From Deuterostichococcus epilithicus (Eukaryota; Chlorophyta; Trebouxiophyceae; Prasiolales; Stichococcaceae), in the NCBI GenBank assembly GCA_033439295.1, contig JAVTLE010000008.1:1364001-1428000 (forward strand): a stretch of DNA of 64,000 nt. The letters are read 5' to 3'. How positions within the stretch are numbered: the stretch's first letter is position 1; each line of letters opens with the position of its first letter. The position numbers and the translations under genes were made by a program. The notes under the pieces are model-generated. The model saw nothing but the letters and a program-made list of their open reading frames with translations. It was not told the origin of the DNA and ran no database searches. Of the stretch, positions 1 through 64,000 are shown one piece after another.

Positions 1-1490
1 CTGTTCCGGGAGGTCTTCTGCTGGCTGCCGCTGGTGCACGTGCTGAACGGCAAGGTGATGGTGGTCCACGGGGGGCTCTTCTCGCAGGAGGGCGTGACCC
101 TCGACGACATCCGTGGCATAGACCGCAACATGTGCGTCTGTCGGCCGCCCCCTCTGGCTGCTCGGAGGCATCGGGCTCTCTCCTCCAAGGCAGCTACAGC
201 TGCCCAGCAGGGTCTAAGCGCGTCATCGAGGGGCTGCGTGTTGTGCACGGCGGATCGGTCGGTCGCAGGTTGCCGCTCGCATCGAGAGCATCCAACTCAG
301 GTGCATGCGATGACCATTGCCGCGGCCGTGGGGCGCAGGGAGCCACCGGGCGAGGGCCTCATGTGCGAGCTGCTGTGGAGCGACCCGCAGCCGCAGCCCG
401 GCCGCAGCCCCAGCAAGCGAGGCGTCGGCGTCGGCTTCGGTGGGGGCTCCCCCTCCCTCCCGCTACCCGTGGTGGCGTCCGCCGGCTGAGCCGCGCCCGG
501 CTCAGTGCCCGCCACTGTACCCGCCATGGCCCGACTGTGCAGGCGTCGACCCGCAGTGTTGCGGCGCACTGTGCGCCGCCGCAGTCGCACCGCTTTGGCC
601 TGCGAACACGCTTGAAAGCCGCTCTGGCGCCTCACCGCAGGCCCCGACGTCACCAAGCGCTTCCTGGAGCACAACAACCTGGACCTCATAGTGCGGTCGC
701 ACGAGGTGCGGCCCCGCACCTCGCCTGACGAGCACCGTGTACAGGTTTCGCTGCGAGGGCTGCATCGGAGCAGCGCCCTGTGCTGCAGCATGGACATGTG
801 GCCACTGCGCATCACAGCCTGCAGCTGAAGTGCATGAACTCGGCCAGCTCAACTGCTGCTTCTGGTCATGCGCTCACAGGTCAAGGACGAGGGCTACGAG
901 ATCGGCCACGGTGCGAGCCGAAAACCATTCTCGAGCCTGGCAACCCTGAATCCGAGTTTTCTGTTGCAAAAGGGTACCCAGTCTGCAGCAGCATGTTGTC
1001 CAAGCTGTCGTGCACGGGTGCTTTGGTCGGCTGTATGCAAAGATCAAGCAGTGCGGTGCTAGGCCGTGCTACCGCTGGATTGCTCTGTGACCCGGCTTGT
1101 GGCTGCCCCCGCAGACGGCTACTGCGTGACCATCTTTTCAGCGCCCAACTACTGCGACCAGGTGCGTGTTGCACTGCTGCAGATGCCAAAGTCATGTTGT
1201 CGACGCACAATTGTCGGCGCAGCAATGTCAACTGTTCCACGACCCGTCATGCATTGAGGTCGGCAGAAACTGCACGTCTGGCGTGGCCTGCTGTGGCTCT
1301 GTGAAATCTGAAACGTGTCGGCCCTTGACCCAGGCTGTGACTGCTGCAGATGGGGAACAAGGGCGCGTTCATCACCTTCCGCGGCGAGGACTTGGCGCCA
1401 AAGTTCACGACCTTCTCGCAGAGCCCCCACCCCGACGTCAAGCCCATGCAGTATGCCGGCGGAATGATGAGCCAGCTGTTCGGCATGTGA
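1..1490 (+). CDS. PP5: Serine/threonine protein phosphatase 5, C-terminal part (5' end outside window)
   Basis: PPP-family metallophosphatase that removes phosphate from Ser/Thr residues; PP5 normally works with Hsp90. Coding exons are 1-131, 339-439, 641-705, 880-910, 1115-1161 and 1350-1490, and all junctions are in phase (GT donors, AG acceptors). The visible part contains the VVHGGLFS segment and the RSHE segment, which hold the two C-terminal metal-binding histidines, then MCELLWSDPQPQ, GHDGYC, FSAPNYCDQ and MGNKGAF. The tail ending in MMSQLFGM is the PP5-type C-terminal extension, not the PP1/PP2A tail. The upstream TPR domain and the GDxHG, GDxVDRG and GNHE metal motifs lie before base 1. 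It is convergent with the GATA gene. Family assignment is firm; nothing can be said about the promoter. Confidence 0.93.
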
Positions 1491-2753
1491 ACATGAGCAC
1501 GGTCAGCAGGCGGCACTTGCTGCCTGCAGCACCACCTGCCGTTGCGATCCGATGCGGACGTCGCAGCCGACAGGCCAGTCGTGTCCTGAGTATCAGATGC
1601 GGGCCTGTTGCCCAGATTATGACGCGCATGACGCGCTGAATTGTTTGTCCGTCCGGAGCTTGCGAACATTGTCTGCCATGTTCCACCTTGATGCGCCAGG
1701 TGTGAAGAGTTCTTTGGCGCGGGGCTGGTCCTCGTCCTGTCAAGCAGGTCCTTGTTCCAGCTCAGAGATAGCAATCGAATTCAGTCATCAGTTGATCCGT
1801 GTGAAGGGAAAAACCGACGCGTGCGAGGGCTGTGATTTGTGCGAGGTGAGTACAGGCTGTCTTCTACTGATGGATTGCATGCACGGAGGACGGAGGCGGG
1901 TTCCGGCGTTAAAGGACGTCAAGGAAATTGTTACACACGGCTGCGGCGCCATCACAAGGGCAGGAAATTTGAAAGCATTCATGAGTGTCGCAGGCCGCAT
2001 TGCATACGAACCCGGCTGAGAGTCCGGAAGGAGGGAGAGACCAGCACAATAGCTGCGCGGCAGTACCTACCGGCACAGACTGCTGTGCGGCAGCATGTCT
2101 TCAAAACGGCGCAAATCAGCTGACAGCTCGAGCAAAACCCCTCAGAAATACACCAAATTAGTCCTGAACAACATGCGGTCTCCTCAAACTGCAAAGCAAT
2201 GTTAACTCAAGCTGACCGTCGGTCCAAAGCACATTCCATACCCCCCAATTCGGTCATACATTATTGTGCAGCCCCCCTGCGGCAGGCTGCGCGTGGCAGC
2301 GCCAGGCAGTGGCGAGGGCGGCGTCAAAACCGGCATGCCTGTGCCTCGATCGTGTGGTGTTGTGTCGCAGCACACTTCACGGTGCCCCTACATAGTGCTT
2401 GCCTCACGTGACGGCCGTCTGTTGTAGCACTGTCTGCCGTGTGATGATGCGAGGGAAGTGTGCCCGAAGACGAGACCCTACAGCCGCAGCACGCCCAGTG
2501 GGCAGCGGCAATGTGGGTCGTCTTCGGGTGGCGCCCCGCAACTGGAGCCAGAAGTCGAAGTCGCAGTCGCAGAAGTCGCCTCCGTCTACCGCGCGCATCG
2601 CCAGGATGCGACAGAGGGTGTCCCCTGGAGGAGAACGGGCCGGGCGCAGAGAAGCTCCCCACAGCCGGGCCGAACAGCCGGGCGCCTGGCCAGGATCAAG
2701 CGCCAGACGCGTGGCGCGCTGCCCACGTGCCATGCTGCGGGCGGCGAGGCGCC
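1491..2753. other. Convergent intergenic region, no gene seen
   Basis: About 1.26 kb between the PP5 stop codon (+) and the GATA-factor stop codon (-). It should hold the two 3' UTRs. Base composition is more AT-rich around 2000-2250 than in the flanking exons. No conserved protein segment, tRNA-like structure or mobile-element feature was found on either strand. Confidence 0.6.
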
Positions 2754-3212
2754 TCAGGCGGGCACCTTGGCAGGGGGCGCGCGAGCGAAAAAGGCGGCCT
2801 CGGTGCCGCCCTGCAGGACAGGCCCGGCGCCGAGGTCAGTGGCGCTGGCGCGCGGCGGCGGCATCCAAGGCGCAAAGGTGTCCTCCTACACCGCACCGGC
2901 GACGCAGCCGTCAGCCGCGGGCCGTCACCGCTCACAGAGGCAGGGCAGGCACACGTCGCCTGGAGACAAGCACATCGCTGGTCGACACTGTTGCGGCCGG
3001 TTGCCGGTGTGAGCTGCACACCTGCAGTGCCTCGGCGGCGCGCTGCACGGAGCGCTCCCACTCGGCGGACTGGCCCTGCGGCACGTGGAATGGCAGCAGC
3101 GGCGGCGCATGGGCCGTCGCCCGCGCATCCGCGGCGACCGCCTCTGGGTCCAGCAGCCAGTCGCAGCTGAGCAGGTCTGCGATCGCGGGGTCGTCACCCA
3201 ATGGGTCCTCTG

Positions 3213-3251
<39 letters not shown>

Positions 3252-6200
3252 GGGCGGGCGGCGGCTGCGCTGACGACGCACGCAGCGGCCGCGACACCTT
3301 GACGGGCTTCGCAACCCGTTGCTGCGGCTGCTGCTGCGGCTGGAAGTGCTGCTGGCCATCCTGCTGCTGCACCTGCTGCGGCGACTGCCGCGCCGGCTGG
3401 TGCTGCTGCTGCGGCGCAAACTGCAATGTGGCCACATCGTGCTGCTCGAAGAAGTGCACATCTTGCCCAAGCTCAGGCTGCTGCTGCGACTGCTGCTGCG
3501 GCAGTGCCGACGCCTGCTGCCGGCCCGGCGGCTGCTGGCACTGGATGGCGAAAGGCTCTTGGAAATAGTCCATCGCGGCCGACAGCGGCGCAGACGCCTC
3601 TGGCAGCAGCCAGTCCTCGACGGAGGTTTTGGCCAGCACTGGCGGACCTTCCGGCAGCTGCAGTGCCTCCATGTGGAAGCCGTTGGTGTAGGGGTGACAG
3701 CCGTTTGGAGCGTGCACGCTGCCGTCCCTCGCCTGCGGCTCGAAGCCTGCAGGGCAGCGCCGCGGCACCAGTGACCACCTTGCTCATGACCCTTGTAACA
3801 CGATGACACGCAGCACACACATGGCGCACCCCTCCAGCTGAGGTTCAGCTGAGGTGTGACAGAAGCTCTAGGCCAGACAGCACGTCGTTCCGCAGCGGCT
3901 GCAGCCACACGATCGCTGAGCCTACATCTTAGTTCATGCGCAGCAGTCTCGGCGGCGCACCAGATGAGGAGGGCGGCACGGCGGCGTCGGCAGGCGAGCC
4001 GTCAGCCGCGATGTGCAGCGGCTCCTCGCCGTGCAGCAGTGCGTGCGCGGCGCTGCCGCCCCGCACCGCGGCCTCCGACGGCGCCGTGACTTGCGCCAGG
4101 AAGCGCGGGTCGAGCGGGTCCATCTCTGCGGAGCGTCGAGGGTCACACCAGATCAAGCACAGGAACCCAAACACACATCAGACACACGTCACGATGCGTG
4201 CTGGAGGCTGGCGGCTGATGCTACCATTCGTATGGGAGGCGCAGCAATGCAGCCTGGGCGTGAGGTGCGACGCGTGTCGCCACAAAACACACCGCTCCCG
4301 GGGGCGGGCGCCCGAGAGAGGCGGGTCAGGGTCCGCAAGCAATCACGGCTGCAGCAAGGCGCACCAAGGTCCAGCTCGTCCAGGAGGCTGCAGTGCTGGC
4401 TGTGCGGGCTGCCGGCCGGCGCCTTGCCGCCGCCGTTGGGCATGTACATGATGCCCGGCTCTGGCGCCGTCGCCACGGGCGCCATGCTCGCAAAGCTGGT
4501 GCCACTGAACATCTGCCCGGCACGCACACGGGCCTCGGTGTCTGCCCCGCCTGGGCCGGCGGTGCCGGAGTGGCCCTGGTGGTGGATGCTGGAAGGGGGC
4601 CCGCCCTCGAGGATGCCGCCGCCGGCAAAGTGGCCGCCGGGCGGGGCGCGGCTGTAGGCCAGGTCGCTCAGCGAGTCGCTGCTGGCGACGTGCATGGAGC
4701 CAAACCGGCGGCTGAGGGTGGTGTAGCCGGTCGCGGCGCTGACGTCGGAGGCGCTGCCCAGGCTGCCGATGTTGGGGCCGCCGTGCGGCGGGCCGTTGAG
4801 TGTGGGGCTCCACTCGCTGCTGCTGCGCCCGCCGCCGGCCTTGGGCCAGCCGTCGGTGCTGCCGAGGGACATCATGTGCGGCAGACCGCCGCCATTGACG
4901 TATCCGCCGCTGAACATTGGCGGTGGCGACACAGCGCCAAAGCGGCCGGGGCTGTCGGCCGACAGCGGCATCGATGAAGGCGCGCTGAAGCCGTGCACCA
5001 GCATGCCACTGCTGCGCAGGCCGTTGGAGGAGTGGCAGATGCGCATGCCGCCGCGCACAGAGGCCTCGCTGGCGCTGTGGCCGCCGACAAATTGGCCGCC
5101 GCCAGTGGCCTGTGAAGTGCCGATGGTTGTGACCATCTCCATCTCCACCGGCGTCAGGCACTCGCGGTCCTCGGCCACGCGGCCGAGGCCGCCGCCGGCG
5201 CCGCCGGGCGCAGAGTCTCCCAGCAGCGTGTGCGAGTCGGTGAAGCTGGCTGACAGGCGGTGGCGGGCGGCGGCGGCGGCGGACGGCGACGTCGGCGGCA
5301 GCGACGAAAGCGGCGCCGCGCCGCCGACCTGCTGCGGCCAGTTGGCGAGGCGCCCGCGGCTGGCGCTGCGGCTGAGGCTGCAGGCGCGCTTGGGGGAGGC
5401 AGCCAGCATGCCACCGCTGCCGTCGGCCGGCGCCGTTGAGCGGGAGCCGCCGGCGCAGCCGCGGATGGCGCGGGCATCCGACACCGCTCGGATGCAGTTG
5501 ACGGTGCGTTTGCGCGAGGCGCCGGCCGAGGCTGCGCGCGGCTTGGCAGGCAGCCGCGAGGCACCCGCCTGCGAGGGAGCACGGCGTCTGGTCAGCCCCA
5601 GACACTCACCAGCCAGCTGGCACATGCACCACGCCCGGGTTGAGACGGGTTGTCTGAGCTCCGCACGCATGAGTTCGAGGCAAAGCCCTGGAGCGCATGC
5701 ACACAGAACGTAAAAGCATGCTTTGCAACTGCCGAGAGGCGTGCCTGGAAGACGCGGGAGGTGTCGGTCCCAGCGGAGGCACCGCTGTCCTCGCTGGACG
5801 ACTTGCCGTCAGCGCTCAACGACTGGCGCGCCTTTGTAGCCGCCTGCCACTCCACCAGCAGGGCTGCAGCAGCAGGAGAAGAGTGCGCGTTGGAGAAGGC
5901 TCTCTGGACAGGAGGCAATGGCACGCCAGAACCTGAGATCAGACCCAGACCCTGTGAGCCGAGTGGCATGCTGGCGGTGCGATCGGCTAAGCATCTTTGG
6001 GCAGTGGCTTCTGATTGGCGAAGCAATGCAGCCAACTGCCACACAGACGCGCACCTCTGAACGCCTCGTGCTGGGCCTGCGCTGTGAACAGCAGCGCCCA
6101 GGAGTGCCCCGAGTCCCAGGCAGCAGAGGTCTGGGTCGGGAAGGACCAGGCCGATGCCGCATCTGGGATGTTGGGCGCCGCCGCCAGAAAGCTGCCGCTG

Positions 6201-7614
6201 CTGTCGTATGCGCACCTGCATCAGTCAGGACCTGTCATTACACCACCGGCTGAGCCATGCAGGAGGGACCCGTAACTGCATGCCTGTGCATGACCTGCTT
6301 GAAGTCCAAGTCAGGAATGCAGCTGCTTCGGGACCATGAGGCTGCAGCAGCAGGATGCAGTAGCGCCTGTTGGCACAGTATGAGCAGACATCATGATTGC
6401 TCGTGCCTGCCAGTAGGAGCCGAACCTCATCACTTGAACCATAACCAGATGTAGGTGCACAAGGACGCATTTCAGAGTATGTGAGAGGGTACGCACAGCG
6501 CAACGGACGGCGTGCGGCTGGTGTTGCCGGTCCACAGCGCCTGCGCACGCGTGACCGGCTGCAGCAGCACCGTCACATGCGGGATGGTGATCGGCATGCC
6601 GCCGCGGCCCGCCATCTGCATCTGCAGCCCGTCCAGGCGCGTCATGCTGCTGCCGGGCACCGCCGCCGCCGAGCCGCCGGGCACCGGCGCAGAAGTGGCG
6701 GGACCATCGTCCCCCGCAGGGGCGTGGCCGCCGCCAGCTCTGAAAGTGGTCAGCGCGGAGCCCGCCTGCGGCGATTGCGAGCGGCGGGCCGGTGGGTCCG
6801 CCAAACGGCGGGCCTTGCGGACCTTTGCGTCTGTGAGGGCCGGGCGGCGCATGCCAGCAGACTCTGACGGCGGGGCGTCAGCAGCGGCAAAGGCCGCAGG
6901 TTCGTCCGCCGTAGCGGGCACGCCGTCCGTCCGATTGCAGCTGCGGCGGGCGAGCATGGGCGGGCCACCGACGGCACCGCCGACCTCGTGCGCCGGCCGC
7001 AGCGCGCCGCTGGTCTTGCGGTTGAGGCGGCTGCCGCTGTCGGCCGCATCATCGCTGCTGGGGCCGACAGCGGCAGCTGCCGCCGCCGCCGCTGCTGCTG
7101 CGGAGTCCGCCGCCACCTTCTGCTTGTGCATGCGGCGCTGGTACTTGACGCCGCATGCATTGCACAGCGTCTTTGGGCCCGCAGCGCCGTTGCGCCACAT
7201 GGGGGTCTCCGTGGCGCCGCAAGTTGTGCAAGCCTGCAATGAGGGTACAGACAACTTGTGCGACAGGGCCGCGGGGCCAGGCAGACATCTGGGCGTTCGT
7301 ACCCAGGGCACTGCAGCAGATAGGCATGGCCGTGAAACAGGGGCCGCCTGAACAAGTACAAGGCGCAGCGCCTGTTGGGATGGCACTGCCGAAGTACAGC
7401 CGGCAGGCACCTTGGCAGACCCGTCCGGGGCGCGTGCAGACTCCAGGGAGTCGCGGCTGGTGGTCTCATCCTCGGTGGAGCGGGCCAGCTCCGGTATGGA
7501 GCTGGGCTGCGAGTCTGGGCCCGTCGTGTGGGATGGCCCAGAGCTCGAGGGCTGCTGCCGGGGTGGCGGCGAGTCGGCGAGGCAAGCCATGAGTCCTGCG
7601 TGCGACCAGAGCAT
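2754..7614 (-). CDS. GATA-type zinc-finger transcription factor with long low-complexity C-terminal region
   Basis: Predicted nuclear DNA-binding regulator. Model exons (5' to 3' on the minus strand): 7411-7614, 6497-7233, 4365-5587, 3961-4125, 3022-3746 and 2754-2810, giving about 1036 aa with all junctions in phase. Exon 2 opens with the finger CTTCGATETPMW...LCNACGVKYQ, a C-x2-C-x18-C-x2-C plant-type GATA finger followed by a basic RRMHKQK stretch. A poly-Ala run and Ser/Gly-rich sequence follow. The 3022-3746 exon is Gln-rich with a pure 12-residue Gln tract, and includes acidic, hydrophobic patches (SVEDWLLPE, LLSCDWLLDPE) that could be activation segments. An extra exon at about 5700-5935 is possible. 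The start ATG at 7614 is the first in frame; 7590 is an alternative. Target genes cannot be inferred. Divergent from the coiled-coil gene. Confidence 0.82.
3214..3249 (-). repeat. Pure (CAG)12 trinucleotide repeat encoding polyglutamine
   Basis: Twelve uninterrupted CTG units on the plus strand (CAG on the coding strand) in the Gln-rich exon of the GATA-factor gene. More broken CAG/CAA runs flank it between about 3330 and 3540. Pure CAG runs commonly vary in length between strains. Confidence 0.95.
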
Positions 7615-9071
7615 GCACCTTGGCTTTGTCAAGGCCAGGTCTTCGGGCAGCCCTGAGTAGGCCCAAGTATCTGCGAGTAGTTCGGCACACAGTGGAGCCG
7701 GAGCGTTTGCCAGGACAATACCTGGCCGACGCTACGCCGTCAACACCGGCCCGGCATCGCTGCCATCCGCAGGTTGGCAAACCCGAGTGCCTGCGGCCTG
7801 CGCTGTGCAGTGGAGTCAGCCAGTCAGACGAGCGGCGGGGATGATACATGCCCGGGTCGGTGCTTCAACAGATGTTACAGCGATGCAGGCTACCGGGGGC
7901 CACCACCGGCGCATCCAGCTCTGTGCAAGCTGCTCAAGGTAGGCGCCCGATGCGGAGTGACGCCAAAGCGGGTGTACTAGACGTCAGGCGGGACGCAGGT
8001 TGGAAAGAGGCAAGTGCAGCCATCGCGCACGGAGGTGGCGGGCCAGGCTAAGCCGAGCAACTTAACAGGCATGAGCAGCGGCGCCCGATGGCCGCGCGCA
8101 TGGGCGCACCAGCGCACAGCGGAGGTGCTCGACCAGCGCAGGTTTTTCCGGCTATCAGCAGAGCGGCTTTGTGCGGCAAATCCGTCAAGCAAAACGAACA
8201 CCCGGGCCAAGAAACCTACGACTTGCACGCACGCGCCGCCTTCGTGCGAGCCCCGGGCCGCATGCAGCGCTACGCGGCGGTCGGTGCCGTGCCAGGTGCG
8301 GGAAGCAGCTTCACCTCGGGCTCCGTGCATGCTAGGGCATGCACCCACCGCCCCCACCGCCACTGCCCAGGCGTGAGCGCACGTAAGATGGCCACGTCTT
8401 CCGTTGCTGCCCGGCCGTGCGCTCGGCGCCGGGATGGGCGCTTTCACGTGGGCCACAGCTCGCACGGGGAACCCGAGAGAGAAGAGTGACGAACTTCTGG
8501 CCTTGACAGCCTTGATGGAAGCTTATGGTAGGCTGCTCACCTTGCGTGCCTGCAAGCCAGGATGGCGGGAGTTGTTCGCGGCGCCGTCGCTGTCGCGCTG
8601 TTGCGAATGCAACGAGCCCCCACACACTTTTCTGCGCCGCGACCAAACTCTACAATACAGGCTCTTGCGCTGCAGCAGTCGAGTTGAAGTAGCTTGTGAT
8701 GCCTGTTGCAAATTTGACGCCGAAAGTTCGGTACTACAACAACGGCCCCAGGTTGCGGCTGGAGCTTGGGGAGAGTGGAGGGGATATATTTACACGGCAA
8801 CTATCTAGAAAGTTACTAATGAGATGTTCCGGACGGGTGAATGATGACGACACCATTTTCACAGTACATAGATCCCTCGTTCGATTGCACAAACAGCCTG
8901 GAGCAGCGTGCCGCAGCTTGCATTCTGTTGCTTGAGACAGCCCAGTAGCAGTCCAACGAGCCTGCAGAGCACAAAAACAAACAGCTTTCTGCGCTATTGC
9001 CTCGCCTCCCACCTGCTGTTGCAGCCTCGCAGGTTTTGTAGCGAAGCAAGTGCACTCGTCATCCGGCCGCA
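7615..9071. other. Divergent intergenic region between the GATA factor and the coiled-coil gene
   Basis: About 1.46 kb separating the GATA start codon (-) from the coiled-coil start codon (+). It should contain both promoters and 5' UTRs. Open frames here show no recognisable protein family and no consistent splice structure. I could not single out promoter elements. Confidence 0.55.
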
Positions 9072-11137
9072 ATGATGTCGTCGGCGAACAGGTCGGAGCG
9101 CTCTGACGAGTCTTGCAGCATCAGCAGCGCCGACAGCGCGCTGCTGCCGTATGCACGGTGCGCCGCATGCTACCTACCTGGAGCCCCCGCCTTGCGCTTC
9201 GCGCAGCAACAAACTGGTTCCCTGACATGGCCTGCAGAGGGCTGGAGCAGATTCGGAAGGCTGCACAGCAGCAGCGTGTGAACCAGCTGCGCAAGCTGCA
9301 GCAGCTGCAGAACCACTTCGAAGCACAGGCGCAGACGGCGGCACAGCTGGTGGGAAAGCAGGCGCGGCAGGACGCCAAAACCATGTCGCACAGGGAGCAC
9401 CAGCTGCGCCTAGCCGCCCGGCAGGCGGCTGAGACGGCAGCCGCGCAGGTGAGCTCCCGGCCACCTCTGCTGAGGTTCTGACCGCATGTGTTCTGAGTGT
9501 TCTGACCGCAATGCAAAGCCTGCAGCGGCGAACCGTCATGCAGCAGCGCTCGGAGCAGCGAAACCATTCGTCAAAGCCTTGGGCACAATACCCAACGTAG
9601 AGTCGGAGCGATGTCCAGCCTGCGTTGCCAGGCTCGGCGGGACGCCGTCTCGCGAGCGGCGCAGCAGAGGGAGGAGGTGCTCAGGGCGGAGGCCAGCGCA
9701 CGCATCCAGGCGGCTGAGGCGCGTGCCGCCGAAATCGCCCGGAAGCGCAGGGACGCTGCCGAGGCGCACAAGCGGTACAACCAGCAGGAGGCGCACCACC
9801 ACTCGGTGAGTGGGCGAGGTCGTCCGCAATCACCGCTGTTGTTCCGTCTCAGAAGCAATCGAGTGCTGCAGCTGAGGGTGGGGCTTGGGGACATGGAGGA
9901 CGACTCGGCGGAGTGCGCCAGCGCATGGCTCCTGCGCAAAGGAGGCATGCGGATGTGCGAAGACATCATGCTGCTGCGCCCCAGTCGCATACCATGCTAC
10001 ACGAATCGTGCCGGCTGCCTGTCGGCGATGGAGCCTCACGACATTGTTGAGCGACTGCCTGTGACGGGGGACGTCTGCCCATGTCAGCAGGCGGCGGTGC
10101 GGCAGCGGGTCGAGGAGGCGCAGGCGGCACGCGAGGCGGAGCTGGCCGAGAAGGAGGTGGCGGCGCGGGAGGCGCTGCGGGAGGCGGCCGCGCAGAAGCT
10201 TCGTGAGGAGGCGGCGAGGCGGCCGCCTCGCCGCGCGGGAGGAGGCCGCCGCCGCAGCGCTGCAGCGCAAGGTGCCGCCGGGATCGTGGTGCCGTGCCTC
10301 GAGCCAGGCACATGCCTGCTGTGCGGCGCTGACGTTCGCGTCACCCCGCTGCTGTGCATGAAGGCGTAGCTGGCTTGAATTTTATCTGGGTGATAGTAGG
10401 AATCACTGGCGAAGTTCCAAGGAAAAAAGGAACTGGGGCGAGATCGCGACGTCGTTGCTGTTGCAACTGTGCAGCAAGAGGAGGAGGAACAGGAGCGGCG
10501 ACGGCTGTCAGCGCGGGTGCAGAGCAAGGCGCAGCGCGCCACGGACATTGCCGCGCAGCGGGAGGCAATGTTGCGGCGGATCCACGCCAGCCACAAGCAG
10601 CAGCTCCTGCAGCAAGACCAGATGAAGGTGACCATCGATGATGCAGCAGGGCCAGCTGCAAGCTGGTTTGTGGGGGAGGGGAAGGGGGTCTGCGCGTCGG
10701 ATTGGGAAATTGCACCCAGCACCACTGTTAGGGCCTGCGGACGTGCAGCATTTCAGTCTGCTGTGTCCGCGGCGGTGAGACTCCGCAGGTGTACAAGCTG
10801 CGTGGGCGCGTGCAGGCGCAGTTCCGGTCGGTTGATGCATGTTCTGCACCATGTGCTGCCGTACGGATCTGCATGCTTTGCGCTGCAGGAGGCATTCGCA
10901 CGCATGGAGGTGACAGGCCGCTTCGAGGTGCCGCCGATGCTCCAGGCGGCAGCTGCACCGGCGGCGTCTGAGCCAGCGCCCGGTCGGGGCCAGCACCGCC
11001 GGCCGCTGCACCCTGTGCAGGCGACGCCGTCCTCCATCAGCAGCTCTGCACGCAGGGCGCCGGTGAGGAAACGCATGAAACGCTGTGAACCTGATTGTGG
11101 CCGCCTGCGCTTACATGGGAAAGACCGGACATCTTGA
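9072..11137 (+). CDS. Coiled-coil protein of unknown function, Glu/Arg/Ala/Gln-rich
   Basis: Not recognised as a named family. Exons: 9072-9157, 9238-9448, 9526-9569, 9619-9805, 10091-10271, 10475-10627 and 10889-11137, giving about 369 aa. The protein begins M-M-S-S-A-N-R-S-E-R-S and is then almost entirely charged heptad-like helix (LRKLQQLQNHFEAQ, AREAELAEKEVAAREAL, QEEEEQERRRLSARV), ending in a Ser/Arg/Pro-rich basic tail. Exon phases agree throughout except in exon 10091-10271. There the helix continues (RLAAREEAAAAALQRK) only in the next frame after about 10222, so the exon carries one apparent extra C within the run GGCGGCCGCC. Removing one base would make the exon 180 nt and restore phase. 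This could be an assembly error or real decay. Structural, cytoskeletal or centrosomal-type roles are possible but unsupported. Confidence 0.7.
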
Positions 11138-11420
11138 AACCAGCAGGCTAAGGCGCTGAGCATGCATTGTGAGCGCATGCGGTGTTTTGGTCTGCAGCCA
11201 TCTGCTGAGTCTGTGGAGTACTTTCTTGGCGGCGGAGGCGAGCAGGAGTGCGTTGCCGATCGCACTGCGGCATGGTTTCCGCCGCGGTATGACCGGCGCT
11301 GTTCGAGCTGAGGCGGCAAACGGAAATAGATTCCCTGAAACGGTCGTGATGTTTCGGCTTGTAGATTAGGGTTTGGTTCTGTAGAGGTAGCTAGTGGTTT
11401 CAGGCTTTGACGTATAACCA

Positions 11421-11425
11421 TGTAA
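11421..11425 (+). terminator. TGTAA polyadenylation-like signal
   Basis: TGTAA pentamer about 285 nt past the stop codon of the coiled-coil gene. TGTAA is the usual polyadenylation signal in volvocine and related green algae. Site assignment is inference from motif and position. Confidence 0.45.
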
Positions 11426-11473
11426 GGTATGTTTACAAAGTGGCACGGAAGCAAGTTGCATTTGGGTCACATA

Positions 11474-11478
11474 TTACA
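11474..11478 (-). terminator. TGTAA polyadenylation-like signal for the cyclophilin gene
   Basis: TTACA on the plus strand is TGTAA on the minus strand, 115 nt past the cyclophilin stop codon. It lies only 49 bp from the opposing TGTAA at 11421-11425, so the two convergent transcripts would end almost back to back or overlap. Confidence 0.5.
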
Positions 11479-11591
11479 GCTGACACCTCCTGGAGACTTG
11501 GTTGCAATCGAAGAAGATCTTTGGTGCCTTGCACTCTGCTGCCCGGCAGGTTTTGAAATTGTGTCTCCTCCTCACACGCGCATCTTGCTGG

Positions 11592-12815
11592 TCAGAGCTC
11601 GCCACAGCATGATATGGAGACAGGTACCCTTGGCTGGCCATCCGCGGATGCGGCTTCCTCGTCTGCACTATCGAGCAGGCTGCTTCAGCGAACCTGGCAA
11701 CATACCATGCTGAGCCTGGAGCACTTCTTGCGCAGCTCAAGCCCCATGCGAAGCCTTCATCACATGCTGGACCCGCACCAATGCGCTTCAAGATGTCGCC
11801 GCCCGCAACAACTCGGCCCAGGACGACGTGCTTGCCGTCGCACTGCGGCGCAGGCGCCAGCGCGAAGAAGAATTGGGATGTGTTGCTGTTCTTTCCTGAA
11901 TTGGCCATGCTGACCACCTGCACACGAAACGCATGGCTGGCCGGCTCGGAAGGCTGCCACTAAGTGCGCCAGAGCGGCCATAGGCTCGTATGAACAGGAC
12001 ACACTCAGCAGCGACAGCGTCAATTGACCGCCTGCTCACCCCAGCTGCATCGTGCTTCAGCTTCAGCGCTGGCTTCTCGTCGTTGAACGTCCCACCGAAG
12101 ATGCTGTCGCCGCCGCTCCCGTCGCCCTTCACGACATCTCCGCCCTGGCACACAAACCCCTTCACAATGCGGTGGAAGGGCACGCCCTGGTAGTGCAGCG
12201 GCTTCCCGCTCTTCTTGCCTTTCCCGCGCTCGCCGGTGCACAAGCACCGAAAATTCTCTGCGGCCTTGGGCGCCTGCGTTGGCAGGTAACGAGTGCGTCG
12301 ACAGCCGCGCCTGCGCACCAGACGATGCCATAGGCAGTGCACAATGCATGTTTCGAACCTAGCTGTATTGTCTGCTTGTTAGAGCCTCGGCACTGATCCT
12401 GAGCATGTTCAGATGGATTTCAGAACAGAACCATCCTACCTCTGTGCCCAGCTCAATGACGATCCGTCCAGCGCACAGCAGCGGCGGCGCTATGAACAGT
12501 GGCTCCCCCTGCGACATCCCCATGTTGTTGAGTGAGCTCTGCTCAATCATTACGTCCAGTTGCGCATACTGCAGTTGGCTGCAGAGGCAGAACCACGGGA
12601 AGTCTTTGTCTCACCGCGTCCGGCAAGCGGCTGCTAAAGCTCTCTGCAAGCAGCTCGCGGCCCTCGTCGTCGAGGCCGTCAAGCGTGGTGTTTGCCAGCC
12701 CAAGCTTTGCACTATTTCGGTCAAAGAAGTCTCTGGTCATCTCAAAACGCTCTTGTGCCGCCTGGCTTGCTGCAGGTTCGCCGATGTCGATATCGATGAA
12801 CACGCGTTTGGCCAT
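11592..12815 (-). CDS. Cyclophilin-type peptidyl-prolyl cis-trans isomerase with N-terminal extension
   Basis: Catalyses proline cis-trans isomerisation during protein folding. Exons on the minus strand: 12615-12815, 12440-12568, 12040-12273, 11779-11917 and 11592-11662, giving 257 aa with all phases consistent. The first ~90 residues (start [12 protein letters not shown]) form a charged helical extension. The cyclophilin domain starts at GRIVIELG and runs through [40 protein letters not shown] and [11 protein letters not shown] to the C-terminal SISCCGEL. Catalytic Arg (FHRI), Phe and Gln (GFxCQGG) and His (DGKH) are present. The positions of human CypA Met61 and Trp121 are Val and (by my alignment) Gln. 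No signal peptide or KDEL is visible, so it is probably cytosolic or nuclear. It shares a 314-bp divergent promoter with XPF. Confidence 0.92.
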
Positions 12816-13129
12816 GTGCAGAACGAAGAGAGCCCTTGAAACGATCTTCCTACGCTGCTACTGGACAGGTGTTGTCGTCACTAGTACAATACATGGTTTC
12901 ACAAGATGCATGGTTTTGATCACGAAACATGACCGTGCTGTGCATGTTATGCTCAGAGCAACCACTCCAGCCAGCATCTCTGAAAACCGCGCAGGCAGTC
13001 GTTCCCAGACCTCGCACGCCTGCTGAGGTCACGCGCCGACAGTGCTCAAGTTCAAGACATGGTTCATTCGGGACAGTTTGTGTCGAAACACTTACCAGTG
13101 GCCTGCAGCGTTGGCCAGTGAGCTGTGCC
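12816..13129. promoter_or_regulatory. Divergent promoter region, cyclophilin (-) and XPF (+)
   Basis: Only 314 bp separate the two start codons, so both promoters and 5' UTRs must share it unless upstream non-coding exons exist. No TATA box was confidently recognised. Confidence 0.5.
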
Positions 13130-16100
13130 ATGCTTGACGAGGAAAGCCAACGGGACGCTGTGATGGCTCCGCTGCTCCCTTTCCAGCGACAGATGGTGGC
13201 TGAGCTGCTGGACGACGATGGGCTATGCGTCATGTCCGCCGGCCTGGGGTGGCAGAAGGTGGCCATTTGGCTGCATGTATAGCAGCAGCTCGTGCTGGCT
13301 CTTCAAGATGAGAATGTGGTGCTGAGACACCGTACCTGGAGATCGACCAGCGCCAGGTGCAGCGAGCGTGAGCACATCCCATTTGCGCACAGGTGGTGGC
13401 GGTGATGCTGCAGCTGCAGATTAGGCGGCTGCAGGAGCCAGGGGAGAGCGGTATTGTGCTGGTGCTCGGCTGCAACGACTGGCAGCGCGATATGCTGCAC
13501 GATGAGCTGCGGCGCCTCGTCCCGCAGCTGGTGCATGTCGGCGCTGACGGCACAGGCAGCCCTGGACAGGCAGCGACCCGTGCCGGCCGGGCGGACAGCG
13601 GGCGCGCCGGCAGCGGTGGCGGCAGCTTGGCAGCGTCTCTGGCGTCGGCAGCGGCTGCACCAGCCACCGAGGGCGGCGCCTCCGCCGCAGAGGAGCCAGC
13701 GGCGGGGGCAGCTGCAGCGGCCCAAGTGGATGCCGGGGGGGCCGCCTTGCCAGCAGACGTGGCGGCAGCAGGCGGCACCGCGCTGCAGGGAGGCCACGGG
13801 CGCACTAGAAGCGGCATCGCGCCGGAGCTGCCCGTGGAGATCAGCAACGAGATCTCGGCGCAGGAGCGAGCAGAGCTGTACCGCACCAAGTGAGTACCAT
13901 CTCGCGTGCAGGATCATACAGTCACTCACACATCTCTAGCATATGTTTTCCAGCTCATTGACAGGCCTGCAGCCAGCTGGTGCAGAGACTGTGCGTCATG
14001 CTTGGGTTCACGTGTCCGTGCACCCATTCCAATCCGTGAATCTGTCACACAAGACACGGCATGATGTCGGATGCGGGTTGCACCCCTCTGACCGGCGCGC
14101 CTCTCGCTGACAGGGCGTGCGCCTTCGTCACCACCCGCATCCTGGTGGTGGACATGCTGTCGGGGCGGCTCCCCGGGCGCTGGGTGGCCGGTGTCCTCGT
14201 GCTCAACGCGCACCGCGTGACAGACACCTCGGGCGACGGCTTCGCTGTGCGGCTGCTGCGCGCCGCCAACGCCGCCGGCTTCGTGCGCGCGTTTTCGGAC
14301 CAGCCCACCAGCTTCGCCGGCTTCAACAAGGTTCGCCACTGTGTCGGTTTCTTGTTTTGGTGTGCGATGTGGTCGCAGGGCTCCCAAGGTACCGTTGCTG
14401 AGGTACCAACGCTGAAGGCTGCACTCTCCGCCCTCTGCAGGGCAGCAAGATGGGCCATCTCACAGCCGGCTGTTGTCTTCGCTTGCAGGTGGAGAAGGTG
14501 ATGAAGGCGCTGTACGTGCGCAAGCTGTTCCTGTGGCCGCGGTTCCAGGCGACTGTCAAGGAGGCCCTGGAGGACCGCCCCGAGAAGCCTGCCGACGTGC
14601 GCTTCCCATGCCACCTGTGTCACCAGCATCAAAACAGCAACGGCGGCTGCGCCTCAGCGCGCACTCCTGTCGCCGCGTGTGCACCCGTCGCTTTCACTCA
14701 CTGCTTTGCACTTGCCATCCAAAGCACGAGCATCTGGAACACCGGCAGACCATCGCATGAATACCGTCTTTTCCGCAGCTGGTGGAGGTGGCGCTGCCGA
14801 TGAGCGAGGCGATGACGGCGATCTACGCCGCGATCGGGGAGCTCATGGCGGGCTGCATCAAGGAGCTGCGCGGAAGCAACAAGATCGACGCCAGCCAGCT
14901 GACGCTGGAGGCCGGCCTGTTCCGCGCGTTCGACGACATCGTGCGTCGCCAGCTGGATGCCGTGTGGCACACCGTCAGCTTCCGCACCAAGCAGGTGCGC
15001 GTCTCCTCCACCACTTGAGCCGCTTGCTTGTTTGCGCTTCACGAACTCGTAGTCAAACAGCGCGCACGTACTGCCGTGCATGACGCTCAATAGTTCTGTG
15101 TCGAGGCATGGTGATGGTTGTTGGAGGGGGTGCTCGGCCTGCATGCACGCATCGCTGGCCTGAGCATTCGAGGCATCAGGCGCAGCACTGACCCACTCAA
15201 AGCAGTCCCTCCGAGTTCACGCCAGGACTGATGGCATTCCTCCCTGCCCCGACTGAACCCTAGACCCTGGCCCCTGAACCCTGAACCCTGAACCGGCACA
15301 GGTGGTGACGGACCTGGGGGTGCTGCGGGAGCTGGCGGAGGGGCTGCTGCGCTACGACGCCGTCACCTTCCTGCAGCTGCTGGACACGCTGCGGCTGTCA
15401 GAGGGCCGCGCTGCCGTGTGGCTGCTGCACTCCGCCGCGCACACCGTCTTCGACTACGTGCGGCCTCTCCTTGTCACAACTGCAGATTCGGCTGCTCACG
15501 CTGCCTGCTCATGGAGGAACTTGTGCAGCCAGACTGATCCTGCTACAAGGATGCGGGCTGTTGGGCGCCTTTGATACTTGCTCGGAGCGTCCTGTTCGTT
15601 GTGAGTCCTGGCAACTGTCCTCCCTCAAAGACTCCTTCAATGGAACAGCTGTGCAGCCGGAGTGACGCCTGACCCCCCCTCCCTTTTGCAGGCCAAGCGG
15701 CGGGTGTTCCTGGTGCAGCGAAGCAGCAGCGGCGGCAGAGCCGGCAGCAAGCGCGCCCGAGACAGTGTGGAGGAACCCGCATCGTCACCGGCAGGTGCCC
15801 TTCGCATCACTGCTCCATGCTTCCGACCTACTTCCGGGATGGACTCGCCTGTAGCCACGTGCTCAGAGCATGTTCTGCAGAGCCGCGGGCTTTGTGTCAG
15901 GCTCTCGTTGCTCGCCCAGCGGCTCTGCAACTGGTCGTCCAGCGATCTCATCGGCGGTCCAGCCAGCATGGCGCAACGATTCAAAACGCATTGAGGCCTA
16001 ACGGCATGATCACCCGCAGCGCCGGAGGTGGTTCCGGTACTGGAGGAGCTGCCAAAGTGGGGCCTGCTGACGGACATGATGACGGAGGTGGCCGCCGAGC

Positions 16101-19100
16101 GGGACCGGCTGGCGGCATCCGATGCCGAGGCCGATCGCGCGGCCGCCGCCGCGCCCGTGCTCATCGTTGCGCGGGAGGTGCACACCTGCGCGCAGCTGGC
16201 AAAGGTGCGAGCTCCTGGGCAGATGCGGCGATGTGTGTTGCGCCTGGTGCAGACTTCCGAAGTGCCTCGACCATCCAGGCACGACACCATGCCAATTCGC
16301 CGTTTTAGTGCGCATGCTGTTTCAGCACCCTTGAGACGCGTTGAGCGGCATGCTGGCAGCGGTCATGCCTCCGGCTGCCGTGGAACGCTGCTGCAGGTGG
16401 CAGACAGCCTCCTGAACCAGTAACCTTCTGCGTTGCCTCCCTGTACTTCCCGACATGTCCGGCTCCTGACACGTTGGGTTTGGCTGCGCAGGTGCTGCGG
16501 CCGGGCGGGGCGCAGCGCCTCATGCAGCAGCTGTACGAGGAATACCTCATCGTGCGGCTGCAGAACCGCAAGCCCGGCAGCGGCGGGGGGGGCCGCGGCC
16601 GCGGTGGCAATGGCTACCGCGGCGGCGGCCGCGGCTACGGTCGCCAGTCTGGCGGCAGGTGAGCAGGGCGGTGCTGCTCTGCATGAGCATCCCAGCGGTG
16701 ACTGCAGCAGGGGTCCGGCACATGCACGAGCACCGTGGCGGGTGAGGGATGACCGATCGGGGAGGGCTCGACCTTCGATGCCACACGCACTGCGAATCAA
16801 TGCAGGGCCAGCGGCGGCGGCGGCGGCGGCGGCGGCGCCGTGCTGGCGGGCGGCGGCGGCAAAGGCGAGGAGGAGGCCCTGCTGCGAGAGGCACGCTCCC
16901 TGGCGGCCGCGCGGGACGGCGGCGGCGCCGAGAGGCCCGCCGCCAAGAAGGGCCGCAAGGCCAGGGAGGCCGGCGGCGCCGAGTCGCCGCCGCCTGCCGG
17001 CCGGCCAGACCCCGAGGGTGCGCGCCCGCAGCTGCAGGCGCAGAGGCAGCTCGACCCCTCGAAGTCGCTGCAAGTCTGTGCCTGGTGTCCCGGTTCGGAT
17101 GTTGGGCACGCACAGGAGGCCATGCCCGTGTGCACCACGTGCACTGTCCAGTCCTGCCAGCAGCGGATCTGGACGTCCTCGGCAGCCTGCTGCCCGGCTA
17201 GGTCTCGCTGCGTCGCCCTGCTGTGTGGCTGCAAAAGGGAGCCTTTGCTCCAAAACCCTGCAGCACTGGCTGACGCACCCTGCAGGGCAGCAGGAGGCGG
17301 TGGACGAGGACTTCGGGCCTCTGCTGCGCGGCGTGCGCTTCGCAGCGCTGGACAGTCACCAGGAGGGCGTGCTGTGGGCGGCGCGCCCCGCCTTCGTCGT
17401 CATGTACGACCCCGACGTCGCCTTCATCCGCCAACTGGAGGCGCGCCCCTGTGCCTCGTTCTCCAAGGGTCCTTTCGAGATACCTGGCCCCCCGCCGCGT
17501 CAGGCAAAGGCGGAGGCGGCACTCGCGGCAAGGGCGGCGTCGGGCATTTGCGGCGTCCCGCATCAGTCGCGATGCGCAGGGGCCAGCTTCCTGCTGAGCC
17601 CTCGGGCTCCACGGCGACTCCTCTTGTTTGCAATCAACAGCCGGGTCCTCAAACCTCAATCTTCAACCCTTCCGCCCGTATGCCAGTAGATGTACACGAA
17701 ATTAAGATTCTCGCATTTGAGACCCGTCCCTAAAACGAATCCGTAAGGTCTGGTTGCGGCAGGTGTACAAAGCGGAGTGCGGCGGCGACCCTCTGCGGGT
17801 GTACCACCTGCGCTATGACGACAGCGCGGAGACGGACCAGTTTTCGGCGGGCCTGGCGCGCGAGCGCCGCGCTTTGGAGTCCCTCATCGCCGACAAGGCG
17901 CACATGGTGCTGCCCGCGAGTCAGGACCCCACACAGGTGCGCTCAGCGCTTGTCAGCGGCGCACCGCGTGCCTGAACGCGTGTCTGAGCACGCCGTGCAG
18001 GCTGCCGCGCATGTCTGCATGCACAGAAGGCCACGTGTTCATCGCCGCTGCTGCGTGCGTGAGACTCGAAGCGAGGGTCAGGCTGCGCACAGCCCCTGCC
18101 TCTGCACGAAAGGCGTTCCATCCGGCGCCGGCCCGCAGCGTCGCCGATGGTGTGCGCCTCGCTTTCACCTTCGCCTTTTCACATCAACCTTTCCTTCGTC
18201 TCGGCAGCCACCTTGCACCCATGTCTGCGCCGCGCAGAAGCTGCTGGGAACGGAGGCGCCCATGGCGGCGCTGCCGGCGGGCATGGGCGGCGTGGAGGCC
18301 GGCAACGCGGTGACGCGCCGCGGCGGCGNCGCGCGCCAAGCCGGCCGCCTGCCGCCGCGCCGCCTGGTGGTGGACGTCCGAGAGTTCATGAGCCACCTGC
18401 CGGCGGTGCTGCACCAGCAGGGCCTGGAGATCGTGCCGGTCACGCTGGAGGTGGGTTCCCAGCTGGAAACTGCATCGCACCATGTGCGAGGCGTGCTGTG
18501 CTAGACCGTCGAGATTTTGCGCTCAAAGCTTCTCTGCTGCACTGTGCTTCTGAGCCAGAAGCAGCAGGCGCATGCTACACATTCAAAATCTGTGACGAGG
18601 TTTCGAAGGCATGCGGAGAGGGAACAGGGAGAGGAACGCAGAGGAACGCCCTGCGGGTTTGATGGCTGCCCGGAAGACCCCTGATACAAGCATTGGCACT
18701 CGTTCTCTGCGAACCCCTAGAACGAGCATTGGCACTCGTTCTCTGCGAATTCCCTCACTGCCGCGCGCCCAGGTGGGCGACTACGTGCTGTCGCCGGAGA
18801 TGTGCGTGGAACGCAAGTCGATACCCGACCTGCGGCAGTCGCTGGCCTCCGGGCGGCTGTACCACCAGGCGGAGGCCATGAGCCTGCACTACCGCCTGCC
18901 CGTGCTGCTCATCGAGTTTGACCGGGACAAGGCCTTTGCGCTGCAGGTGCTGACCCCATCACTGCTCCGCCTGCACGAATGGTCGCAATGCACTCGAAGC
19001 TGGAGGTCCACCTGTCGCTGCTCCTGGATGCCGGCTGCAAATGCACCTGCGAGGCAGCGATTGGCTGCTTCGACTCAGTGCCGAGCCTGCGGCAAAGCGG

Positions 19101-20102
19101 CGACACATAAGTGGCGCTGCTCGGCTCGCCTCGGTAGACCAGCGGCAGGCACTGCGCGGCATCACTTTGATGCTCCTCTGAACTTGACTGACCGCACGCA
19201 GAGCCCGTCGGAGCTGGGCGACGACATCAGCGGCAGCAGCTTGGGCAGCCGACTGGCGCTGCTGGCGCTGCATTTCCCGCGCCTGCGCATCATCTGGTCT
19301 CGCAGCCTGCACGCGACCGCCGACATGTTCCGCGCCCTTAAGACCAATCAGGACGAGCCCGACCCCCTGGCAGCCGCTGCCATTGGTGCGCAAGGAGACA
19401 GTTTTGTTCTCGATTTGTCCTGGTCTATCTGTGCGCTCGTGGGGGTGCGGTCAGAGGCGCTCATCAGTCTCACCAATAACTGACGCGCGGGTCCCTCGGC
19501 TGCACGCGCGCAAGCCGCACCTCTGGGTTGTTGTTCGGTGGTGCTCATACAAGCTGTCGATTCTGAAAGTGTCGCCCATCTTGTCCTCACCAGCCGCCAC
19601 GTGAAGTCCTGCGTTGCGCCCATTCAGGCGTGCCAGTCAGCGCTGATGGCGTCACGCCGCTGGGCGGCATGGACGCCGTCGTCAACAAGTCCGCCGAGGA
19701 CGTGCTGCGCCGCCTGCCGGTGCGGAAACTGGCCTGCGGGCTTGTGCACAGGCCGGAGCCTGCCGGAGACGCTATTGCACCATCTTGACGCACTCCGGCG
19801 CAAACGACTGCCTCAGATTCGTGGTGGTCGCTGCACACGCAGCTCTTGCGGCCCTTCAGTATCACAGAGATACAAAGCATGCGCTCTCTGCTGGCGCTCA
19901 TGATCGTCTGAAGGCGCAGGTGATGCCGCTGCAGGGTGTGACAGATGGCAACTTCAGGCAGCTCATGGGCAGCGTGGATTGCCTGGCCGACCTTGCAGAG
20001 CTCAGTCAAAAGGAGCTGGCGCTGCTCATGGGCGGTGCGGCGTCTGCAAAGAAGCTCCACGACTGGTTGCATGCGCCGTGCCCGACGCTGACGGCGGCCT
20101 GA
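13130..20102 (+). CDS. XPF: XPF/RAD1-type structure-specific DNA repair endonuclease
   Basis: Catalytic subunit of the XPF-ERCC1 nuclease, which cuts 5' of lesions in nucleotide excision repair and acts in crosslink repair and recombination. Seventeen exons: 13130-13258, 13393-13889, 14114-14330, 14489-14596, 14779-14994, 15302-15457, 15692-15794, 16020-16204, 16492-16658, 16806-17017, 17286-17440, 17763-17936, 18238-18450, 18773-18946, 19202-19385, 19628-19719 and 19920-20102, giving 1054 aa with every junction in phase. Domains: degenerate SF2 helicase-like region (LLPFQRQMVAELL start, WVAGVLVLNAHR, REVHTCAQL), ERCC4 nuclease (VVDVREF, GDYVLSPEMC, ERKSIPDL with the ERKx3D active site) at about residues 770-930, and tandem helix-hairpin-helix (LPVMPLQGVTDGNF) at the C terminus for ERCC1 pairing. 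The intron after 17440 appears to use a GC donor. One ambiguous base lies at 18329. Longer than human XPF because of Ala/Gly-rich inserts. Confidence 0.95.
15254..15294. repeat. Degenerate telomere-like CCCTGAA/CCCTAGA repeats inside an XPF intron
   Basis: The 3' end of the intron before exon 15302 holds three consecutive CCCTGAA units (15273-15293) preceded by CCCTAGA- and CCCTGGC-like units. The plant and Chlorella telomere unit is CCCTAAA, so each unit differs by one or two bases. Confidence 0.6.
18329..18329. other. Ambiguous base (N) in XPF exon 13
   Basis: A single N inside a GGC/GCG-rich stretch of the exon 18238-18450. It leaves one residue undetermined but does not disturb the frame. 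Confidence 0.99.
18689..18749. repeat. Perfect 25-nt direct repeat in an XPF intron
   Basis: The same 25 nt (AGCATTGGCACTCGTTCTCT followed by GCGAA) occurs at 18689-18713 and again at 18725-18749, separated by 11 nt, just upstream of the acceptor for the exon encoding the nuclease motif. Confidence 0.95.
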
Positions 20103-20694
20103 CATGGCATCTGAACAGCAGCTGGAAGAGTCCTTTTTCCAGGGCCACGTTGGTTATTGAGCTTGCATGTCGCATTGCACTGCTGCTATTAGTGGCAACA
20201 ATTACAAGTCGAATGAGGACTGGACGGGTGATATCATGTCAGCACACAGCTCCCCAATGGACCAACACCGTGTGCTTACGGCTGCATCAAACTACAGAAG
20301 TTCGAGTCGTCAATAAGCGAGCTCAGATCTAATCAGTTCGGTGAGGCTCAGCAGCCCTATTGCCAGAGACTCACAGGCCGGCAGTCACCTTCAACGCCCA
20401 GAGGACCAAGCTACCTAAGCAAGTTCCAAGGTCTGCGGCGCCATTGCAGGCGCAGCCAGTACAGTGATCACTGCCACTCCGCAACGAGGTGTTACAGGCC
20501 GCCGGCGCCCTGCGCCTGGAGCAGTGGCCCCATGCGAGTGCTGAACAGCTTTGACAGCGTCACCTGCAAGCCGGCAGAGACGTGCAGCGTCAGTGCACGA
20601 TATGAAATCTTGCATAGGCAATTAACGAATGTCCACTCTTAAAACTTGCCGTCGACATGTAACGAGGTGGTGCAGAACGACCGCATTGCTGCTT
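20103..20694. other. Convergent intergenic region, XPF (+) and BIG ARF-GEF (-)
   Basis: About 590 bp holding the two 3' UTRs. TTACA at 20492-20496 (TGTAA on the minus strand, about 200 nt past the BIG stop) is a possible polyadenylation signal for the ARF-GEF. No coding segment was recognised. Confidence 0.55.
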
Positions 20695-23600
20695 TCAGCA
20701 GCGCCACCTCCTCACCTGGACCTCTGGCGGCGCATGTTCGCACCCAATCAGCTCCGTCAGCAGCGGGAAGAACTCCTGCAAGCATTTCAGACATCCTGTC
20801 GGATGACAGAGCCTGCCGATACAGCAGCGGCACGAAGCTGACAGGCGGCAAGGGTTCCAGGATGCGCGGCTGCCGTCCGCAGCGTCAGAAGAGGCCTGGC
20901 TCGGCAGGGTGCCACATGCAAGGCGGGCTGCGTGCGTCACCACCGTCAGGCTGGCACTCCTCGGAAGGCCGCTGCGCCCGGCACGTTCCATCAAGGCAAG
21001 CAGAGTAAACCCCTAGTCGAGCGCACCGCAAGGTGGATGCGGAAGGCGTCGTCCGAGAAGGTGTTGAGGGCGCGCAGCGTGGCCACCACCAGCGGCGCCA
21101 GCGCCCTGAACTCCTCCCTGTTGCTGGCCAGCTGCAGCGGCACGCCTGCGGAGCGAGGCAGGACGGGTCAAGCATTGTGGGCTGTGCTTCTGGAGGAGAC
21201 GCCAGGTGCTCGTTGGTACAAGCTGCCCAGCACCTCCCGCAGTGGTGCGCCGACTGCTGCGCTGCGGGTGTCTGTCAGCCGAGCAGGCCGCGGAGAAGCA
21301 CACCACAGCGGCACAGCTCAGCTGCAGTCTGTGGCAGTCCTGCGCGCATGTCGTAAGCAGGCGCTCACCGTTGGCGTCTGCGAAGGTGGGCGCAGGCTCC
21401 GGGCCGTCGTCAGGCTTGACATGCTGGAAGCGAGTCAGGTTGGCGGTGCACAGCCGAACCAGCCGAGCTTCTGCGTCCGCCGCCTGATGCAAGCCGCACA
21501 TGACTCAGCCCCAGCAGTGGCCCTTCGGACTGACTTATCTCAGCGGAACGAAGCCAGGCAAGTGCATTGGAGAGCAAAGCGAATCCGCAGGTGAGGTGGC
21601 CAGGGCAAAACAAATGCAGCGTTGGGGGACCGCCGACACCGCGCCATCAGTGGGCAGCGCGACTGCTCATTGCAGGCGCCCTGCAACAGGGGGCACACGC
21701 AGAGACGCGCGCCTGGGCGTTGGCCAGCGGCGGCTGCGCCGTCTGCACGTGCAGCAGCATGGACAGGTAGGCATGGCTGGCCTCCGACTCCAGGCGCAGA
21801 AGCGGCGGGTCGCCCAACGCGCGCTCCTCTGGCACCTGCTCCGTTGTGACAGGATTGTCAACCAGCCGAAGAATTGCAGAAAGTTGTAGGGTTTGGGGTT
21901 GGCGTCATCATTACGCTGCGTCGCGGCGAGGTGCCACCCCTGGCCGAGGCCGCAAGAAGCCGGCGGGACAGCCACAACGGTCGCAGCAGCAGCCGCGCAG
22001 GAGGAGCAGCACTGCTGCGCGGCGCGCAGCGGCTTGGCGTCGTCGAAGAGGCGCGCGTTTAGAGCTCAAAGGGGCGCTGCACAGCACGGCCGTCAGGGGG
22101 ACAGGCGCAAGAGACGCAGCGGCTGCGTGGGGAGTTGGCGGCGCAGTGTGCCGCGCCATTCCATGCGGTCGTCAGCCCGGGGGCAGGCTTGGCAACATTC
22201 TACATGTTTCGACACGTTAGGCACCCCTGGCAGGCTTCACGGAGGGCCGGCAAACACAAGAGGCACTGCCACAGCGGGATGGCGATGCCTCGCCTGGTCG
22301 TCGGCCTGCGCAAAGGCGAGCGCGCGGCGGAGGCCCATGTCATCGTCGATGCGCTGCGCGTGCGCAGACAGCGCCTCCAGCGTGTCCAGCATCTCCGTCA
22401 GCGCGCGCGCTGGCATGCGGCCGGCGTGCACCGTGTGCACCTCCCCACACGCCTGCACCAGCAGCAGCTGCACCGCCGCCCGCACCCGCACCTGCGCAAC
22501 GGTGTCAACATGATTGACACTCATTTTCTTTTAAGTGCCCTGCAGCGGCCGGTAAGAAGGACTGCCGCTGCGATTGCCCCTTAGCTGGGATGCTGAGAGA
22601 CTGCAGCCGCTTCTCGAGCACCGTGGAGCTTCGAGCAGCACGTTTGAGCGCGCACAAGGTTGGCTCCCGGATCAGCCAGCTCACCCTGGTCGTTGCATAT
22701 GCTATTCCCGATCTCGTCATCATGTTGCTGGCAACGCGGCGCAGGCTCAGGAACCTGGTGTCAACAGGTCGCGACTCACCAGGCCCAGGCGGCGGGCGCC
22801 GGAGCCCGTGGCCAGGGACGGCTGCCGCTGCTCCGCGTCGTCGCCCGTCTCCGAGCCGCCCGTGTCCGCCGATGCGCGGCCGCCGCCTGACACCAGCTCC
22901 TCCACCTGCACATCAGAGCGTGCCGATGACGTCAGCAATCCGGTGTAGAGTCCTGCAACAAGATATCCTCCAGCAGAGGCCGCAATGCCCTGCGCCTCCG
23001 TGCGTGCTCGCCGCAGCCTTCGGAGGGTTTGCGTGGGTGCCCGGTCTGGTGCACCCTGCAGCGGCACAGGTCAACGGGCAAGGATGGCTGTTTGGGGGGG
23101 CTGCACCCCGTGGCGATAAACCACTTTATTTGCACCAAAAACCATTAACATGTCTGCACAGGGAGCCCCCGCTGGCCGACCCAGCGGCAGGCGTGCGCGC
23201 CTCGGGGAGGGTGTCCAGCGCGGCTGCCGACAGCGTGTGCATGCACTGCGACCAGACGTCGTCGCTCATCTCGCCGCCGGCCGCGGTGATGAGCCTCGTG
23301 AGCGCCGCGACGCCCACCGCCGCCAGGCTCTGGTGCGGCCGCCTGGGGATGCAACACAACGACGGTTCGTGCGACTGCGAGCCATGGGAGGAACCAAAGC
23401 CGCGTGCAGCATCAAGAAGTTGCCCGGCCGCACAGGTCTGCAGGGTAGCGGCAGTGCACCACAGCGGCTGGAGGCAATCGAGCAACAGGTGTCCCCGAGG
23501 TTGCACAGCAGCTCAGAGATGCGGGACAGCAGCCATGCGCCACAGGCTCCAGAGTGCCTGAGAAGTGCCTGTTCCAGTGACAGGCACCCCCAAACTATTT

Positions 23601-26600
23601 GGCGTCCAAGCGGCGGGCGCACCGGATGAAGTTGTCCAGCAGCGACAGGATGCGGGACAGCAGCGGCTGCACTGCGGGGTAGAACTGGACCACCAGGTCC
23701 ACCATGTGCTGAAGGCACTGCGTGCACGTGTCGTACAGCCAGGCGTCCTCCTCCGCCCGCCTCGCCTCGTCCGTGAACGTCGTCGTGTCCGTCACCTGCG
23801 GGTCGCGACTGCGGGTCGCTGGCGCCAGGGCTTGGAGGCAGCAGTGACCAGGCACCTGGTCGCAGGCGATGGCACATGTGGCTCTTCCGGAGCCTGCAGC
23901 AGCGCCGCGCTGAGGAGGAAAGACATTGTGTTCTGGACCTGGGGGGCAAACGCTGTCTGCAGGCAATACTGAAGGGACTCGGATGCGCTGCTGTAGGGCG
24001 CGCCTCGGCCCTGACGTGGTCGAAGATGGATAGGAGCACGCTGTCAAAAATGCGCGTCCAGAACTCCGGGGTGAACGCCGCCCCATGATACGTCAGCGTG
24101 TCGAACAACACCTCCAGCGAGCTGTACCTGCGCAGCCCAAGGAGAAGCCGGGGGTCGGACAACTCATATCTTCTTCTGGAGAGCCGCTGTCAAATGGTTT
24201 GGCAGAACGCATGAGCTCCCACTAGACTCAGATGTCGCCTGCTTGTTCTGAACTCAAAGCTGCAGCTCCTGTCTCAGGCCCGTGGACCTGCTGCAGACAC
24301 CACCACAAGCGGCCTGCCGCCTGCGCTCGTGAAAGGAGAATCCGGATGCGTACGGCCGGGGCAGGCGCACCGGATGTCGGCACGCGGGTCGAAGGTGAGC
24401 TCGGACAGGCCGGCGAGCAGCGGGAACCAGAAGTACATGTGCTCGTCCTTGTCCGTGAAGCGCAGCCCGCGCCCCTTGGCGGGCGTGCCCTCGCCGCCCT
24501 CTGCCGCATCCGTCTCCGGCGGCAGCACCTGCCACGGAACATAAAGGGGGGTTCGAACGAGGGCTTTTCATGCAATGACCCTTTCTGCGGCAAGTGAAAC
24601 ACCCACACTGGATGCGCACCAATAATAACCAACGATCCCTCTTGCAAAGGGCAGCTCAAAGGCTGCAGCGGTGGGATGCGAGCGAGCCGGCCACACATGT
24701 GCGCGCATCGACCAACAGCGTCACTGGACCGGCATCGAGCACAGCATCACTGAACCGGCATCAAGCACTTGACCATGAGGGTGCACCTGCGGCGGCGGGG
24801 TGGCGCCGCTGTCCCGGGTGGCACGCTGCGCCTCCTCCTCGCTCAGCTGCGCCGACCCCGCCTCGTGGATGCGCAGGCCGCGCATGCTCACCGATGCCGC
24901 GGTGCCCTCCGGCAGCGTCTCCGTGTCACCTGCGGCGACGCGTCCATGGCACGAGATCAGGCCTCGACCGGATGAATCAGGCATCTTCACCAACGTGCGT
25001 CTGTGAGCAGTGTTGCCTGCAAAGCCAGTGCCCGGCACCACGCCGATCAGGTGGCTCGGAATCCGCTTCATGCTTCCACAGCGCTGGCAGAAGAAGGCGC
25101 TGGCCGGAGCGCACCGATGTCACCCTCGGCGAGCTTCATGGCGCAGAAGCGCAGGAACGCGATTGCGTTAAGCGCAACGTCCAGGCTGTGCGGGTTGTTG
25201 GTGAAGGCGATGAGGCAGTTGACGCAGTCGGTGAATGTCGTCGTCTCCGTCTCCGTGATGTAGTGGAAGTGCTCGCGCACGATCTTTTCGATGGTCTCAA
25301 ACGCCAGCCGCACGATCGTCTGCTGCTCGTCCGCCGCGGCGGTCGTGAACACCATGAACATGGACTTCCAGCCGGACTTGACGTTGCCCACGCGCGCGAG
25401 CACCATCTGCGACACGCACCTGCAGCGGAGCAGCAATGGCGACGCCGGGTCAAGACAGGCCGGACGGCGATCCGCTTGGTCGGCATTCCTTGGCCTAGGC
25501 TGGCAGACTGCGCTGCGAGCCTGCAAACTGGTTCGACAGCACCATGCACCCGTGGATGCCCGGTTGTGCAATTCGTGCATGCTGATCACACAGCCGTGCA
25601 GAATGCCCCAGAAGAACACACAGAAACCCCAAATGCACGCACCGGATGATGAGCTCCCGGATCTCCAGCGCCTTGGACTGGCGCATGACCACCACGAAGG
25701 GCTTCAGGAAGTCGTTTTGGAAGGAGAAGTTGGCCAGCTCGTCCCGCTCCAGGAACTTCATGGCCAGCTGCCGCATTGAGTCCACGCCGTACATGGCCAC
25801 CTGCGGGGACGGGGCGGGCTTCCGGTTCAAAACTGACTGCAGACGTGCTCAGAACGACTGCACAGCATGCACCCCCAGTGCTGCGATGACCGAAACATAT
25901 GCAGTCCTGAAGAGGTGATTGCTGCAGTAGGGTTTTAGTAAACAGGAGGGTGCACACCTGCAGGTTTGGGTGGCAGCCGACCTCCACGAAGAAATCCGCC
26001 AACACCGCCCAGATGCGGCTCCACACCAGCCTGCGGGCGCCAAATTTTTGTGTCTTCGTGCAGCAGCGAAGCACCAGGACAGCAGCTTTGCTCGAGTTGC
26101 ACATTTCCATCGGTTGAGCCGCGCCTCTATGGGCAGCGTCTGAGAGGCATACAATGTGGCAGAAGTTGGACACGTGGCAGGAGTCGAGCATTGCGGCAAT
26201 CGCAAAGCCGAGCCGGGGGCAGAAGCACGCACCTGATGCGGGTCATGTTGAAGTGCGCGATCTCCACGATCTTGGTGAGGGAGTAGACGCGAGGCGCGCC
26301 AGGGGCCCGCAGCTCCTCCCGGGCGACCGTGCACAGCGCGCGCACAAACTCGACGATGGCCTCGCTGTTGAGCCGGTCCGACCGCACGAAGATGCGGTTC
26401 AGCTCCTGCACAGGTTAGCGTTTTCAGAACGACCTGGTTTCACCTCGAGTCCAGCTCGGCCTGACTTCTGTCTCGACAGATACATGGCTGACGGCTCCGT
26501 TGGTCCATGAGCCTGGAACCTCTTGCTGCATGCAAGGGACATGCCACAGCAGCCTGGCCGAGTGTGCCTGCTATTGGACAAGTCTCACAGCACTCGTCAG

Positions 26601-29600
26601 ACGTGCCTGGGGGTCGATCTCCCGCAGGATGGCGGCGGCGGGCGGCGTCAGCTCCGGGCGGTGGCCCTTGCCAGCAGTGCCTTGGAAGAAGGACGGCTCC
26701 GGCAGCAGCTCGTGCCCGTTCGCCTGCTTGTCGCCTGTAATTTTGGCGGAGAGATGCCCTCAATATCGAGCATGCCTGGAATGGGTCTCATGCTGCCAGG
26801 AGTCTGTGCAGTCAATGACCCTGAGACGAGCCGGACAGCGGCACTGTTAATCGCATGAGACGCCTGCAGCAGCAGACGAGTTTGCAGGTGGCGAGTCCAG
26901 TAAAGAGTCCTGCATCACCTTCGGGCTTGGCAGGCTTGGCGCTGGCAAACAGGCCGCGGCGCAGCTTGGAGAACCCGGAGGGGGAGGCGGGCTCCGGGGT
27001 CGGCGGCGCGAATAGCGCCATGTCCGTGATGCCGCCCGCCGCCATCTGGCTCAGCAGCTCAAAGCGCGAGATGCAGCGCAGCACCTCCGGCCAGACGTCC
27101 TGCATGGCATGTGTGAAGCAGGTTCATCAGCACAGGCGCTGCACATGTCGACAGGGACATCCTGCGCTGCCTGTACGGTGATTCTGGACTTGTGCACGCC
27201 AGGGTTATTCGGGGCCTACAAAGGGTGTGCTTTCACGGCGGCGCAGCTGCAATGCCTGACTGGCATGCGGATCAGGGGGCGGGTCGCACGTGGAGGTGGT
27301 TGCCGTTGTCCTCGGCGATGAACAGCATGGAGCGGAAGGCCTTTGCGGACTTCTGCTCCATGCTGGCCGGCGTGTGCAGGTTGGTGAAGCGCGCCAGGCT
27401 CGTCACGAACCTGAGACGCCGCAGGCATGGCACGTCAGACTTGCTGCTGGGAAAGGCCCTGCTGCGCACCCCACCCACCGCCAAGACAGCGCAGAAGCTG
27501 CACAGGCGTGTGGGCAGCTCGCCATGCGCTTGCTGGGTGATTGAGGGATGATCGCAGCCCCTCGTGGCTCCAACTGGCCGACGTAGTTTCGAAATATCAA
27601 GCAGAAGCAAAGGGTCGCCTCACGTGTTGCGCAGCATGTTCATGTCCAGCAGGCTGGTGATGCGGATCGCCGCCACGAAGCCTGCCAGGCACAGCCCCAC
27701 CGTCTGCGCAGCACAGGCATCCTGTGAGTCTCCGCATCACTGCACAAATCAGTCAGGCCACTCGCTCCGTCTGCAACTCCTTCAGATGGACCGAACCTCG
27801 GCTGCAGTGTTGCAGGACATAGGAGCACCTTCTCGGGTCCCAGGCGAAGGCGTTTTGACAAGATTGTCAGGGTGTGGTCCGGCAGCACGCACCTTGCCCT
27901 CGTGGAACTCCTCGAACAGGACGGAGAAGGCGCCGAGGAAGGGCGCCCAGGAGACGTCCAGCATCGGGCGCACCGTCTCGCCCTCCACTGCACTGAAGAA
28001 GGTCGCCCCCTTGGCCTGGTCCCTGCAGGGCCGCATGCAGAGCCAAGTCAGGAGAGGCACCGAATACAGCCTTCCCCACCAGCGCACATCCGCATTGGCC
28101 AGGCATGAAGCGCAGGCCCCATATCAATGCATTTGTACGCTGCATGAGCAGCGGCAATTCCAGGTTGGCATGAATTGACCAAGGTGAACGCACCGCAGGT
28201 AGTCGTGGGTGCGGCGGATGGCCTCGTCGGACGGCTCGTTGGAGTAGGCCTGCTTGCGGCCAGGGATGAGGGACAGGATGCTGTCCATCCAGGTGACCGC
28301 TTTGGCCTGCTGCTCCTTGGCGCTCAGAATGTCCGTCGGGTTGTCCTGCAGCGGCGCCGGTGTGCAGGGCAGTCAGCGGTCAGCAGCCAAATTCCAAAAG
28401 CAATGCCGCTGTTGCGAATTGGGCCGTGCAAGCTTGTTGGCTGTGCTCCGACCCAGACGACGAATGCTGTGAATAGTGAATGGAGATCCCAGTCCCAGTC
28501 AGCAGGCCCAGACTGGTGCAAAGCGGCACACCTTCATCTTGATTTCGTTGTGGACGATGCGGTCGTAGACGGCCTCCATGTAGTCCTGCGGCAGGTCGCC
28601 GCCATCGTTGATGCCCCGGTTGTTGCGCAGGAAGTCCTGCGCAGCAGACACAGCCATCAGGGTTGAGCATCTGCTCCAAGTAGAGCGCCTGATGAGGGCT
28701 CGCAAGAGGCCACCAGCTGACAGCCAAGCAAGCAGGCAGTGTCCGCACCCTGGTGTGCATTTGCAGCTGGTTTCTGACAGCAAACAGCACAGCGTTGCGG
28801 TACAGTTCAGGGTAGTTTAGTTGCACTTGTCTTGAGCCGAAGGGGAGCGCGCGGGAGGTGGGGGTGGCACCTCCTTGGACATCTTGACTTTGACGCCAGG
28901 GTTGTGCGCATCGGTGTTGAGCATGATGACAGAGTAGGCCAGCACATACGCCACGTCCGCGCTCTTGAAGGTGTCCGGGTTGCAGTGCACGAAGCGCTCT
29001 GCAAACTTTTCCATCAACCGGTCGATCTTCTGTGCCTCGCCCGGCAGCCGGAAGCCGTCTAGGAAGCGCCTGCGCATTCGTGAGCACATAAATTAGTCTA
29101 AGTTTCGTCGGATGATAATCCGGGCCCGTCGACTGACTAACTTCAGTCTTTTTTCTTGGCACAGCGCAAGACAAGAGCACGAAATGGTCGCGCTGTCGCT
29201 GCGGGCGATTGGCCACAGATACCTCATCAGGCCCGGTAAACCCCCTTCCAATGAAACCAGTGTGAATCTTGCAGCGCAGCCCCACAAATGCACTGCATCA
29301 CCTGATGGCGGCGTCGAAGTCGAGGCTGGTGAAGTCCATGGCGTCCACGTAGGCGTGCATAACCTTGAGAGCCGGCTCCTCCCGCTCGCCCAGGTACTCG
29401 CCTATGACGGCCTTCTCCAGGCCAGAGGTCTTGGCCAGGAACTTGGCGACTGCCTCCGCCTCGGCCCCCAGCATGCCCTGCAGACATGGAGTCAAGGCAC
29501 GCGGTTCAGCCTGTGTCGAGGAAGGTCTGCTGTGTGGCGTGACGGCGGCACTGAGGCGACACTTGGCTGGAAGCATGGCGAGCGTCTCCGCCTCGCCGCC

Positions 29601-32600
29601 CAGCATGCCCCTCCAGACGAGGGGCACAACAGGTACTTGCGGAACAGCAAGCGATGTCAGAAATGATGGCACATGGCTGGGGCAGGTCCGCTTTTGCGCA
29701 CAGTCAGGCAGGCACTCGAATGGCAGATGCACAAGGCAGTCCTCATATACGGTGCCTGCTGGCAGAGACTCGTCCCCAGACACCCCACCAATCAGAGAAG
29801 TGTGTGCGGTGGAGCGTTGCCGAAGCATCGCTGCAAGGGAGGCAAGGCGCACCTGCTCCTGCATGAAGGCGATGCCCTTCTTGGGCTTCTTGTTGAACAG
29901 CGCGATGCCCTGCTGGAAGCCCGTCTTGTATGCCTTCCAGCTTTCCAGCAGCGCCGCCTCCTTGTCGGGCCCGGCCGCCGCCTCGCCTGCGCCAATTACA
30001 AGGACGGGTGTATGGAACAAACAGACAAGAAAGCTTGTCGCCTCGCCTGCATTTGAAATGGGAGATCGAGATGGACTGAAGTTAGTGCACAGTAAAAGCA
30101 GCCAGGCAGTCGGAGTGGCATGCCGTAGAAAGTGAAACGACAGCCACACCCCAGCGAGACGGGCGCGTCTGCCCATCTGCTTCTGTCCCAGGAAGTACTG
30201 TCCGACCCTGCCCTGAGGCTGGGCGCCCTGAGGCCGACAGCTTTAAAGACCTCTGGCCATTCAGAGGAAGATCTGGAGCACGCGTATGCGCAGCGTCCCC
30301 TGTCGCACCGGCGGCGGTGGAGTCTGAAGCGGCATCGTCGCCGACGACGTCCACACCCGGCGAGGCTGCCGCCACCAGCGCGGCGGCGGCCAGCGACGCT
30401 GCCGTCTGCGTGTTGGTGTACCACTCCACGAGCGACCGCAGGATGTTGACGCAGCACTGCAGCGCCTGCCGCGCAGAGGCAGGTCGAGGAGCGTGACGTC
30501 GCATGCGGAGCGGTTTTGACAGAAGCTCAGCGCACTGTTCCTGAGTGCGCATGCGTGCGCGTGGCATTCACAATACTCCAGCTGGTTGCAGACCGCTGGG
30601 ACCTCGCTCGGATGCCTGCGACAGAGCCGCGCCGCCGAGAGCGAGCCATTGAATGTTGCAAATCGCCGCTCGTGATGCACTGACCGTCTTGTCAGGGTTT
30701 GTCAAGGCGCGCACCAGGACACGCAGGGCGCGCTCGTCGTCCTGCTGCTGCACCGGAGCGTCGGGCGTCGCGCCCGTCTGCGCGATGCGCACCAGCGCTG
30801 TGACCATGCGCTCGAACAGGTTGGCGCCCTCCAGGTCGCAGTCGTAGTTGACAAACAGGTCCACCTGCGGGCAGGCCGCAAACACTGCGGGTGGATGCCT
30901 GGTGTGGTGGCCAGAGGTATGGCGGCATCGACGACGGCCAGAAGACACAGTCGCACAGCAGCTTGACATTGTCTTCATGGGTGTTGCTGGTTTCACGGCA
31001 GGCACAGGCATCGGGAGTGGGTTGAGAAATGAGTCGCTGCGCCTCGGGCCTCGAATCCGCACCAGCAGCTGGCCGTCGCCAGTGAGCGCCTCTAGGCAGC
31101 GCAGTACCACCCCCCGCTGCCCGAGGTCCACCGGTGCGGCGCCTGCGAGCAGGTCCCGTCACACTTTCGAGGGTGTATGAAATATCTCCTGGCATGCCGC
31201 CTACGCTCCGGCTTCATACATGGACGGTCAGTGCCTGAGGTGCCGGCTGAGCAAGCGCAATCTTCACAGGAGACGCCAGGGATGCAGCCACTTGAGAGCA
31301 GAAGCACCTTGGCCCGGCGGCGTCTGGCCCGCGGGCGGCGGCTCGATGGAGCGCAGCAGGATCATTGGGAAGAACACGCCGACCTGCATTGATCAGGACC
31401 CAGTGGCAAGCTTAGAGGCAGCTAAACATCGGTTCAGAGGTGGCCAACGCGCACGGCTGCGCCTGTTCTGACGGGCGCATGATGATGTGGATTGCTGTGC
31501 TTTTCGAGGAGCAGCCAGGACCCACCTCGGCCTTGAGGGAGTGGCGGAACTTGGAGATGAGCGTCAGGAAGATGGAGCAGCTGAGGCGCAGCGCATGCGG
31601 GTTGGCGGAGGCGCAGTTTTTCAGCAGGCTCAGGCACAGGTAGTGCTTGATGCCGTCCGCAAACTTCTCCGAGCTGGCAAACACGCGGCCGCTGTTCTCC
31701 AGCAGCACCTTCAGCAGCTCCAGCGCCAGCACCTGCGCACACGGGCAGCGGTCGCAGGCTTGGTGGCGGTCCTGAAAGCGGATTTTCGAATGCGGCACCT
31801 TTGCAGATGAAGGCGGGCGAGCCTCAATACATAGCGAACCCAGTGGCACGCAGCTACGCGGCTACCATTTTCGTGGCCTTAACACATAGAGAACCCAGTG
31901 GCACGCAGCTATGCGGCTGCCATTTCGTGGCCTTGAGCTCCCTGCAGGCACGATGCCGGAAGTGTGGCCGCAAGCCTGCTCATCGCAGCCGCATTGCCTC
32001 CGGTCACCTTGCCGCGCGTGGCGGTGAGGTCGGTGCCGGACGACGCGTCCGCGGTCTTGATGGACAGCTTGCACAGCGCGCGGAACACCAGGAACGCGTC
32101 CTTCTGCAGCACGCCGTCCAGTGCTGCCGCCTTGGCGCCCGACGGCGTCACGGGTGCGGTTGCGCCGCCGTCCGCGGCCGCTGCTGCAGGTGTGCCGTCT
32201 GCGGCCGCTGCTGCTGCACGTGCAGCCGCGGGCGCGGCGCCGACGTGCAACTGCGGCCGCGGCGTCGACGGGCCGCTGGGGGCGCCGTTCGCAAGCTGCT
32301 CCGCCCCGGCTGCGGCTGGCATGAGGCGAGTCTCAAATGTGCATCAGCGCTGTTGCCACTGGGGCAGGCACAGTGGCTGTGCCCCAAAGATATGTATCGT
32401 GCACATAGCAACGCGCCTGCATGGGCAACCGGAAACTGTGCAGCCGTTCACAGTGCACACTGAGATCAACTTTTGAACCGCACCTGCTGCTGCATCGTCT
32501 GGCGCTGCCGCCTCGGCGTCAGGTGCGCCGTCTGCGTGTGCGGCAGCGGCGGGGGCATCCACTGCGCGCAGCTGCTTCATCGGCGAGACAGGACTGCCGG

Positions 32601-35118
32601 GGCCGTCCGTGCTGTTGACGCGGCCAAATGCATCGTTGACAAACGCGTCGTTGAGCCCCGTCTCGATGTCTGTCGCGTAGAAGCCGAAGGGGTCCACCGT
32701 CGAGACCACCTGCGGAGCCGGCAGCAGGCAGTCGGCAAGTGACAACCGAACAGGCCGTCAATGCGTCTGCCATGCCTCCAATGCCATGCAGACGACGTAG
32801 AACGGCTTCACTGCTGCCAATGTAGCCAAGGACTCAGGAGCACTGCGACTGCTGTGAAGCTGCGACGGCGCCAAAACCCTGCCGACCAAATTTCGCCCTT
32901 CTCCGGCCGCTCCCCTCCGCACCTCGTGCAGGAAGTTCTGGACGAAGGCGGACACGGAGGAGGCCTCCACGGGCGGCAGGCCCAGCACGTCGGTGACGAC
33001 GATGGGCGGCAGGCTGACCGCCTCCGAGTGGTGCTCCATGCGCTGGAAGACGATGTTGACCATCTGCGTGAGCGACGCCTTGGCCGTGTTCTGGTTGACC
33101 TCGCTCTTGGACAGCAGGAAGATGTTGTAGCACGTCCGCACCGCCTGCAGCTCGCCGGACACCTGATCTCAGGCTGGCGTTGCCTGAGGGTCATGTGCCA
33201 CCCCGCTGTGCAGAAGGCTGTGCAGTTTATGGTACGAGCAGCTGCTCCATGCTGCTGCTTCATGCCGCAATTGGCGCCAGCATGTTTTGATCAGCATGGC
33301 CATGAAGCTTAGGAACCGGCTGCAGGTGTACCGTCGAACTCACCAGCAGCAGCGCCTGCCCGTGGATGTGCAGGGTGTTGGAAGTGACGGCGGTGAGGAG
33401 GCCCTTGAGCACGCGCAGCTCCACGCCGTCGTCTGCAATGTCGTCGCATCGACACAGCAGCTCCACCGCCTGCGCCTGCGGCATCCCAGACACAGCACCC
33501 TCGGCCTCGATGGGACTCAAGGGAGCTCTGAACTTCCGAGTCGAAGCAAAGGTACACCAACCATGTGGGGGATCCTTCACATCCATCACCGCTCAAGGCT
33601 CGCAGCTTGGGACGCATGATCGAGGACAAGCCACTCAGAGCTTGCGCAGCATAAGTGGGGCACCTGTGGCGGCAGGGCCTCCGCGACGTCCACGGCATCC
33701 TCGTCGTCGTCCTCCGCCGCGACGCGCCGCTTGCCCTTGGTCCCGGAAGCGTCGCGCCGGTGATTGATCGTGTACACCCGCCCCTGCACGCACAGAGGCC
33801 TTCGTCGGGTCTGGGCAGAATGCGTCTGAGCGTGAGCGAGCGCCTGATCTGTCCAGGAGAGTTTCTCTCCCCTCTCCAGCAGGGCAATGACGAGGTGATG
33901 CAGCAGAGTCCCAACCAAATCGTATCTTGCGCTGCATCATGCCCCGTGTACAGCATGCTGACCGTCTCTGCTGTGTATGCAATGCACGGTCGCCAGGCGG
34001 CTGTGAGTGCACCAGCAGCAGCAAGCAGGTGGCGCCTCCCACGGTCCCAGACAGAGCATCGACTCGCCTGCAGCGCCTGATGTGCGATGAGGCGCTGTAT
34101 GAGGTCCAGGGCCACCTCCACCAACGCCGTCTTCCGCGTATCCACCGCCTGCCGCAGGACCTCCAGCAGCGCTGCGGCAACACCACGCGGTCATGCTGGG
34201 CAAGTCATGAGGCACAGCACGCCTTTGTCAGCATTGCCCAAGGTTAGCTGACATCTTGTCGCCTGCAGGCTACGCCCTCAGGCGCTGGTGGCGGCAGCGC
34301 TGCTTTGGAGTCATCACTGGCACCTGGCGTCGGCAAGCCATTAGAACATAAGTCGATGCTGCACAAGCAGGCACCCACTCTGGGCAGCTTCCTCCGAAAG
34401 GGCACGCGGGCTGGTGATCGGCGGCGCTTCGTCCTGCAGCGTGATGCGCATCACTGCCTCTGCCGCGTCTGACTCTGTTGCCGGCAGCGCGTGCTCGCCG
34501 GCGACTGGCAGGTGCGCCGCCGCCACAGAGTCTGTCGTCCCCCGACCCTCTGCTGCAGCCGCTGGCCCTGCCGATCCGCCATCAGGTGCGTCGCCTGCCC
34601 GTGCCGTGCCCGCAGTGCTGCCGCTGGCTGCGCCCTCGGCTGGCGCTCCCTCCTCTGCAGGTCCGCCCGCCGCCGGGTGACCTGAGGGTGGATGGTTCGC
34701 TGCCTCTTTTTCGAAGCCACTCGACTGCAGCAAGGTAGAGATCATTTCCAAGGTGCACATTTTAGAGAGAATGCATGACATTCCCACCTGTATCTCATCC
34801 ATATAAGGCTGCTCACACACCTGCTGGAGCGGAGGAAGCTGTCGGTTGCGCGCCATAATCGCCCAGCAGGGTCGGCAGCCGCTCAAGCAGCTCCTGCAGT
34901 GTAACACGAGGACAGGGTTGATGTCTTAAGTCACTATGTCCTGTGCTGACAATCTGCTGTGAGCTGACGCCCGCTCCGGCTGTTGGTTACCAGTGACAGA
35001 CGGGTGCGCCACTCTTGACGCGCACCTTCGTCTCCTGCCGCAGCGAGGCGTACTTGCGGCCGGAGGCTGCATCACATATCTTCTCGAGCGCGGAGCCGAT
35101 GAGCTGAGCCGCGACCAT
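20695..35118 (-). CDS. BIG-class ARF guanine-nucleotide exchange factor (Sec7 domain)
   Basis: Large ARF-GEF of the BIG/Sec7 family that loads GTP on ARF GTPases at the trans-Golgi to drive coat assembly. About 39 exons, about 1990 aa. 5' part: 35026-35118, 34821-34893, 34406-34681, 34068-34171, 33664-33783, 33344-33475, 32923-33144, 32484-32709, 32008-32309, 31526-31732, 31308-31383, 31063-31142, 30685-30864, 30282-30465. Sec7 region (residues ~775-965): 29853-29986, 29302-29477, 28871-29069, 28532-28636, with [13 protein letters not shown] carrying the catalytic Glu, and LNTDAHNP. 3' part: 28194-28345, 27893-28022, 27624-27703, 27290-27410, 26919-27099, 26607-26734, 26233-26405, 25958-26030, 25643-25800, 25115-25419, 24787-24929, 24371-24528, 24016-24127, 23623-23795, ~23150-23342, 22780-22905, ~22294-22491, ~21713-21835, 21369-21483, 21027-21145, 20695-20775. 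DCB ([20 protein letters not shown]) and HUS/HDS segments match plant BIGs. Exons after 23623 are less certain at their edges. Start ATG lies 20 nt after the LYR-gene stop. Confidence 0.93.
29452..29640. repeat. Partial duplicate of a Sec7-domain exon start inside the adjacent intron
   Basis: The beginning of exon 29302-29477 (minus strand, peptide [16 protein letters not shown]) has a diverged copy about 110-130 nt upstream, within about 29565-29620, that would read [16 protein letters not shown]. The copy is not followed by the remainder of the exon and is not needed for the conserved protein, so it is probably an intronic relic. Confidence 0.7.
31829..31934. repeat. Tandem ~52-bp duplication in a BIG intron
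   Basis: Two adjacent copies (31829-31880 and 31884-31934) share the core GAACCCAGTGGCACGCAGCT and end in CGTGGCCTT, with only a few differences. Both lie in the intron between exons 32008-32309 and 31526-31732. Confidence 0.9.
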
Positions 35119-35138
35119 TAGGGCCGGGCGGCCAGCTC

Positions 35139-35663
35139 TCAGGCCCGCCGCGCCTGGTGCAGAAAATGCTCAAACAGCTTGTCGAACTCCTCCTGCGAGC
35201 GGCAGCGTCGACGACGTCTTGCAGATAGGCGGTTGCCTAACCCAGCCACCTCTCAGGAGCTATGCAGGCACATATGCTGGAAGCTGTTGGGAGAGGATCT
35301 GCAACTTGGCAAATGTTGGCCTACCGTGCAGTATCTGGCCCGGTGTACCACTCTGTTGCGCTCAGGGGTAGGCCGTGTGCTGACTACCTCAGCGATGCAT
35401 TCAAGATGGAGGTCACGGCCAGGTGCGCAATCAGTCTCGGAAACGGGTCGACGACCCACCTGCGGCAATCCTCGCATCCAGGCGACGACGCGTAAGGCTG
35501 CTGCTGTGTCGCCGTGCAAGCGGCTCAGCTCCTCGGCTCGAGTCTCGTTGCGATGCAAGTCGAACAGCTCTCGGCAGTTGTATTCAATCTTCCTGCCAAC
35601 AGGTCGCACCGGGAAGGCCCTTGCCGCACGCAGCAGGTCTCTGTAGAGCTTCGATGCACTCAT
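35139..35663 (-). CDS. LYR-motif (LYRM/complex1_LYR) small protein
   Basis: Small LYR-motif protein. Members of this family act in mitochondria as accessory factors for Fe-S cluster delivery or respiratory-complex assembly, usually with acyl-ACP. Two exons, 35460-35663 and 35139-35192, in phase and with consensus splice sites, give 85 aa. The start MSASKLYRDLLRAARAFP contains the LYR tripeptide at residues 6-8, followed by the conserved GRKIEYNCRELFDLHR helix and a LRVVAWMRGLP segment, then an acidic-basic C-terminal helix. Length and order match LYRM family proteins. No cleavable presequence is obvious. The stop codon is only 20 nt upstream of the BIG ARF-GEF start on the same strand, suggesting one shared transcript. 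The exact family member cannot be named from sequence alone. Confidence 0.85.
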
Positions 35664-36131
35664 GTACCTTTGCAGACGGCGGTGTCGCACTGATCCAGCC
35701 TCTCGCGACCCAGCAACGTCAGGGCTTGTTCCTTGAAAGGGTTTATGCAGCACTTCGTCGTTTTGAGACGATTGTCGCCTCGTCCTATCACACTGCGAGC
35801 CGCGCCAGGGCGCGAGGCAGCTGTTGCACCACTGCTCACTACCTCATCTCTTTGAGCCCTAGCGTCCTGCTTGCAGCGTCAGTGAAGCTCGAGTAGCCCC
35901 AAGACACCCGACTCAACGCCATCTACTTTTCCCGTTCCGAAGTACGCTCCGCCAGGTCGCCGTTCCAGTCTCGGCTCTTCCGTCCGTCCGTCCAGACTTA
36001 GTCAGCGCTCGCATTGCAAAGTTGATACTCGGTTGGTTCGTCTGATCGTAATTCGAATTTCCACCCCCCACAGCGACGCCAGGTTGGCTGAAGCACCTCC
36101 AGTCGTTCAGACGGACCAGCAGTCTGCATCA
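35664..36131. promoter_or_regulatory. Divergent promoter region, LYR/BIG (-) and SelS-like gene (+)
   Basis: 468 bp between the two start codons. This would be the only upstream promoter region for the LYR gene and, if the pair is dicistronic, for the BIG gene as well. No specific element was recognised. Confidence 0.45.
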
Positions 36132-36920
36132 ATGAGGGTTGCATCGCCGGAGGCCGCAGCGCAGCAGGCGGCCGAGGCGACCGGCGCGGCGGTGCCAGAT
36201 GCCGTGGCGCCAGCGCCGGCGGAGGCGCCCACACTGCCGCAGCTGACCGGCCGCGATGCCTTCCTGGCGTCGGTATGGCAGTTTAAGGACCGCTGGGGCC
36301 TCCTCATTCTGGCGCTCGCCGCCGCGGCTGCCTACATCTACTACCAACACTACGCGCCAGCATACAAGCCTCCACGTGAGTGTGCTACATGCTTTGGCAC
36401 TGCATGGTTCCACCACACGCGCCGCAGCCCGCTACATGTATCCGAGCTCATGATGCCGCTGCATGCTTTTATAACGTGCAGCGGCAGCAAAGGCGGCGGA
36501 CTGGGAGGCCAAGCGTCGCGAGGCGGTCGAGAAACAGCAGCACGCGCTGAGTCAGGGTGCCGCGGCGCGCCTCAAGAAGCAGGACGAGGACAAGTTCCGC
36601 GAGCGGGTGCACATCTTAACATCCTCTGCATCCTCCCTTGCGTGCACGAGATAACTGTTTGTAGAGCAGGCAATCCCATATAGGCGTTATGCATGGTGTG
36701 CTTGAAACTGATGCAGGCTGCTGCGCATGCATCAGTGCATGGACCTGACCTTCAAGCGGCTCCCTCGGACCTGAGTATACAGTCTGCTCATTCCCGCCCT
36801 GGGCACGGACAGGAGAAGCGCCAAAAGCGGCTGGAGGAGGACGCCAAGCGGCTGGGCATGACGCACGTCTTCAAGGGCCAGAAGCTGGGCTCATCGGCAA
36901 CGCAGGTCGCAGGTGTATGA
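36132..36920 (+). CDS. Small single-pass membrane protein, possibly SelS/VIMP-like
   Basis: Three phase-consistent exons, 36132-36375, 36482-36606 and 36813-36920, give about 158 aa. An Ala/Pro-rich N terminus is followed by one transmembrane segment (GLLILALAAAAAYIYYQHYA, about residues 57-76) and then a highly charged helix (DWEAKRREAVEKQQHAL, AAARLKKQDEDKFRER, EKRQKRLEEDAKRLG) ending FKGQKLGSS. Order, size and the charged helix resemble SelS/VIMP, which anchors p97/VCP to the ER membrane in degradation of misfolded proteins. No selenocysteine-containing Gly-rich tail is seen before the in-frame TGA at 36918, and a further 3' exon cannot be excluded. The SelS link rests on architecture and a short similarity in the helix, so treat it as a suggestion. 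Confidence 0.5.
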
Positions 36921-38277
36921 AATGCTGCCGCACCAACATTCGTGAACCTGGCTGTCGCGGGCGGTGCGATGCGCACGAAACGGATCCCCCGGCTGGCCCA
37001 AGGACACTTGCCGAAGTGCGTCCACCATTTGTCGAGCCCATGTGCAGCCCACGGCTTTGCTAGACTAGTGACTCGAGGCTTCCCTGTCTGATGTTTGGCT
37101 GCCTTGGATGCACAGGCTCAAATGCCGCCCCTGAAGACTGGCTCTCCTGAAAATATCCAGTTACCAACCTCACCATGACTGTCTTGTTTCTCCCGACCGC
37201 TGATTGTGCAGTGTTGCGAGTTATAGGGCATCTGCAAACTTTAGTGCTACACTGTTGCGGGGACAGTAGCTACACTGTTACACCGTTACAAGTAACATGT
37301 ACCATGAAAGGGTTTAGCTGCACCTCCCCATGCGGGTGCCTGTCAAGTGCAGCCCTCATTACCACCTGCGCACCAACAATGCACCTTTAACTACAATACT
37401 TGTTGTCAAGTCTCACCGACTGATTCCAAACCGCCGGCATTGCTGTGAATCCGCCGTCCATACCTCTATATCTGTCTACGTAGCTTGTCTCGAGAGCCGC
37501 CGATACCTCGGTCCGGGCGTCGAGTGGTCCAAACCAGCACGCCCATCATTCCCGGCGGCAAGAGTCAGAAACGACACCCATCTCATAAGCAAGTCATCAA
37601 GTGATCCAGTGCACCATCGCCTTTGCCATTTTCTGCACGACTCGTCGGGGTGTCTGCGGTTTCGCTGGTGCAGCTCCGATGCGTGGTTTCCCCTTGCTAC
37701 GGCAGGTAACTATGCATCTCTGTCACTAACAAGCGTCTTAAACTGCAGCCTAGCCTGGGGTGTATCAGCCTGCACGGGCGGAATACCTTGGTCGCATAAA
37801 AATACGGGCGCTCGCATTGCCAGCTGTGCAAAGGTGACGACACACTGGCGCCCGCAGGCGTGCCTCTATGTCGGTCTACTTTCATTCAGCTTGGCATGGG
37901 GCTGCAATGCTGAGGCGGCGAGCAGAAGCGGCGGCTCCAACACGCTTCGCAGAGGCAACGTGAGTCATCTGTGTCATCACAGCTACGCAGCGGTGCCTGA
38001 TAATTGTGCCCGATAATTGTCTGACCGTCACCCCTGTCAGCAAAGCAGATGACGCTCGTTCACACACATATGCTATGGTGCATGTCACCATTCCCAATGC
38101 GTTCTGCAGGCATTGCAAGGCCCAGCACAGCCCGTTGCTGCCCGACCGTGGCATCAAGCGGCAATCGCAGCGGCCAGGGCAGCCGGAAAGAGTGCGTCCC
38201 AGTCCTGCCGACCTGTGGTTGTGCCATCACACACGATCCTGTGTCTGACATACTAGCAGTCGCTCATCAATAGGTGG
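36921..38277. other. Region without a confident gene; possible 5' exons of the CAP gene
   Basis: AT-richer than the flanking exons. The segment 37858-37959 is bounded by an AG acceptor and a GTGAGT donor, is 34 codons long and encodes a hydrophobic stretch (ACLYVGLLSFSLAWGCNAEA). That would suit the signal peptide expected for the downstream CAP protein, but no connecting start codon or phase-proven junction was found. Confidence 0.4.
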
Positions 38278-39991
38278 ATGCCACTTGCACACGCATCGCG
38301 GTGTGGCATGCCCGTGGCCACGGCGGCCACATGTCGCCAGCTCTGCGATGCGTCGACTGCAGATGTGCAGCGTTACACCGTGCTTGCATGCTTTGCCGCA
38401 GTAGCAAGGCACGGCGCCGGTGCTGACGTGCGCAAGCTTCTCAACAAAGACACCGAGCCGTCGGCGGCGCCGTTCAAGCAAAAGCTGCTTCCGGCAACCA
38501 GTGTTGGGCGCAGTGCAGCAGCAAACACGTCGGCTGCCTCGGCAGATGTTCTTGGAAGCACCGCCAGCCAGCGCACTGCCGCAACGAACACCATATGGTC
38601 GGTGAGTGCCGTCACCCGCCCGTGACGCGCCCCGCGCATGACACTGAACTGGCAACCATGAGCTTGGCTCGATCCAAGCAAGAAAAGCTGCATGCTGGAT
38701 GATGTCGCTGGCCGCCCTGATTGCAGGCCTCCAACCCGCAGCGCATCACGGCAACGCCTGCCGGCATGACGCTTGCGCAGAAGGTAGCAGAGCGCACATG
38801 TCGACATGTGTCAACTGCCGCCACAGACTCTTGCACAGTGTCGGTGTCCGGCCAAGCTGACTCGAAGTGCGTCCGCGGTCCAGATCTTGTGGGTGCACAA
38901 TCGGTACCGGGCCCGTCACGAGAACACTAAATCATTGCACTGGGACACGAAGCTGGCGGCGACGGCGCAGAAGTATGCAAACAAGTGAGTTCGCATGTGT
39001 GGAACGGCATTGCATTGGCCTCTTCGCTTGAAGCAAGACGCGCCAAGCTGCAGACCTGTGGTTGACATTGCCTTTCCTCCCGCAGGTGCAAGTTTGCCCA
39101 CAGGTCCGCCCCGCCTTGACGATCATCACACCTCATCCGCTGTCATGCCTGTGGTCCTTGGTAGCCCTGCTGCTCTGACACCGACGGTTCGTCCGTGTGG
39201 GCCATTCTTTGTGCAAGCGACCGTTTGCGCCACTGATTTTGAGTCCACTGCTGCAGTGGCGCCCCAGGTTTGGGAGAAAATCTGTTTCTGGCGTACTTTT
39301 GGCCCGGCAAGAAGCCTACGCTGTCTGCGAGCTGGCCGGCTGCTGTCTATGCTTTCTGGGAAGAGATTAAATATTACAGTTGGAAGTTGCCAGGTGAGCA
39401 GGCCGAGAAAACCCCAGCAAGATGGCCGCATGAAGAATCCGGCACATGCGCCAGATTGTGCTGCAGCGCGACAAGGCGATGCATGTCACTGCGACAGTCT
39501 GCTGCTGACCGACATCCTCTTTCATCTCTTGCAGGGTTCAGCGAGATGACAGGGCACTTCACACAGGTGGTGTGGGCGGATACCACACATGTGGGATGTG
39601 GTGCGCCGCCGAGTTCGCAAACTTCTTGCAGAACTGCAGCCGGGTCCTTTCGCTGTCAGTGGAGGGCGCTCAGAAGGGCAACACTGGCGCGTCATAATGA
39701 GTCTTTTAAATATATCTAGAAACGATTACCTTCTTTAATGAGTGTGCTAATGCCGTCGTGTTAATGTTACATGCGCAGGGGCTGCTTCGTGTCCCACCAC
39801 ATATCTGGGGCTGAAAGTTGAGAGTTTAATCTACGTCTGCAATTACAAAGCGCAAGGTAGGACCCCTGCTCTCTGCGGATAAACTTCCTGTTTCTCTGGC
39901 TTCTAAGTTATGGTTGAACTTGGATGTCTTTGCCGCAGGAAATGTTGCGCTGCCAGCCTACTTTCGTGCAAATGTCAAGGGCCTGAAATAA
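38278..39991 (+). CDS. CAP/SCP (PR-1-like) domain protein
   Basis: Member of the CAP superfamily (cysteine-rich secretory, antigen 5, PR-1), usually secreted and often sterol- or lipid-binding. Exons: 38278-38601 (start uncertain), 38727-38783, 38884-38984, 39086-39103 (only 18 nt), 39257-39393, 39535-39600, 39818-39856 and 39939-39991. All junctions from 38601 onward are in phase. The domain reads ILWVHNRYRARH, LHWDTKLAATAQKYA, CKFAHS, LGENLF, AFWEEI, GHFTQVVWADTTHVGCG and YVCNYKAQGNV. The classical His/Glu cavity residues (FAH, GEN, WEE, GHFTQ) are all present. Secretion is expected from the family, but a signal peptide would have to come from an upstream exon such as 37858-37959. C-terminal CRISP-type Cys-rich extension is absent. 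Confidence 0.83.
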
Positions 39992-40527
39992 TCAGCAGCG
40001 CCTGATCAGCTCAAATGAGAAGGCGCGCTGGACAGCGACCCCAGTGGGCTCTGTACTTCACGATTCTTTCGCAGCAACAACATTGGTTGGTGTCAGCCCG
40101 GCGTTTGAATTGCGCTGGGTCATCGCATCGAGGCACTTGGTTTTTGCATTCATTCATTCATTCATTCTGGGATTTGATGCTCGAACTGCGACTGTGTGAG
40201 ACAGATCCACTGCTTCCTGCACTGCAACACCTGCCAGTATCTCAACCCCCGCAGATACCAATGTGCCTTGCCGACGCTAGACCTTTGGCAAATCGATGTT
40301 GCGCATGATGACATCTGCTGATTCGCTCACAAATCGGCCTCTGAACCCTTTTGGCCTCAAAAGCGGTCGCTGAACTGATTCCGGCCTCTGAACCCCATTC
40401 TGTGTATCCCCTGCCCCCATCTGACCCCACACTAAAGCGAGCCCTCGCCATGGCGAATAATTCCGCAGGGAGGCCACGCAGACAGCAACTGCTCCTGCGA
40501 CGGCGCATGCCCTACAAACGAGCGCCG
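39992..40527. other. Convergent intergenic region with a short CATT microsatellite
   Basis: 536 bp between the CAP stop (+) and the rhodanese stop (-). It contains five tandem CATT units at 40147-40166 and two copies of a CGGCCTCTGAACCC motif near 40331 and 40383. No coding segment recognised. Confidence 0.55.
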
Positions 40528-43247
40528 TCATCGCGTGGATCGAGATTGCTCCTGCCGTGGCACAGCGAGCCCCAGGGCCTCCAGCTCCTCCCGTCCCGCA
40601 GCCACATTGACGGAATCCATCTGCAGCACACGTGGCAACGCATGTCAGTGCACGGCACCCCTCCAGCGCGCTGGTCGCTTTCGCGCCCTTTAAATTCCCT
40701 CGCAGGGCCACCGGCGGCGACCACGGGGTGGTGTCTGGTGCCAGATTGCCAAGGCGTCCGAAAGTGCTTCGCATCGCACCTGGAAGGGCTCGGGGTCGGG
40801 CGGCGCCTCCCACTTCTCGTAGCTGCGGTAGGACTTGACATTGGGGTCCAGCCGCCAGCCGTACACACCCTGCAGCAATCAATATCAACCCTGCTGAGAT
40901 GCGCGCCTTGCCGCCGCAGCTGATCTGCTATGCTTGATCCAAAGATCTCGCAGCATGGTCGGCGACAGCCAGCAGCAAACCAACCACTGAATGAAGCTCC
41001 GTATGGACCCCCGCCGTGCTGCACTGAAGCAGGGATGCATCATGCAGAGTGCCTGTGTCGACAGCTCGGCTGCCGATACGCCACTGCAGGGCCACGCACC
41101 TGCTTGTACACGAACACAGAACCGAGGCCGGCGTCGTGCGCGAGCTGCGCCGCCCAAGAGGCTCGCCGGTTGGTGCGGCACTGCATGACGACCGGCGTGG
41201 CAGGGCCTGGCTTGGGAAAATGGTACTTCTCCTGCCACCCGCCAGGCGCCAGCTGCAGCGCCGCCGGTAGCTCGTCCACTGCGTTTTCAAAGGGAATAGG
41301 ATCTTCGTCCAGCAGATGACAGCTGGCGACGCAATTGCGGCGGGGGTGTTGCTGGTCCTGTGGCACCTCGACGATGTGCTGGACGGCCTGGGGAAATGTC
41401 AAGCTGCAGGCTTGACGCAGGCCTGGCCTCCACTATTATTGCTTCCAGCGATTGCCTTACTGTGAAGGCGAGCCTCCATGCACTGCGGCTGCCATGCCGC
41501 CATGCTGTGGCATGTCAGCAGAGTTGCAGATGCAGCGGCGCCATTCGCACCGGGCACGTGGTGCGACCCTGAAATGCTGCCATACAGGGTGCGCTCGTCG
41601 TGCCGCCGCAGGTCCAGCCACGCCGCAGCCGAGCTGCCGGCGTCGCCGCTGTTGCCGCCTGGGTTGCGGTGCAGCAGCAGTGCTGCTGCGTCCCTGTTGA
41701 TGTACCGCAGGTCTGCCTGCGGTTGCGGTATGTATGCACTCTGAGCGTGCGCTCAGCACCGCGGCTATGTGGGCTGTACCTGATATGCGAGGACGAGCAC
41801 CATCCACTGGTCGGAGCATCTGCAAAGAGCGTTTGGCGCTTGACAGGCTGAAACAGACCCTGTTCCGGGGCACAGCGATGCCAGGTGGCCAAGCGCTGTG
41901 GCTGTGGGCCGGCAGCTTCCCCTGGGGCTGGTCGTCTGTGTGAATTTGAACCGACCTGCGCACGGGCATTCTGCGAGAATGCTGACACGCCACCCGCCAG
42001 GTAGGTGACGCGCTGGAAGCCGGCAGCTGCGGCGGCGGTGGCGGCGCCCCGCGGCTCGGCGCTGCCCTCCGGCAGCAGCACCAGCAGGTGGCCCTTGCTC
42101 GGCGCCGGCGGCCCGCCGACGCGTGCCGGCCAAGTGCCCTCCTTGCCCGACAGCACCTTGTATATCTGCGGCGCAGCAGTTGGCAAGATGAAACTTGTCC
42201 CGGCGATCGATCCTGAGTTCAGGTACCATTCTGACGAAGGCATTCAAACAAAATGACCACAAAACACACCACATGTCTTGATGCAATGGAATCAAAGGCG
42301 GGTACCCGTTCACATGGAGGTGGCAGGACACCGACCTGCTCCTCGGAGACCTGGACGGCAGAGCTGAGCTCTGACGGCAGGTCCACATGGGCTGTGTCGT
42401 CGGCGCTGCGCACCGCAATCAGCACGTGCGGGATTGCGTCCAGCTCCACCTGCAGCGCGGATCTGTGGGTCAAAATTTCGCTCGGCCCTGCCCATCTTCT
42501 CCGTGTCTGAACGGGGCTGCGGTGACCCTGAGCTGCAGCCCATGTGCCGGGCGGCGCTGCTGATTTGAGTTCCGCACGCATGCAACAGGTGCCATGCTGC
42601 GCGCCGTGCCGACCCACCAGCATGCGCAGGGCGGCGGGCGACAGCGCGGCGAAGAAGCGGGGCAGCGTGCCGGCCAGGTCAGAGCCGCCGCCGCGGCGCG
42701 AGCCGTCCTGCGTCCGCTGGGCGGTGGCACGCAGCAGCCGCACGCCCCACGCCAGGAGCGTCAGCACCACGGCGCTGGTCAGCGACCCGCCGATGTTGCT
42801 GATCTGCGGCATGATGCGCAGTCGATGTCGTGATCAGTCGTTTGCAAGAGGGAGAATCTGCAAGACGTTGTCTGCAAGGCGACTGCAAGCGGCTGCAATG
42901 TCGATGGTTGTTGGGTCCGCAATCTGCACGACAGCGACCGTCACAGCGACAACCAGAAAAACGAAATGAAGACTGCATAACATCTTAACTTGTCTCGAGT
43001 CCGTGCGCCGCGGCTTGTGCTGTCCGCTCTGCAAACCCTGCTGCACGTGCAACCAACTTTGAAGTACGGGCTGCAATTTCGCAGGTTCCCACAAGCGGGC
43101 AAGTTCATGTTGTTGCTGCACGCATCTGACCAACGTTGGGCTTGGCTTGCAAGCTAGGTACTCCCAGCGGGCCGGCATTCGGGGCATGAGCACGGGTTCT
43201 CGAGTGTTGTGGGGCAACACTCGGAAAGAATCGCTCGAAACAGACAC
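40528..43247 (-). CDS. Tandem rhodanese-like domain protein, probably membrane-anchored
   Basis: Sulfurtransferase-fold protein with two rhodanese-like units. Phase-consistent exons (minus): 42618-42803, 42351-42449, 41989-42165, 41558-41716, 41100-41387, 40780-40869 and 40528-40620. A likely 5' exon is 42867-43247. The N-terminal part has hydrophobic segments (FVFLVVAVTVAVVQIA and TSAVVLTLLAWGVRLL), suggesting membrane attachment and possibly plastid targeting. Unit 1 (VELDAIPHVLIAVRS ... HLLVLLPEGSAEPRGAA) lacks a Cys at the loop position. Unit 2 (YINRDAAALLL ... AWLDLRRHDERTLYG ... VVMQCRTNRRASWAAQLA) keeps the active-site Cys in CRTNRR. It ends with GVYGWRLDPNVKSY and WEAPPDPEPFQ, then a short helix. 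Plant STR proteins are the nearest group I can suggest. The first exon and its donor at 42867 are weakly supported. Confidence 0.78.
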
Positions 43248-43394
43248 ATTCTCCTTGGTTGCGACAGCCTCTAGCAGATGCTTCTAGCTTCTGTCACGGT
43301 TGTGTGCGAACCGAGCATGCCATAGTGGCCACTGCGAGCTTGGACAGTCGCTGCAAGATTCAAACTCGCAGGCAACAGCCGCTGCCACTACGTC
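43248..43394. promoter_or_regulatory. Very short divergent promoter, rhodanese (-) and claspin (+)
   Basis: Only 147 bp separate the claspin ATG from the proposed rhodanese ATG, if the 5' exon 42867-43247 is right. No TATA box or other element was confidently identified. Confidence 0.4.
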
Positions 43395-46300
43395 ATGGCC
43401 TCTTTAGAAGACGACGATGTGGACTTTGCAGTCTCCCCGGAGCAGCAGCCAGAGCCAGCAAAGCGGAAGCTCAGCCGACTCAAGAAGGTAAGGGTCATAA
43501 CCTGCTGTGATGCCTCCGTACCCCGCGTCCATGGACTGCACAGATTTCGAATGGCATGCCACAGCTGCGAGTGTGACTGCAGGCGGGAGGCAGGAATGCA
43601 GACAAAGACAACCCTGCTACTTCGAATGCGGACCCCGCAGCAGACACAGCTGCCAATGGAGGACAGAGCGCCAATGACATGCAGGCATGTTTCGCTGTCC
43701 CAAAGTGCGGTGCGATTGCAACGCGAGTCACGACGTTCCATGCTCGCAAGCTGCCGAAGGAGACTATGTCAGCTATTAGTTTGAGGATGGTTTGAATTTG
43801 TCTTGGTGCAGGATGGCGGGGCTGACGACATTGCCGCTGGACCCTCCGACAGCGGTGAGGAGGCAGCATCAGAGGGTGGCAGCGGCGGCGCCCTCGCTGC
43901 GGGCGCCGCTGCAGCCGACAGCGACGAGGAGGAGGCCGCAGACGGGGAACTGGGTGGAGACTACTGGGACGAGGAGGACGAGCTGGCGGACGACTTCCGG
44001 CGGGAGCTGGCGCACGGCATCGACGACGCCACGCCTGCTCCATCAGGTGGGCGCGGCTGGGGGCGGAGAGTCGGGACCAGATCGGCATGCCGCATAGCGT
44101 GCAAAGGATCGGCGTGCTGGCAAATGTGCGCGGTGCGAAGCGGGGCCACAGACGCGCCTTCAGTCTCGGATCTCGGAGGGGGCCCCCGGGTGCAGGGGCC
44201 GGCAAAGCAGCGTTCCAGCGTCGTCAGCGTCATGACTGCTCCGAGAGTCTTGCCAGCGTGGGTGCTCCCCGTGCAGGCACTGTGCAGACAGGCGATGACG
44301 GGGACGACGTGGCGAGCGAGGGCGGCAGCCCAGCCGGCGGCGCGCAATTGAATGCGCAGACGCAGCGCATGTTGCGAGGTGAACCCGGGTGTTGCCGCAG
44401 CCTGCAGCACACGGCGGCTTCCTGCGCCGAGCTCGACATACCTGCACAGACTGCCTGTGCTGAAGGGATGTGCCTGCAGGGCGAACCATGCTCACTTTGC
44501 ACTTTATACCAGGCCGTCCTGCACCAGTGCTGCCAGAGACCACGGAGTCGTGATTGCAGAGAGCGCGGTGCGGGACCGTATTGGCAAGGGGCACAGCGTG
44601 GAGATCGTGCCGCTGTCCGGCATCCTGGCCAAGCTCAAGGCCCAGCGTCAAGCTGTCATCGCTCGGTGAGCAGGCCATGATCAGTGGCTCCTGGTGCATT
44701 GCCTCCGCCCTGGGACCCTTATCATTCCTTATCAACCCGCGTCAACTGTCATCAAAGCAGCGTGGCCGGGCATGCAAGCCATCAGGCGCTGCTTCTAGTT
44801 CCTCTGCTCTCTCTTAGCTTGCTCAGAGCGCTTTTTACGTCGATCGCCCTGCCTCCCATGCAGGACGAAGCCGGCGCCGGTGCGGCAGCGGGCGCCGTCC
44901 CCGGTCGAGGAGGTGCCCACCGAGGAAGCAGCTGACAGGGACGATGACGACGACTTCCTGCTGCTGTCTGACCAGGAGGAGGCGGAGGCGGGACCGGCGC
45001 TTGCCGCAGGACCCGCTGTGGCAGTCACGCAGGTGAACAAATGATATCAGTAGGTTGCGCAGCTGAATGGCAGGTCTGCAGGGCGGGCATCCTTTCTACT
45101 GCACTGGAAGGGGCGGCAGTCAGCCGAGTCCATGCCGCATGACACGCTGGTAGCCGTGTGCTGGGGCTTGACGGCGACATCCTGGTGCAGAACGCTTTCA
45201 TGTCGTGCCGCTCTCCAGCGACGGACGACTCTCCCGCCTCACATTCGGGTGCTTTCGTGCTGAGCAGGAGGCGGAGTTCAATCTGGGGCTGGGCACTGAG
45301 GACACCCGCAGTCTGGTGCCCTCGCAGCCGTCGCTGCACCTGACGCTGGACTCGCAGACGCAGTACACACAGGACCTGGATGCTCTGCCACATGCACCCT
45401 CGCTTGCAGCACCGGCTGCCCGCGCTGCGGAGCTGCATGAAGAGGCCGGCGGCAGCGAAGAGGCCGCCTGGGCGGCGGCGCAGGCAGTGCCTGCGCCTGC
45501 CGCCGGCGCAGCAGCGGCGGCAGCGGCAGCTTCCACGTTTGCAGCCCCAGCTGCAGCGCCTGGGAAGCCTGCCGAAGCACTGAGGCCACCAGCAGCCGCA
45601 GCCCCTGCGGCTCCTGCAGAGGCGGGGCCTGCCGCGGCGGCGGCGCACGCCGCGGCGGCGGCCAAGCCGGCGCAGCGGGACTCGCCCGCCAGCAGCGCGG
45701 GCGGCGGCGGCGATGATGCGGAGGAGGCAATGAACGCAGCGGAGGCCGCGTCCGGCAGCGACGGCGACGAGGAGGGCTCCGAAGCCGAGGACAGCGCAGC
45801 GGCCATCAGCGGGTCTAGCAGCTCCAGCAGCAGCTCCAGCGACAGCGACTCGGAGGAGGAGGAGGAGGATGCCGCCGAGGGCCCCGAGTCACGTCAGGTA
45901 AGCGCACATGCAAACTTCGTTTACCTGTCCTCATGCGCATGCACAAGCACGTTAGCATGCATGAGCGGCACCTGCCTTGTGCTGACGGCGCACGAGATCT
46001 CGGCATGTTCGTTTGGGTCAGTGCAGCATTCCGATGAAGGTGTCCTTGTACATTAGGGCACGCAGAACCGCGCTCACAGCGGCGAGCCAGCGGGGACGGG
46101 CCAGGCAGGCGAGGCGGCGGGCGCCGCCGACGCGGTGGCCACGGCCGCGGCCCAGTTGCGGGATCGGCCGGCCAAGACGTTTCTCAAGTCCAGCTTCTTC
46201 GACATGGAGGCGGAGATGAGCGACGACGAGGGCCACTCCGACGACGGCGATGACGATGACGCCGACGCCGACGGCATGCTGGTGAGGGTCAACTGCTTCC

Positions 46301-48532
46301 CGGGGTGCCTGCTTGACGTGTCTGCCATTGCGATCGGGTTTGAAAGACAGATGTGCCAAGCTGGAGCAGGGTACTCCCTGGCAGCTTGGCAGAAACTCAA
46401 CCAGCCTCGCATGTCTTACGCGCTGTCCTGGCACGCCCAGCTGGACAGCAGGGCAGCGGCAGCGGCTTCCTGCTGCTGCATGGTTTCACGCAACGGAGAC
46501 TGCGCGCAACACTGCAGGCGGAGCTCATCGGGACGGACAAGGAGAAGAAGAGGGACGCGGCGCGGCGGGAGAAGCTGCACGCCAAGTGGCTGCAGGCGCA
46601 GGACGCGAGCGAGATGGAGGCTGTGGTCGCCGCCATGAAGTCTGGCTGGCGCCGCCCGGGGCGCCGCGGCGGCCTCGATGGCGACCTGGTGCGCGCACGA
46701 ACGTGCTCAGTCCCAGTGAAAACCGTGTCGCCTGCCTCCTGCGACAAGCGTGGCATTCTCTGAGACTGCCTGGCAGTTCCGGCGCCCATCGGGGCGTCGG
46801 GCGGCCACCGCCTGAGAGTCGAATGGCTGTTGCACCTGGGTCCCGCAGCGCTGACACGGGGCTGCCCTGCGGCATGGAGGATGACCGATCCCGATGCTCC
46901 TGCAGGGCACGGACCGGGATGCACGGCGGCGGCGGGCGGCGCTCATGGGCGTCACAGAGGAGGAGCTGGATGCTGGGGACTTCAGCATGGCGTCACGTTT
47001 CGCCGGCGGGTGGCAGCGCGGGGACGGCGGCGGCGAGGACGAGGCCGCGGAGGAGGCGGCGGCGGCGGCCGACGCCGCGCGGCAGCGCCTGCTGGACGCC
47101 TCCCAGGTGCCTGCTCCATCGTCAGCACCAGGGCCCCTTGAGATCTCCGCTGGGCTCGAGGGTCTGCTCGGCAATGGGCACCGCGTGACGGCTCCAGCAC
47201 GTGCCGTCCGCGAGCATATGCAGCATGGCGCCGGCCGCGCTCGTCGCAAGGCTGGTACTCCCTGCAGGACGGCGGCCCACACCGTGCGGCAGCGGCCAGG
47301 CTGGGGCTGCAGCAGTCCCACGATGACGTCGGCTGATGCGTGCGCCACCTGCTCGTTGGCAGTCGTGTCGTCTGCTGATGGGTGGCCTGCGTGTGGCGCG
47401 CAGGACCTGGAACCGGAGGCGATGATGCTCGGCTGCAGCGAGGAGGCGCTGGACCTGCTGAGCCGCGGCGCCCCACTGGCGCCCGCGCCCGCCTCGCAGC
47501 GCTCACGCCTGGGCCTCTTTGGCAGCGAGCTCACCAACATGCCCAGCACGGCAGTAAGTGCCTCGGCATGCTCTCAAGCCACAGCCGGGCAGGTTAAGAC
47601 TCAGCCAGTCAGGTTCGGAGAGTGTCCGGATGCACATGTCGTGTGGCGGTTGCGCATCCGCATCCGCATCGCCGGGCGGTCATCATGGGGCAGCTGCTCC
47701 GTCCTCTCTTGTCACACAGCTTTGGCGCCCTGCCTAGCAGCACTGCCGCAAATGTGTGGTGCCCATCCTGCCACTCGCTGCGCCATCTGCTGCGACCTCT
47801 GCGATTCACAGCTGGAGACTTGACACTGCTGCACAGGCATCGTTCCTGGGCAGGACGGGAGTGCCGGGCGGCAGCAAGGTGCAGCGCGGCGGGGGCGACA
47901 ACACCAATGGCGGAGGTCGCTCCTTCATCTTTGGCGGCCGCGATGACAGCAACCCCACGGCGCCTGCAATTGAGCTGGCATCCGAGGTCAGCCCCGGAGC
48001 CCTCCGCGGGCTCCGCTGCCTCACCAGTGCAGCACTTCAACTCGCCTGCTGGCCGACCAGCGGGTGTTGACCCCATGCTGGTACTGGACTGCGTCCGCTC
48101 CCGCAGGTGGCATCATGTGCTGGCAGCAGGGCTTGCAGGCTGCTTCGAGTCGAGGAGCTGCGGCCTGCCCCAACAGTCCTACATGGCTGCCATGCTATCC
48201 TGCCCCAGTCAGTCACCATGTCTCTGCCTGTGACACAGGACATCAACGCCGCGGTGGCCGCCGGGCCGACATCCTTTGCCGGCGTGCGGAGCATGGCGGC
48301 GGCAGCAGCGGCAAAAACGCCAAAGCGCAAGCTTGGAGCGCCCGCCCTGCTGGGCATGCTGTCGCGGCCGGCAGGCGGCAAGGGCGAGACAGCGGCGCAG
48401 CAGCCGAAGGCGAGGCCTGGCGGGGATGCCGGCTGGCTGCTTGGTGCCGAGCTGGGCCAGAAGCGGGTCAAGGCCAGCCACGAGCGCGCGCTCAACTCAC
48501 TCTTCAGGAAGCCACTTGTGCCCTCGTCTTGA
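43395..48532 (+). CDS. Claspin/Mrc1-like replication-checkpoint mediator
   Basis: Acidic replication-fork protein; claspin/Mrc1 links stalled forks to Chk1-type kinases and supports fork speed. Twelve exons, all in phase: 43395-43487, 43812-44046, 44277-44378, 44560-44665, 44864-45032, 45268-45897, 46057-46281, 46518-46688, 46906-47106, 47404-47553, 47837-47986 and 48239-48532, giving 841 aa. Diagnostic pieces are MLRESAVRDRI (claspin RESA-type helix), a long Ser/Glu/Asp-rich centre, KSSFFDMEAEMSDDEGHSDD (the conserved FFDxEAELSG-type motif), GTDRDARRRRAALMG, and a C-terminal RSFIFGGRDDSNP block. SQ/TQ sites in TQYTQDLD and PSQPS could be ATR targets. The Ala/Pro-rich insert around 45400-45700 is lineage-specific. 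Convergent with VPS55. Confidence 0.88.
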
Positions 48533-48625
48533 ATACGCTTATAGGGGTGCTGGGGAGTTAGCAAGGCCGCAGTCATGCATGGTTTGCCAAAGATGCCAGT
48601 GAACAAAACTAGTAGAACAGCCTGT

Positions 48626-48630
48626 TTACA
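48626..48630 (-). terminator. TGTAA polyadenylation-like signal for VPS55
   Basis: TTACA on the plus strand, 155 nt past the VPS55 stop codon on the minus strand, inside the 252-bp convergent gap with claspin. Confidence 0.45.
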
Positions 48631-48784
48631 ACAGCTCGGTATGCAGAATAGCATCAGAACGGTAGCTGCTGACATGCATAGGCGAGCCCTACCCAAGTAA
48701 CAACCTCAAACCACAAGCTAGCAGTAATCAATGGAGCTTATATTGTATGTCTCGAGATCAAATGACTGCAGCAGCTCGGCCGCT

Positions 48785-49720
48785 TCAGTAGTATGTGATC
48801 GTGTCGGCATTTGCAAAGTAATCGTATGCAATGACCGTTAGACCGAGCACCTGCGGCACACAGGTGTTAAACAGCGGGTGAGAATGGCGCATCACACATG
48901 TTTCCGCACCCTTGCAGTTGTACAAGACAAAATTGCACTGCCTCATGATGGCGAACAGCCTCACCGCGACTGCAGCAAGCTCCATCGTCAGCGCTCCCCC
49001 CGTGATCTTCTGCGGGTTCAAGGCGCCAGAATTTGCGTCAGCAAATGGTGCACCTGGTGTCGATGTTGAATCTGCTTGAGAGAGGGAGGATCACCAAGTC
49101 ACCAGCAGGCCGGTGCTGCAATGCAACTGCTGCAATGCAGCTGCTGCCCTCACCTCTGCATGGTACAGGATGGCGGGGATGGCAATCGACCCCACTGCCG
49201 AGAAGCCAGTCAGAAATTTGCCAGCGTCTATCCACCTGCATGGACAGGAGGTAGTCAAGAGCAGCAAAGCTTGGCGCACGCTGCACCAGAACCAAACTCA
49301 GAGTGGACAGTATGTATGTTGACAGCCAGGCAGAGCCCTCACCCGCTGGCAAGGCTGCTGCCGCCATACGCGGAGCTGTCCATGCCGCCAAAGAACAGCA
49401 TCGGCATCGGCACGAGGACATACATGAACGCCGTCAGCATGGGCCACCAGTTGTGCCACAGCAGGCAGCCCAACAGTTGGAGGAGCACGCCCAGGCTGAA
49501 GCTGAAAGCCAACCCGCCTGCGTGCACAACGAAGCATGTGAGCCCACTGGGGCGCTTTGATAGGTTGGCGGCAGTGTGGTGGCTTTACCTAGGCTTCAAT
49601 GCAGACATGAAACATCAGCCAGCATGTCAAGTTATTGTATCAAGCAGTTGCAGAGATTTTCGCCGCAGCAAGGTGGTTGCCGGAACCCTCACCCAGTATC
49701 CGAACATCTTGAATGGCCAT
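48785..49720 (-). CDS. VPS55: VPS55/LEPROT-family endosomal membrane protein
   Basis: Small four-helix membrane protein of late endosomes; yeast Vps55 pairs with Vps68 in endosome-to-vacuole traffic. Five exons (minus), all in phase: 49693-49720, 49343-49517, 49154-49235, 48965-49009 and 48785-48850, giving 131 aa, the normal family length. The first exon is only 28 nt (MAIQDVRIL plus one base) and is chosen because it is the ATG exon giving phase 1 into GLAFSFSLGVLLQLLGCLLW. Other hallmarks are HNWWPMLTAFMYVLVPMPMLFF, WIDAGKFLTGFSAVGSIAIP AILYHAE (two segments), KITGGALTMEL and a final helix ending DTITYY. Plant VPS55 has the same NWWPML...P(L/M)PxxFF and DAxKFLTGxSAVGSIAIPAIL blocks. Confidence 0.93.
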
Positions 49721-50304
49721 AATACCTCTGCTGCAAATTCAGTGCCCCAGAAGCTTTCGGAAGCCTTCGATAGACTGGCCTGACCGTATCTCGGGCAAAT
49801 GCAAAGCACGGAGCTGTGCCGAAAGCGTTTCGGAATGAGCTCCGACCGTTCCCGCAAGAGCACCGTCCTCTTCAAATTGCTGCAGCAGAGCTCGCCAATG
49901 GGGGTCCGCTCGGTCTGCAAACATGGACTGGAGAACTCAAGGGAGCCATGTCGGAGTGCAATTGATGCAGTCGATGTAGGGTTTATCCGCCCTCGGTGTC
50001 GCGCGGCGATCCACTCCTTTGCCCACGTTTGAAGTTCGAAAGCATCATGTTCAGTTGACACCAGTCGGGTTCCTTCTGCTTACCCGAAGCGCACTGCCCA
50101 CCGTCGCAGCATCCATTTGCAGGCCCAGGAATCGGAAAAGGGGGCGCATTGGCGCATACGGGTGCAGTGCGAGCAAGCCAAGTCTGCCACAGCACCTTGA
50201 CCTTTCAAGTCGAAACCTATCGCACGAACAGAGTCAGTAGTAACACCGTTGGTGCATCCGGTCATGCCACTGCAGTGACGAGAGTTTCGCCAGGTCGAAT
50301 TGCC
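49721..50304. promoter_or_regulatory. Divergent promoter region, VPS55 (-) and CAF-1 p60 (+)
   Basis: 584 bp between the two start codons, lower in GC than the exons. No specific promoter element or additional gene recognised. Confidence 0.45.
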
Positions 50305-53300
50305 ATGAGGGCGAAGGTGCTGCAGATTGTCTGGCATGGCAAGGAGCCTGTATACTCGCTGGACTTTCACCCAAGCGGCCTGCTGGCGACAGCAGGCGGA
50401 GACAAGGAGATCAAGGTGTGGTCTGGTCTGCGTGCACCGTGCCTGACACTCCGCCCACCTGTTGTGTTGAACCCTGGTACACAGCTGCATACGTCGTCCG
50501 CTCAGCTTTCGCATGGGGGTCATGCGACTGCAGCTTTGGCGTGTGGGCCGCGAGAAGGACGGCTCTCCGACGGTGGAGCACGCCACCAGTCTCACAGGCG
50601 GCCACACGCGCACTGTCAACTGCGTCCGCTTCTCGCCGACGGGTGAGGGTTGTGCAGTCGACTGCGATCACAGACCGATTCTCATGCTGAGGCCAGAGCC
50701 TGTCATTGCGTCTCTGCAGCCGCAATGCGGAAGTTTGTGCCTTGGTCGAACCTGCTCAGCTCGCATTTTGCGCAACAAGGATGTTGCTGCGTCGTCGGTC
50801 ATGTATCAAGTTGCAACCCTGCAGGTGAGCACCTGGCGTCCGGCGGCGACGGCGGGGAGATGTTCCTGTGGAAGGCCAACATGGAGCTGCTGAAAGAGGA
50901 GGAGACACACTGGGGGCGCCAAATCCTACGGTGCGGCTGCCTCAGCTCAGCAGGCTTCTGCCGAGCACAGTGTCTTGCATTAGCCATTTCCGCCCATGCC
51001 TTGCTCGTACCTGCGAGGCATCAGCGGCAGCAGAGAACTGCGCAGCCCGCAGTCCGATGGTCTGCACTTGCAACGCCCCAAGACGCACCATGACGTCTTA
51101 TCGGGCGCATGCGCGCGGCCGCAGGTCGCACACGGACGACGTGCAGGACCTGGAGTGGGCGCCAGACGGCAGCGGCCTGGCTAGCGGCAGCATCGACAAC
51201 ACGGCGGTGCTGTGGGACGCGGGCACCGGTCGCGGCGTGCTGCGCCTGGAGGGCCACAAGCACTTCGTGCAGGGCTGCGCCTGGGACCCGGCGTCCCGCT
51301 ACCTGGCCACACAGTCCGCCGACCGCTCCGTGCGGTGAGCCCACCGGCTGACACATGGGCTGGGCTCGTCGGACCAGTGCTTGGAGACACTCTCCCTGCG
51401 GCAGTGATGTCCGGAATTCCTTTGCCAGACCAGCGGCGGTCGAGGCCGCAGCACCGCGGTGCGGCTGAGCTGGTGTTGAGGCATGCCCCGTGTATGTTCA
51501 ACAGGATTTATGGCCCCAAGCCGCCGGTGGCGGGCAAGAAGGTGCGGCCCACCGCCGCCGCAGCCTCCTGCGTGGGCGCAGCGAAGGACCTCGTCTGCCA
51601 GCATGTCCTCGCCAAGGGCCCGCCGACAGCGCCGCCAGGTGCATAGAAGATGAGGCCGGGCCGTCATGGCGGCATGTTGCCCTACCTGCTTGCCATGCAA
51701 GCTGCCTCGTTTCCAGCAGCATGCGGCGATGGCCACGGTACACACTGCAGCACTGCCTTCCACATACAGGCTTCAGCGCCTGCGGTCGAAGTCGTCGTTC
51801 ACGTTGCGTCCAGAACGGGCTGCGCAGCTGACAGAGTTGCAGATGGCGCCAGAAACCTCCTGTGCCTGGTTGCAGCGGGATCGGGCGGCGTGCCTGGCAA
51901 GGCGCAGCGACAGGCGCTGTTCGAGGACGAGCATGTGCTGACGTTCTTCCGCCGCCTGGCCTGGTCCCCGGATGGTGAGGCAACACTTTGCAGTCTGTTG
52001 AATCCGTCAACCCTGTAAGCCCTTAGGTCGTGTGCAAGATGGCGCAGTTGCTGATGAGCTGCAGCCACCTGTGCGCGCAACCAGCTTCAAGTACACACTC
52101 CATCACCCCTCTCGGAGGCTTGGTCACACAAACATGCCGGCGCAGGCTCGTTCCTGACCGTGCCTACCGGCATCTACCGGCGCGGCAACAGCGGCAGCCC
52201 CGGGCACACCACCCAAATCTATGCGCGGGGGCACTGGGACGCACCGGTGCGTGCTTGCGACTTTCGGCTGCCAAGTCCCTGCAGACATGCGTGTGTCTCG
52301 AAAAAGTGATTGCAGTCGAGCGAGTGTACCTCTCGAGCAATACAACACCCTCGCTGCTTCCGCGGGCAGTGCTGTCGCTGTCGCACGGCAACGAGTTCAT
52401 CTTCATAGGACCTTCCGGGTGATCGGCAACCCATTGTGCCGCAGGTGGCCCACCTGCCGGTGCTGGCGTCGCCCGTGGTCGCCATTTCGTTCTGCCCGCA
52501 GCTGTTCGCCCTGCGCCCGGCGCTGCCGGGCGACGCCGTCAAGAGCGACATCGCTTCTGGGCAAGCAGTGGCCGGCGTGGACGGCGCCGGGGCTGCTGGC
52601 GCAGCGGGCGCGGGCAAGGCGCTGGTGCAGCTGCCGTACCGCATGGTGTTTGCGGTGGCGACGACGGACAGCGTGTTCCTGTATGACACCCAGGTGCCGG
52701 TGTTTCCGCAAAACCCATCCACGAACCAGCAATGAGGGAGACTCAGGTTGATGCAGCTTGAGGGGCAGCCTGCATCCGTGGATCCTGCATCATGGCACCT
52801 GACACGTGCATTGCTCGTCGCCTCCCAAGCTCCAGGAAACGGGGCGTGCAGTGAGCGCAGCACTCGAGGGAGCAGCTTGCTCCTCTGCTGCCTCCGGGGC
52901 AATGGGGTCAGAGGCCATCGCTGACGAGTCGCACACGTGCAGCCGCGTGCGTTGGCCCAACAGCGTCTGAAGCTGTTGCTGCCGCGCGCCAGGGCATGCG
53001 GCCGCTTGCGGTGTTGGGGGCGCTGCACATGGACTGCATCACAGACGTTGCCTGGTCGTGCGACGCCGCCACGCTGGCGGTCGCCTCCCGCGACGGCTAC
53101 TGCTCCCTGACGGCCTTCACCCCGGGGGAGCTGGGGGCGCCCGCGCCCGAGGCGGCGGTGCCACCGCACATCGCGCGTCGGCTGGCGTCCGCAGCAAAGC
53201 GGCAGCCGCCCAGGTCAGCTTTACTGTCGTGGGGATTGGTCCCGACCCGTCTCCCGTCCTGTGTTTTCAGACGCGCAACTCTAAACCTTGACGGCACACT

Positions 53301-54033
53301 CCGCTCAGTAGCAGCCAAGCCGGCTTGCCACTACAGCTACGAGGTACAGCACGGCTTCCGGCAGCAGTTCCTTCTGATGCTTATCTTCGGTTTCCCCAGG
53401 CCACCGCCCCAGCCGAAGCAGGCGCCCAAAGCGCAGCCAGCAGCTTCTGACACCGCTAGCGCCCGCCCGCAGCAAGCCTCCCCGGCGCAGCAGCCTGCAC
53501 AGCCGACTCGCATCGTGCCGCAGGCGGTGCCGGCAGGCGCCCCGCCGGCGTCCGGCCCAGCAGCCACGCCGCAGCAGCGCCGCATCATGCCGCAGGCCAT
53601 GCCCGCAGCAGCTAGCCAGCCGTCCGGCCCAGACGCGCAGCGGCGCCACCTCGCGCCGCAGCCGGCGACAGCGGCGACGCCTCCGGCAGCGGTGGCGCAC
53701 ACTGGAAGCGAGGCACGCCGAACGGTCTCGCGGCAGCTGGATGCAGCCGCACGTGCCGCGGCGCCCATGGCCGGCAGCGCCGTCACAGCGGCAGACGAGA
53801 CAGCCCAGGACGCGGCTGATCTGGTGGGCGCCGCTGTGGGCGGCAATGCCCCAGGCGGCCTAAAGCGCGACAGCAGCGCGGCGCTCGGCGCCGGGGAGGC
53901 AGCCACAAGGAAGCAGCGGCGGCTGACGCCAGTGCCGGTGGCGCGCGCGGGCTCGATTACAGAAACGTTTGCCATTGCGCAGCCAGCACATTCCGGCGGT
54001 GGTGGCGCGTCGCAGGTGGATCTGCCCATGTGA
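50305..54033 (+). CDS. FAS2: Chromatin assembly factor 1 p60/Cac2 subunit (FAS2-like WD40 protein)
   Basis: WD40 subunit of CAF-1, which deposits histones H3-H4 behind replication forks. Ten exons, all in phase: 50305-50415, 50534-50642, 50825-50930, 51125-51334, 51505-51638, 51876-51974, 52146-52246, 52445-52693, 52993-53213 and 53400-54033, giving 657 aa. The propeller starts VLQIVWHGKEPVYSLDFHP and includes HTRTVNCVRFSPTG, HLASGGDGGEMFLWK, DDVQDLEWAPDGSGLASGSI, GHKHFVQGCAWDP, FFRRLAWSPDG, LPYRMVFAVATTDSVFLYDT and DVAWSCDAATLAVASRDGYC, the last two being typical of p60/Cac2. The C-terminal ~210 aa are Ala/Pro/Gln-rich, with repeated R-I-x-P-Q pieces and a basic RRLTPVPV segment resembling the ASF1-binding B-domain. 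Same functional setting as the neighbouring claspin gene. Confidence 0.93.
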
Positions 54034-54803
54034 TCCGCGATCCGGGACCAGCAGAAACTGTGCTTTTGCTTTTGCACGGCAACCTGGAGCTCGCCCAAAG
54101 CCACAGGGATGCGACTTGATTGGACTCAGCATCCCCTGCAAGCCGGACTGTGCACTTCTATGCCATCCAATCTTTTCTTGTGCTGAAGCCTTCATCTGCT
54201 GGACGCAGCTGGCGTCGCCAGAAAACAGCCGCGAGGCTCCGCCGATGCCAAAGTATGCGCCCAGCCGCCGCATCACACCTGTGGCGCTGGTCAGGCCGCA
54301 GCTGTAGGGGCCAGCGCAACAATAGCTGCTAGAGAATGCTATGAGCAGCGACACGATATTGAATGCACGGCTTACTCGGTGTTGAATGTCGCAGCTTGAA
54401 GCTTACGCAGCTGCAACTGTACGACAGAGTCACAACAATTAAAGGAGGCATACAAACGACTGGTCTGAGTCGCATGCATTCGACACCACAGCATCAATCC
54501 GTGCAGGTGGTTTGAGTACGAGTACCCGCTTGGGTATTCGTGCTTTCAGAGGCAGAGCCGAACGAGCCCCAAGAGCTAAATGATACAGCGTCACACGCAA
54601 GCGCAAGATCATGAATACTACCTAAAGACTGCTTACCTGTTTATCGTTTAACCATGGGTTCGGCAGCATTGCAAACTCGCCTTGGGTTCCGGGCTGTGTC
54701 GATCAGCCTGCCGATCCTCGTCAAGAGCCGTTTCAGCGTTTCCAGAGCATGGCTCGCAGCTGCCTCTGCTGATAGTATGGCCTGGGAGCGGCTCGCGGAC
54801 AAA
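54034..54803. other. Convergent intergenic region, CAF-1 p60 (+) and SNX (-)
   Basis: 770 bp with two 3' UTRs. The middle (about 54340-54650) is AT-rich compared with the rest. No TGTAA in the expected position was seen for either gene, and no coding segment was recognised. Confidence 0.55.
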
Positions 54804-57800
54804 TCACTGTGCATCGCCGTCTTCGTCCCTGCCCGGCGGGATGAGAGTTCGCCATGTATCCGCGGTCTCCTGTGCCGTGCGCGCCTGCGCAATTGCAAAG
54901 TCTCGCAGCACTGCCGCCATCTCGTCCGCTCGCTCCTCCTGCGAGGTGGTCAAAGCGGCGACTTATGGCCAGCCGCAACACCGGAACCACACGGTGAGCC
55001 GCGAGCAGGTGCCGGCGCCAGGCCCGAAACAGACAGGCCGTCCAATGCGACGGGGTGGCCTGCGAGGCGCGCCGCCGCCGGCAGCACCGGTCGGATTCGT
55101 CCCCCCAGCAGGCGGCACATCCACCACTGGCTTCCAGTGCAGCCACACAAGGGCAATGGGAGCCCACTACGCGCCGGCAGGCCGCGGGAAAGGGCCCACC
55201 CAGACACACCTGGAAGCGGGCGAGCTCCAGCTTCATGCGGGAGATGATGGTGTCGAAGGTGGCCTGCGCGCCCTCCACCCTGTACTGCGCCTCGTTTAGC
55301 TCCCGCTCCACCTCTGCTACCTTATCCTCCTGCGGTGGGGAGAACACAGAACAACGACATCAGGCTGAGGGCGAGACGTGGACAGGTGAATGGAGGTGGG
55401 GCCGAGGCTGGAACGCGGTGTACTCGGCGAGAGCACATCATGACGCTACTCACGACACTGTTGCACCGTCGCATCGCGCCCACCGGGATCCACCACTGTC
55501 CTTGCTGCTGTCTGATCGACACGCTCCTCATCGACTGCTGGACACGAGAGTGCGGGGTCTCAAGAGAGGGTGGTTGTGTCGACTCCTGGGAGGGAGGGGC
55601 CGGAACGCAGGGCGGTGCAGCCCAGGCTCGCACCCGGATGCCGGGTGTGCCGCGCAGCTTCATGAGCTTGGAGCGCTTGCCGGCGACGTCGGAGCGCGCC
55701 GCGTGCAGCGCCGCCAGCGCCAGCCCCCTGTCCGCCATCGTCGCCTTGGCGCTCTTCACCAGACGCACAAACTCCTGCGCGCAGAGGTGGCACATGCGTG
55801 GGCGTGCCGTCGGCGAGCCCTGGTTGAAAGCGTGAAGCGTGTGCCTCCGCCGATCCCAATGAGGGGCACACGGCATGCGCAGGTCTGCACACAAATGGCA
55901 GTGCGTGGCCCAAGCAATTGCGAGGCTGCGGTCCTCTACCGGGCACAGCCTCCTGGAGCCACCCACGGCACGGGTTGCAGGCCTATGTCAGCGGCGCGAC
56001 ATGGCAGAGCCCAAACAATGCAGAAGACACCTTGAGGGGCGCCTCGAAGGATGTGCTGAGGCTGGCAGACTGCTCGCGCGCGGACTTGGACAGCAGCTCT
56101 GCCTTGTCGCCCATGCGCATGAAGGACTGCGCCAGGTCGCCGCCCTCGAACTTCCCCAGCCCCACCTGTTTGGCAGGCGCACAGCATGCATGAGCTGCTG
56201 CCTAGTGGGTGGTTTCCTCGAACTTGCCGAGCCCCACCTGCCACGGTAACAGGGACGCACGGCTTCAATGGGCAGAGCAGTCCGCCGCACGGTGATCACG
56301 AGCAGACGATGGTGAATCAAGCGGCCTCAAGAAAATTTTGATTGCGTTCCGTATCTCTGCACCGGTACAGGCGGCAAGCTAGCCCGCAACCTGAAGGCAA
56401 TCTGCAGCCGAAGCGGTCGGGAGTGACACAGCGCCCGGGGTCGTAAAGGGGGAGACAGGAGAGCAAGTGGGAGGTCAGCCTGCGGGGGCGGGGGCGGCCG
56501 CGAAGCACGGACCATTGAGGCGCCAAAGTCGGCCAGGGCGCCCGACAGCGCGTCCTGGCGCCGGATGAGGCGCGCCGCCTGCTTGTGCGCCTCCGCCAGG
56601 TGCGTCTCCAGCTGGCCCACATACTCCCGCACCTGCCGTGGGAGCAGAACTCATTCAGCATTCATTCAAAATTGAGTGGCCTCAAGATATTTCGTCACGT
56701 TCTGTTGGCACGGCACGTTGCACAGACACTGTGCCAACTGAGTGGCGGGGTCCTCTGCGGGGCAGCGCCCGCCGCCACGGCGCCTCCGCCGAGACCGCGC
56801 CCGCCTCTGTCCAACGAATGGGCAGCAACCTGCTGCCTGCCCTGCACGGCCGACGCCCCACATGCAGATGACTGGCAGGGAACGACCACTGCATACATGC
56901 TTCCAGCCCTTCCGAAGACAAGCATCAGCCTGTGGACGGCGGACAGTCTGCAGAAAGCCGTCACCTCCAGACCGTGAGGCTTCAGGTCGTCAGCCTGAAG
57001 CACCTGGACGCAATGTTCGAGCAATCGCAAACAGGCGCACAACATAAAAGTGTTCCAGTTGTTTGATCCAAAAATGCGCACCTTGAGGTACTGCGGGTCC
57101 TCCTCCGCATCCTCGGTCTTGCCGGCGATGAGCGCCACGGTGGAGTGGCTCAGCTCCCTGAACATCTGCACCGCCCCCGCCAGCGTCTTCTTCGCGCCGC
57201 CGCCCGACTCCGCCGCCGCCCGCGCAACCTGCGCGGTTGCGGATTCGCATATTCGCGGGTCTGGCGCACCCTTCCTCCACCATGGGTTCTCAGACGGCGC
57301 AGCGCCTCTCCCGACTGCCCCGCCGAGTCGGGTGGCCCGCGCGGGGCGCTGCCGGCGCATGGGACGCCGCACACTCTCCAAGGTCACGCAGCCTCCGTCA
57401 CAGGCCAGCAGGACCTTCGGCGGCGTCGACCAGCCCGGTGGCCGGGCGGCGTCCCCAGGTTCAGGGTTCAGTGGCGCGCACCTCGACCTGCCACTCGCCC
57501 TCGTTATCTTCCAGGAAGGCGCGCAGGTCGCCGCTCTCCGCCAGCGCCGGGTGCGCTGCCTGCAGAACGCTTGACACCGTCAATCGGAGGGCACACTCAG
57601 CATCATTCCCTGAAGGGTCGCAGTGCATGGCCATTGCTGTCGGCGTATCTTGCCTATGAACAGATTCGTCTTTAAGCGCAGGCTGTGATATTGGTCACGC
57701 CACAGCACCACAAGACTCGTCACACAAGCAGGGGATGCTGTGCCGCATGCAACATCGAATGCCAATTACCACTCTGTTGATGAACTTTTCGAGGGCTGCC

Positions 57801-58736
57801 CGCCGCTGCCGCAGGAAGATGGGCGACATCTGGATCTTCTGCATCGGATTCTTCTCCGGGATAGGCGGTATGATTATGCCTGCGTGACACAAACATGTCG
57901 ATTCGCTCCGTTTGAGGCTCTTTGGAGGATGATTGCAGCGTGTTGAGGTTCACAAGATGCATTCGTAACACGACAGGACTGGCGAAAGGACTGGCGCTGC
58001 ATGGGCACCTCGATTGTGCTCCGATAGCCGCTGATGGAGCCACGCGAAATCGCGGAAGCGGCGGACGACCTCCATGGTGGGGTTGCGGTACTGCGGCAGC
58101 GACGTCTTCGTGCGCACCTTGTACTGGTGGAACGCCTGCTGGGGCGTTGTGCACCAGGGGTATCAGCGACCAGGGGCATCAGCGGCCGAAGGGGCGCACC
58201 AGGTGTAGGCGCCCTGATGCCGGTGCCTCTGTCACATGTGCTCTCATTGCATATCAGGGCATACATTTGCAGATCAAGGCCGTGCTTGCGGAAAGATGAA
58301 GAGATGCGGAGCAGTCCGTCTACGGCAGCAGCTCACCCCGACGCCGTCACCTTGCTTGATGGCGTCAGACACTGATATCTCAAAGGCCGGCGCTGGCCGC
58401 TCCTGCAGTTGCTGCCGAGTATGTAATGCTCCGAGACTAACATGGCCTTCGATAGAGTTTCACTACAGATGAACGAAACACTAGGTGGATGGTCTGAACG
58501 CAATGCAGGGTGTTCATAAGCCCTACCGCAGTGGCGGCGTCCCCGCCTCTGGACACGTCCTGCGGCAGGGCAGCGGCAGTGATGCTTATCAGAGTGACTT
58601 GAAAACATACGCCTTAATTCCCGTCTCCGCATTTGACGCAGTGCACAGCCACCCTCGGAGAGAAGAAACAGACCGCTTCGCTCATGACGACGCTCTCATA
58701 TGGAGGCGGGGGCCCGTGCACGCTGCTCGTGCCCAT
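54804..58736 (-). CDS. SNX1/Vps5-like sorting nexin (PX-BAR)
   Basis: Retromer-associated sorting nexin that binds PI3P and curves endosomal membranes. Eleven exons (minus), all in phase: 58674-58736, 58337-58402, 58009-58135, 57773-57879, 57482-57559, 57082-57228, 56513-56632, 56031-56165, 55634-55774, 55210-55329 and 54804-54938, giving 412 aa. The start MGTSSVHGPPPPYESVVMSE is short and Pro-rich. The PX domain (about residues 24-125) has FHQYKVRTKTSLPQYR, VVRRFRDFAWLHQRL (PI3P-binding Arg) and IIIPPIPEKNPMQK. The BAR part has GLGKFEGGDLAQSF, YVGQLETHLAEAHKQ, EFVRLVKSAKATMADR, VAEVERELNEAQYRVE and a final TWRTLIPPGRDE. Same layout as plant SNX1. The acidic N-terminal region of yeast Vps5 is missing. 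Confidence 0.92.
56144..56240. repeat. Duplicate of an SNX exon-intron boundary within the adjacent intron
   Basis: The first ~18 nt of exon 56031-56165 plus its acceptor (plus-strand 56144-56168) recur 72 nt away at 56216-56240 with two mismatches in 25 nt. On the minus strand the copy would read VGLGKFE after an AG, as in the true exon, and then diverges. Confidence 0.85.
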
Positions 58737-59396
58737 GGTGCCACCGTCCCAGCTTGGGAACCAGCTGAGCGGGTCTCTCTGTCAGCCGTTGGCGGTACTA
58801 CTCAGGCTGCCGCTGTGCTGCATCAGTGAGGGCACAAGTGTTTAGATGACACAGTTCAAGTTCGCCGCGGTGGACAATTTGAACTCGTGGCATCTTTACT
58901 AACGATCACACCAGTTGACCGAGGACATGCCACACCAGAGTTGATTTCCAGCACGCTGATGGTCGCCAATTCCTTCGGTTGTTGCTGCTATTCCGTTCCG
59001 GAAGCTCGAATCCAGCGGAGTTCTGTGTGACTTCAGGCACCTCTTGCGGGCGTGTGGCTGGACTGAGCACAGCTTCAGCGAATTGGTCGTTGCGAAAAGC
59101 TCTGCCCGTCACAATTGCAAAGCCTTCTGCCTGGAAGCGTCACAAGGAAGCCATGTGTGAATCGCGGGACTCGTGCATGTGGACTTGTGGAGAAGGCTTT
59201 GGGCTCTGACGAACAACGCTGTGAGACATCTGTGAGACACTTTGAATCTCGCGCAAAGAAAGCTTGCCACAATTGACTGCACGGTCCCGTCTCCAGAAGT
59301 CAGACGCCTCGTGCAACTCCGCAGCACCAGTGGGCGATCTCAGCAAGGACGTCGCCAGACCACCTGAAACAATAGTTTGGCACATGCAGCCACACG
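58737..59396. promoter_or_regulatory. Divergent promoter region, SNX (-) and SRP19 (+)
   Basis: 660 bp between the two start codons. No confident promoter element or extra gene recognised. Confidence 0.45.
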
Positions 59397-60397
59397 ATGC
59401 CCGACTCTGATGACTATGACAAGGTACGTATGCTCGAGGCGGCGTGCCTCCGGCTTGACAAGCACCCTATGTGTTCGGCTCGCCACATGACGCCTTGAGC
59501 GCTGCGTGCAGCGGGTGGTGATCTACCCTGCGTATATCAACAGCAAGGTGACAGTCGCTGGCGGTCGCCGCGTTCTGAAAGCCGAAGGTGCGGCTCGTGC
59601 AGCATGTGTTAGCGGCGCGCACCGGCCGTCACCCAGCAAGGAGAATGCTCATAGTATGCACAGAATCGAAGAATTCCTTGCCCCTGCTGCGTCGCGTGCA
59701 GGTTGCGAGAACCCCAACGTCCTTGAGATCGCAGACTGCTGCAACATCGGGCTGAAGCTCAAGGCGGAGTATGAGGTGCGTCGAAGGATCCCGGCTCGGG
59801 GGCCTATTTTCTGTGTCCACCAATGGCGTCAGACGCCTGCTCTGTGCATTCGGTTGTGCGTGCTCTTGTGCATCCAGCAGGACGGTGTATGCAATCGACA
59901 CAAGGCGTGCGGTGTCAGTGATGACGATGTTGAAGCATGGTCCCGCAGCTGAAGTCGTACCCAAGGGAGTGGTGGGTCAAGGGCCGCGTTCGGGTGCAGC
60001 TGAAGAACGATGATGGCAGCCTCTGCAACCCCGACATCCCAGACCGTGAGCACCTTCTGCTTGCTTGCCATGACCTTGCATCTGATCGGTCCCGCATTCC
60101 CATCACCGCTGGTACCCGAGCCTTCAGCCAGTTTGACGGGCTGCGGCCTCTGCAGCTGGCCCAGTTGTTTGCCACAGTATCTACTGGGCGCTGAGGAAGA
60201 CTCCCTTTTTGGGATGGACCGCAGGCAAGGCCCTGTACCGAAAGGTGGCAGAGCTGGTGCCCAAGCATCCAGGGCGGTCAAAGCGGGCGCAGGCAGCTGC
60301 CCAGGCAGCCAAGGAGAAGGAGGAGCGCGACGCCCGCGCCGCCAGCTCAGCAGCCTCCGGCAAGTCTGGCAAGAAGGGGAAGAAGGGGCGCAAGTGA
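59397..60397 (+). CDS. SRP19: Signal recognition particle 19 kDa subunit
   Basis: Binds the helix 6/8 tips of SRP RNA and prepares the binding site for SRP54 in co-translational ER targeting. Five phase-consistent exons, 59397-59423, 59512-59587, 59702-59775, 59949-60045 and 60165-60397, give 168 aa. Conserved order: RVVIYPAYINSKVTVAGGRR, ENPNVLEIADCCNIGLKLKA, SYPREWWVKGRVRVQLKND, then RKTPFLGWTAGKALYRKVAE and LVPKHPGR. The C-terminal ~45 residues are an Ala/Lys-rich basic tail (GKSGKKGKKGRK), as in eukaryotic SRP19. The last acceptor at 60164 was chosen because it alone keeps the LRKTPF block in frame. Followed 268 bp later by the Dabb gene on the same strand. Confidence 0.93.
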
Positions 60398-60665
60398 GCA
60401 GTCGCAGCGCGGCCCAGCGCCGCCGCTGCCGCCGCTGCCGTCGCCGCTGCTGCACACACGCGCTGGCGCCATCAGCTGGGGCCGCTGCGGCGTCGTGGCG
60501 GCAGCCTGGAGGCGGCAGCCCGTGCGGGGCACTGCCTTCGTGCTGTGGCCGCCGGCTGCGGCATGCCAGAGCGGATCAGCGGCGGCCGCGAGGCTGCGCA
60601 GCAGACGGGTCTCGGCAGCTGCAGCGGCAGCCGGCGGCGGCGCTGAACAGCAGCAGCGGGACACG

Positions 60666-61929
60666 ATGGCAGTGGTTGAATACCTGGTCCTGTTTCGGCT
60701 GCGGGGCGGTTGCGGCCCGGAGCAGGCAGTGGCGGCGCTGGAGGCGCTGTGGGGCCTGCAGTTCTCCCTCCCTGGCTGCCTGTGCGCCTTTGGCGGCCCG
60801 GTGATGCAGGAGCCGGCCTTCCTCCACGGCTCAGGTAGGCGGCCCTTCTGAGAGGCGACGGGAACCCAATATGTGCTGTCCATCTGCTCGCGCTAGGAGG
60901 CTGCACAATGAAGGACATGCACAAGCGGCACTCCCGGCACGGCGCAAGTTCGGACCCCAGCCTTGCTGAGCCACCTGGCGCCGTGCTCGCAGGCGCCACC
61001 CACGCGCTGCATATGCGATTCGCAAGCCGCCAGAGCGCCGAGGCGTTCCGGTGGCACGCCATTGTCAAGGAGGCGTTCCGCACGGACATTGCACCGGTCG
61101 CGGTCGACATCGTGGAGGTCATGTTCGAGGTGTGCGGCACCTCCGGCCAGCTGGCGCCTCTGCCGCTCCTCAGGGGGACGCAGCCGACAGGCGTGCCGCT
61201 GGAGTCGGGGTCGCCGCGCCTCATCCGACCAGCCTCGTCTCGGCTTCGGAGGCTTTGACCACCATGATGGTGTGCAGAGGGTGCGGGCACAGGTTGATGA
61301 GCGCTGCGCCCTGCCGCAGGCGGAGGTGGCCAGGGACATTGACGCGATGTTCCGGAAGGGAGTCGAATGGGAGACGGGCGCTGAGCACCTGCTGGTGTGC
61401 CGCGCGCTGGCGCCTGGGGCCGCCGAAGTCGCGCCCGCCTTCCTGCGGCGCCTCTCAGCGCTGGCACGCGAGTCACAGTCAGAGGCGCTGCAGGCGCAGC
61501 TTGGGCCCGTGTTGCCGTCGCCTGCCCAGCACCAGGTGCGCCAGCTGGTGCAAATCCTCAGACACGAGTCCATCGGGCAATGCAAGTGGAGGAGGTTGCA
61601 TGAGCAGCTTCGAAGGTTTCTCCATCAGAGTTGCGGCAAGTTGTGATCCTGTGGCACGGCTGTGGATCGGCAGTGCCAAGAAAGGCATGGCTCTGACACG
61701 CCACCGACCAAATCCCTGACAGCAGGACGGCACCACAACAGAGCTGGCGCTGATGGCCCGCTTCCCGACCAAGCAGCAGCTGCGCTGGTTCGTGGAATCG
61801 CCGCCGTACCAGGCGATGCTGGCGGGCGCCGGGCGCGTGCCGCAGATCATGTTGGCCGTCACATGCGAGCTGCTGCCGGCAAAGCGTCAGCAAAGCAAAC
61901 CTGGGCCGCTGCAAGTCACGGACCACTGA
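60666..61929 (+). CDS. Protein with two stress-responsive alpha/beta-barrel (Dabb) domains
   Basis: Dabb domains form dimeric alpha/beta barrels, and plant members are stress-induced or defence-linked, often of unknown chemistry. Four phase-consistent exons, 60666-60834, 60993-61129, 61320-61535 and 61726-61929, give 241 aa from the ATG at 60666. Domain 1: VVEYLVLFRLRGG ... ALWGLQFSLPGCLCAFGG ... GATHALHMRFASRQSAEAF ... VAVDIVEVMFE. Domain 2 is more diverged: HLLVCRALAPGAAEVAPAF ... TTTELALMARFPTKQQLRWF ... IMLAVTCEL. The open frame continues upstream of the ATG with Arg/Ala-rich sequence resembling an organelle targeting peptide, but without an ATG, so a plastid form would need an unseen 5' exon or non-AUG start. 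Two-Dabb plants proteins are known. Function unassigned. Confidence 0.8.
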
Positions 61930-62507
61930 GCGGAGGTCTTGGTGTGGAAGATATCTCTGCCCTTCTCAAAACGAGACATGGTGTGTGCGTGGTGCCAAAC
62001 AGTCTGCGCTGCCAGCCAAACAGTCTGCGCTGCCAGCACAGACTAGATACCCAGACAGGATTGATGTGTGTGAAAACTCCTCCGCCGCGCCAAGACAGCT
62101 CCGGTCTGCTGCAAAGGTAATCGACTTGCAGAACAAAGGGTTTTAACAAGACCTGTGGGTGGGGCAGTCGTCCATCGATTTGAATCGCTTTCAAACCCGC
62201 TAATGAAGCCCAATCAAAACCATCGTCGGTCACACGCCTCAGCAAGACAACCCTAACGGAAATCTGAGTTGTGTAGCGTGAACTGCCTGACTCCACTACT
62301 CTCACCAACCGCCGAAAGAATGTTTTGGTGCACTCTGGTCCTTTCAAACCACTGAAAGCTGCGTCACAAGCTGTGCTGAACGAGCCCCGGCTAGAAGCTC
62401 GCACCCCAGCTACACGGTCGGCCACCCAACCACTAGGTGTGCTGCAGCACTCCCTACTCCACACGGCATACACAACCCTGATGTTTGTTCCTACGGGCGG
62501 AGTCGAG
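61930..62507. other. Convergent intergenic region with a 21-bp tandem duplication
   Basis: 578 bp between the Dabb stop (+) and the seipin stop (-). A perfect 21-nt tandem repeat (CCAAACAGTCTGCGCTGCCA plus G) lies at 61995-62015 and 62016-62036. No coding segment recognised. Confidence 0.65.
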
Positions 62508-64000
62508 TCACCGCCTGCGCGCTGGGCTACTCAGCCCCAGCATGCCGCCGATGCCGCGGCGTTGGCGCACCGGCGATGCAGGCGTGCTGCCCGCCGCTGC
62601 CACGATATCGCTGCCGCCGGCGGCGCTGGTGGCGTCGAGGCTGCTGCCGCGCCGCCGTGGTGACGCAAACCGCCTGGTCGCCGCGTCCCGCGGGCTGAGC
62701 AGCGAGAAGTTCAGGTCTGCCTCGGCTTCCTCAAAGTCGGCCTCCTGTGGGTCGCCCGCCAGAGGGCTCTCCTCGTCCGAGTCTGGGGACAGGTCCGCTG
62801 CAGCGGCAAGAGGTGACATCATCGTGAGGCAATATACGAAGCATCAGTTCTGATTGGTGTCCAGCGGTGCTCGGAGAATCATGCTCAGCAGCGCACGCAC
62901 AGCGCTGCCGGCACACAGCATGCCGACAGCCACAGGTGCCAACAGAGCAGCTCCGCCACAAGGTCAAAGCTTCTGGCATGGGTCGCGCGGGGGGGGGTTG
63001 GGGGACCTGAGAAGCCGTCTGCGCTGCTCTCCGAGCTGAGCTCGTCCTCGTCGCCCGGCCTGCCGTCAGGGGCGCTGCGTCGCGAGGCGCCGCCGGAGGA
63101 CAGGGAGCACAGCCACAGCACCGCGAACAGGGTGCTGAAGCTGGCGCCGCCCAGCAGCGCCGTCAGACCCGCCAGCACGAGCCACAGCGTCACCCAGCCG
63201 TTGGGCCGCGCCTGGAAGCAAGCACCAGCCCAGGATTAGCTGATCCGCAGCAAGCTAAACAGGCAGCGTCTCAGAAATGCACCAGCGCCAGCAGCGGTCT
63301 GTCGAATGCGTGCAAGAGGTTTTGCGCCTGCCTAACACGCTGCAGTCCCTGGGTGAACTTCTCCTCTCTGTGTCGATCCTTCAGATGCCACTCATGCCCA
63401 GCAGCAAAGTATGTCGTGAGACGTGCCGAGAGCAGCAGTCTGATCGCGCTGCAGCTCCAAAACGCACCCAGTACAGCAGGCGGCGTATCATGCCCAGGTG
63501 CAGCCGGATGTGCATCCAAGCCTTAGCCACGGGCGGCGGCAGCCCACCGCCTGCCCGCCCATGCAGCTTGCACACGAAGATGGCAAATGGCGTGTCCTCC
63601 TGCTCTCTATACCGCTCGAAGAGCGTCACCTACCGCCGGGCGAGCCAGATGCTATAAGATTGTAACCCGACAATATGAAAAGCTGGACTGCACGCTGCAC
63701 TGCGCATCAGCCTTAGAGAGCAAAGCGCAATAAAAGTGCAGCAGGTCATTGCAGAGCAAGCTGATAGGCTTCCCACCTGCATCTTCGTGTTGTCATGCCA
63801 GAGACCCACAGCGACCAGCGGCCCTACTGTGAACGTCCTGAAAGCAAGGCATGATAACGTCAAACCGGCTGTTCACAGGCCCGGCTATGATGAATTGCGA
63901 TGATCACCACACATGCAGCTTCAGTGGCCGATATGAAACTGCTGCCCACCGGACCAGCTTTGCGAGCAGCGGACGTGGCTTGGGCAGCACGGGACGGCTG
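62508..64000 (-). CDS. Seipin (BSCL2 family), C-terminal part; 5' end outside window
   Basis: ER membrane protein that oligomerises at ER-lipid droplet contacts and controls droplet size. Visible exons (minus): 63911-64000 (partial), 63777-63837, 63468-63629, 63007-63211 and 62508-62797, in phase. The lumenal domain end is clear: PLVAVGLWHDNTKMQVTLFE, RYREQEDTPFAIFVCKLHG (compare the DYxENSYVPT-type segment of animal seipins), then WMHIRLHLGMIRRLLYW, the conserved HxxFxGLRYLLY-type segment. One C-terminal transmembrane helix follows (VTLWLVLAGLTALLGG ... LFAVLWLCSL). The cytosolic tail is ~150 aa, acidic and Ser/Pro-rich (SPDSDEESPLAGD, RRFASPRRRGSS), and could be phosphorylated. The donor at 63911 is the only one giving the right phase into TFTVGPL, but it is not a strong consensus. 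Confidence 0.87.

Follow-up and report, generated by a model that had tools for sequence, protein, structure and literature searches.

Gallaher et al. are reported to have described bicistronic nuclear loci of green algae in 2021. According to the available parts of Duenas et al. (PMC11291117), such loci are translated by leaky scanning, and they typically place a short ORF1 in front of a longer ORF2. In Auxenochlorella, the median length is 291 nt for ORF1 and 1185 nt for ORF2, and in A. protothecoides the median gap between the two ORFs is 40 nt, compared to 2518 nt between colinear monocistronic pairs (PMC11291117). Over one-fourth of the proteins made from Auxenochlorella bicistronic loci are predicted to be mitochondrial, and both LYR-motif proteins and OST4, a protein of the secretory pathway, are already among the products of such loci (PMC11291117). 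The pairs named as bicistronic in Auxenochlorella include TOM22_SDHAF3 and OST4_FAM32A, both of which are conserved in Chlamydomonas (PMC11291117).

The locus described here joins a LYR-motif gene to a gene for a BIG-type ARF-GEF. It lies in a window of 64,000 nt, the whole stretch of DNA that was analysed, which corresponds to bases 1364001-1428000 of contig C7 in an assembly of 46.8 Mb and 21 contigs. The features of the locus, in window coordinates, are as follows.

35664..35846, minus strand: 183 nt without ATG upstream of the LYR ATG (sequence)
35460..35663, minus strand: LYR exon 1 (ORF1), with the ATG at 35663-35661, residues 1-68 and the motif KLYRDLL (PF05347, 28.4 bits for the spliced protein)
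35193..35459, minus strand: LYR intron, 267 nt, GT...AG, predicted from the frame and the splice dinucleotides
35139..35192, minus strand: LYR exon 2, with the TGA at 35141-35139 (sequence and frame)
35119..35138, minus strand: spacer of 20 nt between the ORFs, without ATG (sequence)
35026..35118, minus strand: first coding exon of the BIG ARF-GEF, with the ATG at 35118 and the start of DCB; 3′ boundary predicted from the GT after ETK
20492..35118, minus strand: entire span of the BIG-type ARF-GEF gene, C-terminal ...TLSKLFSTRMGPLLQAQGAGGL, TAA at 20494-20492; exon list incomplete
Within the BIG gene, minus strand: DCB at the start, HUS box at about 30.8 kb and Sec7 at about 29.9-28.5 kb (Pfam)

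The LYR gene is predicted to be spliced from two exons, with a GTGGGT donor from 35459 and a second exon that begins at 35192 and is preceded by CGCAG. The mature ORF1 is 258 nt long (85 amino acids plus the TGA), compared to the published A. protothecoides median of 291 nt. The 85-residue protein, which carries KLYRDLL as an N-terminal motif, matches the Complex1_LYR family (PF05347) above its cut-off of 24.8 bits. A single-sequence structure model of the 68 residues of exon 1 contains only helices and loops (pLDDT 77.6, pTM 0.55). The top Foldseek match of this model is a chain of a human ACP-ISD11 entry, with a non-significant E value of 1.3. Because further entries for ISD11 and complex I are mixed with unrelated ones, all with E of at least 1, the list as a whole is consistent with a LYRM fold and goes no further. 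NCBIfam and PDB sequence searches of the LYR protein assigned no subtype.

The gene downstream of LYR is, judged by its predicted domains, a BIG-type ARF-GEF. Pieces of the BIG protein that were stitched together by eye match DCB (PF16213, 108 bits), HUS (PF12783, 77.6 bits) and Sec7 (PF01369, 255.8 bits), each above its cut-off, and the domains follow one another along the gene in that order. The exon pieces identified so far sum to 763 codons, a lower bound for the length of ORF2. Among the best candidates listed, Sec7 matches occur in three places in the genome, on contigs C7, C13 and C15. The DCB match runs from residue 9 of the predicted protein, at profile position 12; an earlier Pfam test of a 66-residue N-terminus, partly intronic, gave no DCB match, and it was the longer piece that did. 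Because DCB begins at the very start of the protein, 35118 is a credible start codon for BIG. The residues that the earlier note quoted as the first of BIG are correct in their letters, though they begin at residue 10, after MVAAQLIGS.

LYR and BIG are two complete ORFs on the same strand, supported by homology, and both have a start and a stop codon of their own. Exactly 20 nt (35138-35119, minus strand) separate the LYR TGA from the BIG ATG, as had been claimed earlier. The A. protothecoides medians are 40 nt for bicistronic loci and 2518 nt for colinear monocistronic pairs, so that the gap is far below normal gene spacing, although this reference spacing is not that of the present genome.

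One rival reading is a wrong gene model: BIG would start at some other position, or LYR exon 1 would be joined to BIG by splicing so as to make a fusion. The exon borders come from sequence alone, and upstream of the ATG the BIG frame stays open as far as 35169, both of which leave some room for this reading. It is nevertheless highly improbable, given that DCB starts at residue 9 of the predicted product and that splicing at any of the eight AG sites between 35459 and 35119 that lie in the BIG frame leads to a TGA in the second LYR exon. Since no AG acceptor yields an open in-frame join, a LYR-BIG fusion protein is unsupported. The earlier statement that the two frames differ and that the genes are not fused is borne out.

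It was also asked of this genome whether published bicistronic pairs occur in it. Four families of published bicistronic proteins were sought (REX1B, TOM22, CDC26 and OST4), and in both of the families found, TOM22 and OST4, the published partner lies downstream on the same strand and in the same order. TOM22 and SDHAF3 are separated by 227 nt (G000:C7:2900500-2903500) and OST4 and FAM32A by 61 nt (around G000:C19:2346877-2346939), and neither gap contains an ATG. TOM22 falls below the Pfam cut-off as a fragment and rises above it as a stitched protein; OST4, for which only the last exon was identified, FAM32A and SDHAF3 are each above their cut-offs. SDHAF3 in this genome is itself a LYR-type protein (PF13233). 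REX1B (PF14966) has no match anywhere in the genome, an absence that is uninformative because the control genomes have no match either. One CDC26 match lies above the cut-off and was rejected by eye as spurious, since it runs into a stretch rich in glutamine that seems to belong to a different protein; a second lies below the cut-off.

These architectural features, together with the two published pairs in the same genome, support the earlier proposal of a bicistronic nuclear transcript. The best-supported reading is that LYR and BIG would be made from one bicistronic RNA, to which we assign a probability of about 0.78. A single nuclear pre-mRNA would start upstream of 35663 and end beyond 20492, with neither a separate promoter for BIG nor a poly(A) site for LYR. 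The spliced message would then consist of ORF1 (LYR, 85 amino acids), the 20-nt spacer and ORF2 (BIG). The leader and promoter of such a unit probably lie in the ATG-free 35664..35846 segment and in the 468 nt that extend to a divergent gene.

This divergent gene, on the plus strand with its ATG at 36132, begins 468 nt from the LYR ATG. By eye, its product is small with one hydrophobic, possibly transmembrane stretch, and a Pfam search with it gave no family above its cut-off. The LYR gene and this gene may have a bidirectional promoter region in common.

The main rival holds that LYR and BIG are overlapping monocistronic genes. A BIG promoter would lie inside the LYR gene, in the intron (35459-35193) or in exon 2, so that LYR coding DNA would serve as BIG 5′ UTR, and the LYR RNA would be polyadenylated in early BIG sequence. 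The earlier note saw no room for a promoter, 5′ UTR and poly(A) site, which holds for the 20-nt gap itself and fails for the LYR gene, where BIG transcription could start in the intron or in exon 2. The intron offers 267 nt of noncoding room, and between the ATG at 35273 and that of BIG at 35118 there is no other. In the available parts of the Auxenochlorella genome paper, internal promoters are the predicted source of many complex isoforms (PMC12633428). An internal promoter would, however, leave unexplained the short-ORF1 design that is common to the two published pairs in this genome, and overlapping monocistronic genes are accordingly judged unlikely.

The position of poly(A) signals was considered as a further argument for a single LYR-BIG transcript. 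Trebouxiophyceae are among the classes named for the UGUAA motif in a 2007 survey, in the parts of it available (PMC1868727). On the minus strand, the interval 35663-30000 contains no TGTAA, and one copy lies 288 nt past the BIG stop. As a control, eight stop codons outside the locus were inspected, three of which are ORF1 stops of published or candidate pairs (TOM22, OST4 and the LYR gene paired with RlmN, described below). Some of the loci end less than about 1 kb past the stop. TGTAA lies within 300 nt downstream of just one of them, 117 nt past the stop of an SDHAF1-like gene. The argument was dropped after this control, since genes of this genome do not regularly have TGTAA at their 3′ ends.

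A bicistronic LYR-BIG message would require that ribosomes reach the second ORF, and the start codons bear on how this could happen. At the LYR start, GGTACATGA, position -3 is T and position +4 is A, so that both A/G at -3 and G at +4 are lacking; at the BIG start, position -3 is C and position +4 is G. Judged on these two positions rather than against a genome-wide matrix, the LYR start context is weak, and weaker than that of BIG. Members of this class need not have a weak ORF1 context, because that of TOM22, ORF1 of a published pair, is strong in this genome (G at -3, G at +4).

Few other start codons intervene. The mature LYR ORF1 and spacer contain two ATGs, namely the start and one in-frame Met, so the 278 nt upstream of BIG have 2 ATGs (start included) compared to the 3.3 expected from base composition. 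Off-frame ATGs number 0 in the LYR ORF1 against 0.36 expected (P 0.69; synonymous recoding with BIG codon usage). The scarcity of ATGs before BIG is permissive for leaky scanning and is not significant. Depletion of ATGs was rejected as proof of selection, since it is non-significant in both LYR ORF1s tested (P 0.69 and 0.80).

Provided that the RNA is bicistronic, BIG is very probably reached by leaky scanning rather than by reinitiation. Scanning ribosomes would often bypass the weak LYR start codon, would meet just one more ATG, in-frame and poorly placed, and would then start at the BIG ATG, so that both proteins could be produced from one mRNA. Termination and reinitiation after LYR on the same bicistronic RNA would suit the short 20-nt gap, in line with the association of increased reinitiation with gaps of only a few bp (PMC11291117, parts available). 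The A. protothecoides reporters in the same source show the opposite of what it predicts: a stronger ORF1 context gives less ORF2, and removal of the ORF1 start gives more (PMC11291117). Reinitiation is for this reason considered quite improbable as the route to BIG.

The LYR gene of this locus is one of several in the genome. A genome search with PF05347 gives 8 matches, which were grouped as six genes. The six LYR genes examined further are these minus a weak match at C19:3774818 (18.9 bits, below the cut-off) and plus SDHAF3. Half of the six sit in tight same-strand pairs: LYR-BIG, TOM22-SDHAF3 and a pair of LYR with an RlmN-like gene. For two others, no close downstream gene was evident by eye, and a few hundred bases past the LYR gene on C5 lies a frame on the same strand (by eye).

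The second LYR gene encodes 78 amino acids (PF05347, 58.6 bits, matches at C19:2714238-2714571) on the minus strand of G000:C19:2711500-2717000. Its stop lies 138 nt before the ATG of a same-strand RlmN-like radical SAM gene, and this gap is also ATG-free. Of the two start contexts, that of LYR is weak at both positions, and that of the RlmN-like partner is strong at both. The stitched RlmN-like protein is partial; TIGR00048 is the best of its 9 NCBIfam matches, at 101.9 bits against a full-length cut-off of 290, and its Pfam Radical_SAM match is below the cut-off. From its layout, this pair is a candidate for a further bicistronic locus.

Taken together, the LYR-BIG pair and the LYR-RlmN candidate hint that LYR genes recur in bicistronic arrangement. 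At long odds, LYR genes could even turn up in this lineage as regular members of bicistronic pairs, either in front of long genes unrelated to them (BIG, an RlmN-type methyltransferase) or behind TOM22. Start-codon stringency would then set the output of LYR and its partner in opposite directions, and would link membrane traffic, and RNA modification as well, to mitochondrial assembly factors.

Relatives of the locus were also sought in collections of viral and prokaryotic contigs. Two scans of prokaryotic contigs gave no match, and one scan of viral contigs gave a single match of 20 residues on a phage-like contig, which was judged to be due to chance and is no algal relative.

The earlier note regarded the pair as unusual in kind for coupling a small mitochondrial-type factor to a very long trafficking gene. 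This view is weakened, since a short ORF1 and mitochondrial, LYR-motif and secretory (OST4) members are already known from the available parts of Duenas et al. (PMC11291117). The LYR-BIG pair itself is not named in the parts of the main text available, supplementary lists aside (PMC11291117), and 'LYR' does not appear in the available text of the published version (PMC11892635). No paper that joins the LYR motif, ARF guanine nucleotide exchange and bicistronic loci was found in a limited literature collection. What the pair adds is a locus that is likely to be bicistronic and has a long ORF2, of at least 763 codons compared to the Auxenochlorella median of 1185 nt (PMC11291117). If it is bicistronic, its early stop and many downstream splice junctions pose the question of nonsense-mediated decay, which the available parts of PMC11291117 also raise.

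Among described systems, the CDC26-TTM3 pair of plants and green algae (PMC11291117, parts available) resembles LYR-BIG in that a small conserved ORF1 lies upstream of an unrelated ORF2; unlike LYR-BIG, it was not found in this genome. TOM22_SDHAF3 and OST4_FAM32A have the same design as LYR-BIG in this genome and encode different proteins; they have published reporter evidence from Auxenochlorella, whereas LYR-BIG is known from its sequence. With green-algal bicistronic loci in general, LYR-BIG has in common a short ORF1 followed by a longer ORF2 on one strand, in different frames and across a tiny gap, as well as a weak ORF1 start and an ORF1 of mitochondrial type; intervening ATGs are few in LYR-BIG too, at a number within chance expectation. 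The LYR-BIG pair most likely belongs to this known class, with its known mechanism.
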